Of a stretch of 41,905 nt of DNA, positions 1 through 41,905 are shown one piece after another. The stretch covers positions 1-41,905 of the forward strand of contig JAABTH010000017.1 in assembly GCA_011389985.1 (NCBI GenBank), in the 5' to 3' direction. Under the pieces are notes generated by a model that saw only the letters and a list, made by a program, of their open reading frames with translations, did no database searches and was not told where the DNA came from. The first letter of the stretch is position 1; each line of letters opens with the position of its first letter. Position numbers and translations under genes: made by a program. Source of the stretch: Bacillota bacterium (GTDB lineage: Bacteria > Bacillota > Dethiobacteria > DTU022).

Positions 1-174
1 TATGTGCTCCATACCAGGGCTGCGGCAATAACTAGCATAAAACCGAGTTGAGTCTCATTTGCCTTGTGCAAGTTTTTGTATACAATCCTCCGCCCCTTAC
101 TGCCAAACAAGATTAATAATATCACTTTTTAGCCGGGAAGCAAGAGGGAAACCTGCTGATTTAAAAATATAATT

Positions 175-330
175 AGCGAAGAAGAATTTATTGCCTTCGA
201 CATTGAGACAACCGGCCTGCATCCGGTGATGGCGCGGATTATCGAGATAGGGGCGGTCCGCTTTCTGCCATCAGAGCGAGATTAATAAAACATTCCGGCT
301 GGACCGGATTTCTTCATACCGCAAAGCTTA
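175..330 (+). pseudogene. Internally deleted remnant of a DnaQ-WYL exonuclease gene
   Basis: The first part (about 181-270) translates to an ExoI-type exonuclease motif, AFDIETTGLHPV, followed by ARIIEIGAVRF. It matches the start of the intact gene at 8109 at about four bases in five. After a short junction near 271-281 the sequence jumps straight to the extreme 3' end of the same gene family, FRLDRISSYRK (about 281-330). The whole middle, including ExoII, ExoIII and most of the WYL-like domain, is missing, and the two pieces are in different frames. This is a deletion scar of a paralog, not a working gene. Confidence 0.85.
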
Positions 331-349
331 GATTTTATTGGCTATAAAT

Positions 350-462
350 TTATTTGTATTCTTTAATTTCTTCCAGCACACATTGAATTTCTGCTTTTTC
401 CTTTCTCAGATCATACTCCATCTGTAAACCAAGCCAGAAGTCAGCGCTATTACCACAAGCCA
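350..462 (-). pseudogene. C-terminal remnant of a HigA-type antitoxin
   Basis: The minus strand reads LACGNSADFWLGLQMEYDLR and then KEKAEIQCVLEEIKEYK before a TAA. The pattern S-x-x-FWL-x-LQ-x-x-YDL is the hallmark C-terminal end of HigA/VapI addiction-module antitoxins of the XRE family. The helix-turn-helix half is gone: upstream (higher coordinates) the frame enters a GGGGACGG-type repeat at about 463, which appears to mark the break point. No higB toxin was found nearby. Too short to act as a DNA-binding antitoxin. Confidence 0.7.
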
Positions 463-527
463 GGGGGACGGTGTGGTTTGATAACATGTCAATGGGAGTT
501 GGCGAAAGTTGTCAAACCCCCGTCCCC
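463..527. repeat. Small inverted-repeat element with GGGGACGG ends
   Basis: The left arm begins GGGGACGGTGTGGTTTGATA and the right arm, read on the other strand, begins GGGGACGGGGGTTTGACAA. The element is about 65 bp with imperfect arms of about 20 nt. It resembles the GGGGACGG-type REP/MITE sequences scattered in many clostridial genomes and moved in trans. Similar but more degraded copies are seen at 1251-1286 and 21150-21228. It directly abuts the HigA remnant. Confidence 0.6.
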
Positions 528-576
528 TTGACACTTTTTGAAGACGAAGAAGACGGTGATAAGTTTTTACAAAAAT

Positions 577-619
577 TAGGCATCTATAAAGCAGAACTAA
601 ACTGCGCTGTAGATGCCTA
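577..619. other. Long inverted repeat upstream of the toxin-antitoxin promoter
   Basis: The left arm TAGGCATCTATAAAGCAG (577-594) pairs with CTGCGCTGTAGATGCCTA (602-619) across a 7-nt loop, 16 of 18 positions matching. There is no T-run after it, so it is not a typical intrinsic terminator. It ends one base before the -35 element of the promoter at 620 and could be a regulator site, an mRNA structure or the end of an insertion. Function unknown. Confidence 0.6.
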
Positions 620-648
620 TTGATTAATAGCCTTATTAATAGTATTAT
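620..648 (+). promoter_or_regulatory. Vegetative promoter of the Phd/RelE-type module, overlapped by a palindrome
   Basis: A TTGATT box (620-625) and a TATTAT box (643-648) are separated by exactly 17 bp. The inverted repeat ATAGTA (639-644) and TACTAT (655-660) overlaps the -10 box and start region. In Phd/YefM-family modules the antitoxin, alone or with toxin, binds palindromes at this place to repress its own operon, so this is the likely operator. The promoter is seen in the sequence; repression is inferred. Confidence 0.55.
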
Positions 649-706
649 ATTAAGTACTATAAATAATGTTTTATTAAAAAGCTTTATAGAAAAGAAGGTG
701 ATACCT

Positions 707-964
707 GTGAGCAACATCATCAGTGCAAATGACTTAAAAACAAAAGGTGTGGCTGCTATTGACCTGGTGGTTAGAGATTCTGAAGAAGCAATTGTTACGG
801 TTAGAGGTAGAAGCAGATATGTTGTAATGCCTATTGAAAAATATAATTATTACCGTGAATGCGAACTCGAAACAGCACTAAGCGAAGCAAAAATGGATTA
901 TGAAAAGGAACGTTATGTCGCTGAAAGCGTTGAAAAGCATGTCAAGAGGGTAACTAATGCCTAA
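707..964 (+). CDS. Type II antitoxin, Phd/YefM-like
   Basis: An 85-residue protein. The GTG at 707 is chosen because AAGAAGGTG sits 7 nt upstream; an in-frame upstream start at 620 would lie inside the promoter. The N-terminal half carries the Phd/YefM pattern: SANDLKTKGVAAID, then RGRSRYVVMPIEKY, that is a short beta-alpha DNA-binding fold with the typical VVM...Y strand. The C-terminal tail (about residues 55-85) is charged and helical, as expected for the toxin-neutralising segment. It overlaps the toxin gene by 8 nt, so the two are probably translationally coupled. Role: binds and inhibits the downstream RelE-like toxin and probably represses the operon. Confidence 0.82.
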   Translation: MSNIISANDLKTKGVAAIDLVVRDSEEAIVTVRGRSRYVVMPIEKYNYYRECELETALSEAKMDYEKERYVAESVEKHVKRVTNA

Positions 965-1232
965 AATTATCTACACAGATAGCTACAACCGCAGGGCGGC
1001 TACTTTTCTTAAAAAACATCCTGAGTTAACTAACCAGTATTCAAAAACCCTGCAATTGCTTGAATTAAACCCGAGTCATCCCTCATTAAAACTGCATAAG
1101 CTGAAAGGTAAACATGCTGAGCTTCACTCGGTAGCTATAAACCTGTCCTTCAGGATCAGCATCTACTTCATCATTCATGAGGAGATTGTGATCCCGGTCG
1201 ACCTTGGCAGCCACGACGAACTATATAAATAG
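957..1232 (+). CDS. Type II toxin, RelE/ParE superfamily (probable mRNA interferase)
   Basis: A 91-residue basic protein, the usual size for the RelE/ParE fold. It opens with KIIYTDSYNRRAATFLKKHP and continues through HPSLKLHKLKGK, SFRISIYFI and a final VDLGSHDELYK. The L...HKLKG, R-x-x-Y-x-I and the terminal G-x-H-D-x-x-Y pattern are those of the RelE/YafQ/YoeB-like plasmid stabilisation family, in which basic residues and a late histidine take part in ribosome-dependent mRNA cleavage. The start ATG overlaps the end of the antitoxin gene (ATGCCTAA). A gyrase-directed ParE activity cannot be excluded. The gene appears intact. Confidence 0.8.
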   Translation: MPKIIYTDSYNRRAATFLKKHPELTNQYSKTLQLLELNPSHPSLKLHKLKGKHAELHSVAINLSFRISIYFIIHEEIVIPVDLGSHDELYK

Positions 1233-1250
1233 CTGCCAGGCGGGTGCGAT

Positions 1251-1286
1251 GGGGTATACATTCTCGTCCCTTTGACATTCTTGACA
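1251..1286. repeat. Degraded copy of the GGGGACGG-type repeat
   Basis: GGGGTATACATTCTCGTCCC followed by TTTGACATTCTTGACA resembles the right end of the element at 463-527 (CGTCCCCTTGACACTT). It fills the gap between the toxin gene and the convergent gene ending at 1292. No transposase is encoded here. Confidence 0.4.
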
Positions 1287-1291
1287 CGTGC

Positions 1292-2446
1292 CTAATTGTA
1301 ATAATATTCATAACTGGAAATGGCCCGCCTGAGGCGATCATTAATTTGCTCTTTACTCATATCCCGTTCCTTTTGCGACTCAGACCATATTTTCATGCTT
1401 TCATATTCAGGATCATCTGGGTCTGCCATAATCCGTTTATATTCATGATAACCCCATGTACCGCCTACATCCTCGGGTGGCCTTTCGCCTTCCCCTTCTA
1501 TAAAAGTTGCTTTAAAAGAGTTAGATTTTACTACTTTTTCGAGGATTATTTTATGTTCCCATGAGTCGCCAAAATCATACTCGTATGTAACCTCTTCATG
1601 GTCCGGAAGGATATCTTCAAGAGAAACAAACCGTTCTTGTAAAAGATCGTAGCGATCAAAATCGAGCCAATCCAAGCTTTCCGGATCGTCATCCATAACT
1701 ATTTGTTTATATTTTGCGCCGGTTTTTTTGGCTTCGAACATGTGCAGATGATAATTCTGCCAGTCGAAAATAGTTTGAATGATTTTATGAAGGTGCCTGA
1801 AAGAATATGTGGATGGCACCAAAACTCGCCTCCATATATCATATCCTTCCATAACAATCTGTATTTTTAGTTGGTAAAGGTTTAGTCCTCTTACTGCGTC
1901 AGAGCTAGTTACCTGATTTTGCTCGCTGTATAAACCAAGATACTCAAGAAATTTTTGGGCAGGATAATAATCTTCTCCGTTTGGTGAGGTTTGGATGAAC
2001 CTGCCTGCAGCAATACTAATATATCTTTGGATGAGGGTATTTTCATCTAGATATTCCCACAGGTATGCTATATCATTGATGTTGTTATTCATTTTTGCCA
2101 CTAAACTTTTGCCGGCAGTTTTCGAAAACTCAATCTCTCCTGTATCAGCAATGTAAGCGTCAATTATATCTTTGCGAACACCTTCCATGCGCAAAGCTGT
2201 TCTGATTGCTTCAACGATAAGTTCTCTGATCCTTGAAAAATCTTTTGGTTTTGGTCTGTAAATAACTATAGGATATCTTGTTTCATTATTCATTAGCACA
2301 ATTGCTTTTCTCCGGTTTAAATTAACCAAGTTGGCATGCCAAGCCTTCAGGCTGGCGGGGAACTGCTCGAAACCTTCAGGCGACTTTAACTCATTTTTTT
2401 GTATTCCCAGCTTTTCTATTAATGATTTGGTGCATTGAATCAGCAT
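1292..2446 (-). CDS. Plasmid pRiA4b ORF-3 family protein with an N-terminal extension
   Basis: About 384 residues. The C-terminal half (about 190-360) is a clear pRiA4b ORF3-like domain (PF07929): YQLKIQIVMEGYDIWRRVLV, LHKIIQTIFDWQNYHLHMF, then YEYDFGDSWEHKIILE and PPEDVGGTWGYHEY. The domain is widespread in bacteria and on mobile DNA, but its biochemical role is not established. The N-terminal half (about 1-180) is a separate helical domain seen with it in other proteins. The ATG at 2446 is preferred because GGAAAGGAG lies 9 nt before it; a TTG seven codons upstream has no such site. It follows the gene at 2476 by 29 nt, so the two are probably co-transcribed. Confidence 0.75.
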   Translation of the reverse strand: MLIQCTKSLIEKLGIQKNELKSPEGFEQFPASLKAWHANLVNLNRRKAIVLMNNETRYPIVIYRPKPKDFSRIRELIVEAIRTALRMEGVRKDIIDAYIADTGEIEFSKTAGKSLVAKMNNNINDIAYLWEYLDENTLIQRYISIAAGRFIQTSPNGEDYYPAQKFLEYLGLYSEQNQVTSSDAVRGLNLYQLKIQIVMEGYDIWRRVLVPSTYSFRHLHKIIQTIFDWQNYHLHMFEAKKTGAKYKQIVMDDDPESLDWLDFDRYDLLQERFVSLEDILPDHEEVTYEYDFGDSWEHKIILEKVVKSNSFKATFIEGEGERPPEDVGGTWGYHEYKRIMADPDDPEYESMKIWSESQKERDMSKEQINDRLRRAISSYEYYYN

Positions 2447-2475
2447 TTTAATGAACTCCTTTCCCAATTACAGGT

Positions 2476-4167
2476 TTAAGTGAATAAATCGGATTCATTC
2501 ATCGAACGGTTAAGGTCACCTTTAAATGCCGAGTGCCGGGGGTATTTCTTTCTGTATTTTTCAATTAGATCAACGCTTTTCTGTTCTTCTCCTATGTTGG
2601 CCATCGTTTCGGCCATTGCAACCAGTAAATTGGCAGCCTTGTAATAGCTTGTGCGATATTGATTGCTGATTATTGCGTCGACCCGCTTTCCAATCTCTTT
2701 GCAGCACCACTGCAGGTAAAACGTCTTTTGCTCTTCACTTAGTTCAATATCATTACTTGTATGGGCAATTATTTTGTTGTATTTATCAGTAAGATCGATA
2801 TCAATGCCAAAAGTACTTCCAGCAAGTAAAGTATTCCATTCATTTCTTATAACTTTTGTATATTTGCCGTTATTAGATAATAAAACCATGGTGTAAGTAA
2901 CGAAATATGGTTTGGGATTGTTGCCGCTACTCCAGCCAAGAGGGCCTTTTTGTTTACATAGTTCGAACAACTTTGCATGCCTTCCACCAAGAATTTGAAC
3001 TCTGTATAATAAACTCTCAGGTAGCTGGGAGCAGCTCAAATCTGAATGAATATAACTGGTTACAAAGCCCCCATTTTGCTTGTACAGATCCCAGACCCTT
3101 TGTTCAACTTGATTTTGAACTGTATCAAAGCAATTGCAATCAATAGCTGTGCAGTATAGATCGAGTAGATATTTGCTGGAAGGGTTTGAATAAAAACTTT
3201 CTTGATACCCTTCCAACATCAAGTTACTATCATTTAATGTTTTGCCTAAGTGGCTAATTACTTCTGCAACCTCAGCCCTTATCGAATAATCTTTTGGAAT
3301 AGTATTCAGTGCTTCCCTAGCCACATTGATAATGGCATCTGTCTTGCCTTTATCTACCAAAGCCTCTATCCAGTCAAGGAAAGCCCGGGGGTATTTGTCG
3401 GCTTGCTGCCTTGCCAATTCTGATATGGCAGGTATGCCGCCCTTTAAATAAATGGCTTCCCTCAGTTTGGGGTTTGGTATTATGGGGTTCCCTTTTTCGA
3501 TTAACAGGATCAAACTCTCCAAAAATGAATCAAAACCGGGCAACTCGGATTGCAAGGCCTCATTAATATCTGACAGGCTGATATTACCGAAAAGGGGCTC
3601 GTATTTATTTATTGTGTCTAAGAGCCTTACCGGTCGCTGAGAAGTAGGTGAATCCATGTAGATTGCTCTGAGGTAAAGGGCGAGATTTTCGGACAGATCT
3701 ACTTTAAGCATAGAGGAGAAGTCTGGATCGCCTGGCAGGTGCCCCGGCTCATATCCCATTTCCAGAGTTTCGAACAATTTCATGTAAGCTTCTTTTGCCT
3801 GCCGGTAATCTTCGCTAAGCAGTAATTCCCTTGCTTCCATGAAAAAATCATCTACCTCAGCAGCCCAGCTTTCATCGCCCCAGTCTCTTTCCTCATGGAT
3901 GTCATTATCCCAACCCCAGCCGATGCAGTATTCTCCGCGCTCCACTCGTTGAGTAAAAGCATCTATTTCACCCAGGAGTACTTTCCCATCTATTGTATTT
4001 AGATCACCAGGTTCCGGGATGATCATTTTGCCGATAAAATTTGGCCGGTTAGATGGCAGTTCTTTTTCTGCCCAGTGAAGAATCATAGCATCCAGGTCAG
4101 CTTTGGACATTTTATTTAAACGGTTTTTTACTTGGTTTATAAATTCCTTATAGGACATGGGCTGCAT
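2476..4167 (-). CDS. Large helical-repeat protein of unknown function
   Basis: About 563 residues, rich in amphipathic helices and without signal peptide or membrane segments. The N-terminus (MSYKEFINQVKNRLNKMSK region) is followed by an acidic stretch with WGWDNDIHEERDWGDESWA. The middle and C-terminal parts look like degenerate TPR/HEAT-type repeats, for example ELLLSEDYRQAKEAYMKLFE near residue 120. The tail (AANLLVAMAETMANIGEEQK, then KYRKKYPRHSAF) resembles the C-terminal part of SWIM zinc-finger proteins, but no Cys/His zinc site is present. The ATG at 4167 follows GGAGGT by about 10 nt; a TTG at 4197 is a poorer choice. Probably an operon with its neighbours. Function unknown. Confidence 0.65.
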   Translation of the reverse strand: MQPMSYKEFINQVKNRLNKMSKADLDAMILHWAEKELPSNRPNFIGKMIIPEPGDLNTIDGKVLLGEIDAFTQRVERGEYCIGWGWDNDIHEERDWGDESWAAEVDDFFMEARELLLSEDYRQAKEAYMKLFETLEMGYEPGHLPGDPDFSSMLKVDLSENLALYLRAIYMDSPTSQRPVRLLDTINKYEPLFGNISLSDINEALQSELPGFDSFLESLILLIEKGNPIIPNPKLREAIYLKGGIPAISELARQQADKYPRAFLDWIEALVDKGKTDAIINVAREALNTIPKDYSIRAEVAEVISHLGKTLNDSNLMLEGYQESFYSNPSSKYLLDLYCTAIDCNCFDTVQNQVEQRVWDLYKQNGGFVTSYIHSDLSCSQLPESLLYRVQILGGRHAKLFELCKQKGPLGWSSGNNPKPYFVTYTMVLLSNNGKYTKVIRNEWNTLLAGSTFGIDIDLTDKYNKIIAHTSNDIELSEEQKTFYLQWCCKEIGKRVDAIISNQYRTSYYKAANLLVAMAETMANIGEEQKSVDLIEKYRKKYPRHSAFKGDLNRSMNESDLFT

Positions 4168-4237
4168 TAGTAAAAGTACCTCCAGTATCCTAAACAACTG
4201 CCAGGTGGTCTTCCATCTCGAGTTGGTTCTAGTTGTA

Positions 4238-6145
4238 TCAGGTTTTAAGTATTTTCTCCAGCAAAGGCTTCAGGTCAGCAGGAATAGCAGCAATCTTAAC
4301 CTGCCGGTTATTATGTATAGCTTTACCGACCATGATCAGGCCTTTACTCCAAAGTCTGCCTGTCGTCGACTGCGGTTCCTCTTCATACCAGTAAAAACCA
4401 TCGCCTTCCATTTTGCCGAATTTACGGCTGACAGAGCTTAAAAGCGCCCAACCTCCCTTATTGAGAAGGTATAATAACAGTTCCTGTTCATCTGCGGCGA
4501 GTTCTTGCACCGCTTGTTTAAGATGGGCCGGATTGGTCAGGTGAGAGTTGATCGCCTTTTCTCTTTGAGAGCGCAGGCGACAAGGTTCAATATCATGAAT
4601 TTCGCACATCATGAGCAGCCATTCGTTAGGCATATTTTTCAGCCCCCTGCTTAGAAGCGACTCAGGGGTAATTTTCTTCTCTTCTATTTCTGCCCTTAAA
4701 TCTTCTTCAACTTCATCCATGTAAGCATCGTAACCATTTTTTAAGTAGTCGGCATATTCACCGGGGGTGAGGCGCTGCTCGGCCATTCTGCGCATGTAAT
4801 CAAGCCTTACTCTAAAGCTTTTGTCTACGCCTTCATCCTCAATAATGGCAATGCATTGCAGAGCCTGATCAAATTGACCGATTTCGATATAAAGACCGGC
4901 CAGGTTAATCATGACTACGGGTTCCTCAGGCATTATCTCGGACAGGGGCTTAAGAATCGTGAGAGCCTGTTCATATTCACTTATATTGCGGTAAAGATTG
5001 GCAAGGGTTACCATAGCGCGGGGATAAAAAGTCCCTTCCTGGTGCAGTGGTTCCAGTAGAGCGATTGCTTCCTTAAATTGGCCTTTTTCCCGAAGCTCCG
5101 CGGCTCTGTCGCATAGTTGATCCAGTTCCTGATTGGGCTCCGTGCTTACTTCCTTCTTTTCTACTCTTACCACGGTTTCTTCACCGTCAATCCATACCGG
5201 GACTTCCTCACCTTCTTTATATACACCCCGTTCAACCAGGGTAAAAAGAGCTCCCATTTTTATTTCGTACGCTACAAGAGCACTTTCCAGTAAACGCTGG
5301 CCCAGCTCTTTGCCCCAAGCCCTGCCATAGTCTATCAGGATCCTAGCTGCATTTTTCTTTTCTTCTTCCCCTGCTTGCTCACCAAAGAGGGTGTCGAGCA
5401 GGACCACTCGAATCTGTCCATCTTCTAAGGCTCCTTCTTGCTTTTCCCTGTCATCCCCGGCATTCTTGAATTGCTCTATCACCTTATCCCACTCTGGTGG
5501 ATTGTAGCTGAGTTCAAAATGGGGAATAACATCCCTTTCCAATAAGAAGGCAACTTCCTGAAAGGGGATGATAAAATTGCCTATTCTATTAAGCGGCTCC
5601 CAGATAGAAGCTGCCTGCTTGTAACGTTTGAGATTAAAATAGGCAATGCCGGCATTGAACCGGTTTTCCCAGCCAACATGGTATCTCTCGTACTTTTTAT
5701 AGAGATCAATAACCCGGCGGTGGTCTCCGAGAATGCCGGCGGCCCGCATGAGCTGAACAGTGTATTCGTACCAGGAGTGGGGCTCGATATTCTCCTCTCG
5801 CAGACAGGGGAGTTTACTTTCGAAAACCTTCACAGCACGGTTCAGGAAGTGCTCCGCTTCATTCCGGCGTTCAAGTCGGGCATATAGCTGGGCGGCAAGG
5901 CCAAGGGTATAGGGGCTTTCAATGGCAGAACCTGTTTCCAGGCACGGTTCCAAAAGGGACAGGGCCTGTTTGACATTTCCCCGTGCATATTCAATTGTAG
6001 CCAGATTGTTTGTCACAACAACCTTTTCTTTGCCTTTTGCGTGAGGCATGAGTTTTTGCAAAATCTTCTCTGCATTGTCCAATTTATTTTCGGATATTTG
6101 TTTACTGGCCTTTTCCATCAACTGCCCGTACTGATCTGAATTCAA
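4238..6145 (-). CDS. TPR-repeat protein
   Basis: 635 residues of tetratricopeptide-like helical pairs. Clear units include NAEKILQKLMPHAKGKEKVV, IEYARGNVKQALSLLEPCLE, KYKQA-type AGIAYFNLKRYKQAASIWEP and a second block near 350-450 (KEAIALLEPLHQEGTFYPRA, ANLYRNISEYEQALTILKPL). A charged linker separates the blocks. The last 60 residues (KFGKMEGDGFYWYEEEP onward) are an extra domain I do not recognise. The TTG at 6145 is accepted because GGGAGGAG lies 8 nt upstream. No signal peptide, so cytoplasmic. It is the first gene of the minus-strand trio. Likely a scaffold or interaction protein; the partner is unknown. Confidence 0.75.
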   Translation of the reverse strand: MNSDQYGQLMEKASKQISENKLDNAEKILQKLMPHAKGKEKVVVTNNLATIEYARGNVKQALSLLEPCLETGSAIESPYTLGLAAQLYARLERRNEAEHFLNRAVKVFESKLPCLREENIEPHSWYEYTVQLMRAAGILGDHRRVIDLYKKYERYHVGWENRFNAGIAYFNLKRYKQAASIWEPLNRIGNFIIPFQEVAFLLERDVIPHFELSYNPPEWDKVIEQFKNAGDDREKQEGALEDGQIRVVLLDTLFGEQAGEEEKKNAARILIDYGRAWGKELGQRLLESALVAYEIKMGALFTLVERGVYKEGEEVPVWIDGEETVVRVEKKEVSTEPNQELDQLCDRAAELREKGQFKEAIALLEPLHQEGTFYPRAMVTLANLYRNISEYEQALTILKPLSEIMPEEPVVMINLAGLYIEIGQFDQALQCIAIIEDEGVDKSFRVRLDYMRRMAEQRLTPGEYADYLKNGYDAYMDEVEEDLRAEIEEKKITPESLLSRGLKNMPNEWLLMMCEIHDIEPCRLRSQREKAINSHLTNPAHLKQAVQELAADEQELLLYLLNKGGWALLSSVSRKFGKMEGDGFYWYEEEPQSTTGRLWSKGLIMVGKAIHNNRQVKIAAIPADLKPLLEKILKT

Positions 6146-6540
6146 TTTGGCAACTCCTCCCAGGTAATATCAAAAATCAACAACAGAATAGCTTTGGGTT
6201 AGAGTTTCACTCGACCCCTAAATATTTCCACTTAAAACATTTTGTTTAAAAGGGTACACAATACTTATTCATCTGTAAGCATTCTATCATTTTCCTGTAG
6301 CTATCGAAAGAATATAATGTAGCTGTCAAAAATTTTAATTAAGAACGAAAAGCGCTGGCCAGGTCATCTTTATTACCTCCAAAATCTGTATAAAGGGCAC
6401 AACATACTTATTGTAAAAAGGTTTCTTGTGAAAAATATGTTGAGCAGGGATCAAAACTGGAGTAGCGAATTGTGTTTTTATTGTTGGTTTTCTGTTAAAT
6501 CTATTTAACCATATCCAAGGGTAATGCCAGGGCAATTGTT
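6146..6540. other. Gene-poor stretch with a short direct repeat
   Basis: No convincing gene. Two similar 21-22 nt segments are present: AAAAGGGTACACAATACTTA at 6248 and AAAGGGCACAACATACTTAT at 6392, differing by a substitution and an offset base. On the minus strand a good ribosome site (GGAGG, about 6376) leads only to a 10-codon ORF. The stretch is AT-rich and likely holds the promoter of the minus-strand trio, but I could not pick boxes with confidence. Confidence 0.4.
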
Positions 6541-6711
6541 ATGGAACTGGAGGATAACTATACTTACTTGAAAATGGTTGCTTTTGACGGGGTGCCTCTA
6601 GAAAATGTTATTCAGGATCTATCAATCACAGAATACAAGCGGTTGTCACATGAGGGGTATAATTTTAATAATTTAAAACGGCAAAAAATTCAAGATGACC
6701 CTTCATTTTAA
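6541..6711 (+). CDS. Small ORF of unknown function (56 aa)
   Basis: ATG at 6541, beginning MELEDNYTYLKMVAFDGVPL and ending with QKIQDDPSF before TAA. The composition looks protein-like. No ribosome binding site is evident. The next small ORF (6721) is in the same frame only 9 nt later, so the two may be halves of one older gene split by a stop codon, or a decayed fragment. I do not recognise a family. Confidence 0.35.
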   Translation: MELEDNYTYLKMVAFDGVPLENVIQDLSITEYKRLSHEGYNFNNLKRQKIQDDPSF

Positions 6712-6720
6712 GGAACTCAG

Positions 6721-6900
6721 ATGGCAAGCTGGGTCGGGAAAAGCACGGAAGAACTGATTGATTCTATCTATAAGAAGATCAATAAGCTAAAAATTTTATA
6801 CCCTCATAACAAGGATAACCATAAGTACCGCTGGAACGTACGGGTTCAAAATATAATTAAGCTGATCTTGCTGTTACTTAGGCATGTGCAGGATAGTTAG
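6721..6900 (+). CDS. Small basic ORF of unknown function (59 aa)
   Basis: ATG at 6721, starting MASWVGKSTEELIDSIYKKI, with a Lys/His-rich middle and a hydrophobic helix IIKLILLLL near the C-terminus. AAGGAACTCAG just upstream is a possible ribosome site and overlaps the stop of the preceding ORF. It is in frame with that ORF. It could be a small helical protein or the C-terminal part of a broken gene; no family recognised. Confidence 0.35.
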   Translation: MASWVGKSTEELIDSIYKKINKLKILYPHNKDNHKYRWNVRVQNIIKLILLLLRHVQDS

Positions 6901-6966
6901 TAATTTTACTGCAGCATGTTGATACCTGGTGTGGATATATTTTAGGGAAAAGGGAGGAGACAGTAA

Positions 6967-7074
6967 ATGAATTATGATGATAAAGGGTTAAACCCGTTTT
7001 TTTATTCTGAGCTGTCTTCGTCTCACCTGCTCTATGTTATTTTTGACAGTCATCTAAAAATTAAGAATGATTGA
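6967..7074 (+). CDS. Very small ORF with a strong ribosome binding site (35 aa)
   Basis: ATG at 6967 is preceded by GGGAGGAG at 7-nt spacing, one of the better ribosome sites in this region. The product begins MNYDDKGLNPFFYSELSSSH and ends at TGA after only 35 residues. It may be a truncated start of a lost gene whose translation signals survive, or a true small protein. No similarity recognised. Confidence 0.35.
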   Translation: MNYDDKGLNPFFYSELSSSHLLYVIFDSHLKIKND

Positions 7075-7161
7075 TTGCAAGGGTGTGTGCTAGGCGAAAT
7101 GCATTAATCCATCTGCATTACACGATTTGTGCATATTGTTTTTAAAGGATGGTATTCTGCC

Positions 7162-7998
7162 ATGACTAGTATAAATTTACTCTCGTGGAACATGAAGCAG
7201 AAAGCTGCTAATTGGCAATCGGTGCTTGAAACAGAGGTTGACGCTGCTTTGCTGCAAGAAGCTAAAGCACCGCCGGGTGAGCTGCGGGCAGAGTTTTTAC
7301 TAGACCGGGAGAGTGATTGGTGTGCGCCAAGCCTTTCCTGGAGAACTGCTGTTGTAGGTGTGGTAAAATCAGATAAAATTGAGTTTACAACAATAAAGAC
7401 GCAGCCTTTGGGATGTAGTGATCCTGAAGCATTAATGGTTTCGTGACCCGGAAGCCTCGCCGCAGCAATAATTCGGATTAGGGAAACCGGTGAAGAAATA
7501 ATAATCGCATCATTATATTCTCATTGGATGAATCCTGTCAGTCAGACCGGTTCTAAGTGGATTTTTTCTGATGCTTCAGCCCACCGACTAGTTTCTGATC
7601 TAAGTGGCTTAATCGGCAAACCAAAAAACCACAAGATTATTGCGGCCGGCGATTTGAATATTCTTTATGGTTATGGGGAATACGGCAGCCCATACTGGAA
7701 GGGGCGTTACGATACAATATTCGATCGCATGGCTGCATTGGGTTTGCGGTTTGTCGGGCCTCAGGCACCCGATGGAGGAAGGCAGGCCAACCCCTGGCCT
7801 GAAGAGCTTCCGGAAAACAGCCTAAATGTGCCAACATTTCATAGCAACAAGCAGACCCCTCAAACGGCAGCCCGGCAGTTAGATTATGTGTTTGCTTCTG
7901 AAAGTATCGCAGACAGGGTTAAGGCAAGAGCATTAAATAGTGTTGAAGAATGGGGCCCGAGCGATCACTGCAGGATAATGATCGAACTCATTATATGA
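7162..7998 (+). pseudogene. Endonuclease/exonuclease/phosphatase family gene interrupted by an in-frame TGA
   Basis: Reading one frame through the TGA at 7444-7446 gives a near full-length metal-dependent hydrolase of the exonuclease III/DNase I fold (about 278 codons). Family motifs are all present: LSWNMKQK (metal/Asn motif), ALLQEAK (catalytic Glu), AAGDLNILYG (Asp-x-Asn), LDYVFAS and the final GPSDHCRIMIEL (Ser-Asp-His). The stop lies in VS*PGSLAAAII and a single C-to-T change would explain it (CGA Arg to TGA). Downstream codons look undamaged, so the lesion is recent or a sequencing error; a downstream restart at 7528 would lack the catalytic Glu. ATG 7162 is preferred over a GTG at 7129. 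Confidence 0.8.
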
Positions 7999-8099
7999 TT
8001 GGCCAGTTGAGTAATATTGGAAATGAGCTTAACCAGTTGCCCGGAGTAAATTTGACAGAAGAATATAATTACAATTTGGCTGATGTATTAAAATACTGA
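7995..8099 (+). CDS. Small ORF overlapping the broken nuclease gene by ATGA (34 aa)
   Basis: The start ATG overlaps the TGA stop of the preceding frame, the arrangement of translationally coupled genes. The product, MIGQLSNIGNELNQLPGVNL and a short tail ending VLKY, looks protein-like and could be the surviving C-terminal end of a larger protein. It ends 9 nt before the DnaQ-WYL gene. No family assigned. Confidence 0.35.
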   Translation: MIGQLSNIGNELNQLPGVNLTEEYNYNLADVLKY

Positions 8100-8108
8100 G
8101 AGGTTTTT

Positions 8109-8939
8109 ATGAACACTACATCAATTGTGCAGGAAGAATTTATCGCCTTCGATTTGGAGACAACCGGCCTGCATCCCGTATTTGCCCGGATAGTTGAATT
8201 CGGGGCGGTGCGCTTTCGCGGCGATGGAACGGTACTGGGTACCTTTCAGCAGTTGGTTGACCCCCGCTGTGCCATATCACCTGGAGCAATGGCTGTAAAC
8301 GGGATCACCGGCGAGATGGTGAGCGGACAGCCGCAGATTGAAGAAGTGCTGCCGCTATTCGATGAATTTGTGGGTGATGTCCCGGTGGTGATGATGGCTC
8401 ACAACGCCGGGTTTGATCTAGGTTTTCTGGCGGTCGCTTATGGACGCCTGGGCATGCAGACGCCGGTGCATCGTGTAATTGATACTCTTGCGCTGGCTCG
8501 CTGCCAATTGAACTTGTCCAGCTACAGGCTGGATGCGGTGGGCAGCAGCATGGGCTTGGTTAATGCGGTAGAACATCGCGCCCTGGAGGATGCACTTTTG
8601 TTGAAAGATATCTTTTTGAACCTGATCAGGCTAAGCCCGCAGGTTGTAAGTATCGATAAATTACTTAAGATCGTGCCGGTATTGAGTTTTAAGCAGTTTG
8701 AAGCCAATATTACTCAGGCGCCTGCAGGCTACGAAGTGCTCTGGGAAGCGATAGTAGGCGAAAAGGTTGTAGAGATGTGTTATATGGGTGGCAGCAGGCC
8801 AGGCAGTATACGAAAGGTTACTCCGCTCGGGGTAATCCAATTAAACGGTTATATTTACCTTTCGGCTTTTTGCCACCAGAGTGGAATCAATAAAACCTTT
8901 CGCCTGGACCGAATTGCTTCATATCGCCGTCTTGAGTAA
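8109..8939 (+). CDS. DnaQ-like 3'-5' exonuclease fused to a WYL-like domain
   Basis: 276 residues. The N-terminal domain (about 10-175) is a DEDDh exonuclease: FIAFDLETTGLHPV (ExoI, Asp-x-Glu), MMAHNAGFDLGFL (ExoII) and HRALEDALLL (ExoIII, His and Asp). This fold removes nucleotides from 3' ends, as in the DNA polymerase III epsilon subunit and related repair exonucleases. The C-terminal 70 residues resemble a WYL domain (WEAIVGEKVVEMCYMGGSRP; GYIYLSAFCH; FRLDRIASYRR), a sensor/regulatory fold that binds nucleic acids or nucleotides in other proteins. It is not tied to a polymerase operon and is more likely a repair or defence-associated accessory enzyme. A deleted paralog lies at 175-330. 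Confidence 0.85.
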   Translation: MNTTSIVQEEFIAFDLETTGLHPVFARIVEFGAVRFRGDGTVLGTFQQLVDPRCAISPGAMAVNGITGEMVSGQPQIEEVLPLFDEFVGDVPVVMMAHNAGFDLGFLAVAYGRLGMQTPVHRVIDTLALARCQLNLSSYRLDAVGSSMGLVNAVEHRALEDALLLKDIFLNLIRLSPQVVSIDKLLKIVPVLSFKQFEANITQAPAGYEVLWEAIVGEKVVEMCYMGGSRPGSIRKVTPLGVIQLNGYIYLSAFCHQSGINKTFRLDRIASYRRLE

Positions 8940-8943
8940 AAAT

Positions 8944-8974
8944 AAGTGGGCAGAGTGCCATTTCCCGCTTTTTT
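8944..8974 (+). terminator. Intrinsic terminator of the DnaQ-WYL gene
   Basis: AAGTGGG (8944-8950) pairs with CCCGCTT (8964-8970, one G-U pair), followed directly by four more T residues. It begins 5 nt after the stop codon. Confidence 0.6.
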
Positions 8975-9045
8975 GCCGCCAGGTTTGAATTATTAATTTA
9001 AATGTTTTGTTTAACTTAGTTTAATGGTGGTGATTTAAGAACTGA

Positions 9046-9231
9046 AATATTAAAAAAGCAAAAACAGATCCAATTGATTTCAAAAAGGATTTGGAAAAAT
9101 GGCTTGAAAATAGCCCTTATGTTTTACTTTATTAAGACGAGGGGCGCATTATCTGGATCGCAAGAAAAGTATCTGCTACGGTAAGTAAATTTAGACTTTA
9201 TATTGACACTTACTATTTTGAAGAAACATGA
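9046..9231 (+). pseudogene. Remnant of a nuclease-like gene
   Basis: The frame reads DFKKDLEKWLENSPYVLLY, a TAA at 9133-9135, then DEGRIIWIARKVSATV before ending at TGA. The pattern K-D-L-E-x-W-L-E-x-S-P followed by an I-W-I-x-R strand resembles the N-terminal part of PDDEXK nucleases of the NucS/DUF91 type, where this region precedes the catalytic Glu-x-Lys. The catalytic part is absent. No proper start is present. Identification is tentative. Confidence 0.4.
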
Positions 9232-9479
9232 ACATTGTAGTAAATGCTGCCGAGGTGATAAGCAAAGGGGCCGATCATATATTTTTTGCTTTCTGGGTTC
9301 CTAATTGCCAGGTTGTTTTTTCAAGATTGACTAAGATTCTGGTGATGCTTGTTCTGTTCAGGTTAAGCTCCTTCTCCAGCCCACTGATTTTATACTGAAA
9401 CGGATTTTTAGCCAGTATCCTTAAAACATCCATGGCATTGTCAATTGTTGAACTTAGCGATCGGTTTATGGTCGCTCAC
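9228..9479 (-). pseudogene. Frameshifted and truncated IclR-family regulator
   Basis: A GTG at 9479 follows GGAGG (very close, about 0-1 nt) and starts MSDHK. After a one-base shift the frame gives RSLSSTIDNAMDVLRILAKN, then YKISGLEKELNLNRTSITRI, the winged helix-turn-helix of IclR regulators. A second frame change leads to KYMIGPFAYHLGSIYYNVH, matching the linker after the IclR HTH (normally Y-x-L-G-x-x-x-x-x-L-G). The whole effector-binding domain is missing. It sits on the same strand as, and downstream of, the mttB-type operon, so it may be the relic of a former regulator of that operon (inference). Confidence 0.7.
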
Positions 9480-9822
9480 CCTCCGGTTTTTTTGCAGATT
9501 TATTTTATCTTACCACTTGTTTGCAAAAGTCTCAACGATGTAAATAATTACCATGGTTAGTTGTAATATTTTATGGACAAACATAAAATAATTAAGCAGG
9601 AAGAGGGATTTATAGATGTCAAAAATTTTCAGTAATAAAGATTCTGGATTTTCGAAGTGACAGGTTACTGATGGAATATCACAGTTAAAGTATCCTTTTT
9701 CCGCAACAAGTTTATAAATTTATTTTTGCCAGGGTAGTTTTGTTAACCTGGCAGAGGCCATAAATGGTTATGAGCTTAATCTGCCGCAAAATAGTGTTGT
9801 ATTATCATCGATAAATTTTATT
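9480..9822. other. AT-rich gap with no intact gene
   Basis: A 14-codon plus-strand ORF at about 9616 (MSKIFSNKDSGFSK) follows a fair ribosome site (GGAAGAGG), and protein-like text (LAEAINGYELNLPQN) appears near 9745-9790. Stops and frame changes interrupt both. I read it as eroded coding sequence of unknown origin. Confidence 0.35.
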
Positions 9823-10845
9823 TTACAGAGGCAGCTTTCGGCCCAAATCCTGATCCAGTGCCTGCATCAGGACTTCTTTGCCCACGACTACATCACAGAC
9901 AGCCATACCGATGTTGCTGCAAACAATCAATTCGCTGTTGTTATTACGTCCGCTGAGCGTTTTGGCTATAATTTCGCCTGTCTCACCGGAAATAGTTGGG
10001 AGGCCGCCGGGAAAATAGCCCATCGATGCAAAAAGCTCATGCTCTTCAGAGCTGTCTACAAAATAGCGATCGGCACGTTTCAAAGTGGCTGGGTCGAAGT
10101 ATGTATTGAGGTCGCAAGGTAGTATTGTCTGTCCTGCGGAGATCCACTCATCTTTAACGGCAGCGAGCGGTTCAAGCAATATAACTGTGGCTGAACATAG
10201 TACTTCGCAGCTTTTTGCAACAGCTTCAGGGTTTTCACCACGTATAATTTCAGCTTCGATCTGCGGCTGTACAGTTTCAATCAGTTTGTCTACAGCCCGG
10301 GGGTTAATGTCGTAAACAAATATTTTTTCTAGCTTCTCGAGTGTGTGGACGATGTAGCGGCAGTGCTCTATTCCCTGAACACCACAGCCATACATGCCAA
10401 ATGATGCTGCATCTGGGTGTAGGGCACCGGCTGCCAGTGCAGTAACCGCTGGAGTGCGCATAGCGGTAATCCAGGTAGCATCCATAAGCGCTACAGGGCA
10501 GCCTGTCATAACATCGTTCATAATCAACAGGCCTGTAGTTTGCGGTAAGCCATATTTTTCAGGGTTTGAGGGGTAGCATTCTATCCATTTTAAGCCGACT
10601 GCATTTTTCCGGGGTACATAAGCGGGCATAGCGTGATAGAAGACTTCTCTGAAAGGGTGTACGCCGATTTTTGCCGGCATCTCATGGTTCTTCGTGCCGT
10701 GTGCTATCAGGGCTTCCTTGGTCAGGTCTAAGATATTGCCTATGGTCAGGCCTGCATTAGTTACCTCCTCTCTGGTCAGATAAAGGAGCTCACTACCTAT
10801 TTTGAGTTTTCCGATCATTTTTTCGCGCTCTTTTGTATCATTCAT
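9823..10845 (-). CDS. Ornithine cyclodeaminase / mu-crystallin family protein
   Basis: 340 residues, normal length for the family. The NAD(P)-binding Rossmann motif is GMYGCGVQGIEHCRYI (about residues 150-165), followed by an acidic residue at the end of the second strand (VYDIN). The substrate-side motif MRTPAVTALAAGAL and the late DLNTYFDPATL/RADRYFVD segments also fit. Family members catalyse ornithine cyclodeamination, alanine or N-alkyl amino acid (imine) dehydrogenation, or related steps, so the exact reaction cannot be read from sequence. AAAGGACG is placed 8 nt before the ATG. It is the last gene of the mttB-MFS-OCD operon, 24 nt after the MFS gene, suggesting it acts on an amino acid or imine product of that pathway. 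Confidence 0.85.
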   Translation of the reverse strand: MNDTKEREKMIGKLKIGSELLYLTREEVTNAGLTIGNILDLTKEALIAHGTKNHEMPAKIGVHPFREVFYHAMPAYVPRKNAVGLKWIECYPSNPEKYGLPQTTGLLIMNDVMTGCPVALMDATWITAMRTPAVTALAAGALHPDAASFGMYGCGVQGIEHCRYIVHTLEKLEKIFVYDINPRAVDKLIETVQPQIEAEIIRGENPEAVAKSCEVLCSATVILLEPLAAVKDEWISAGQTILPCDLNTYFDPATLKRADRYFVDSSEEHELFASMGYFPGGLPTISGETGEIIAKTLSGRNNNSELIVCSNIGMAVCDVVVGKEVLMQALDQDLGRKLPL

Positions 10846-10869
10846 TTAAATTACGTCCTTTCATTATAA

Positions 10870-12081
10870 TTAATCAAATTGCCGGTCAGGTGGCAGGTAT
10901 TTGTATGCAGCAGCTAATGCCGCAAGCGCCGCAATGAAAACGAGCAGGAAGGTAAAGTTAACTCCCAAAGCTTCACCTATAATGCCGGAAAGTGTAGTCT
11001 GCATGATCATGCCGATACCCATACAAAATTCAAGAAAACCCATTCCGAAGCCGATATAAGCGGGATTGATCAATTCGGCAATAAGGGTTATGGTCATGGT
11101 GAACATGATACCCGTGCCGATTCCGCCGGCCGCTGCCGCTAAGAGCAAGTGTGTATAGCTTGTAGCAGCGAAGAAGATCACAGTGGATAAAATAACCAAT
11201 GATATGCCTGCCATAAGAATATTTTTTAGTCCTAAGCGGATGGCATATTCACCGCTGACCCAAAAAGAGACCAGTCGCATACCCCAGAATATGGCGAAAA
11301 GGTATCCGATCTGCTGGGGGTGAGCGCCGATCAGGTCTGCTATTTTTGATAACAAACCCCAGATGGAATAAAGAAAGCCGGCGTAAGCAAAACCGGAAAG
11401 GCAGACCGGCCAAATCTTCTTAATTTCAGGGCCAACTATTGCCATTCGCATAGAGCCGGTTATGCTATGGTGCATTCTTTCTTCTAACGGTTTGTCTGAA
11501 ATTCCAAAGAGTGAGGTGCCCAGAACGATAATGCCGATTACCGGGTAGATCGGAAAGACTGCGGTAATAGAAATATGTTCCATAATAAAACCACCGCCAA
11601 GGGTTCCGATCACTGCACCAAATCCGTAAGCTGCTGTGAAATGCCCCATAATTTTACCTCTCAGTTCACATGCGGCGTTATCGGCAATTAGCGATTCAGC
11701 GAGCGGCCAGAGGATGCCCCTGCTTGCTCCCTCTAAGGTGCGGAAAAGTAAAAGAGCATCAGGAGTGGCAGCGTAATAGTAACCAACTGAAGCTGTAATT
11801 GAGAGGAGTATGCTAAATAGCAGGATGCTTTTTCTGCCCAGCTTGTCAGAAAAGGAGCCGGCAGTTACTGTCATCAGGGTGTAGGCAACTGAATAGCCTG
11901 TCATTAAATAACCCAGCTGCCTGTACGAAGCACCCAGGTCGTCACCTTGCAGCGGTATTGCCGGCGTAACAGCGCCCTCCCCGATTGACATCAGAAAGAT
12001 TAGCAGCCCTGTAAAAGTTATAGTGCGCAGTGAGCGTGACTTGCTGTCCGCTTTGTAAAGTGATTCTAAAAGATTAACCAA
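10870..12081 (-). CDS. Major facilitator superfamily transporter
   Basis: About 403 residues with twelve predicted hydrophobic segments. The MFS signature between segments 2 and 3 is visible as GSFSDKLGRKSILLF, and a second-half counterpart at SGEYAIRLGLKNILMAG. The segment near LFRTLEGASRGILWPLAESL is typical of drug/metabolite:proton carriers. The TTG at 12081 is preferred because GAGGAG stands 8 nt before it; a TTG at 12126 gives a longer, implausible N-terminus. It sits between the methyltransferase and the cyclodeaminase-family gene and is likely used for uptake of the substrate or export of a product. Substrate unknown. Confidence 0.8.
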   Translation of the reverse strand: MVNLLESLYKADSKSRSLRTITFTGLLIFLMSIGEGAVTPAIPLQGDDLGASYRQLGYLMTGYSVAYTLMTVTAGSFSDKLGRKSILLFSILLSITASVGYYYAATPDALLLFRTLEGASRGILWPLAESLIADNAACELRGKIMGHFTAAYGFGAVIGTLGGGFIMEHISITAVFPIYPVIGIIVLGTSLFGISDKPLEERMHHSITGSMRMAIVGPEIKKIWPVCLSGFAYAGFLYSIWGLLSKIADLIGAHPQQIGYLFAIFWGMRLVSFWVSGEYAIRLGLKNILMAGISLVILSTVIFFAATSYTHLLLAAAAGGIGTGIMFTMTITLIAELINPAYIGFGMGFLEFCMGIGMIMQTTLSGIIGEALGVNFTFLLVFIAALAALAAAYKYLPPDRQFD

Positions 12082-12165
12082 AGAGAGTTCTCCTCGCAAG
12101 TATAAGGTGAATAGTGAAGAGGACAATCTTCTTAAAAGAAAGTTTGCCCTCGTGACGCAGCGCTG

Positions 12166-13602
12166 CTAAAGGCTGCGAACAATATTGCTTATTTTCTCTT
12201 TTAGTTTTTGTTCCAGCGGTTTTGGCTGGTGACCCTCCACAATTGTTTTCAGCTTTTCGCGGGCCAGGTCTGCCAGATCGGGCTTTCCTTCGGCAGCCCA
12301 AAAATCGTAGCGACGGCGATTGAAGATAGTTGGGAACCACCAGTGCTTTTTAAAGTTCTCAAAGGTATGTTCTTCGGTCAGGTAGTGTCCGCCGGGCCCT
12401 ACTTTTTCGATCAGGTCGACGGCTAAAGTTTCGCTTTTTACCTCGATTCCCTTAACAATTTGCTTAACCTGTCCGATTACCTCGTCGGCGATAACCATCT
12501 GCAATAGCGATGTGCTGATGCCCGATTCAATAAAGCCTACATCGTGAATAAGGTTGGCTCCGCTTAGAGCTGCCATCAGGCAGTTGGTGGCTATGTCGAT
12601 TCCCATCTGCTGATCTACGCACTTTGAGTCGGAGCAGCCTGCCGTGCTAAACATGGGTATCCTGTAAAACTGGGCCATGTTAGTCATGCCTGCCGAGAGT
12701 AGGTTAAATTCGGGAGCTCCATAGCTGATTTGGGTTGTGGCCATGTCCAGTATGGTAGTTACTCCGCCCATAATATAGGGAGCGCCTTCCCGGGTTAGTT
12801 GGTGTACTACTAAGCTGCTAAGACACTCTGCATTGGCAATGACAATGGTTCCGGCCAGCGTGGCAGGCGCTGTCGCTCCGGCCAGGGGAGCCGGTGTATT
12901 GATGCAGGGCAGCATGTGCTCGGCCAGGAACATTGTTTTTTCCAGGGCATCAATGTCGTGTGTTAAAGGTGAGATCGGCTCTGAGTAAAAACAGAGGAAA
13001 GGGTAGTTTTGTAAATCCTGCAGGCTGCCGGCTATTTCGACCGCCATGTCAAGCATGGCCTTGTAATTTACGGCATTGAAGCCCCAATGAACGATCGGTT
13101 TGGTCGAGTTGTTAAGCATTGCTTCAAACATGTATACATCGGCCGCCTCTGTTTTTACATCCCTCGCGGTGCCAAAATCCATCTGGTAATCAATATTAGG
13201 CAGAGCGTCCATAACAAGTGAGGCTCGCCTTGTATCGGCGATCTCTACTAACCTTCGTTCATCGGTGAAGGGATCAAGGGTGTAATTAACAGTGGGGCCG
13301 GGGCCAAAATAGGAGTTGTTGTTTTCTAAAAAGATGCGCCTTACCCCTTCGCGATCACAGAGCACTACCCGGGAAGGAGCACTGCGAATGCAATTTTCAA
13401 CCAGTGCCGGTGGTATTTTTACCCTGGTGCCGTCGACATAGGCTCCTGCTTTCTTCATTAACTCTATTGCCCGGGGATACTTAATCTCAACGCCCACTCT
13501 TTCGAGCACTTCCAGTGTTGCAGAATGTATTTCCCGGCACTGCTCTTCTGTAAAGACTCGGAAATATAAGCTGGAGTTGGTAATGTAATTACTTCCTGAC
13601 AT
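12166..13602 (-). CDS. MttB-family (trimethylamine methyltransferase superfamily) protein, non-pyrrolysine type
   Basis: 478 residues, full family length, with no in-frame amber codon. The family TIM-barrel text is continuous: ILEVLERVGVEI-type N-terminus, VKIPPALVENCIRSAP, YFGPGPTVNYTLDP, PAPLAGATAPATLAGTIV, then GCSDSKCVDQQMG (about 322-334), the region where true MttB carries pyrrolysine. Members without pyrrolysine, such as MtgB (glycine betaine), MtpB (proline betaine) and MtcB (carnitine), demethylate quaternary amines by moving a methyl group to a corrinoid protein. No corrinoid protein or partner methyltransferase lies nearby, so it must use one encoded elsewhere or do something different. 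AGGAGG precedes ATG by 7 nt; a sigma-54 promoter lies at 13640-13655. Confidence 0.88.
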   Translation of the reverse strand: MSGSNYITNSSLYFRVFTEEQCREIHSATLEVLERVGVEIKYPRAIELMKKAGAYVDGTRVKIPPALVENCIRSAPSRVVLCDREGVRRIFLENNNSYFGPGPTVNYTLDPFTDERRLVEIADTRRASLVMDALPNIDYQMDFGTARDVKTEAADVYMFEAMLNNSTKPIVHWGFNAVNYKAMLDMAVEIAGSLQDLQNYPFLCFYSEPISPLTHDIDALEKTMFLAEHMLPCINTPAPLAGATAPATLAGTIVIANAECLSSLVVHQLTREGAPYIMGGVTTILDMATTQISYGAPEFNLLSAGMTNMAQFYRIPMFSTAGCSDSKCVDQQMGIDIATNCLMAALSGANLIHDVGFIESGISTSLLQMVIADEVIGQVKQIVKGIEVKSETLAVDLIEKVGPGGHYLTEEHTFENFKKHWWFPTIFNRRRYDFWAAEGKPDLADLAREKLKTIVEGHQPKPLEQKLKEKISNIVRSL

Positions 13603-13639
13603 ATCAAAACCTCCTGTTATTGCATTTAGCTATATGACT

Positions 13640-13655
13640 TGCAATTTCTGTGCCA
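13640..13655 (-). promoter_or_regulatory. Sigma-54 promoter of the mttB-type operon
   Basis: Minus-strand TGGCACAGAAATTGCA matches the TGGCAC-N5-TTGCA consensus at every conserved position, with the correct GG-to-GC spacing. Transcription would start about 12 nt further on, giving a leader of about 25-30 nt before the ATG. Sigma-54 promoters need an AAA+ activator; one is encoded at 14587-16371. Confidence 0.85.
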
Positions 13656-13685
13656 TTACCCATCGGTATATTTATGACGGGTAAT
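13655..13685. promoter_or_regulatory. Inverted repeat between two divergent sigma-54 promoters
   Basis: ATTACCCATC (13655-13664) and GACGGGTAAT (13676-13685) are inverted copies, 9 of 10 positions, with an 11-nt spacer. The site sits centrally between the two sigma-54 promoters and is a natural candidate for binding of the neighbouring enhancer-binding protein through its Fis-type helix-turn-helix. It is closer to the start sites than most enhancer sites, so repression is also possible. Confidence 0.5.
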
Positions 13686-13695
13686 ATAAATTTTG

Positions 13696-13712
13696 TTGGC
13701 ATGAAAATTGCG
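13696..13712 (+). promoter_or_regulatory. Sigma-54 promoter of the racemase-like gene
   Basis: TTGGCATGAAAATTGCG fits the TTGGCAC-N4-TTGCA consensus with the invariant GG and GC dinucleotides correctly spaced. The expected start site, near 13722-13724, lies about 40 nt before the ATG at 13763. Confidence 0.82.
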
Positions 13713-13762
13713 AATTTTATTTTTGGAGTAAGTTGCTTTTATTTTATAAGGAGGGTTTTGCC

Positions 13763-14551
13763 ATGTATTATCAGAATCGCGATATGGGGATAAATTATAT
13801 TAGGGCTAGAAAAGATTATGCTTGTTACGGGATGGGTTTGGGCATTATGATTCTTGATGATGTATACCCCGGATTCCCCGGAGACGTACGAAATGCCAGT
13901 GCCTTTCCGTATCCGATCCAGTATGAAGTTGTCAAGGGCATTGATATCAGGGCCCTCGTATGGGAAGAAGATAAATCTTCCTGCCTGGAACCGATTCAGG
14001 AGGCTGCCAGGAGACTTGAAAAGATGGGTTGTCGGGCAATCGCCGCAGAGTGCGGCTACTTTGCCTATTTTCAGGAGGCTGTTGCCGGTTATGTCGATAT
14101 ACCGGTATTTATGTCGAGCCTGCTGCAGGTTCCTTTTATCCAAAAAATTATTGGGCCTGAAAAACAGGTAGGCATCCTTTGCTTTCAGAAGCGATTTCTT
14201 ACCGATGTACATTTAAAAAGTGTTGGCATAGTCCCCGGCAGTAACTATGTGATTTCAGGTGCTTCTGATGAACTTGATTGTGAAGAATTTAATAATCTCT
14301 GGAACTGGGAGAAAAGAAAAGCCGTGCCTGAAGCATACTATAACAAGTCAGAACAAGAAATTGTTAAAGCCTGTAGTGAATTTGTTGCTGCGAACACTGC
14401 CATCGGGGCAATCATGCTTGAATGCACGGGTATGCAGCCTTACGGAAGGGCTATACAGCGAACTGTCGACCTGCCTGTGTTTGACTGGGGAACACTGCTC
14501 GACTATGCCTATTCTGTTGTAGCGCACCGTGATTATTATGGGCATGTATAG
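13763..14551 (+). CDS. Aspartate/glutamate/hydantoin racemase superfamily protein
   Basis: About 262 residues. Two cysteines sit where the racemase superfamily has its catalytic pair: AAECGYFAYFQ and MLECTGMQPYGRAIQ. The segments VGILCFQKRFL and AIGAIMLEC support the duplicated alpha/beta fold shared by Asp/Glu racemases, hydantoin racemase, maleate isomerase and AroM. The substrate cannot be told. The ATG at 13763 is chosen because AAGGAGGG lies 7 nt upstream; an upstream in-frame start at 13733 is beyond the ribosome site. Divergent from the mttB-type operon and under its own sigma-54 promoter, so it probably belongs to the same pathway, perhaps racemising or isomerising an amino acid intermediate. 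Confidence 0.75.
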   Translation: MYYQNRDMGINYIRARKDYACYGMGLGIMILDDVYPGFPGDVRNASAFPYPIQYEVVKGIDIRALVWEEDKSSCLEPIQEAARRLEKMGCRAIAAECGYFAYFQEAVAGYVDIPVFMSSLLQVPFIQKIIGPEKQVGILCFQKRFLTDVHLKSVGIVPGSNYVISGASDELDCEEFNNLWNWEKRKAVPEAYYNKSEQEIVKACSEFVAANTAIGAIMLECTGMQPYGRAIQRTVDLPVFDWGTLLDYAYSVVAHRDYYGHV

Positions 14552-14586
14552 CCGAAATGCCTAAGGCAAATGTTTGTTTACTAAAA

Positions 14587-16371
14587 TTAGCGCAGGTTAT
14601 ATTTTTTCAGCCGGTAGTGCAAACTTTGTCTGCTTAACCCAAGGGAGGCGGCTGCCTGGGCAATATTGCCTTTCGACAGCTTAAGGGCAGATATTATTTC
14701 TTCTTGTTCCTGCGATTGCATTTGCTCGATAATGTTTTTTAATTTCATTTTGCCCGAGGCAGGTGGTTTATGCGCAAGGGGCTCAGTATATGAATCTTCT
14801 CTGCCCTCGATTTTTGGTATCGCAGTGTTCTCGGCGCATTTGTTCATGCGGATTACCAGGTATTTGGGTAAATGCTCGACCCTGATTAGCTCGTTTTTTC
14901 CAGTGGCCATATTAACGGCGCATTCGATGCAGTGCATTAGCTCGCGTACATTACCCGGCCAGTTGTATAAATTAAACATCTCTTTTACTTCCATGCAAAG
15001 TCCGGCTACTTGCCTACCGGTCTGGCGGTTGTATTTGTCTATAAAGTAGCTGCTGAGTATATCCAGATCATCAAGCCTGTCACGCAGAGGGGGAAGGAAA
15101 ATATAAATAACGGCCAGCCGGTAAAAAAGATCGCTTCGTAACTGACCTCTTTCGATAGCCTGGGAAGGCTCTAAATTACAGCTGGCCATGGTTCTTACAT
15201 CAAGAGATATACTCTCGCTACCACCAACTCTTATTACCTTTTTTTCTTCCACGAATCGCAGAAGCTTAGTTTGCAGTTGCACGGGCATTGAATTAATTTC
15301 ATCAAGGAAAAGGCTGCCTTTATGCGCTAGCTCGATCAGGCCAGCCCGGTCTACCGCTCCCGTGAATGCTCCCTTGGTCGTGCCGAATAAAATTCCTTCT
15401 AGCAGATTCTCTGGAATAGCGGCGCAGTTTATTGCCAGAAAAGGCCCTCCGGAACGGTGACTTGCGCTATGGATGCTCTGAGCAATCATTTCTTTGCCTG
15501 TACCTGTTTCTCCGTAGATTAATACTGAAGAGTCGCTGTCGGCGCTGGCTTTGCCCCACCTGACACTTTCCAAAATATGTTTGTTCTTGCCCAGAATTTG
15601 GTCAAAGGTATAATAAGTATCATCTTTTTTGCCCCTTGGTTTTTTACTGCTGCTGAATTGCTTCTGCAGGCGTAATACTCTTTCAGCCATTTCCTTAAAT
15701 TTGATGAAGTCTTTCGTTATTGCTGCTGCGCCGATTATCTTGCCTTCAGAGTATAGTGGCATAGCGCTGCAAACTATGCTTACATATTTACCGTCGGTTG
15801 TCACATAATTCTGATAGGCGTCATGGGTGTGAATCCCTTCGTTCAAAGCTTTTAAAACAAGTGATGTTTCATTGTCCAGGTCATATACTTCAGTCCAGCG
15901 TCGGCCGATCACGTCAATAGTAAGGCCGTCTAAGTGCTGCTGCGACGGGTTAATATAGCTGACCCTGCCGTTGATATCAGCTACGTGTATGCCTTCGTAA
16001 ATAGAATTGAGAATGCTTTCGTAAATGTCTTTCTGTACTTTAACTTCTGCATAACGGTTGCCCAGTTCTATGTTAAAGTGGTTGTCTGATAGGAATAGGG
16101 TCTTGTAATTACCCGTCTGAAGGGTAATATTTTCTTTTCTGACGATAAAGCTTTTACGCAGGGTTTTATATTCATAGTTGCTGATTTCTTTATTACAGTC
16201 AAGCCCGGGCAGCACTGATTCGATCGGTTTTCCGACCGGGTTTTCATATTCAGGCCCAATCAGATTTAGCAGCTTTTTGTTGCATTTAACAATTATATGA
16301 TCCTTGTCTATAGTGATTATCGCTTCATGGGTTTTGTCCAGTATTTTTTCAGATAATTTATGATCTTTCAT
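14587..16371 (-). CDS. Sigma-54 enhancer-binding protein (PAS-PAS-AAA+-Fis)
   Basis: About 594 residues. Two PAS-type sensor domains (about 10-90 and 120-225; the second contains GIHVADINGRVSYINPS) precede the AAA+ domain (about 260-490). Walker A is GETGTGKEM, the sigma-54 contact loop is GAFTGA, Walker B is GSLFLDEINSMP. The C-terminus is a Fis-type helix-turn-helix, NIAQAAASLGLSRQSLHYRL. It is thus a cytoplasmic activator that opens sigma-54 promoters in response to a ligand or redox signal sensed by PAS. Its gene ends 35 nt from the convergent racemase-like gene and lies next to three sigma-54 promoters, its obvious targets. The start is uncertain: ATG 16371 or TTG 16383; neither has an ideal ribosome site. 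Confidence 0.9.
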   Translation of the reverse strand: MKDHKLSEKILDKTHEAIITIDKDHIIVKCNKKLLNLIGPEYENPVGKPIESVLPGLDCNKEISNYEYKTLRKSFIVRKENITLQTGNYKTLFLSDNHFNIELGNRYAEVKVQKDIYESILNSIYEGIHVADINGRVSYINPSQQHLDGLTIDVIGRRWTEVYDLDNETSLVLKALNEGIHTHDAYQNYVTTDGKYVSIVCSAMPLYSEGKIIGAAAITKDFIKFKEMAERVLRLQKQFSSSKKPRGKKDDTYYTFDQILGKNKHILESVRWGKASADSDSSVLIYGETGTGKEMIAQSIHSASHRSGGPFLAINCAAIPENLLEGILFGTTKGAFTGAVDRAGLIELAHKGSLFLDEINSMPVQLQTKLLRFVEEKKVIRVGGSESISLDVRTMASCNLEPSQAIERGQLRSDLFYRLAVIYIFLPPLRDRLDDLDILSSYFIDKYNRQTGRQVAGLCMEVKEMFNLYNWPGNVRELMHCIECAVNMATGKNELIRVEHLPKYLVIRMNKCAENTAIPKIEGREDSYTEPLAHKPPASGKMKLKNIIEQMQSQEQEEIISALKLSKGNIAQAAASLGLSRQSLHYRLKKYNLR

Positions 16372-16383
16372 AGTTGTCAGCAA

Positions 16384-16937
16384 CCCCCGGATGAAAAAAG
16401 TTTATACGTGCTCTATTAGTTGGTTTATTGGCTTAAAAAAGAAAAACTCCTTCTTATAAATAAACAAAAGAGAAAAATATGTAAAAATAGTATTTAATAT
16501 ATTGACGTATCGGACATTAAGATATCTTTAATTTGTTCTGAATAGGCTCAACAATAAGAATTATAGCTTTAAACTCAACTGGATGCAGGTTTTGTGAATA
16601 AGGCGGTCAGGTATTTTGCTTTTAGTTTTGCAATGCTTATTATGGCATGATAATTGCTCTATCATGATACAGATTTATTCTTCAGCAGATAGGATTTTAA
16701 AAATCCCCAAATTGTGGCAAGATGGGATTTCTCTTAACTTTTATGCATTTTATGCTTCAATTATTTTGATAAATGTAATATAGTATAAAGTATTATAAAT
16801 TAAATCTATTCATATGAATTTTATGGATATTGGTAATTTTATTTTTAATTTTTATCCGGGAGGTGGTTGTTGAATAATTTTTTTTGCAATCAATAGAATA
16901 TAATAACTTAATCGAGACATTATGAGGAGTTGATTCG
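16384..16937. promoter_or_regulatory. Control region between the activator gene and the importer operon
   Basis: An AT-rich 554-bp gap without a gene. It holds the sigma-54 promoter at 16643-16658 and, about 110 bp upstream of that, a near-perfect palindrome ATTAAGATATCTTTAAT (16516-16532), at the normal distance for an enhancer site. The leader between the promoter and the ATG at 16938 is long (about 265 nt) and AT-rich; I see no known riboswitch in it. Confidence 0.5.
16643..16658 (+). promoter_or_regulatory. Sigma-54 promoter of the ABC importer operon
   Basis: TGGCATGATAATTGCT matches the sigma-54 consensus with GG and GC correctly spaced. The inverted repeat CATGATA (16646-16652) and TATCATG (16660-16666) overlaps the -12 half and the likely start site, so a repressor could act here. 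The promoter faces the importer genes beginning at 16938. Confidence 0.75.
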
Positions 16938-17834
16938 ATGGATTTATCTGCTACAGGAGATATTTTACTGTCTGGAATTTTAAGAGGTGGGCTTTTTGTT
17001 TTGATAGCCATGGGGCTTTCACTTGTTTTTGGCGTTATGAATATCCCCAACTTTGCTCATGGTGAGTTTTACATGTTGGGCGCTTATTTTTCCTACTATG
17101 CTTATGCAGTATTTGGTTTAAACCCGATCCTGGCTATTATGGCAGCTGGGGCCGGAGGTTTTGTCTGCGGAGCAATTATGGAAAGAACCGCCTTCAGATC
17201 GCTAAGGGTTAGGCAAAAAACAAACTGGGTAATGAATAGTTTTCTGCTTACTGTAGGTTTAAGTATCGTTTTGCAGAACTCAGCCCAGGCCCTTGTTGGT
17301 ACCAAGTTTATGGGAATCAGTCAATACTGGCAGGGCAGCGTTGCAATAATGGGCATGAATGTTTCCATTGACAGGCTGGCCGGTTTTGGGGTAGCCATGG
17401 CTACCGTTCTCCTATTCTGGATTTTCCTAACGAAGACAAAAACAGGTAATTCCATCAGGGCCGTCTCTGAAGATGAATCCGGAGCGATGTTGGTTGGTAT
17501 TAATCTTAACAGGGTCTATACCCTTACTTTTTCTATTGCCTGTATGTTGGCCGGTATTGCCGGAGCAGCCCTGCTTTCGATAAACCCGGCTTATCCTACC
17601 ATGGGCCTGGCTCCACTGTATAAATCATGGTTTATTGTAATACTTGTCGGTATGGGTAATGTAGGGGGAACTATTATCGGCGGATTTATAGTCGGAATGG
17701 TTGAGGCCCTATCATATTACAACCTTGGTGCCGGTTGGCAGGATGTAATTAGCCTGCTTGTAATTATTATCATCCTGTTGTTTAAACCTTCAGGCTTGTT
17801 CGGTAAAGATGTCAAAGGTGTATGGGAGAGGTGA
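16938..17834 (+). CDS. livH: Branched-chain amino acid-type ABC transporter permease (LivH-like)
   Basis: 298 residues with about eight hydrophobic segments. LivH-family text is clear: GLSLVFGVMNIPNFAHGEFYMLGAY-type region near residues 25-50, GNSIRAVSEDESGAMLVGIN (the ATPase-contact loop) and IVILVGMGNVGGTIIGGFIV. It forms the inner-membrane channel with the LivM-like subunit. GAGGAG precedes the ATG by 8 nt. First gene of a five-gene operon (two permeases, binding protein, two ATPases). The substrate may be an amino acid or betaine rather than leucine, given the neighbouring methyltransferase operon (inference). Confidence 0.9.
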   Translation: MDLSATGDILLSGILRGGLFVLIAMGLSLVFGVMNIPNFAHGEFYMLGAYFSYYAYAVFGLNPILAIMAAGAGGFVCGAIMERTAFRSLRVRQKTNWVMNSFLLTVGLSIVLQNSAQALVGTKFMGISQYWQGSVAIMGMNVSIDRLAGFGVAMATVLLFWIFLTKTKTGNSIRAVSEDESGAMLVGINLNRVYTLTFSIACMLAGIAGAALLSINPAYPTMGLAPLYKSWFIVILVGMGNVGGTIIGGFIVGMVEALSYYNLGAGWQDVISLLVIIIILLFKPSGLFGKDVKGVWER

Positions 17835-17835
17835 A

Positions 17836-18843
17836 ATGATGCAAACAGAAACAAATCAGAATCTTTTACTGTCAATGAAAAAGAAAAATATCTTAAGAGA
17901 GCTTGGCTTTACACCTCTCGGTCTTGGTTTGCTAATTTTGGTTGCCCTGGTGCCCTTATTTATCGATAACCAGTATTATCTACACCTTATTGTGTCAAGT
18001 TTAATGTTTGGGGCATTGGCTATGGGTTTTGATTTTACAGTCGGCTATATCAATATTGTTAATTTTGGATACGCCGCATTTATGGGTGTGGGGGGTTATG
18101 TCTCGGCTCTACTGGCTACCAGACTGGGTATATCACCCTGGATTGGTATATTCGTTGCTGCTGCAGCTGCCGCAGTACTTGGTTTTCTGATCGGTATATT
18201 AACTTTGCGTTTAAGAGGAATGTTTGCCGCTATCATGGCCTGGTTCGTCGGAATAGTTCTGATGTCGCTTGCGTCAAATATGGTTGACTTAACCAGGGGT
18301 CAACTTGGCCTGAATGTGCCGCTTCTTTTTACGGGATCCGGAAAAGCACCTTACATTTACACAATTCTTGCTATTGTAATTCTTACTTACATAGTGCTTA
18401 AGCGAATGATCAGTTCTAAGATCGGCCTGGCTTTTAATGCAATTGGTCAGGATTTGGAAGCAGCAGAAACATCCGGAGTTAATGCAACCAAGTATAAAGT
18501 TTTAAACTTTACGGTTTCATGTGCTTTTGCCGGGCTGATTGGTGGTTTTTACGGTCACTTTGTCGGCATTTTGACCCCGGCTGTTTTACATACCCGGGTT
18601 ACAGTCGAGATTTTAGCGCTCTGCTATATCGGTGGGCGTGGTTCAATCTGGGGTGGGTTACTGGCTGCTTTTCTGATCATTCCTATCTTTGAATTTTTAC
18701 GGCCGCTAATGGAGATCCGGTTAATCATATATGGCCTTCTGTTGGTTTTGGTTATGATCTTTTACCCTGGTGGGCTTGCTCAGTTTCTTAATCAGTTAGC
18801 TTTTTACCTGAAAGATTTAATGCCCTTTAAAAAACAGGCTTAA
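17836..18843 (+). CDS. livM: Branched-chain amino acid-type ABC transporter permease (LivM-like)
   Basis: 335 residues with about nine to ten hydrophobic segments. The LivM-type coupling loop is KIGLAFNAIGQDLEAAETSG, and GFDFTVGYINIVNFGYAAFM and LALCYIGGRGSIWGGLLAAF are family landmarks. The ATG at 17836 begins one base after the LivH stop, with GGGAGAGGTG just upstream inside the end of the LivH gene; the frame is open to 17809 but that start lacks a site. Partner of the LivH-like subunit in the channel. Confidence 0.9.
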   Translation: MMQTETNQNLLLSMKKKNILRELGFTPLGLGLLILVALVPLFIDNQYYLHLIVSSLMFGALAMGFDFTVGYINIVNFGYAAFMGVGGYVSALLATRLGISPWIGIFVAAAAAAVLGFLIGILTLRLRGMFAAIMAWFVGIVLMSLASNMVDLTRGQLGLNVPLLFTGSGKAPYIYTILAIVILTYIVLKRMISSKIGLAFNAIGQDLEAAETSGVNATKYKVLNFTVSCAFAGLIGGFYGHFVGILTPAVLHTRVTVEILALCYIGGRGSIWGGLLAAFLIIPIFEFLRPLMEIRLIIYGLLLVLVMIFYPGGLAQFLNQLAFYLKDLMPFKKQA

Positions 18844-18989
18844 AGATTTAATCCTCTATATTTCAGATGGAGGTTCATGACTTTTACCTGATGGGTTAAA
18901 GATAAAAATCTAGTTAAGGGGGGGGTGAAAGCTTAATAATATTTAGCTTTATTAAACACTGTTTTACAAGAAAAAAGGAGGGTATTCAA

Positions 18990-20303
18990 TTGATTAGAAA
19001 GCAATATCTCGTAATTCTGCTTGTATTAGCAATGGTTGTGAACTTTTCTCTATTTGGATGCGGAGATAGTGCCGACCCGGATCCGGCACCAGATAATGGT
19101 GAGCCGGTAGGTGATGAGCCAGGCCAGGTTCTCAAAGTTGGTGTTCTTGGGCCTTTTACCGGACCGAACTCAAGGGTTGGTGAAGAGTTCATTGGAGCTG
19201 TAGAAATGGCTTTTGATAACTATGATTCTACTATCGGCGACTACAAACTGGAAATTGTCCAGATTGATTCACAGTCTGATCCTGAAAAGGCTACCAGGGC
19301 TTACGAGGATGCTGCAATCAGGGATGGCATAGATGTCAGTATTTTAAACTGGCATAGTTCGGTAGCTGCAGCCTGTATGGATGCAGCAGCACGTAACCAG
19401 GTTCCACATTTCTTTGGTTTTGGCGCTGCTGATATTGTTAATGAAAAATACTTAGGTGATCGTGATTTTTACAGCTACTGGATCGGTAAAACATGGCCTA
19501 CTCCTGGGAAATTGGTCCAGGCTTATGTTGAAACAATTGAACAGGCAATTGATGAAGGTGTTTGGGAACCACGCAATAAAAAAGCTGCTATGATTTGTGA
19601 AGACACTGATTGGGGCAGAAGTATTGCTGCGGCATTGATGGAATACCTGACTGACGCAGGGTGGGAGATAGTTGCTGAAGAGTACTTTACACTTGGTGAA
19701 ACCGAATTAACTCCCACACTTTTAGCGATCAGAAATTCCGATGCTTCACTGGTTGGTTCTTCCGTGGCGAGTGCGCCATCTTTTGCCTCGCTCGTTAAAC
19801 AGTCCAGGGAGGTTGATCTTCAGGCAGTAATGATTGCTGACGGCCTTGGTTGGATCGGTGAGTGGTATGAACTGACTGGCGATGATTCAAACTATATCCT
19901 CGACCAGATTCCGCAATGGACCACAGAGGAATCAAAACAGTTCCTGCAGGACTTTGAAGACCGTTATGGCTTTACCCCCAGCACTTCAGCCGGTGGTTTG
20001 GCTTACGATGCCACCTCTTTCTTCCTGCAGATTGCTCAGGCATGCTATGATGAACATGGTGAATTAAGCAGGGAAACCCTGCATGAATTTGCAAATGCAA
20101 GGGTTATTACCGGCGAAATAGCATTTGACGACGGGATTATTATGGAACAATATGTCTTCACAGAGGAAAGTATTCCTGACCCGGTAGTTGGTGAAGGATA
20201 CTTTATTTTCCCGGTTATCCAGTACTTGGAAGGTGAGGGAACGGTAGTCTGGCCTGATTCTTTCAAGCAGGCCGACTTTGTCCTTCCCGAATATCTTCGC
20301 TAA
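18990..20303 (+). CDS. ABC transporter substrate-binding lipoprotein (LivJ-like)
   Basis: 437 residues. The N-terminus is a lipoprotein signal (basic start, LVILLVLAMVVNFSLFGC with the modified Cys at about residue 24) followed by an acidic, Pro-rich linker. The mature part is a type I periplasmic-binding fold of the Leu/Ile/Val family: KVGVLGPFTGPNSRVGEEFI, then VQIDSQSDPEKATRAYEDA. TTG at 18990 follows AAGGAGGG by 7 nt. A strong hairpin lies just after the stop. It catches the substrate outside the membrane and hands it to the LivHM-like channel. Substrate unknown. Confidence 0.88.
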   Translation: MIRKQYLVILLVLAMVVNFSLFGCGDSADPDPAPDNGEPVGDEPGQVLKVGVLGPFTGPNSRVGEEFIGAVEMAFDNYDSTIGDYKLEIVQIDSQSDPEKATRAYEDAAIRDGIDVSILNWHSSVAAACMDAAARNQVPHFFGFGAADIVNEKYLGDRDFYSYWIGKTWPTPGKLVQAYVETIEQAIDEGVWEPRNKKAAMICEDTDWGRSIAAALMEYLTDAGWEIVAEEYFTLGETELTPTLLAIRNSDASLVGSSVASAPSFASLVKQSREVDLQAVMIADGLGWIGEWYELTGDDSNYILDQIPQWTTEESKQFLQDFEDRYGFTPSTSAGGLAYDATSFFLQIAQACYDEHGELSRETLHEFANARVITGEIAFDDGIIMEQYVFTEESIPDPVVGEGYFIFPVIQYLEGEGTVVWPDSFKQADFVLPEYLR

Positions 20304-20318
20304 ATAGAATAGATGTGG

Positions 20319-20344
20319 GGGGTGGCAGTATAAACTGCCACCCC
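20319..20344 (+). other. Hairpin after the binding-protein gene
   Basis: GGGGTGGCAG (20319-20328) and CTGCCACCCC (20335-20344) form a perfect 10-bp stem with a 6-nt loop. No T-run follows, so it probably protects the 3' end of the upstream message or partly terminates it. This would give more binding protein than ATPase, a common arrangement in ABC importer operons. Confidence 0.7.
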
Positions 20345-20376
20345 GGATTAACATAATTAGAGAGAGAAGGTGCCGG

Positions 20377-21111
20377 ATGCAGGAGAATATTTTAGTCACA
20401 AAAGATGTAGTTAAACGCTTCGGAGGCCTGACAGCGGTAGAAAAAGTTTCGATAGAGGTAAAAAAAGGAGAAGTATTTGGTATTATCGGCCCAAACGGTG
20501 CCGGTAAAACTACCTTTTTAAACTGTGTTTCCGGTATATATAATCCGGAGGAAGGCGAAATTCTTTATAAAGGAAAAAATATTAAAGGTCTTTCATCACA
20601 CGTTCTCTGTAAAAAGGGTATTGCCCGTACATTTCAGATTGTCCGATCCTTTCATAAGATGACTGCTCTGGATAATGTTAAAGTTGCTGTCATATTTGGC
20701 AGCGATAAAGATCAGGATCCGAATGATAAAGCCAGAGAGTTGCTTGATTATGTCAATTTTCCTCTGCCGGTCGAAACACTTGCATCAAATCTTAATACCG
20801 TGCAGTTAAAATATCTCGAGTTGGCTCGCGCCCTGGCTACAGATGGTGAACTGCTTTTACTGGATGAGGTTGCTGCAGGTTTAACCCCTGGTGAATTAGG
20901 AGAATTTATAGATCTAATTAAAAAAATTCGTGACAGTGGAGTTACGGTTATATCCATTGAGCATGTGATGAAATTTATTATGACAATTTGTGACAGGATC
21001 GCTGTTATTCATTACGGGGAAAAAATTGCCGAAGGTACCCCCGAAGAAATAGTCAATAACAAGGTCGTTATTGAAGCCTACCTTGGCAAGGAGCATGCAA
21101 AGACAAACTGA
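20377..21111 (+). CDS. livG: ABC transporter ATPase (LivG-like)
   Basis: 244 residues. Walker A is GPNGAGKTT (about 38-46), Q-loop region IARTFQIVRSF, Walker B ELLLLDEVAAGL and the switch His in VISIEHVM. The signature motif is not LSGGQ but LNTVQLKYLELARAL; the following L-x-x-A-R-A-L is intact, and similar variants occur in part of the LivG family. The C-terminal extension AEGTPEEIVNNKVVIEAYLG is LivG-typical. ATG 20377 follows GAGAGAAGGTG. With the LivF-like ATPase it powers the importer. Confidence 0.88.
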   Translation: MQENILVTKDVVKRFGGLTAVEKVSIEVKKGEVFGIIGPNGAGKTTFLNCVSGIYNPEEGEILYKGKNIKGLSSHVLCKKGIARTFQIVRSFHKMTALDNVKVAVIFGSDKDQDPNDKARELLDYVNFPLPVETLASNLNTVQLKYLELARALATDGELLLLDEVAAGLTPGELGEFIDLIKKIRDSGVTVISIEHVMKFIMTICDRIAVIHYGEKIAEGTPEEIVNNKVVIEAYLGKEHAKTN

Positions 21112-21149
21112 GTCTGACTAACACTACAGTGAAGGATCAAGAGATTAGC

Positions 21150-21228
21150 GGTGCCCTGGGGACGGGGTTCGAGCGTCCTGAAGCAGAGCGAAGGCCGAAG
21201 GAGAGACGATGGAACCGTTCTCTGTGCC
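21150..21228. repeat. GGGGACGG-type repeat inserted between the two ATPase genes
   Basis: The left end GGTGCCCTGGGGACGGGGTT and the right end, on the other strand GGCACAGAGAACGGTTCC, form an imperfect inverted pair bracketing a purine-rich core. The 175-nt gap between the ATPase genes is unusually long for this operon type, and most of the excess is this element. It belongs to the same loose family as 463-527. Confidence 0.5.
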
Positions 21229-21286
21229 TTAGCCGGCTCCGGTAACGACAAAAAGTATCGCTGTAGCACGAAGGAGCGAGGAACAA

Positions 21287-21997
21287 GTGCTTGAATTAAA
21301 AAATGTTAGCGCGGGTTACGGCCCCCTGCAGATACTCTGGGGAATTTCTTTAAAAGTTGATACAGGAGAGTTTGTATCACTGGTTGGCCCAAACGGTGTA
21401 GGAAAAACAACCTGCCTGAAAACAATTGCCGGTATGATCAAGATAACTGAAGGAGAGATACTTTTTAACGGGATTGATATCAGCAACATGTACGTTCCGG
21501 ATATAACCAAGCAGGGGCTCAGTTTTGTCACGGAAGGTGGCTGCCTCTTTGCCGGGATGACTGTGCATGAAAACCTGCGGCTTGGAGCATATATTCTAAA
21601 AGATAAAAAGCAGATCGCTGAACTCGAAGGTTTTGTGTTCTCACTCTTCCCCAGGTTGGCTGAACGAGAGAAGCAGCTGGCTGGAACTCTGAGCGGTGGA
21701 GAGAGAAAAATGCTCTCAATTGCCAGGGGTTTGATGTCGGCACCAAAAATATTGCTCGTTGATGAACCGTCTCTTGGGCTTGCTCCCAATCTTGTTGATG
21801 ATGTTTTCGATACCCTGGTAACTTTGAATAAAGAGCAAGGGCTGACAATATTTCTGGTAGAGCAAAACGTGCACACCACTCTTGAAATTACAGACAGAAC
21901 TTACGTTATAGAGCAGGGAAGAATCTGTTTACAGGGTAAAAGTGGAGATTTGCTAAACAATGATCATGTTAAAAGCTGTTATCTAGGTTTAACCTAA
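21287..21997 (+). CDS. livF: ABC transporter ATPase (LivF-like)
   Basis: 236 residues. Walker A GPNGVGKTT, canonical signature TLSGGERKMLSIARGL, Walker B KILLVDEPSLGLAP, switch His replaced by the LivF-typical Gln in IFLVEQNVH. The ending (GKSGDLLNNDHVKSCYLGLT) is the normal LivF C-terminus. GTG at 21287 follows GGAGCGAGGA. Last gene of the importer operon; convergent with the thiamine transporter operon, with 86 nt between and no clear terminator. Confidence 0.9.
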   Translation: MLELKNVSAGYGPLQILWGISLKVDTGEFVSLVGPNGVGKTTCLKTIAGMIKITEGEILFNGIDISNMYVPDITKQGLSFVTEGGCLFAGMTVHENLRLGAYILKDKKQIAELEGFVFSLFPRLAEREKQLAGTLSGGERKMLSIARGLMSAPKILLVDEPSLGLAPNLVDDVFDTLVTLNKEQGLTIFLVEQNVHTTLEITDRTYVIEQGRICLQGKSGDLLNNDHVKSCYLGLT

Positions 21998-22083
21998 TTT
22001 TTAATTTGGCTGCTTTAATCTTTAAAGTCCGGTGTAATTCAGGCTCAAGGCATGTTGTAGTTTGGAAACCAGCTCTGCCGAGT

Positions 22084-22845
22084 TTAGTTGGCCAAAGCAT
22101 TAATTAAAATCTGTTTATAAATTGTGAAATCACGGGTAGTCAATATTGATTTTTCCCTGGGACGATCGATTTTTATAGTTTGTTCAATCGCGTTTTTGCC
22201 TGGCCTTTCGGTAATCACGTAAACACGATCAGAAAGATAAATTGCTTCGTCAATACTATGGGTGACAAAAAGAACCGAACGCCTGAATTTTTCCCATATC
22301 CCGAGCAGCCAGTCCTGCATTTGTTCACGGGTCAGGGCATCAAGAGCGCCAAAGGGCTCATCAAGCAGCATTAAATTGCTATCAATTAGCATGGTTCGCA
22401 GCAGGGCTGCCCTCTGGCGCATACCACCTGACAACTGGTAGGGATAATAATCTGCAAATCCCTTCAATCCAAACAGTGGGAGCATCTCAGAGACACGATC
22501 AAAAGCTTCATTTTTGCTAACTCCGGCAGCTAGCAGAGGAAGAGCAGCATTTTGCCACATAGTCTTCCAGGGAAATAACAGGTCCTGCTGTGGCATATAG
22601 CCGACCAGCTGGGGTAAGCCTGTAACTTCTTCGCCGTCGATCAAAACTTTGCCACTATCAGGCCTAAGCAGCCCGGCAGCCGTTTTGAGGATTGTACTTT
22701 TTCCTGACCCGCTTGGCCCTAAAACAGATACAAATTCACCGGGCTGGACATACAGTGTAACATCTTTTAACACTGCCAGCTTCTTTTTGCCTGAGTAGTA
22801 AGTTGAGTTAATTTTATCCAGCACCAGTTTTTCTATTTTTATCAC
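22084..22845 (-). CDS. thiZ: Thiamine-precursor ABC transporter ATPase
   Basis: 253 residues of the nitrate/sulfonate/taurine/HMP-type ATPase family. Walker A GPSGSGKST, Q-loop PQQDLLFPW, signature LSGGMRQRAALLRTM, Walker B LMLLDEPFGALD, switch His VTHSIDEA. It is the last gene of an operon led by a TPP riboswitch, so the imported molecule should be a thiamine pyrimidine precursor or thiamine itself. The GTG start overlaps the preceding stop (GTGA). Confidence 0.85.
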   Translation of the reverse strand: MIKIEKLVLDKINSTYYSGKKKLAVLKDVTLYVQPGEFVSVLGPSGSGKSTILKTAAGLLRPDSGKVLIDGEEVTGLPQLVGYMPQQDLLFPWKTMWQNAALPLLAAGVSKNEAFDRVSEMLPLFGLKGFADYYPYQLSGGMRQRAALLRTMLIDSNLMLLDEPFGALDALTREQMQDWLLGIWEKFRRSVLFVTHSIDEAIYLSDRVYVITERPGKNAIEQTIKIDRPREKSILTTRDFTIYKQILINALAN

Positions 22846-23825
22846 CTCAGAAATTGGTTGGTAAAAGCTTCTTTCATGTCCGGCAGCTCATCGATCAGTT
22901 CATATTGATATAACCACTGCGCGTATTTCTCCCAAGTTTCAAGCTCCTGGATTCCCCAGGTTTCCGCATCAGCCTGGTATTGGTCTGCAAGCCAATCTTG
23001 ACTGGCTCTGACCAGCGTTTCAGCGAGTTCAGGAGCATGAGTTAAAAGGTGGTCTGCTGCTCTATCCGGTTCATCAATAGCCAGGCGATAACCTTTTGCA
23101 GTAGCTTCGATAAAACTCTTAACCAGTTTCGGGTTATTTTCAGCCAGGCTTTCTCCAGTTATGATAACCGGGGTATAATAGTTAAGAGCAGGTTCTTCTT
23201 TTCTTAGTTCAATAAAGTTAAGTTCCATTTCTTTTAATTCAGCTTCTATTCCGGTCCAGCCATAATAAATCCAGGCGAAATCTGCCTCGCGTTTGATAAC
23301 GATCAGTGAGTCAACTTCACCGGTTGTAACAAGATCAACCTCTTCAAAATCTGCATTATAATCTTCCATCAGGGCTTTGATTATAGCTTCTTCGACCGGT
23401 GAACCCCAGCCGCCATAACTCTTACCTTCAAAGTCTGCCGGTGTCTCTATTCCTTTCTCTTTCAAAGAGGCAAAGCCGGAAGTATTGTTTTGAATAATTG
23501 CGGCGATAGAAAGGATTGGTATGTTGTTTATCCTTGCATATGTTACTTCTTCCTGGTAGCTTATGCCAAATTCAGCCTGCCCGGCAGCAACCATTTGGAC
23601 AACACTGCCCGGAGCTTCAACAACTTCTACGTTTAAATTATTTTCTTCGTAGTAACCTTCTTCAATTGCGGCATAAATGCCGCTGTAGTTAGTGTTAGGG
23701 GTCCAGTCAAGCAAAACAGTTACCTGGTCAGATTCTTCAGGCACTGCCGGAGAACAAGCGGCCAGGGGTAAAAGAACTGAAATCGCCAGGATGAAAATTG
23801 ATAATGATTTTATATATTTAAACAT
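22842..23825 (-). CDS. thiY: Thiamine-precursor ABC transporter binding lipoprotein (NMT1/THI5-like)
   Basis: About 327 residues. A lipoprotein signal ends at LPLAAC. The mature start, VTVLLDWTPNTNYSGIYAAI, is the hallmark of the NMT1/THI5-like (ThiY) family, which binds formylaminopyrimidine/HMP compounds in bacteria. GAGGAG lies 8 nt before the ATG at 23825; a GTG three codons earlier would overlap the ribosome site. Under TPP-riboswitch control with the permease and ATPase. Confidence 0.88.
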   Translation of the reverse strand: MFKYIKSLSIFILAISVLLPLAACSPAVPEESDQVTVLLDWTPNTNYSGIYAAIEEGYYEENNLNVEVVEAPGSVVQMVAAGQAEFGISYQEEVTYARINNIPILSIAAIIQNNTSGFASLKEKGIETPADFEGKSYGGWGSPVEEAIIKALMEDYNADFEEVDLVTTGEVDSLIVIKREADFAWIYYGWTGIEAELKEMELNFIELRKEEPALNYYTPVIITGESLAENNPKLVKSFIEATAKGYRLAIDEPDRAADHLLTHAPELAETLVRASQDWLADQYQADAETWGIQELETWEKYAQWLYQYELIDELPDMKEAFTNQFLR

Positions 23826-23830
23826 ACTTA

Positions 23831-24610
23831 TCACTCCTCGTTATAGTCGGATATTTTCTTCTTCCAGGGCATAGCAAGCCAACCAAAGGCTTCGACAATT
23901 TTAAATAACATAAGACTGAGCAGAACGACCACAACTATTGAGGCAAAAACATCGCCGGTTCGAAATGAATTCATGGACCTGAGCATATATATACCCAATC
24001 CGGCCCTTGCACCCAGCCACTCCCCGATAATTGCTCCGAGGACACTGTAAGTAGCGGCAATTTTTAAACCGGAAAAAAAATAAGGCATTGCTGTGGGCAG
24101 CTGAACTGATTTCATAATCATCAGGCTGTCGGCCTGCATAATTTTCATCAATTCTATTGCTTCCGGGTCCACCTGATTTAGGCCTTCGACCAGGTTGACG
24201 GCCAGGGGAAAGAAGCAAACAAGCGCAACAATCAAAACTTTAGGCAGCAGGCCAACTCCAAACCAGATCATCATTAAAGGCGCCAGGGCAAATATCGGAA
24301 CCGCCTGGGAAACAACGAGAATTGGGTAAAGAGCTTGTTTTAAAGGTTTCCAGCGATCCATGGCCAGGGACAACAGTATGGCTGTTGAGATAGCCAGGGC
24401 TAAACCACCGGCTACTGCGGTTAAAGTTGTAGCGGTATGATCTGCTAAAAGTGAAACATTTGCAAAAAGAGAACGGCCAATTAGCGAGGGAGCGGGCAGT
24501 ATATATTCTGGAACCCGGGTAATATAACTCACCAGTTCCCACATTCCAACTAAAAAAACAAAAAAAACGAGCGGTGGCAGGCTAATCCTGATATTTGCCC
24601 ATTTTTTCAT
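23831..24610 (-). CDS. thiX: Thiamine-precursor ABC transporter permease
   Basis: About 259 residues with six hydrophobic segments and the binding-protein-dependent transport fold. The coupling loop reads LNQVDPEAIELMKIMQAD and the following LPTAMPYFFSGLKIAATYSV is the EAA-type region of the SsuC/TauC/ThiX group. The ATG at 24610 is preferred (GGGGTG 7 nt upstream) over a TTG one codon before. Its start overlaps the end of the thiamine-binding gene by 29 nt, indicating translational coupling. Confidence 0.87.
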   Translation of the reverse strand: MKKWANIRISLPPLVFFVFLVGMWELVSYITRVPEYILPAPSLIGRSLFANVSLLADHTATTLTAVAGGLALAISTAILLSLAMDRWKPLKQALYPILVVSQAVPIFALAPLMMIWFGVGLLPKVLIVALVCFFPLAVNLVEGLNQVDPEAIELMKIMQADSLMIMKSVQLPTAMPYFFSGLKIAATYSVLGAIIGEWLGARAGLGIYMLRSMNSFRTGDVFASIVVVVLLSLMLFKIVEAFGWLAMPWKKKISDYNEE

Positions 24611-24872
24611 CAATTGTCACCCCACTGCTGCTGTAATCTATTTTTATTACGAACAAAATTCGATCTGCGCCGCTATCCGAGCATACCTGCTGGGCTTTTC
24701 TTACTATCGCCAAAAGGTGGTCAAGCTCACCTTCCATAGTTGTTTCCATTGGTCCAACCTTATATTTTACACCGGAAGTTGCTATTAGTTCGATAACCCG
24801 GTCTACAATAGGATATAAATTTTCCTGATCGACCAGGGGCACTACCTGTAAGCTTAAATTGCATGTTGGCAT
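24582..24872 (-). CDS. Thiamine-binding protein, MTH1187/YqgV family
   Basis: 96 residues, a ferredoxin-like fold of the MTH1187/YkoF family: NLSLQVVPLV, VIELIATSGVKYKVGPMETT and GADRILFVIKIDY. These small proteins bind thiamine and are repeatedly found with thiamine transporters. GGGAGG stands about 10 nt before the ATG. First gene after the TPP riboswitch. It probably holds or senses thiamine in the cytoplasm; no enzymatic role is known. Confidence 0.85.
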   Translation of the reverse strand: MPTCNLSLQVVPLVDQENLYPIVDRVIELIATSGVKYKVGPMETTMEGELDHLLAIVRKAQQVCSDSGADRILFVIKIDYSSSGVTIDEKMGKYQD

Positions 24873-24894
24873 ATGTTTAACCTCCCTTCAAAAT

Positions 24895-24924
24895 AAAATA
24901 AAAAATGCCGCCAACGTTGGCGAC
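24895..24924 (-). terminator. Expression-platform terminator of the TPP riboswitch
   Basis: On the minus strand GTCGCCAACGTTGGCGGC folds on itself around a CGCCAACGTTGGCG palindrome and is followed by ATTTTTTATTTTATT. It lies between the aptamer and the first gene, so TPP binding should favour it and stop transcription. Confidence 0.8.
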
Positions 24925-24944
24925 AGCCCGGTACAGTTTTTACC

Positions 24945-25035
24945 GGTATTCCTACGCTGGCATTACCCAGATCAGGTTAAAGGGTCAGAACGCCTTTAGT
25001 TCTTTCTCAGCCGGGCTGCCCCAGCTCCCCTTACC
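24945..25035 (-). promoter_or_regulatory. TPP (thiamine pyrophosphate) riboswitch, THI element
   Basis: The conserved core is complete on the minus strand: GGGGAGC, then CCCGGCTGAGA, ACCCTTTAACCTGATCTGG, GTAATGCCAGCGTAGGAA. Outer GGTA (25032-25035) and TACC (24945-24948) can close P1. Compared with the common ACCCTTTGAACCTGATCTGG text one G is missing. It controls the thiamine-binding and transporter genes downstream. Confidence 0.95.
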
Positions 25036-25255
25036 ATATTTTATTACTAATCATATTTTAACATTTTGTCGAGAAGGATTCAAGGCAGTTTGGTCAGCTT
25101 CCTTTGGTCGGTCTGGCTATTAAGGCAACATTATTCCTAATATAAGCATATCGGCAGGAATAGATTAATTGATTGAAGAAATGTATTTTGTGCTGCAGGA
25201 AGTAAAAAGATTGAAATTATAGCTGTCAAATGAGAAAGGCAGAGCCGGCGAAGAT
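25036..25255. other. Divergent gap between riboswitch and mnmA
   Basis: No gene. On the minus strand TCGACA and TAGTAA, 17 bp apart at about 25042-25070, could be the promoter feeding the riboswitch. The mnmA promoter was not identified with confidence. Confidence 0.35.
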
Positions 25256-26362
25256 ATGGCTAAACATGGTAAAGGAAGCGTTCTGGTGGCAATGAGTGGT
25301 GGGGTGGATAGCTCAGTTGCTGCCCTACTGCTAAAAGAGGCGGGTTATGATGTAGTCGGGGTTACTATGCGGCTCTGGATTGATCCGCTCGCCGAAAAAG
25401 CTGCAGATGAGGATATGAAAGGCTGCTGTTCTCTGGATGCTGTTTCAGATGCAGCTAAAGTTGCAGCAAAACTTGATATCCCTCATTATGTGCTCAACAT
25501 GAAAGATCAGTTTTACAGAGATATCGTTTGCAACTTTAAAAATGAGTATTTGCTAGGCAGAACACCAAATCCTTGCATTGAATGCAACCGTGCCATAAAA
25601 TTTTCTGCGCTTTTGAAAAAAGCGGACGGGCTGGGCATTGACTACCTTTCAACCGGGCATTACGCCCGTATTGAACGTGACGAAATAAGCGATACATACA
25701 AACTGTTCAGAGGGATAGATTACAGTAAAGATCAGAGCTATATGCTGTACATATTAACTCAAAATGAGCTGAACCGAATCTTATTTCCCTTAGGAGAGCT
25801 TGAGAAGCGGAGAGTGCGTGAAATAGCCGAAGCTAACGATCTAATTGTTGCCGATAAAGCGGAAAGCCAGGAAATCTGTTTTATTCCTGATAACGATTAC
25901 CGCTCTTTCATGGAAAGGGAATGTCCTGAGATGATCAAACCGGGGGATATAGTATCGACGGATGGTAAAAAAATAGGCCGTCACCGAGGGGTTGCCTTTT
26001 ATACAATCGGTCAGCGTAAAGGATTGGGAATTACTTCGCCTTACCCGCTCTATGTAGTAGGCCTTAATCCGGCGAAAAATCTTGTTGTTGCAGGTCCTGT
26101 TGAAGAAACTTACAGCACCGGGTTAATTGCCGGAAACCTCAATTATATTTCGGGCTTAGTACCAGGAGAACCGCAGGAGCTAGAAGTGAAAATACGTTAC
26201 CGCGCCCCGGCAGTTCGCGCTTGCTTATACCCGCCTGAAAAAGGTTTTGCCAAAATCAAGTTCGAAAAGAAGCAAAAAGCTGTAACACCGGGCCAATCGG
26301 CTGTTTTTTACCGGGGGGATGAAGTGCTCGGCGGTGGGGTTATAGAATCACATCTGCTGTAG
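25256..26362 (+). CDS. mnmA: tRNA-specific 2-thiouridylase
   Basis: 368 residues. The ATP-pyrophosphatase P-loop is AMSGGVDSSVAALLL (about 12-26). The catalytic cysteines are in TPNPCIECNRAIKFS and ESQEICFIPD. FYTIGQRKGLG and the C-terminal beta-barrel (VKIRYRAPAVRACLYPPEKG) complete the family plan. It puts sulfur at position 2 of the wobble uridine in Lys, Glu and Gln tRNAs, with sulfur passed from a cysteine desulfurase that is not in this window. The ATG is taken after GGCGAAG, a weak site. Confidence 0.96.
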   Translation: MAKHGKGSVLVAMSGGVDSSVAALLLKEAGYDVVGVTMRLWIDPLAEKAADEDMKGCCSLDAVSDAAKVAAKLDIPHYVLNMKDQFYRDIVCNFKNEYLLGRTPNPCIECNRAIKFSALLKKADGLGIDYLSTGHYARIERDEISDTYKLFRGIDYSKDQSYMLYILTQNELNRILFPLGELEKRRVREIAEANDLIVADKAESQEICFIPDNDYRSFMERECPEMIKPGDIVSTDGKKIGRHRGVAFYTIGQRKGLGITSPYPLYVVGLNPAKNLVVAGPVEETYSTGLIAGNLNYISGLVPGEPQELEVKIRYRAPAVRACLYPPEKGFAKIKFEKKQKAVTPGQSAVFYRGDEVLGGGVIESHLL

Positions 26363-26390
26363 AATTATCCGATGAAGAGGTGCTGTATAT

Positions 26391-27176
26391 ATGTATAAGG
26401 CTGCATTGATTCAGCTTGACCTGAATGATGATGAAACAAGATCCGATCGTTTTGAACGGGTTGAAGAATACCTTAAAAAAATTGCCGAATCGGACCAGGG
26501 CCCGCTGATTGTCATTCTGCCGGAGATATGGGCAACCGGGTTTTTTAACTTTGATCGTTATCACAGTGAAAGTGAGCACTTACAGGGCGAAACTTATTCC
26601 CGCCTTGCTCCATGGGCAGAGAAAATTGGTTGTTATCTACTAGGCGGAAGTATAATTGAACAGGATGGCGCGGAATATTACAACACCAGTATTCTGATCA
26701 ACCCGAATGGCTCATTGGCGGGATGTTACCGTAAAATACATCTTTTCGGCTACCAGTCGGAGGAGTGCAAACTGCTGAAGCCGGGAAGCGACCTATTTGT
26801 CATGAAAACCTGTTACGGAACATGGGGTTTCAGTACATGCTATGATCTCCGCTTTCCTGAACTATATCGCGAAATGATATCATTTGATGTAGATACCTTT
26901 TTTATTGTTGCAGCCTGGCCGCATGCCCGGTTGGAGCACTGGATTCTGCTGAACCGGACCAGGGCTCTTGAAAATTTATGCAATTTAATCGCCTGTAATT
27001 GTGCGGGAAGCCTTAAAGGTACGGCGCTGGGAGGAAACAGCCTTGTCATTGACCCCTGGGGCAATATCAATGCGCAAGGCGGTGAATCAGGTGAACTGTT
27101 AGTAGCGGAGGTCGATTCAAGGTTGCCGGCAGCGGTCAGGGCTAAATTCCCGGCGCTTAGTGACAGAAGGTTATAA
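26391..27176 (+). CDS. Carbon-nitrogen hydrolase (nitrilase superfamily, omega-amidase-like)
   Basis: 261 residues. The catalytic triad is visible: Glu in VILPEIWATGFF, Lys in GCYRKIHLFG, Cys in GFSTCYDLRFPELY. The S-x-CYDLRFPELYR pattern is that of the YafV/NIT2 omega-amidase and related carbon-nitrogen hydrolases, which split omega-amides of dicarboxylic keto acids or similar amides. Lies 28 nt after mnmA and likely co-transcribed. Exact substrate uncertain. Confidence 0.85.
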   Translation: MYKAALIQLDLNDDETRSDRFERVEEYLKKIAESDQGPLIVILPEIWATGFFNFDRYHSESEHLQGETYSRLAPWAEKIGCYLLGGSIIEQDGAEYYNTSILINPNGSLAGCYRKIHLFGYQSEECKLLKPGSDLFVMKTCYGTWGFSTCYDLRFPELYREMISFDVDTFFIVAAWPHARLEHWILLNRTRALENLCNLIACNCAGSLKGTALGGNSLVIDPWGNINAQGGESGELLVAEVDSRLPAAVRAKFPALSDRRL

Positions 27177-27273
27177 ATTAGTTAAAATCAGGGCTAAGTA
27201 TATTAAAGGAAAGCTTCATAAAAAAGCTACACATTGAGCAGAATGTTAAATATCTGACACCGGAGGTCTAGAT

Positions 27274-28488
27274 ATGAATGAAACTCTTATTGCACCAACA
27301 CAGCCGGGTGAAAGAATTAATGAAATCGATATAATTCGAGGGCTGGCTCTGTTTGGAATTTTAATGGTTAACATGTCATTTTTTAAATACCCTATTTTTT
27401 TTGATCGCTATCCAACCAGCTTTCCATCAGGCATTGAGCAGGTGGGAGCCTGGTTTATACAGCTACTTTTCACCGGTAAATTTTATGCCATATTTTCTTT
27501 TCTTTTCGGTTTGGGGTTTTTCATATTTATGGAACGAACTCTGGAAAAAGGCCTGGATTTAATTCCACTTTATCGCCGCCGCTTATTTGTGCTCCTGGGT
27601 TTTGGTTTTATTCATCTTTTTTTTATATGGAGCGGAGATATACTTTTCACCTATGCAATAATCGGTTTTATCCTGCTTAAGTTCAGAAACAAATCTGTTC
27701 AGTCAATCCGTAAATGGATCCTCAGTCTTTTTATACTCTCAACTATTCTAAATTTTCTTTTTGGTCTCATAAACGGAGCGGGAGAATATTATGCCGGGGA
27801 TAAATACCCTCTAATTATGCAAAATATGATTGAAGGCGCTGTTAAAATTTACACCCAGGGTTCTTTCTTTGAAATTATTGGGTTCAGGCTTATCAACGAA
27901 GTTCCTTATGTTCTTCTGGGTTTAATTGTCTGGATACCGGCAGTTTTGGCCTTTTTCCTCTGTGGCCTTTATGCCGGGAAAAAAAGAATTTTCAGAGATA
28001 TTCCGGGGAATCTGCCATTGTTAAGGAAAATACGCAATACGGGCTTGCCAATAGGTATTTTGTTTATGATAATCTATTCTTTTGTTGAAGGTAGTCTTTT
28101 GCCGGTAAATACTCTATTTAAACCTGCCCTGCTCTCAGCTTCAAACTATGCTGCTTCTATATTTATATTCCCATCGTATGTATCAATTGTATTGATAGCG
28201 CTGCAGAAAGAATTTTGGAAGCGATTGCTATCTCCGGTTGCTGCTGCAGGCAGGATGGCTCTCACGAACTATCTTTTGCAAACAATAATTTGTATATTAC
28301 TTTTTTATGGTTTCGGATTTGGATTATATGCCGAAATATCGGTCTTACAAGGTATTTTCATAACGCTGGTTATATACCTGGTTCAGGTCATCTGGAGTAA
28401 CCTCTGGTTCCGAAAATTTAAATATGGCCCAATGGAATGGTTTTGGCGTATGTTAACCTATAAGAGAAAAGAGAAGTTTCTAATTTAA
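27274..28488 (+). CDS. DUF418 family membrane protein
   Basis: 404 residues with about ten hydrophobic segments. The opening RINEIDIIRGLALFGILMVN and the end GRMALTNYLLQTIICILLFY, KYGPMEWFWRMLTY are the conserved parts of the DUF418/YeiB family, related to membrane acyltransferases. GGAGGT is placed 5 nt before the ATG. The biochemical role of the family is not settled; an acyl-transfer function at the membrane is possible. Confidence 0.82.
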   Translation: MNETLIAPTQPGERINEIDIIRGLALFGILMVNMSFFKYPIFFDRYPTSFPSGIEQVGAWFIQLLFTGKFYAIFSFLFGLGFFIFMERTLEKGLDLIPLYRRRLFVLLGFGFIHLFFIWSGDILFTYAIIGFILLKFRNKSVQSIRKWILSLFILSTILNFLFGLINGAGEYYAGDKYPLIMQNMIEGAVKIYTQGSFFEIIGFRLINEVPYVLLGLIVWIPAVLAFFLCGLYAGKKRIFRDIPGNLPLLRKIRNTGLPIGILFMIIYSFVEGSLLPVNTLFKPALLSASNYAASIFIFPSYVSIVLIALQKEFWKRLLSPVAAAGRMALTNYLLQTIICILLFYGFGFGLYAEISVLQGIFITLVIYLVQVIWSNLWFRKFKYGPMEWFWRMLTYKRKEKFLI

Positions 28489-28570
28489 TCAGTTATTTGT
28501 GATGCACGAGCCTGTTTATAGATTATAATAGTAGCTAAGTGATATGAATGTCTGAAGGAGGTATAAACCG

Positions 28571-30055
28571 ATGAGTCCGATTCACTTTCCACGTCTTTCT
28601 GCAGAAGAAGCTGCTTCGCTGATAGAACATGGACAAACAGTTGCTTTTAGTGGGTTTACAGCAGCAGGTTCAGCTAAAGCAATACCTAGGGCTTTAGCCC
28701 GTTATGCCAAGGATTTGCATACCAAAGGAGAGCCTTTTAAAATAAATGTCCTTACCGGCGCTTCAACAGGACGTCTTGATGATCTTCTCGCTGAGGCTGA
28801 AGCTGTAGCCTGGCGGGCGCCTTATCAGTCTTCAAAAATAATGCGAAAACAGATCAATGCACAGGAAATTGAATTTACTGATATGCACTTGTCTCATCTG
28901 CCCCAGGCAGTGCAATTCGGTTTTCTGGGTGATGTTGACTGGGCAGTAATTGAGGCTGCCGAGATCACTGCCGATGGACGAGTTTATTTGTCTACTTCAA
29001 TAGGAGCATCGCCGACATTTTTACACTGTGCCGAAAAAGTTATCATCGAATTGAACCGCTATCATTCGGTACGGCTTAGTGAAATGGCTGATGTAAAACT
29101 TATGCCACCTCCGCCGCACAGGAGCCCCATACCAATTTATGAGCCACTCAGTAAAATCGGCCTGCCCTATGCTTTGGTTGATCCGAAAAAAATTGTAGCC
29201 GTTATTGACAACAATGAACCTGACGGTATGGTCCCCCTTGATGCGCCCGATGAAATCAGCCGACGGATTGCCCACCAGGTTGTTGACTTTTTACTTGAAG
29301 AGCAACGGGCCGGACGTATCCCCCCCGAATTTTTACCCCTGCAGGCCGGTGTTGGCAATATCGCCAATGCTGTCATGTCATGCCTGGGGGATGACCCGGA
29401 CATCCCGCCTTTCATGATGTATACTGAGGTATTTCAGGATGCTTTAATCGACCTGATGGAGCAGGGTCATCTGACAGGAGCCAGCACATGCAGCCTTACT
29501 GTGTCAGACGAAAACCTGCAGCGTATCTATAATAATATGGATTTTTTTACGCCGCGCATTGTCCTTAGACCCCAGGAACTATCAAATAACCCTGGTGTGA
29601 TAAGACGGCTTGGCGTTATTGCCCTTAATACTGCGCTTGAATTTGATATTAATGGACATGCAAACTCAACTCATGTTTGTGGAACAGATCTTGTAAACGG
29701 TATAGGCGGCAGCGGAGATTTCATGCGGAACGCCTATCTTTCAATCTTTATGGCCCCTTCGGTAGTAAAGGACGGACGGATATCAACCGTGGTGCCCATG
29801 GTTACGCACCCTGATCATAATGAACATTCTGTTCAGGTTTTTGTGACCGAACAGGGACTGGCTGATTTGCGCGGATTGGGCCCGAAAGAAAAAACTAAAA
29901 TAATTATTGAAAAGTGTGCGCATCCGGATTATCGTGATTATCTGCACCGCTATGTGGATGGTTCTCCCTCAGGTCACATTAGCCAGACCCTTCGCGATGC
30001 ATTTAAATTGCATATCAACCTGTTGGAAAATGGAACGATGAAGTTCTGGGAATAG
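28571..30055 (+). CDS. Acetyl-CoA hydrolase/transferase family CoA-transferase
   Basis: 494 residues in two alpha/beta domains. The start TVAFSGFTAAGSAKAIPRAL is the N-terminal domain of the succinate/propionate:CoA transferase group (Cat1/ScpC/AarC-like). The catalytic glutamate is in MMYTEVFQDALIDLMEQG, the oxyanion/CoA region in NGIGGSGDFMRNAYLSIF, and FVTEQGLADLRGLGPKEK is family-typical. It moves CoA between acyl-CoA and an acid such as acetate, succinate or propionate, useful for fermentative energy conservation. GGAGGT lies 8 nt before the ATG. The exact pair of acids cannot be read from the sequence. Confidence 0.9.
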   Translation: MSPIHFPRLSAEEAASLIEHGQTVAFSGFTAAGSAKAIPRALARYAKDLHTKGEPFKINVLTGASTGRLDDLLAEAEAVAWRAPYQSSKIMRKQINAQEIEFTDMHLSHLPQAVQFGFLGDVDWAVIEAAEITADGRVYLSTSIGASPTFLHCAEKVIIELNRYHSVRLSEMADVKLMPPPPHRSPIPIYEPLSKIGLPYALVDPKKIVAVIDNNEPDGMVPLDAPDEISRRIAHQVVDFLLEEQRAGRIPPEFLPLQAGVGNIANAVMSCLGDDPDIPPFMMYTEVFQDALIDLMEQGHLTGASTCSLTVSDENLQRIYNNMDFFTPRIVLRPQELSNNPGVIRRLGVIALNTALEFDINGHANSTHVCGTDLVNGIGGSGDFMRNAYLSIFMAPSVVKDGRISTVVPMVTHPDHNEHSVQVFVTEQGLADLRGLGPKEKTKIIIEKCAHPDYRDYLHRYVDGSPSGHISQTLRDAFKLHINLLENGTMKFWE

Positions 30056-30078
30056 AGCGGCACGGGGGGAATATACAA

Positions 30079-31158
30079 ATGTCTCTTTACCAATTAATAG
30101 ACCGCATGCTGACTGCCGGAGAAAAAACTGTACTCATTACAATAATGAATGCAGCAGATAGTAAATCTCTTTCAGGAAAAAAACTTGTTATCAGTAAAAG
30201 CGTAATTGTTTACAGCGAGGTTGATCAGAACCTTACAAATGTTATTGAAAAAGAAGTTTTACCCTTTTTATCAAAAGATTCAAGTTTAACCATAGATATT
30301 GATACTGAACATGATGGCAGGATAAGCCTGTTTTTGCATATTTACAAAATGCCCCCCCGGTTAATCATTTTCGGCGGAGGCCATGTAGGGGCTGCCCTCT
30401 GCCGAATTGCCTCACATCTTGATTTTGAAATAATAGTAATTGACGACAGGCCTTCTTTTGCTGCTGAAAGTGTCCACCCTGATGCAGATCGGTTAATATG
30501 TGATACTTTTGAAGGCGCATATAAAGAAATTAAACCAAAGCTTTCGGACTACCTGGTTATAGTTACGCGTGGCCATAAACATGACCGATACTGCCTTGAG
30601 CAGGCTCTATCAGCGGAAACAGCCTATGTCGGCATGATTGGCAGTAGAAGCAGAGTTAAAAAACAGCTCAGGGAACTTACTGAAGCCGGTTATTCAAAAG
30701 AACAGTTGTCGCATGTCCATTCCCCAATAGGTTTGAAAATAGGGGCAGTGACCGAAGCAGAGATAGCAATATCTATTTTGGCCGAAATAATCCAGGTAAG
30801 GCGGGGCAGAAGCAAAGATGAATCTGCCCAATTAGAAGTATTGCGTGCTTTGAAAGCAGTGGAAGCTGAGAAAATTACAGCTGCTCTGGCAACAATTGTT
30901 AACACCCTTGGTTCAACACCCCGTAAAGCAGGATCTCAGATGATCATTTTTCCGGACGGAACTATCAGGGGTACGATTGGCGGCGGTTGTGCTGAAGCAG
31001 ATGTAAGGCGCGAGGCTCTTACCTGTCTCGACAGGGGTACGACAGAAAAATTTCGCTTTAAACTTACAGCCGATACTGCTGCTGATGAAGGAATGGCTTG
31101 TGGAGGAACAATGGATATTTATATTGAACTATTAAACCAGCCGGTAAAAGAAACCTGA
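30079..31158 (+). CDS. XdhC/CoxI family protein with permuted domain order
   Basis: 359 residues. A Rossmann domain typical of XdhC_C comes first: PRLIIFGGGHVGAALCRIA (about 92-110), VIDDRPSFA, VIVTRGHKHDRYCLEQAL, YVGMIGSRSRVKKQL. An XdhC_CoxI domain comes last (about 270-350): ATIVNTLGSTPRKAGSQMII and GTIGGGCAEADVRREAL, with ADEGMACGGTMDIYIE. In standard XdhC the CoxI domain is N-terminal. The first 90 residues resemble a degenerate CoxI domain. The family helps insert or sulfurate molybdenum cofactor in xanthine-dehydrogenase-type enzymes; none is encoded in this window. 23 nt after the CoA-transferase gene. Confidence 0.82.
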   Translation: MSLYQLIDRMLTAGEKTVLITIMNAADSKSLSGKKLVISKSVIVYSEVDQNLTNVIEKEVLPFLSKDSSLTIDIDTEHDGRISLFLHIYKMPPRLIIFGGGHVGAALCRIASHLDFEIIVIDDRPSFAAESVHPDADRLICDTFEGAYKEIKPKLSDYLVIVTRGHKHDRYCLEQALSAETAYVGMIGSRSRVKKQLRELTEAGYSKEQLSHVHSPIGLKIGAVTEAEIAISILAEIIQVRRGRSKDESAQLEVLRALKAVEAEKITAALATIVNTLGSTPRKAGSQMIIFPDGTIRGTIGGGCAEADVRREALTCLDRGTTEKFRFKLTADTAADEGMACGGTMDIYIELLNQPVKET

Positions 31159-31201
31159 AATGAATGATTTACTTTGTAAATCTTTAAAGGGAGTTGGTAC
31201 A

Positions 31202-33220
31202 ATGAATTATTTGTGTTGCAAAAAGAATACTCAAGTTACTTGCTCCCATCTGTTTTTTCTCATAATAGTTGTCCTATTGTTTGGATTAAGCCTGTTTATT
31301 GGTTCTCAAAGTATTTTTGCCGCAGATGAAGAACTTTTTTTAACTATACTGCATACCAATGATGAGCATGGCGCTGTCATACCACATTCACCAACCGTTG
31401 ATTACCACCCGTTTCGGGAAAATCCGACGGTAGGCGGATACGCCCGCCTTGCTTCAGCTGTCAACCAGATACGGGTGGAAAAAGAATCTTCAGGGGAGCC
31501 GGTACTGCTTTTATCTGCCGGCGATTATATTGGCGGTTCACCTTATAGCTGGCTCATTCCGGAAGGGTACGCTCTTGAACTGAAATTAAAACAGATGATT
31601 GGTTATAATGCCGTGGTTATAGGGAACCATGAGTATGATTACGGACCCGATATCCTGGCAGGTTATTACATCGAGGCAGGTTACCCTGCAGCTCATGAAG
31701 ATACAATTATTCTGGCTTCCAATACTGTAGCTCCCGAAGATCATCCGCTTGCCAGCATGGGGCTTTACCGGGAAAGCACCATATTGACCCTTGATAATGG
31801 TCTGAAAGTCGGCCTGTTTGGTTTGATTGGCAAAGAAGCTATTTCTTATACAACTGCAAATGAACCGGTTGAATTTAGTGATCAACATGAAATAGCTAAA
31901 CTTCTGGTTGATGAAATGAAAAGCCAGGGTGCTGATATAATTATTGCCATTACCCATTCGGGTGTTGAAGAAGATCGCGAACTGGCTCGAACTATTGCCG
32001 GCATTGATCTTATAATCGGTGGGCATTGTCATACAGCCCTGGAAGAACCGGTGGTTGAAAATAACACTTACATCCTCCAGGCAGGGTCGCTATTGCAGTA
32101 CCTTGGCCGTTTCGATCTGGCCTATAACCCGGCTACCGGTGATTTGAGAGTCCGCAATACAGAAAATGATGTGCCTTATTTAATTCCCTTAGACTATAAC
32201 TTTCCGCCCGATCGCGATATCGATCTCATTATTGAAGAGTACACCGAAATACTTAATGAAATGATTTTTGAAAAAACCGGCGGACAGTTTCAGCATGTTC
32301 TAGATACGGTTATGCTTTCTGAATTTGAAATACCAAACTATCCTCCTTTAAGCGAGTCGCCGTTCGGCAATTTTGTTGCCGATGCCATGCGCCTCGTGAC
32401 AGAAGAAAAAACCGGTCAGAAGGCTGATTTTGCTATTCAGGCTAACGGAGCGATCCGCGGCAGTATCACTCCCGGTACCATGCCCCATGCCCTCGGTCAG
32501 GTTTCGGCCTACGATCTGGCTGAACTGGTTGGACTGGGAATAGGACCTGATGGCGATGCCGGTTACTCAATTGTTGCAGCTTACCTGACCGGTGAAGAGA
32601 TTAGAAGAGCCCTTGAAGTGGCCACTCTGCTTTCTGAAATGATGGGAGATACTTATTTTCTTCAGTTTTCGGGTTTGCGTTATAGTTATAACCCACAAAA
32701 TGCCATATTATTCACAGTGCCCTTTCTCGATCTACCCATTCCTACAACAAGGGCTGTGATAAGCGCCGAACGTTACGTTGGTGATGGAAGACAGGGTTTT
32801 GACGATGATCTCTATGTGCCCTTAGAACGTGGTGATGAAGAGCTTTATTGCCTGATCACTGATTCTTACATAGTTTCTTTTCTGCCCATGGTCGGTGAAA
32901 TGCTGCCCTCACTCGACATTGTTTTAAAAGATGAAGAGGGCAGGCCGGTTGATGTAAATGAGCTTGACAGCCTGATTGTCAATCTAGACAATGAAGATTT
33001 GAAAGTCTGGGCAACAGTCCTTGAATATGCAGCATCTCAGCCAGTCGGTTCTTCCGGCCTGCCGGAAGCCGACTCATACTATGCAGTTACTTCCGGAAGA
33101 ATAAATCCGGTTCGAACTATTCCTTTGGTGCTCTGGCCGATATTAATTCTGGTAGCTTTGGTAATTGTTGTAGTTCTCCTGATCAGGCACAGAAAAGGTA
33201 AGAAAAAATTGGCTAAATAA
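31202..33220 (+). CDS. Secreted, membrane-anchored 5'-nucleotidase / metallophosphatase
   Basis: About 672 residues. A signal peptide (hydrophobic FFLIIVVLLFGLSLFIGS, cleavage near FAADEE) leads into a calcineurin-like phosphatase domain: LTILHTNDEHGAVIP, LLSAGDYIGGSPYS, VVIGNHEYDYGP, ITHSGVEEDRELA and IIGGHCHTALEEP carry the two-metal ligands. The C-terminal 5'-nucleotidase domain contains SPFGNFVADAMR and ANGAIRGSI. A final transmembrane helix (LVLWPILILVALVIVVVLL) with a basic tail anchors it outside the cell. It releases phosphate and nucleosides from extracellular nucleotides. The ATG at 31202 is preferred (AAAGGGAG 8 nt before) over 31160. Confidence 0.9.
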   Translation: MNYLCCKKNTQVTCSHLFFLIIVVLLFGLSLFIGSQSIFAADEELFLTILHTNDEHGAVIPHSPTVDYHPFRENPTVGGYARLASAVNQIRVEKESSGEPVLLLSAGDYIGGSPYSWLIPEGYALELKLKQMIGYNAVVIGNHEYDYGPDILAGYYIEAGYPAAHEDTIILASNTVAPEDHPLASMGLYRESTILTLDNGLKVGLFGLIGKEAISYTTANEPVEFSDQHEIAKLLVDEMKSQGADIIIAITHSGVEEDRELARTIAGIDLIIGGHCHTALEEPVVENNTYILQAGSLLQYLGRFDLAYNPATGDLRVRNTENDVPYLIPLDYNFPPDRDIDLIIEEYTEILNEMIFEKTGGQFQHVLDTVMLSEFEIPNYPPLSESPFGNFVADAMRLVTEEKTGQKADFAIQANGAIRGSITPGTMPHALGQVSAYDLAELVGLGIGPDGDAGYSIVAAYLTGEEIRRALEVATLLSEMMGDTYFLQFSGLRYSYNPQNAILFTVPFLDLPIPTTRAVISAERYVGDGRQGFDDDLYVPLERGDEELYCLITDSYIVSFLPMVGEMLPSLDIVLKDEEGRPVDVNELDSLIVNLDNEDLKVWATVLEYAASQPVGSSGLPEADSYYAVTSGRINPVRTIPLVLWPILILVALVIVVVLLIRHRKGKKKLAK

Positions 33221-33387
33221 ACTTTATAGATAAGCGTGATCAAGTTTAAACATAAACAACGTTTAATGTATTAATATATATGTCTTGCCTGAATCAATTA
33301 ACGAAACATACTCTTAAATAGTTTTTCTTAGCTGTTGCATTGACTGCGGTTAAACATAAATAACTGAATGTCGGAGATGATGATCAA

Positions 33388-34248
33388 ATGGAAAACCTGG
33401 CCTGGATTAACAGTGAAATATCTAATCTTGCCGAAGCAAAAGTATCACTTGAAGATCGAGGATACTTGCTTGGGGATGGGGTTTATGAGGTAATCAGGGT
33501 CTATAATGGCTGTACCTTTTATTTGAACGCTCACCTTGAACGACTGCATCACAGTGCCGGTGCGATTCGGATTGATATTCCTTACAGTGATACTGATCTG
33601 AAAAAAGCAGCGAATGATCTGATCATAAAAAGCGGTTATAAAGATTGTTATATCTATATGCAGGTTACAAGGGGCATCGCTAGGCGCGACCATATTTTCC
33701 CTGAGGGGATTACCCCGGGTATGGTCATGTATGTACGACCTATGACGCCATTGCCTGATATTGAAGAAGTAAGCCCGGCAAGTTGTATCACTCTTCCAGA
33801 TGAACGCTGGTTAAACTGCCACATAAAAACTGTGAACCTGCTTCCGAATCTTTTGGCAAGGCAGAAAGCTTATGAAGCAAAAGCGATTGAAGCAGTTCTC
33901 TATCGCCCCGGCAATATCGTTACCGAGGGGACCAGGTCAAATGTTTTTGCCCTGATCGATGGAGCTGTATGCACACACCCTCGAACAAACCTTATTTTGC
34001 CTGGAATATCCAGACAGATAGTTATTGATATATTGCATGAAACTGAAACACCATACGAAGAGACCGCTTTTACAGTCGAGGATTTAAAAAAAGCTTCAGA
34101 GGTTTGGCTGACATCAACTACCCTTGAGGTTAATCCCGTCAGCGAAATTGACGGGGAGATAATCAGAGGTAATGTGCCGGGAAATTTAACATTAATGTTA
34201 ATGAAAAAGTTTCGTGAAAAAATCGCCTTGGAATGTAAGGGAGATTAG
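33388..34248 (+). CDS. dat: Class IV PLP aminotransferase, D-amino acid transaminase-like
   Basis: 286 residues, fold type IV. SLEDRGYLLGDGVYEVIRVY is the N-terminal signature, YMQVTRGIARRDHIFPEG is diagnostic for D-amino acid aminotransferase, and the PLP lysine lies in CHIKTVNLLPNLLARQKAYE. EGTRSNVFALIDG binds the cofactor phosphate and TSTTLEVNPVSEIDG closes the site. It likely exchanges amino groups between D-alanine and 2-oxoglutarate, feeding D-glutamate to the cell wall; a branched-chain aminotransferase role is less likely. GGAGATGATGATCAA precedes the ATG. Ends 2 nt before the Nif3-like gene. Confidence 0.85.
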   Translation: MENLAWINSEISNLAEAKVSLEDRGYLLGDGVYEVIRVYNGCTFYLNAHLERLHHSAGAIRIDIPYSDTDLKKAANDLIIKSGYKDCYIYMQVTRGIARRDHIFPEGITPGMVMYVRPMTPLPDIEEVSPASCITLPDERWLNCHIKTVNLLPNLLARQKAYEAKAIEAVLYRPGNIVTEGTRSNVFALIDGAVCTHPRTNLILPGISRQIVIDILHETETPYEETAFTVEDLKKASEVWLTSTTLEVNPVSEIDGEIIRGNVPGNLTLMLMKKFREKIALECKGD

Positions 34249-34250
34249 TT

Positions 34251-35372
34251 ATGCCAACGGCAAAATCAATAATTTCTTATGTAGAAGAGCTTGCTCCTCT
34301 ATCGCTTGCCATGCCGGGGGATCCCGTTGGTTTGCAGTTGGGTGATCCGGGAGCGGAGATTAAAAAAATTATTGTTTCGCTCGACCCTGACAGCAAAACC
34401 ATAAAAGCGGCAATTGATTTGAATGCGGAAATGATTGTTACCCATCATCCCTTATTTTTCAATAGTCTTACAGGTATAGACGAAAGCCTGCCTCAGGGAG
34501 CCCTTGTTGCCGAAGCAGTCAGGAACCATCTAAACATATACAGCGCTCATACGAATTTTGATATTGCCCCTTTCGGAGTAACCGATCAACTTGTTGAAAT
34601 ACTTGAACTACCGATTAAGGATAAATCTGTTCTTGAAGTAACAGCTAACGAACAGCTGCTAAAGCTGGTAGCTTATGTACCTGTGGGTCATGAAGATATT
34701 ATTTTAGAAGCTCTCGCTGAATCCGGAGCAGGTCAGATTGGGCGATACAGCCACTGCACATTCCAGGTTGCCGGAACCGGCACTTTTTTGCCGGGTGAAG
34801 ATACTACCCCTTTTATTGGGTCAGGGGGACGGCTTGAAAAAACAGATGAAATCAGGTTGGAAACGATACTGCCTGTTACACATAAGAAAGAGGTAATAAC
34901 TTCGCTTTTGAGGATACACCCTTACGAAGAGGTGGCTTATGATCTATATCCCTTAGATCTGGAAGGCGAACAAATTGGGATGGGTTTGCTTTTGTATCTT
35001 GAAAAGCCTGTTTCTATCGGTGAGTTGGTAGCAAATTGCAGTGCTAAACTTCCTTTTTGCACACCCCGTTTTCAAACTTTCGGGAAAAAAGATTTTACAA
35101 AAATTGCTTTGTGCGGAGGTAGTGGCGGATCAATGATTGAGACCGCCGGCCGACAGGGTGCGGAATTATTTATTTCTGGAGACTTTAAATATCATGATCT
35201 CAAACGCGCTGAGCAGTTAGGTCTGGCTCTTGTTGATGCCGGACACGTTTCAACCGAGATGCCGGGTATATATTATCTTGGCAGGTATCTACAGGAACGT
35301 TTAAAACAAGATGGTTTTGGGACGGAAGTAACTATACATTCTTCCTTTCCTACAGTATGGGATCTAAGTTAG
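34251..35372 (+). CDS. Nif3-like dinuclear metal centre hexameric protein (YqfO type)
   Basis: 373 residues, the long Gram-positive form with an inserted YqfO/CutA-like domain (about 120-230: LKLVAYVPVGHEDIILEAL, HPYEEVAYDLYPL). Metal-binding motifs at the ends: MIVTHHPLFF and YSAHTNFD in the N-terminal part, then ISGDFKYHDLKRAEQLG and DAGHVSTE in the C-terminal part. Family members bind two metal ions and are GTP cyclohydrolase I type 2-like; function is not firmly known. Same operon as the aminotransferase and followed by a terminator. Confidence 0.9.
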   Translation: MPTAKSIISYVEELAPLSLAMPGDPVGLQLGDPGAEIKKIIVSLDPDSKTIKAAIDLNAEMIVTHHPLFFNSLTGIDESLPQGALVAEAVRNHLNIYSAHTNFDIAPFGVTDQLVEILELPIKDKSVLEVTANEQLLKLVAYVPVGHEDIILEALAESGAGQIGRYSHCTFQVAGTGTFLPGEDTTPFIGSGGRLEKTDEIRLETILPVTHKKEVITSLLRIHPYEEVAYDLYPLDLEGEQIGMGLLLYLEKPVSIGELVANCSAKLPFCTPRFQTFGKKDFTKIALCGGSGGSMIETAGRQGAELFISGDFKYHDLKRAEQLGLALVDAGHVSTEMPGIYYLGRYLQERLKQDGFGTEVTIHSSFPTVWDLS

Positions 35373-35397
35373 AGTAGGTTTGCACCTACTTTTTTTA
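35373..35397 (+). terminator. Intrinsic terminator
   Basis: AGTAGGT (35373-35379) and ACCTACT (35384-35390) form a perfect 7-bp stem with a 4-nt loop, followed by seven T residues. It lies at the stop of the Nif3-like gene. Confidence 0.85.
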
Positions 35398-35461
35398 TCG
35401 GCAGGAATAAAGATCTTTTTAATGTTTTAAATATAAGCCAAGCAGGAAAGGATGCATACGT

Positions 35462-36184
35462 ATGCAGCTAAAACTACTCTGGGACCTTCAAAAAATCGAC
35501 ATGACTATTGCCGCTCTGGAAAAAACAATTGAAGAGGCTCCCCTTAAAAGCGGAGTTAAAGAGGTAGCACAGAACCTGGACAATTTAAAGAGTGAGCAGG
35601 CCTGTCTAAATGAAAGTCTCAGGACTGCTCGCAAAACTCTTAAAAATTTGGAAATGAAGATACAAAAGATAGTTGATGACCGAAAAGAGTTAAACGATGG
35701 TTTGTATAGTGGCAAAACTACCAGCGCAAAAGAACTCGAACAGATGCAGCGAAAAATGGATATCCTGGCTGAGGAGAAAAAGAAACTTGAAGACCGCTTG
35801 CTGGTTTTAATGGAGTCTGTAGAGGAACAGGAAAGTTCCCTTAAAAGGCTTAAGGAAGAAAGTGACAGAGCAGAAACAGAACTGAAAGAAAAGGAAGAAA
35901 AGCTTGAGCAGGTGCTGTCTTTATACAAACGAGAACTAACCGACATCGAAGAAAAAAGAATTGAAAAGACCACCTGTATCGATCAAAAATACCTTGATCG
36001 TTATACTTTACTTGCAGAAAAACATAAAGGTCAAGCACTGGCTCTTGTTGAAAATGATATTTGCGGTGGCTGCCGGGTTTTTATCTCTTCAGCACAGCGC
36101 GGTCATCTTTACAATCCCGGAGCTTTAGTGTATTGTGAGAATTGCGGCCGATTACTAATTATGTTAGATGAATCGGATGAATAA
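35462..36184 (+). CDS. C4-type zinc ribbon, coiled-coil protein (DUF164)
   Basis: 240 residues. Residues about 10-180 are a long coiled coil rich in Lys, Glu and Leu. The C-terminus holds the zinc ribbon: ICGGCRVFIS and VYCENCGRLL, four cysteines in two CxxC knuckles. The family is thought to bind nucleic acid and is common in Firmicutes beside Nif3-like genes, as here. AGGAAAGG stands about 10 nt before the ATG. Exact role unknown. Confidence 0.9.
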   Translation: MQLKLLWDLQKIDMTIAALEKTIEEAPLKSGVKEVAQNLDNLKSEQACLNESLRTARKTLKNLEMKIQKIVDDRKELNDGLYSGKTTSAKELEQMQRKMDILAEEKKKLEDRLLVLMESVEEQESSLKRLKEESDRAETELKEKEEKLEQVLSLYKRELTDIEEKRIEKTTCIDQKYLDRYTLLAEKHKGQALALVENDICGGCRVFISSAQRGHLYNPGALVYCENCGRLLIMLDESDE

Positions 36185-36216
36185 ATGGAACAGAAAACAG
36201 ATCCGGAGGGATTTTT

Positions 36217-37032
36217 TTGGCACGTAAAAACGTAAGGGCAAAAGATCTGAAAAATCAGCGTTGGGCGGCGATAGTAGCCGCTGTTCTCGCGCTTGGGATG
36301 ATTATATCTCTACTTGGTGTTTATATCGGCCAGACTCTAAGTGGCCGGGAAGCTGTATCACCGGAACAACAGCAGACGGAGCCCCAACCGGAAGATTATC
36401 TGGCACATTATAGCGATGAAGTTGAAAGGCTTGAACTGTATCTGGCTGAAAATGAACCTACTGTTCCTTTGCTCCTGGAATTGGCTGAAAATTATCGTTA
36501 CCTGGTATTTGTTCAGGAAGTTTTTTTTGATGACCCTGAAGCCGTTGAGCAAAGCCGCGAAAAACTTTCTTCAGTATTTTCTACTCTTGTCCAGTTAGAC
36601 CCGGATAATACAGAGTATCGGCTCCAATTGATCAACCTTTATATCGAAATGGGAAAAGAGGACGAGCAAATTGAGCCGGAAGTTGATAAACTTCTTGAGC
36701 TGCTGAGTGAGGAGCCAAATATAATGGTTCACCTTTCACTGCTGAACCTGCTTGAATCATTAAATTATGAAGAAAGGCTTTTAGAAGAAATCCAGTGGTT
36801 ATATGAGTATCTTGAGCCTCTCTATACAGAAGGTCTTGCCAGCAGCGAAGAGAGTTTTTACTATGCGGTCCTACTCGGTGAATATATGGGTGATCGAAAT
36901 ATGGCTGTGAGCATTCTTAACGAAATAATGCTCAATGAACATGAAGATAGCGACATATACCAGGATGCTCTTGGCTATCTGGATTACCTCGAAAATGAAG
37001 ACGTAATTAACGGGGAGCCGGAAGCGGAATAA
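36217..37032 (+). CDS. Membrane-anchored helical-repeat (TPR-like) protein
   Basis: 271 residues. A basic N-terminus and one transmembrane helix (AAIVAAVLALGMIISLLGVY, about 18-38) anchor the protein. The rest, after a Gln/Pro/Glu-rich linker, is acidic and made of TPR-like helical pairs (LYLAENEPTVPLLLELAENY, VQLDPDNTEYRLQLINLYIE). TTG at 36217 follows GGAGGG by 6 nt. Located between the zinc-ribbon gene and tatC; probably an assembly or interaction protein at the outer membrane-facing surface. No specific family recognised. Confidence 0.8.
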   Translation: MARKNVRAKDLKNQRWAAIVAAVLALGMIISLLGVYIGQTLSGREAVSPEQQQTEPQPEDYLAHYSDEVERLELYLAENEPTVPLLLELAENYRYLVFVQEVFFDDPEAVEQSREKLSSVFSTLVQLDPDNTEYRLQLINLYIEMGKEDEQIEPEVDKLLELLSEEPNIMVHLSLLNLLESLNYEERLLEEIQWLYEYLEPLYTEGLASSEESFYYAVLLGEYMGDRNMAVSILNEIMLNEHEDSDIYQDALGYLDYLENEDVINGEPEAE

Positions 37033-37060
37033 AGTCAGGGAGGCTGCAACTTAAGCGCTT

Positions 37061-37822
37061 ATGGATAGGAACAAACTAATTCGTATATTTGAAGATCTGC
37101 GAAAGCGTCTTATTATAATAATAGTTACGGTTTTTATATTTGCTGTTATTAGTTTTGCTTTTAGCGACGAGGTAAGAAGAATATTGCTTATTCCTGCCGA
37201 TCTGGCTTATGAAGATTTATCTGAGCAGGGGCTAGATTTGCAGCTTATATTTCTGACTCCATCTGAGGCGCTTCTGGCAAACCTGCGCTTGGCCTTTATA
37301 ACCAGTGCTACAGTTACTCTTCCAATTATTCTTTACCAACTGGTTGCCCTGGCAATGGCTGCTGCCGGAATGACAAAAGGCCGGGCAGTTTTATTAACAT
37401 TCATCATGTACTTGCTTTTTGCTTTAGGACTTTCATTTGCTTATTTTGTGGTGTTACCATTTGCTCTAAACTTTTTTATCGGTTTTTCGGCCTCCGATCT
37501 TGTGCCGAACTTTAGTTTCGCACGCTATATTTCATTTGTTACATCTTTTATATTTTCTTTCGGTTTGGTATTTCAGATGCCGGTTGTATTCTGGTTTCTG
37601 GGCAGCATCGGTTTGGTAAATACAGCTTTCCTCAGGAGTAACCGAAAATTTGCTCTACTGATTATAATAATAGTTTCTGCTGTCATTACTCCGCCTGATA
37701 TATTTTCTCAGGTTTTAATGGCTATACCACTGATGTTACTTTATGAATTGGGGATATTTATGGTTTACCTTGCCAGAAAAAAAATTGATAAATCCCTGGA
37801 TGAAGATATTCAGACAGGCTGA
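37061..37822 (+). CDS. tatC: Twin-arginine translocase subunit TatC
   Basis: 253 residues with six membrane segments. It opens with the TatC signature: FEDLRKRLIIIIVTVFIFAV (usual H-L-x-E-L-R, here with E-D-L-R). LIFLTPSEALLANLRLAFIT and FSFGLVFQMPVVFWFLGSIG follow, then SAVITPPDIFSQVLMAIPLM, all family landmarks. TatC is the receptor for folded proteins carrying twin-arginine signals. No TatA/TatB gene is present in the window, so the pore subunit must be elsewhere. It follows the helical-repeat gene by 28 nt. Confidence 0.95.
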   Translation: MDRNKLIRIFEDLRKRLIIIIVTVFIFAVISFAFSDEVRRILLIPADLAYEDLSEQGLDLQLIFLTPSEALLANLRLAFITSATVTLPIILYQLVALAMAAAGMTKGRAVLLTFIMYLLFALGLSFAYFVVLPFALNFFIGFSASDLVPNFSFARYISFVTSFIFSFGLVFQMPVVFWFLGSIGLVNTAFLRSNRKFALLIIIIVSAVITPPDIFSQVLMAIPLMLLYELGIFMVYLARKKIDKSLDEDIQTG

Positions 37823-37850
37823 TCAGAATAATCTTACAGAGTTTATAATT

Positions 37851-37890
37851 AAATGCTAACACAATGTTAAGACCTAACGTGTTAGCATTT
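37851..37890. terminator. Long perfect-arm hairpin after tatC
   Basis: AAATGCTAACAC (37851-37862) and GTGTTAGCATTT (37879-37890) form a perfect 12-bp stem, extended by GTTA/TAAC inside the loop. Only a short, interrupted T-stretch follows, so it may work as a terminator of the tatC transcript or as a bidirectional barrier before the MORN gene. Confidence 0.6.
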
Positions 37891-38025
37891 ATATTCCCGG
37901 GAAGGAAGGAACGAACCTGGGTTTGTAGAATGATAGTAATGTTTTACCAGGATATATTTAGGTGAATACAGTTTTTAAGAAGCACTGGCACAACTGGGAA
38001 TATAAACGAAAGGCTGTAGATAACT

Positions 38026-39549
38026 ATGAAACTTGCCGGAGACGGTGAATACCGTGGAGACATTTTAAATGAAAAACCTCATGGAAATGGTACTGTTACC
38101 TGGCCTGATGGCAGCAGGTATACCGGGGAATGGAAAGAAGGACTCTTCCACGGCGAGGGAGTCTTTACCTGGTCAAATGGAGATAAATATGATGGACAAT
38201 GGAAAGAAGATCGCATGCATGGTCGGGGAACGTATCTCTTTGCCGACTGGCGTAAATATGTGGGTGATTGGTTTGAAGATCAAATGCATGGGGTCGGCAC
38301 ATATTATTGGCCAAGTGGTGAAAAATATGAAGGAGAATTTGTAGAAGGTTTCTATGAAGGGTGGGGGACGTACTCGTGGCCTGATGGAAAAATATATACC
38401 GGTTATTGGAAAAATGCTACTCGCAATGGCGAAGGTAAAATGGTCTGGCCTGATGGAAGAAGTTATGAAGGAACCTGGAAAGACGATAAAAGAGAAGGCG
38501 TCGGTATAATGATTTGGCCGGATGGTAGTAAATATGAAGGTTTATGGAAAGAAGGACGCAGACATGGACCGGGGATCTATCATTTCGCCAATAGATCGCG
38601 TTTCGAAGGTCTTTTCCAGGAAGGTACTTTTACTAATAAAGGGCACTATTATTTTAGTGACGGATCATCCTATCAGGGGCCCCTTAAAAGTGGTTTGCCT
38701 GAAGGTAATGGTGTGGTTACTTTTGTCACTGGCGGCAAATACTACGGAAAATTTAAGGACGGACATAATCTTGGTAAAGGTCGTTTTGTTTACCCCGACG
38801 GTGCCGTCTATGTTGGCGAAAGCAAGAACAATTTGCCTCATGGAGAAGGAGAACTGGTTTACAAAAACGGTTCCCGCTATTGTGGTATCTTCATAGAAGG
38901 TAAGCCAGCCGACAGCGGCCGGTTTTTCTTTCCTGATGGATCAAAATATAATGGTGGGCTCAAAGAAGGGCTGCCTTATGGTGAAGGAACTGTGATTTAT
39001 AACGATGGGTTAGAATATAAAGGCAGTTTTTTTGAAGGTAAGCGTGAAGGGTATGGCGAGCAGAAATGGCCTGATGGATCAAAATATAAAGGGCAGTGGA
39101 TAGAAGATCAAATTTGTGGTAACGGTATTTTCAAATCGGTTTCAGGTGATCTTTATGAGGGAGAATTCAAAGCCGGACTCTGGCACGGCTGCGGAACTCT
39201 TAAACAGGCAGATGGTTCAGTATTTGAAGGCCGCTGGCAGCGTGGAAAACTTCACGGCAGGGGAACTTGCTATTTTGCCTCGGGACTCAGTTATAAAGGA
39301 GAGCTTGCTAAAGGTGAATATCACGGCTGGGGAATAATGAAAAAGGCAGATGGCAGCATCTATCGCGGCCGGTGGTGGAAAAGCCTTAAGCATGGATACG
39401 GAGTTTATATATCCGGTTGTGGTGACAGTTACAGCGGCAGATGGTTGTTTAACCGCTGTTATGGGAGGATGGTTGTCAAGAGCTCTGATCAAACTTTTAA
39501 AAGCGGATTTTGGATTTTCGGACTAGGACCATACCTCTTAAGAAAGTAA
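38026..39549 (+). CDS. MORN-repeat protein
   Basis: 507 residues made of 21 complete MORN repeats of exactly 23 residues each (from about residue 9 to 491) plus a partial last unit, with an 8-residue head and a short hydrophobic tail (FWIFGLGPYLLRK). The unit pattern is Y-x-G-x-W/F-x-x-G-x-x-H-G-x-G-x-x-x-W/F-x-D-G-S-x. No enzyme domain, signal peptide or membrane helix is joined to it. MORN repeats form elongated beta-hairpin stacks that bind proteins or membranes and are best known in eukaryotes. The start is the ATG at 38026 with AAAGG some 13 nt before it. Role unknown. Confidence 0.9.
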   Translation: MKLAGDGEYRGDILNEKPHGNGTVTWPDGSRYTGEWKEGLFHGEGVFTWSNGDKYDGQWKEDRMHGRGTYLFADWRKYVGDWFEDQMHGVGTYYWPSGEKYEGEFVEGFYEGWGTYSWPDGKIYTGYWKNATRNGEGKMVWPDGRSYEGTWKDDKREGVGIMIWPDGSKYEGLWKEGRRHGPGIYHFANRSRFEGLFQEGTFTNKGHYYFSDGSSYQGPLKSGLPEGNGVVTFVTGGKYYGKFKDGHNLGKGRFVYPDGAVYVGESKNNLPHGEGELVYKNGSRYCGIFIEGKPADSGRFFFPDGSKYNGGLKEGLPYGEGTVIYNDGLEYKGSFFEGKREGYGEQKWPDGSKYKGQWIEDQICGNGIFKSVSGDLYEGEFKAGLWHGCGTLKQADGSVFEGRWQRGKLHGRGTCYFASGLSYKGELAKGEYHGWGIMKKADGSIYRGRWWKSLKHGYGVYISGCGDSYSGRWLFNRCYGRMVVKSSDQTFKSGFWIFGLGPYLLRK

Positions 39550-39639
39550 TGGCCTAAGCTAATGATAGGATAAAAGGAATATATGATATTTTCTCGAATT
39601 GATCATATAATATGTGATGTGGAAGGGAGCTTGATAAAG

Positions 39640-40125
39640 ATGAACGAAGCCGAATGTAAAGTATATGATGTTTTGGATGAGCTAAGTATAAATTATGTAA
39701 AACATGAACACCCCCCGGTGTACACTGTTGATGAGGCAAAAAAATACTGGAAAGATATCGAAGGCGTTCATGCAAAAAACCTTTTTTTGCGGAACAATAA
39801 AGGCAACCGCCACTATCTGGTTGTTTTAGAAGAAAATAAGTCGGCGGATTTAAGCGGACTTTCAGAAAAGCTTGGCGCCGGCAAATTAAGTTTTGCATCC
39901 GAACGGCGTTTGGCTGAACATCTGGGGCTGGAAACAGGTGCCGTATCACCTTTCGGTTTGATTAATGATCATAAAAAAGCGGTTATAGCTGTAATTGACC
40001 GCGACCTTGCAAAACATGAAAAAGTTAATTTTCATCCCAATGTTAATACGGCAACGATTACAGTTGCTTACAAAGATTTTGATAAATTTCTGAAAAACTG
40101 CGGTAATGAGGTCGTTTTGATTTAG
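39640..40125 (+). CDS. YbaK/ProX-family prolyl-tRNA editing protein (PrdX-like)
   Basis: About 161 residues, single YbaK/aminoacyl-tRNA-associated domain. VKHEHPPVYTVDEAKKYWKD and AKNLFLRNNKGNRHYLVVLE are family motifs, with the catalytic Lys in AKNLF; GLETGAVSPFGLIND and NFHPNVNTATITV finish the fold. Such proteins hydrolyse Ala-tRNA(Pro), and the PrdX form accompanies D-proline reductase operons. The ATG at 39640 is chosen because AAGGGAGC lies 9 nt before it; the open frame extends to 39583. The following PrdR-like activator supports a proline link (inference). Confidence 0.85.
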   Translation: MNEAECKVYDVLDELSINYVKHEHPPVYTVDEAKKYWKDIEGVHAKNLFLRNNKGNRHYLVVLEENKSADLSGLSEKLGAGKLSFASERRLAEHLGLETGAVSPFGLINDHKKAVIAVIDRDLAKHEKVNFHPNVNTATITVAYKDFDKFLKNCGNEVVLI

Positions 40126-40138
40126 GGGGGGCTGTCAC

Positions 40139-41905
40139 TTGGATGAACTAAAAAGTATCCAGGTATTTTTACAGCAGGTAACTGGAGCTTTTGCCGGTGT
40201 AGTTGATATAGAAATCGGTGTAATCAACAAAGACCTTGAAGTTATAGCTGGCAGCGGTTACTTTGAAAAAGAAGTCGGCGCCATCTATGATGATGGTTGT
40301 ATGACTCATAAAATTATGTTATCGCCAGGCGAAGATTCAATATTAGTTGAAAATACGGTTTATGCAGTCTGTTGTGCCGATTGTGAATACTCGGCTCAAT
40401 GCGATGTTCTTGCCTTCCTGATGCAACCAATTATATATGACAACCATAAAATCGGAACTCTTTCGCTCCTTGCCCTGACAGAGCAGCATCGCCGCAAGTT
40501 GGTCAACCATTATGATAAAATGCAGGATTTTCTGAACAAACTTTGCAATATTATAGTGATCAGCCTGAACGAAAAAAGGATGGAAATTAAGGTCACCAGC
40601 CTGATGAATCAGTTCAGAGACGTAATAAACTCAGTTTATGAAGGCATAATTGCAATCAACCCAAATGGCAGCATTACCAATATAAACAAAGCGGCCGAGA
40701 AGATGCTAGGCCTTGAACATGGTAACAAAAAAGGTCATCATATAAAAAATCTCTTCCCTGATTTCAATGTGGAAGATGTAATCAGTATGAATTACAGTTC
40801 CGGCAGTGACCAGTATTTTGGTAAAGAGATCTCTTATAACGGGAATGGGAACAAGAAGATAAACCTTTTCTACAATATTACCCTTATGTATGAAGATACA
40901 AGTGTTTCAGGGGCTGTTCTTTCTTTCAGGCGTAAAGAAGAAGTCGAAGAAATGGCCAACCGGATTGTTAAAGAGAATAAAATGACAACATTTTCCGGTA
41001 TAATCGGAGCCAGTAATGAATTAACCGAGATTAAGAAAAAAATGAAACTTATATCTTCAACCGATTCAACAGTTCTGATCCGGGGTGAAACAGGCACAGG
41101 TAAAAGTGTTTTTGCCAGGGCTATTCATGAAGAAAGCCCGCGTCGGAAAAATCCTTTTATAGCAATTAGCTGTGCGGCCATACCGGCACCCCTGCTTGAA
41201 TCCGAGCTTTTTGGTTATGAAGAGGGCGCCTTTACCGGAGCCCGCAAAGGAGGCAAGCCGGGTAAATTTGAACTTGCTCACGGTGGAACCATATTTCTTG
41301 ACGAAATAGGTGATATGCCGCTCGATTTTCAGGTTAAACTTCTTCATGTTATAGAGAACAAAACCATTGCGCGTATCGGTGGTGTTTCTTTTCGGGATGT
41401 GGATGTGCGGATCATTGCTGCAACCAACAGAGATTTGGAAGAACTGATTAAAGAGGGCAAATTCAGAGAGGATCTCTACTACAGGATCAATGTTATCCCT
41501 TTCAGGCTTCCCCTTTTAAAGGAAAGAAAAGACGACATACTTTTACTGATGCACCACTTCCTCGATTATTATTCCAGGCGCTTGAACAAACAAATATCAG
41601 GATTCCGTGAAGATTCCCGGGAAGCACTGCTTGCCTACCCCTGGCCAGGTAATGTGAGAGAACTGGAAAATGCAGTGGAATACGCGGTTAATATTGAATC
41701 AGAGCCAAAGATTAACAGGGCCAGTCTTCCCGATAAAATTATAAGGTATCTTGGACGCAGTGATACGAGTGGACTGGAAGATTTAACATCACTCGAAAGC
41801 AAGGCAATCAGGGTAGCGCTTCAGAAATATGGTCACAGCACCAGCGGTAAAGAAAAGGCTGCATCTGCTCTTGGTATCAGCCGGGCTACCCTTTACAGAA
41901 AGCTA
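40139..41905 (+). CDS. Sigma-54 enhancer-binding protein, PrdR-like, runs off the window
   Basis: 589 codons are seen and the end is missing. TTG at 40139 follows GGGGGGG by 7 nt. The N-terminal domain (about 1-140) holds a cysteine cluster, VCCADCEYSAQC (residues 78-88), that may sense redox or bind metal. A PAS domain follows (about 160-270: GIIAINPNGSITNINKAAEK). The AAA+ domain (about 285-510) has Walker A GETGTGKSV, GAFTGA and GGTIFLDEIGDMP. A Fis-type helix-turn-helix (KEKAASALGISRATLYRKL) has begun at the edge, so only a few residues are probably missing. Likely activator of genes to the right; together with the PrdX-like gene it resembles proline reductase regulation. Confidence 0.88.
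   Translation, partial: MDELKSIQVFLQQVTGAFAGVVDIEIGVINKDLEVIAGSGYFEKEVGAIYDDGCMTHKIMLSPGEDSILVENTVYAVCCADCEYSAQCDVLAFLMQPIIYDNHKIGTLSLLALTEQHRRKLVNHYDKMQDFLNKLCNIIVISLNEKRMEIKVTSLMNQFRDVINSVYEGIIAINPNGSITNINKAAEKMLGLEHGNKKGHHIKNLFPDFNVEDVISMNYSSGSDQYFGKEISYNGNGNKKINLFYNITLMYEDTSVSGAVLSFRRKEEVEEMANRIVKENKMTTFSGIIGASNELTEIKKKMKLISSTDSTVLIRGETGTGKSVFARAIHEESPRRKNPFIAISCAAIPAPLLESELFGYEEGAFTGARKGGKPGKFELAHGGTIFLDEIGDMPLDFQVKLLHVIENKTIARIGGVSFRDVDVRIIAATNRDLEELIKEGKFREDLYYRINVIPFRLPLLKERKDDILLLMHHFLDYYSRRLNKQISGFREDSREALLAYPWPGNVRELENAVEYAVNIESEPKINRASLPDKIIRYLGRSDTSGLEDLTSLESKAIRVALQKYGHSTSGKEKAASALGISRATLYRKL

Follow-up and report, generated by a model that had tools for sequence, protein, structure and literature searches.

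The locus described here raises the question of what a full-length MttB-superfamily methyltransferase does in an operon that contains no cognate corrinoid gene but ends in a gene of the ornithine-cyclodeaminase/mu-crystallin (OCD) family. The window, that is, the whole 41,905-nucleotide stretch that was analysed, opens contig C6 of a draft genome of 1.90 Mb (45 contigs, 97% completeness). The region singled out in the original prediction (12166-14551) spans only the MttB and racemase-like genes, whereas the functional set covers 9823-21997 and adds a sigma-54-dependent activator and a Liv-type ABC operon. The genes of the set, with the evidence for each, are as follows.

9823-10845, minus strand: OCD-family NAD-type dehydrogenase, third gene of the operon (PF02423)
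10870-12126, minus strand: MFS carrier, second gene of the operon (PF07690; L020 and L021 have orthologues of 67-75% identity in the same position)
12166-13602, minus strand: MttB-superfamily methyltransferase, non-pyrrolysine, 478 aa (PF06253, TIGR02369, phmmer to 2qne/9yce/7xcl, alignment, tree)
13763-14551, plus strand: Asp/Glu/hydantoin-racemase-like enzyme, PRK07475 family (NF005679 above cut-off; C97 and C221 conserved)
14587-16383, minus strand: sigma-54-dependent activator with PAS domains, PrdR-like (PF00158, PAS, HTH_8)
16938-21997, plus strand: Liv-type ABC importer (PF02653, PF13458, BCA_ABC_TP_C), with permeases at 16938-17834 and 17809-18843, binding protein at 18990-20303 and ATPases at 20377-21111 and 21287-21997

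The layout was as originally predicted, with the racemase-like gene divergent from an operon of MttB, the MFS carrier and the OCD-family gene. Because the gaps within the operon are just 39 bases (MttB/MFS) and 24 bases (MFS/OCD), co-transcription of its three genes is likely. The racemase ORF was listed from TTG 13733; its likely start is ATG 13763, which is preceded by AAGGAGGG. Elsewhere in the window, a gene at 38026-39549 encodes a MORN-repeat protein of 507 aa.

The methyltransferase ORF has zero in-frame stops, in agreement with the prediction of a full-length protein that lacks an amber codon, and in a profile search it matched PF06253 over positions 22-491 of 500 (E 2.2e-95). Its score against TIGR02369 was 449 bits, under the cut-off of 525 for a true trimethylamine (TMA) methyltransferase, and alignment with 7xcl, the reference structure for the Pyl334/Tyr364 numbering (PMC9842639), placed Cys323 at the Pyl334 position and His353 at that of Tyr364. 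With no TAG at the Pyl334 position and no Tyr364, assignment as a pyrrolysine-type trimethylamine methyltransferase was rejected. So was orthology with MtgB (2qne/9yce), since in a tree of 60 rows the window protein fell in a different, strongly supported branch. In the same tree, seven OCD-linked MttBs formed one clade (support 99/97; identity 57-92%), in which Cys323 and His353 are invariant in all seven members, as are many residues along the length of the protein. The host genome carries 19 MttB genes; seven further ones are also of the Cys/His type, and four (L006, L013, L014 and L015) carry TAG in frame at precisely the Pyl position, with the Tyr retained. Pyrrolysine is thus likely used in this bacterium and, as read from the genes, Pyl-type and Cys/His-type MttBs coexist in one organism. 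The window MttB is very probably a corrinoid-dependent quaternary-amine demethylase.

To see whether the neighbouring families stay together, we compared the locus with those of other genomes. The nearest named relatives by MttB were Ca. Formimonas warabiya DCMF (65%) and one MAG each of Bacillota (92%), Syntrophomonadaceae (85%) and Lachnospiraceae (57%), and in all four the OCD gene lies next, or next but one, to MttB. When 398 genomes of the phylum were queried with the OCD protein (hits at E 1e-70 or better), six other genomes matched; a further search within the order of G181 covered four genomes. Two of these genomes, G181 and G202, have the MttB gene (77% and 60%, respectively) in the vicinity of the match, and the other four (G465, G427, G476 and G220) lack one nearby and gave no MttB hit at E 1e-90 genome-wide. 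In total, seven genomes have both genes, and the two are neighbours in every one of them: the window, L020, L021, L022 (Ca. Formimonas warabiya DCMF), L023 (a Lachnospiraceae member), L067 and L069. These pairs span several families. The OCD enzyme is not itself tied to demethylation, as orthologues exist in loci that have no MttB (L068, L070, L071 and L072); in L068 and L071, a sigma-54 regulator of the same type, a DAO-family oxidoreductase gene and a saccharopine-dehydrogenase-family gene lie near it. The MFS carrier is present in three of the seven sets, placed between MttB and OCD, and a BCCT carrier gene stands beside the pair in L022, L023 and L067. Any single window can contain unrelated genes, and a carrier common to three sets of seven could be such a bystander; however, the recurrence across families, the retention of the same gene set in rearranged order in L021 and the shared sigma-54 promoters described below make it extremely improbable that the genes are chance neighbours. 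For MttB and OCD that explanation is refuted by the neighbourhood data, although not fully for the MFS carrier.

The racemase-like gene follows a different pattern. Its product scored just at the cut-off of PF01177 and clearly above that of NF005679 (277.6 vs 231 bits), and C97 and C221 are invariant in the six sequences aligned, including that of L112, where an antisense ORF masks the gene in the ORF listing and the sequence was read for the alignment. A sequence search against solved structures gave nothing useful. The predicted model matched an Asp/Glu racemase in fold (Z 11.9), and because it is of low confidence (mean pLDDT 64.6) we claim only the superfamily. Among 98 genomes of the class, five others carry an orthologue (64-82%), directly beside MttB genes in 5/5, or 6/6 with the window counted. 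It is nevertheless absent beside five of the seven MttB-OCD pairs, the L020 contig ending too soon to tell; two racemases accompany the window type of MttB and four accompany other MttBs. In L110-L113, octopine-dehydrogenase-family and PanB-family genes replace OCD, as identified in L110 and, by likeness, in the others. The clusters at L110-L113 and L115 all combine two MttBs with genes of the octopine-dehydrogenase, PanB and proline-racemase families, and four of them have the racemase orthologue. Of the families around this MttB, OCD stays with it throughout and the MFS carrier and the racemase do not, and the chances that the racemase acts in the same pathway as MttB appear to be even.

Evidence of common control came from a search for the sigma-54 motif TGGCAYN5TTGC, which has four matches in the window where 0.27 would be expected. 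Genes of the set follow three of them, and a conspicuous repeat lies between the divergent promoters:

13641-13655, minus strand: predicted sigma-54 (-24/-12) promoter of the MttB operon, TGGCACAGAAATTGC, motif 53 bases before the MttB start
13656-13684, no strand: inverted repeat TTACCC-N17-GGGTAA, 0.09 expected
13697-13711, plus strand: predicted sigma-54 promoter of the racemase gene, TGGCATGAAAATTGC, motif 66 bases before the racemase start (counterpart in L021 at 2029, minus strand)
16643-16657, plus strand: predicted sigma-54 promoter upstream of the Liv operon, TGGCATGATAATTGC, motif 295 bases before the operon

Together with the enhancer-binding activator gene at 14587-16383, the motifs at 13641, 13697 and 16643 make up a predicted sigma-54 regulon. 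The activator scored 375 bits against the PrdR model, the closest among named models, under its cut-off of 795; orthologues occur in L021 (67%) and L022 (48%), and it is the probable regulator of the module. The inverted repeat might conceivably serve as an activator site, and it is not conserved in the loci of the relatives. Sigma-54-like sites were also found in L021 (ahead of the racemase and MttB genes), L022 (corrinoid gene, MttB and Liv operon), L067 (MttB and OCD), L069 (corrinoid gene) and L110-L113 (MttB-racemase operons). Since matches to the motif precede each of these genes, the predicted promoters would make uptake, demethylation, racemisation and, in the relatives, the corrinoid protein parts of one response. 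The Liv importer probably serves substrate uptake: orthologues of its operon adjoin the MttB-OCD genes of L021 (74/61%) and form part of a different MttB cluster at L115 (57/49%). Searched against solved structures, the sequence of its binding protein found weak relatives only and gave no hint of the substrate. A further sigma-54 activator gene, at 40139-41905, is truncated by the window end. Cumulatively, the recurrent association and the shared sigma-54 control show that the genes belong together, as had been proposed, and form a real, conserved and co-regulated module beyond chance.

The original prediction had called this module an orphan. In the ORF lists of the window there is indeed no corrinoid or second methyltransferase gene, and no corrinoid gene lies beside the pair in its four closest members, namely the window, L020 (a short contig), L021 and L067. 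In L022, L023 and L069, a corrinoid-protein gene (MtgC-like, PF02310+PF02607) does lie beside the pair. In the MttB tree the latter three are early branches and the former the inner four, and because the early branches keep an adjacent corrinoid gene, its loss in the inner four is the simplest account. The host genome itself has at least six B12-binding_2 hits, all on contigs other than that of the window, a lower bound because several contigs break off within a corrinoid gene or shortly ahead of one. It also encodes a PRK07535-type (Pterin_bind) methyl-THF:corrinoid methyltransferase on C16, inside a glycine-betaine-like cluster, and one RACo-type corrinoid activator (a RACo_C_ter protein) on C42. 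Thus, the partners suggested for a genome-wide search were present except for MtrH, of which a profile search found none in the host genome, and the term orphan holds only for the module's own neighbourhood. The corrinoid protein is likely supplied in trans, which is established practice, since E. limosum uses a single corrinoid protein, MtqC, with MtpB, MtcB and MtyB alike (PMC12155760). CdhC (ACS) was not found in the host draft of 97% completeness, where absence is not proof, and Wood-Ljungdahl acetogenesis as the methyl sink was set aside for that reason. Contigs also break within or next to corrinoid-protein genes at L007, L014, L024, L028 and a number of further MAG loci; near-identical copies of these genes are the probable cause, so that corrinoid counts from such MAGs are too low.

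The missing neighbour could also be read, together with the replacement of Pyl by Cys, as a sign that this MttB has left corrinoid chemistry for another reaction on an amino acid, an option that the original prediction had entertained. However, early branches of the very same clade have corrinoid genes beside the same MttB-OCD pair, seven other MttBs of the host have Cys at this position and one of them (L007) adjoins a corrinoid gene at a contig end, and many residues along MttB are invariant in the clade. As the partner proteins are encoded elsewhere in the genome and corrinoid sharing is known, no different reaction is needed, and we consider this one highly improbable.

The OCD-family ORF scored 151 bits against PF02423 (cut-off 24), and the alignment shows K59, K86, R130, a GxGxxG motif and Tyr-Asp after the second strand as conserved features. 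Its predicted structure (mean pLDDT 84) most resembles those of SbnB, pyrroline-2-carboxylate reductase and alanine dehydrogenase (AlaDH), each over more than 300 residues, with Z 36.8 over 316 residues for SbnB and Z 35.7 for the reductase of T. litoralis. Because an Asp ends the second strand, as in AlaDH and SbnB, use of NAD rather than NADP is suggested. The enzyme lies far under the cut-off of every named function model, and ornithine cyclodeaminase proper (PRK07589, 72 of 350 bits) as well as archaeal-type alanine dehydrogenase and the SbnB equivalog (129.7 of 409 and 150.9 of 327 bits) were rejected as assignments; most inner branches of the OCD tree are unsupported. The OCD orthologue in L072 has a gene for a VorB-type 2-oxoacid oxidoreductase downstream of it, a context, though not proof, that would suit a dehydrogenase converting an amino acid to a 2-oxo acid. 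Alternatively, in a pathway for the betaine of proline or hydroxyproline, the enzyme could be a reductase or cyclodeaminase, for instance one acting on delta1-pyrroline-2-carboxylate or on ornithine. Such a role would agree with the fold likeness to the T. litoralis enzyme, with PrdR as the nearest named model of the regulator and with the proline-racemase-family genes that adjoin other MttBs (L100, L115). We nonetheless judge it distinctly unlikely, given that the score against PRK06141 (81 of 322 bits), like that against PRK07589, is far below the cut-off, that the Asp favours NAD and that no proline-family gene lies near the module. The evidence tips instead towards an NAD dehydrogenase that acts on the product of MttB.

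We therefore lean towards a catabolic module under sigma-54 control that handles an N-methylated alpha-amino acid, most probably a betaine, by corrinoid-dependent demethylation and subsequent oxidation by the OCD enzyme; that the substrate is an alpha-amino-acid betaine is, taken alone, reasonably probable. The Liv importer (in relatives, a BCCT carrier) would take up the betaine, and MttB would pass one methyl group to the Co(I) of a corrinoid protein whose gene lies outside the window; the methyl-THF:corrinoid methyltransferase would hand this group on to THF. The OCD enzyme would then use NAD+ to oxidise the amino acid left by demethylation, giving a 2-oxo acid and ammonia or a methylated amine, on the model of SbnB and archaeal alanine dehydrogenase with their own substrates, and the racemase might provide the enantiomer needed by one of the enzymes. 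The families of the genes, their layout, the promoter motifs, the conserved association and the corrinoid genes of the relatives are observations; the direction and substrate of the OCD step and the order of reactions are what we infer from this arrangement. In a more specific version, a complete anaerobic route for alpha-amino-acid betaines that we hold to be doubtful, the OCD enzyme would act on the tertiary or secondary N-methyl amino acid left by MttB and yield, beside the 2-oxo acid, a methylated amine usable by other methyltransferases of the genome. Counting against the proposed pathway are the lack of a corrinoid gene beside the four closest pairs, that of the window included, and that of a racemase beside 5/7 pairs, as well as the low scores of the OCD enzyme against all named functions, its occurrence in loci with no MttB and the failure to find CdhC.

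A separate set of duties under one regulator, with MttB demethylating a betaine, the MFS carrier exporting the product and OCD and racemase serving an unrelated amino acid, has several points in its favour. In characterised MttB systems, demethylation ends with a single methyl group, as in the conversion of choline to dimethylaminoethanol (PMC12155760), and E. limosum releases its own demethylated products; OCD genes are found with no racemase, racemase genes with no OCD, and OCD genes also with no MttB; and in three genomes the MFS gene lies between MttB and OCD. Yet MttB and OCD are adjacent in 7/7 genomes that have both, also where the MFS carrier is absent, and racemase orthologues adjoin MttBs in six genomes, so that we regard separate duties as rather unlikely. 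The breakdown of a betaine or amino acid, as first proposed, remains the best reading.

Other MttB genes of the host stand in comparable company. On C12 (locus L100, G000:C12, 100-5790), FTCD_C, FtcD, histidine ammonia-lyase (HutH), MttB and a proline-racemase-family gene form one run that looks like a route for the breakdown of hercynine (histidine betaine). On C1 (L108, G000:C1, 142-7968), genes for a HisC-like aminotransferase, an ADP-forming acyl-CoA ligase, a HutP-family protein, and IorA and IorB of indolepyruvate oxidoreductase, directly precede MttB, possibly an aromatic amino-acid betaine route. Both sets look like demethylation joined to the breakdown of a given amino acid, as from hercynine to histidine, and the window module fits with them. 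At L101 (1-6396), xanthine-dehydrogenase-type subunits are encoded immediately ahead of two MttB genes.

Among the listed results of a literature search for MttB together with ornithine cyclodeaminase, no paper mentioned both, and the pairing seems undescribed so far; demethylation by MttB is already known, and what is new is that it is coupled to a putative OCD-family dehydrogenase and a racemase. Most non-pyrrolysine MttB proteins lack an assigned substrate; just six members of the very large superfamily have a known one (PMC12155760). A fixed enzyme partner narrows the choice to a short, testable list, as the demethylated product must be oxidisable by an OCD-family dehydrogenase, and the compact MttB-OCD-corrinoid-BCCT set of L023, in a genome with few MttBs, is a convenient test case. 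If the proposal is true, these anaerobes also use the amino-acid skeleton beyond clipping the methyl group, and methylotrophy on quaternary amines would be connected to the fermentation of amino acids.

Among known systems, the window MttB resembles the non-pyrrolysine methyltransferases MtgB (compared by sequence) and MtpB, MtcB, MtyB and MthB (compared by published descriptions) in family, length and lack of Pyl, and BCCT and corrinoid genes are seen beside its relatives. In the papers searched, none of these five enzymes is described as having a partner of the OCD family. MtgB shares the His at the Tyr364 position but has Leu where the window protein has Cys at the Pyl position, and it belongs to a separate, well separated clade. 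The glycine-betaine cluster of Ca. Formimonas warabiya DCMF (PMC9768040) combines MttBs, a corrinoid protein, a methyltransferase II and a BCCT carrier, and a similar cluster lies on host C16; unlike the window module, the DCMF cluster has a hydantoinase-like gene and no OCD, and its host counterpart (L098) has no sigma-54 promoter match. The racemase scores over the curated cut-off of the PRK07475 branch of Asp/Glu/hydantoin racemases and keeps both catalytic-type cysteines, with no close solved relative by sequence. With SbnB and archaeal AlaDH, the OCD enzyme shares the fold (Z 33-37), the NAD-type nucleotide site and the Lys and Arg columns, at 27-29% identity and with scores far below the family cut-offs. 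It differs from AlaDH in having His71 in place of Arg52 and CDLNT in place of the Asp219 loop, and for these reasons the reaction that we assign to it by analogy with these two enzymes is a guess.
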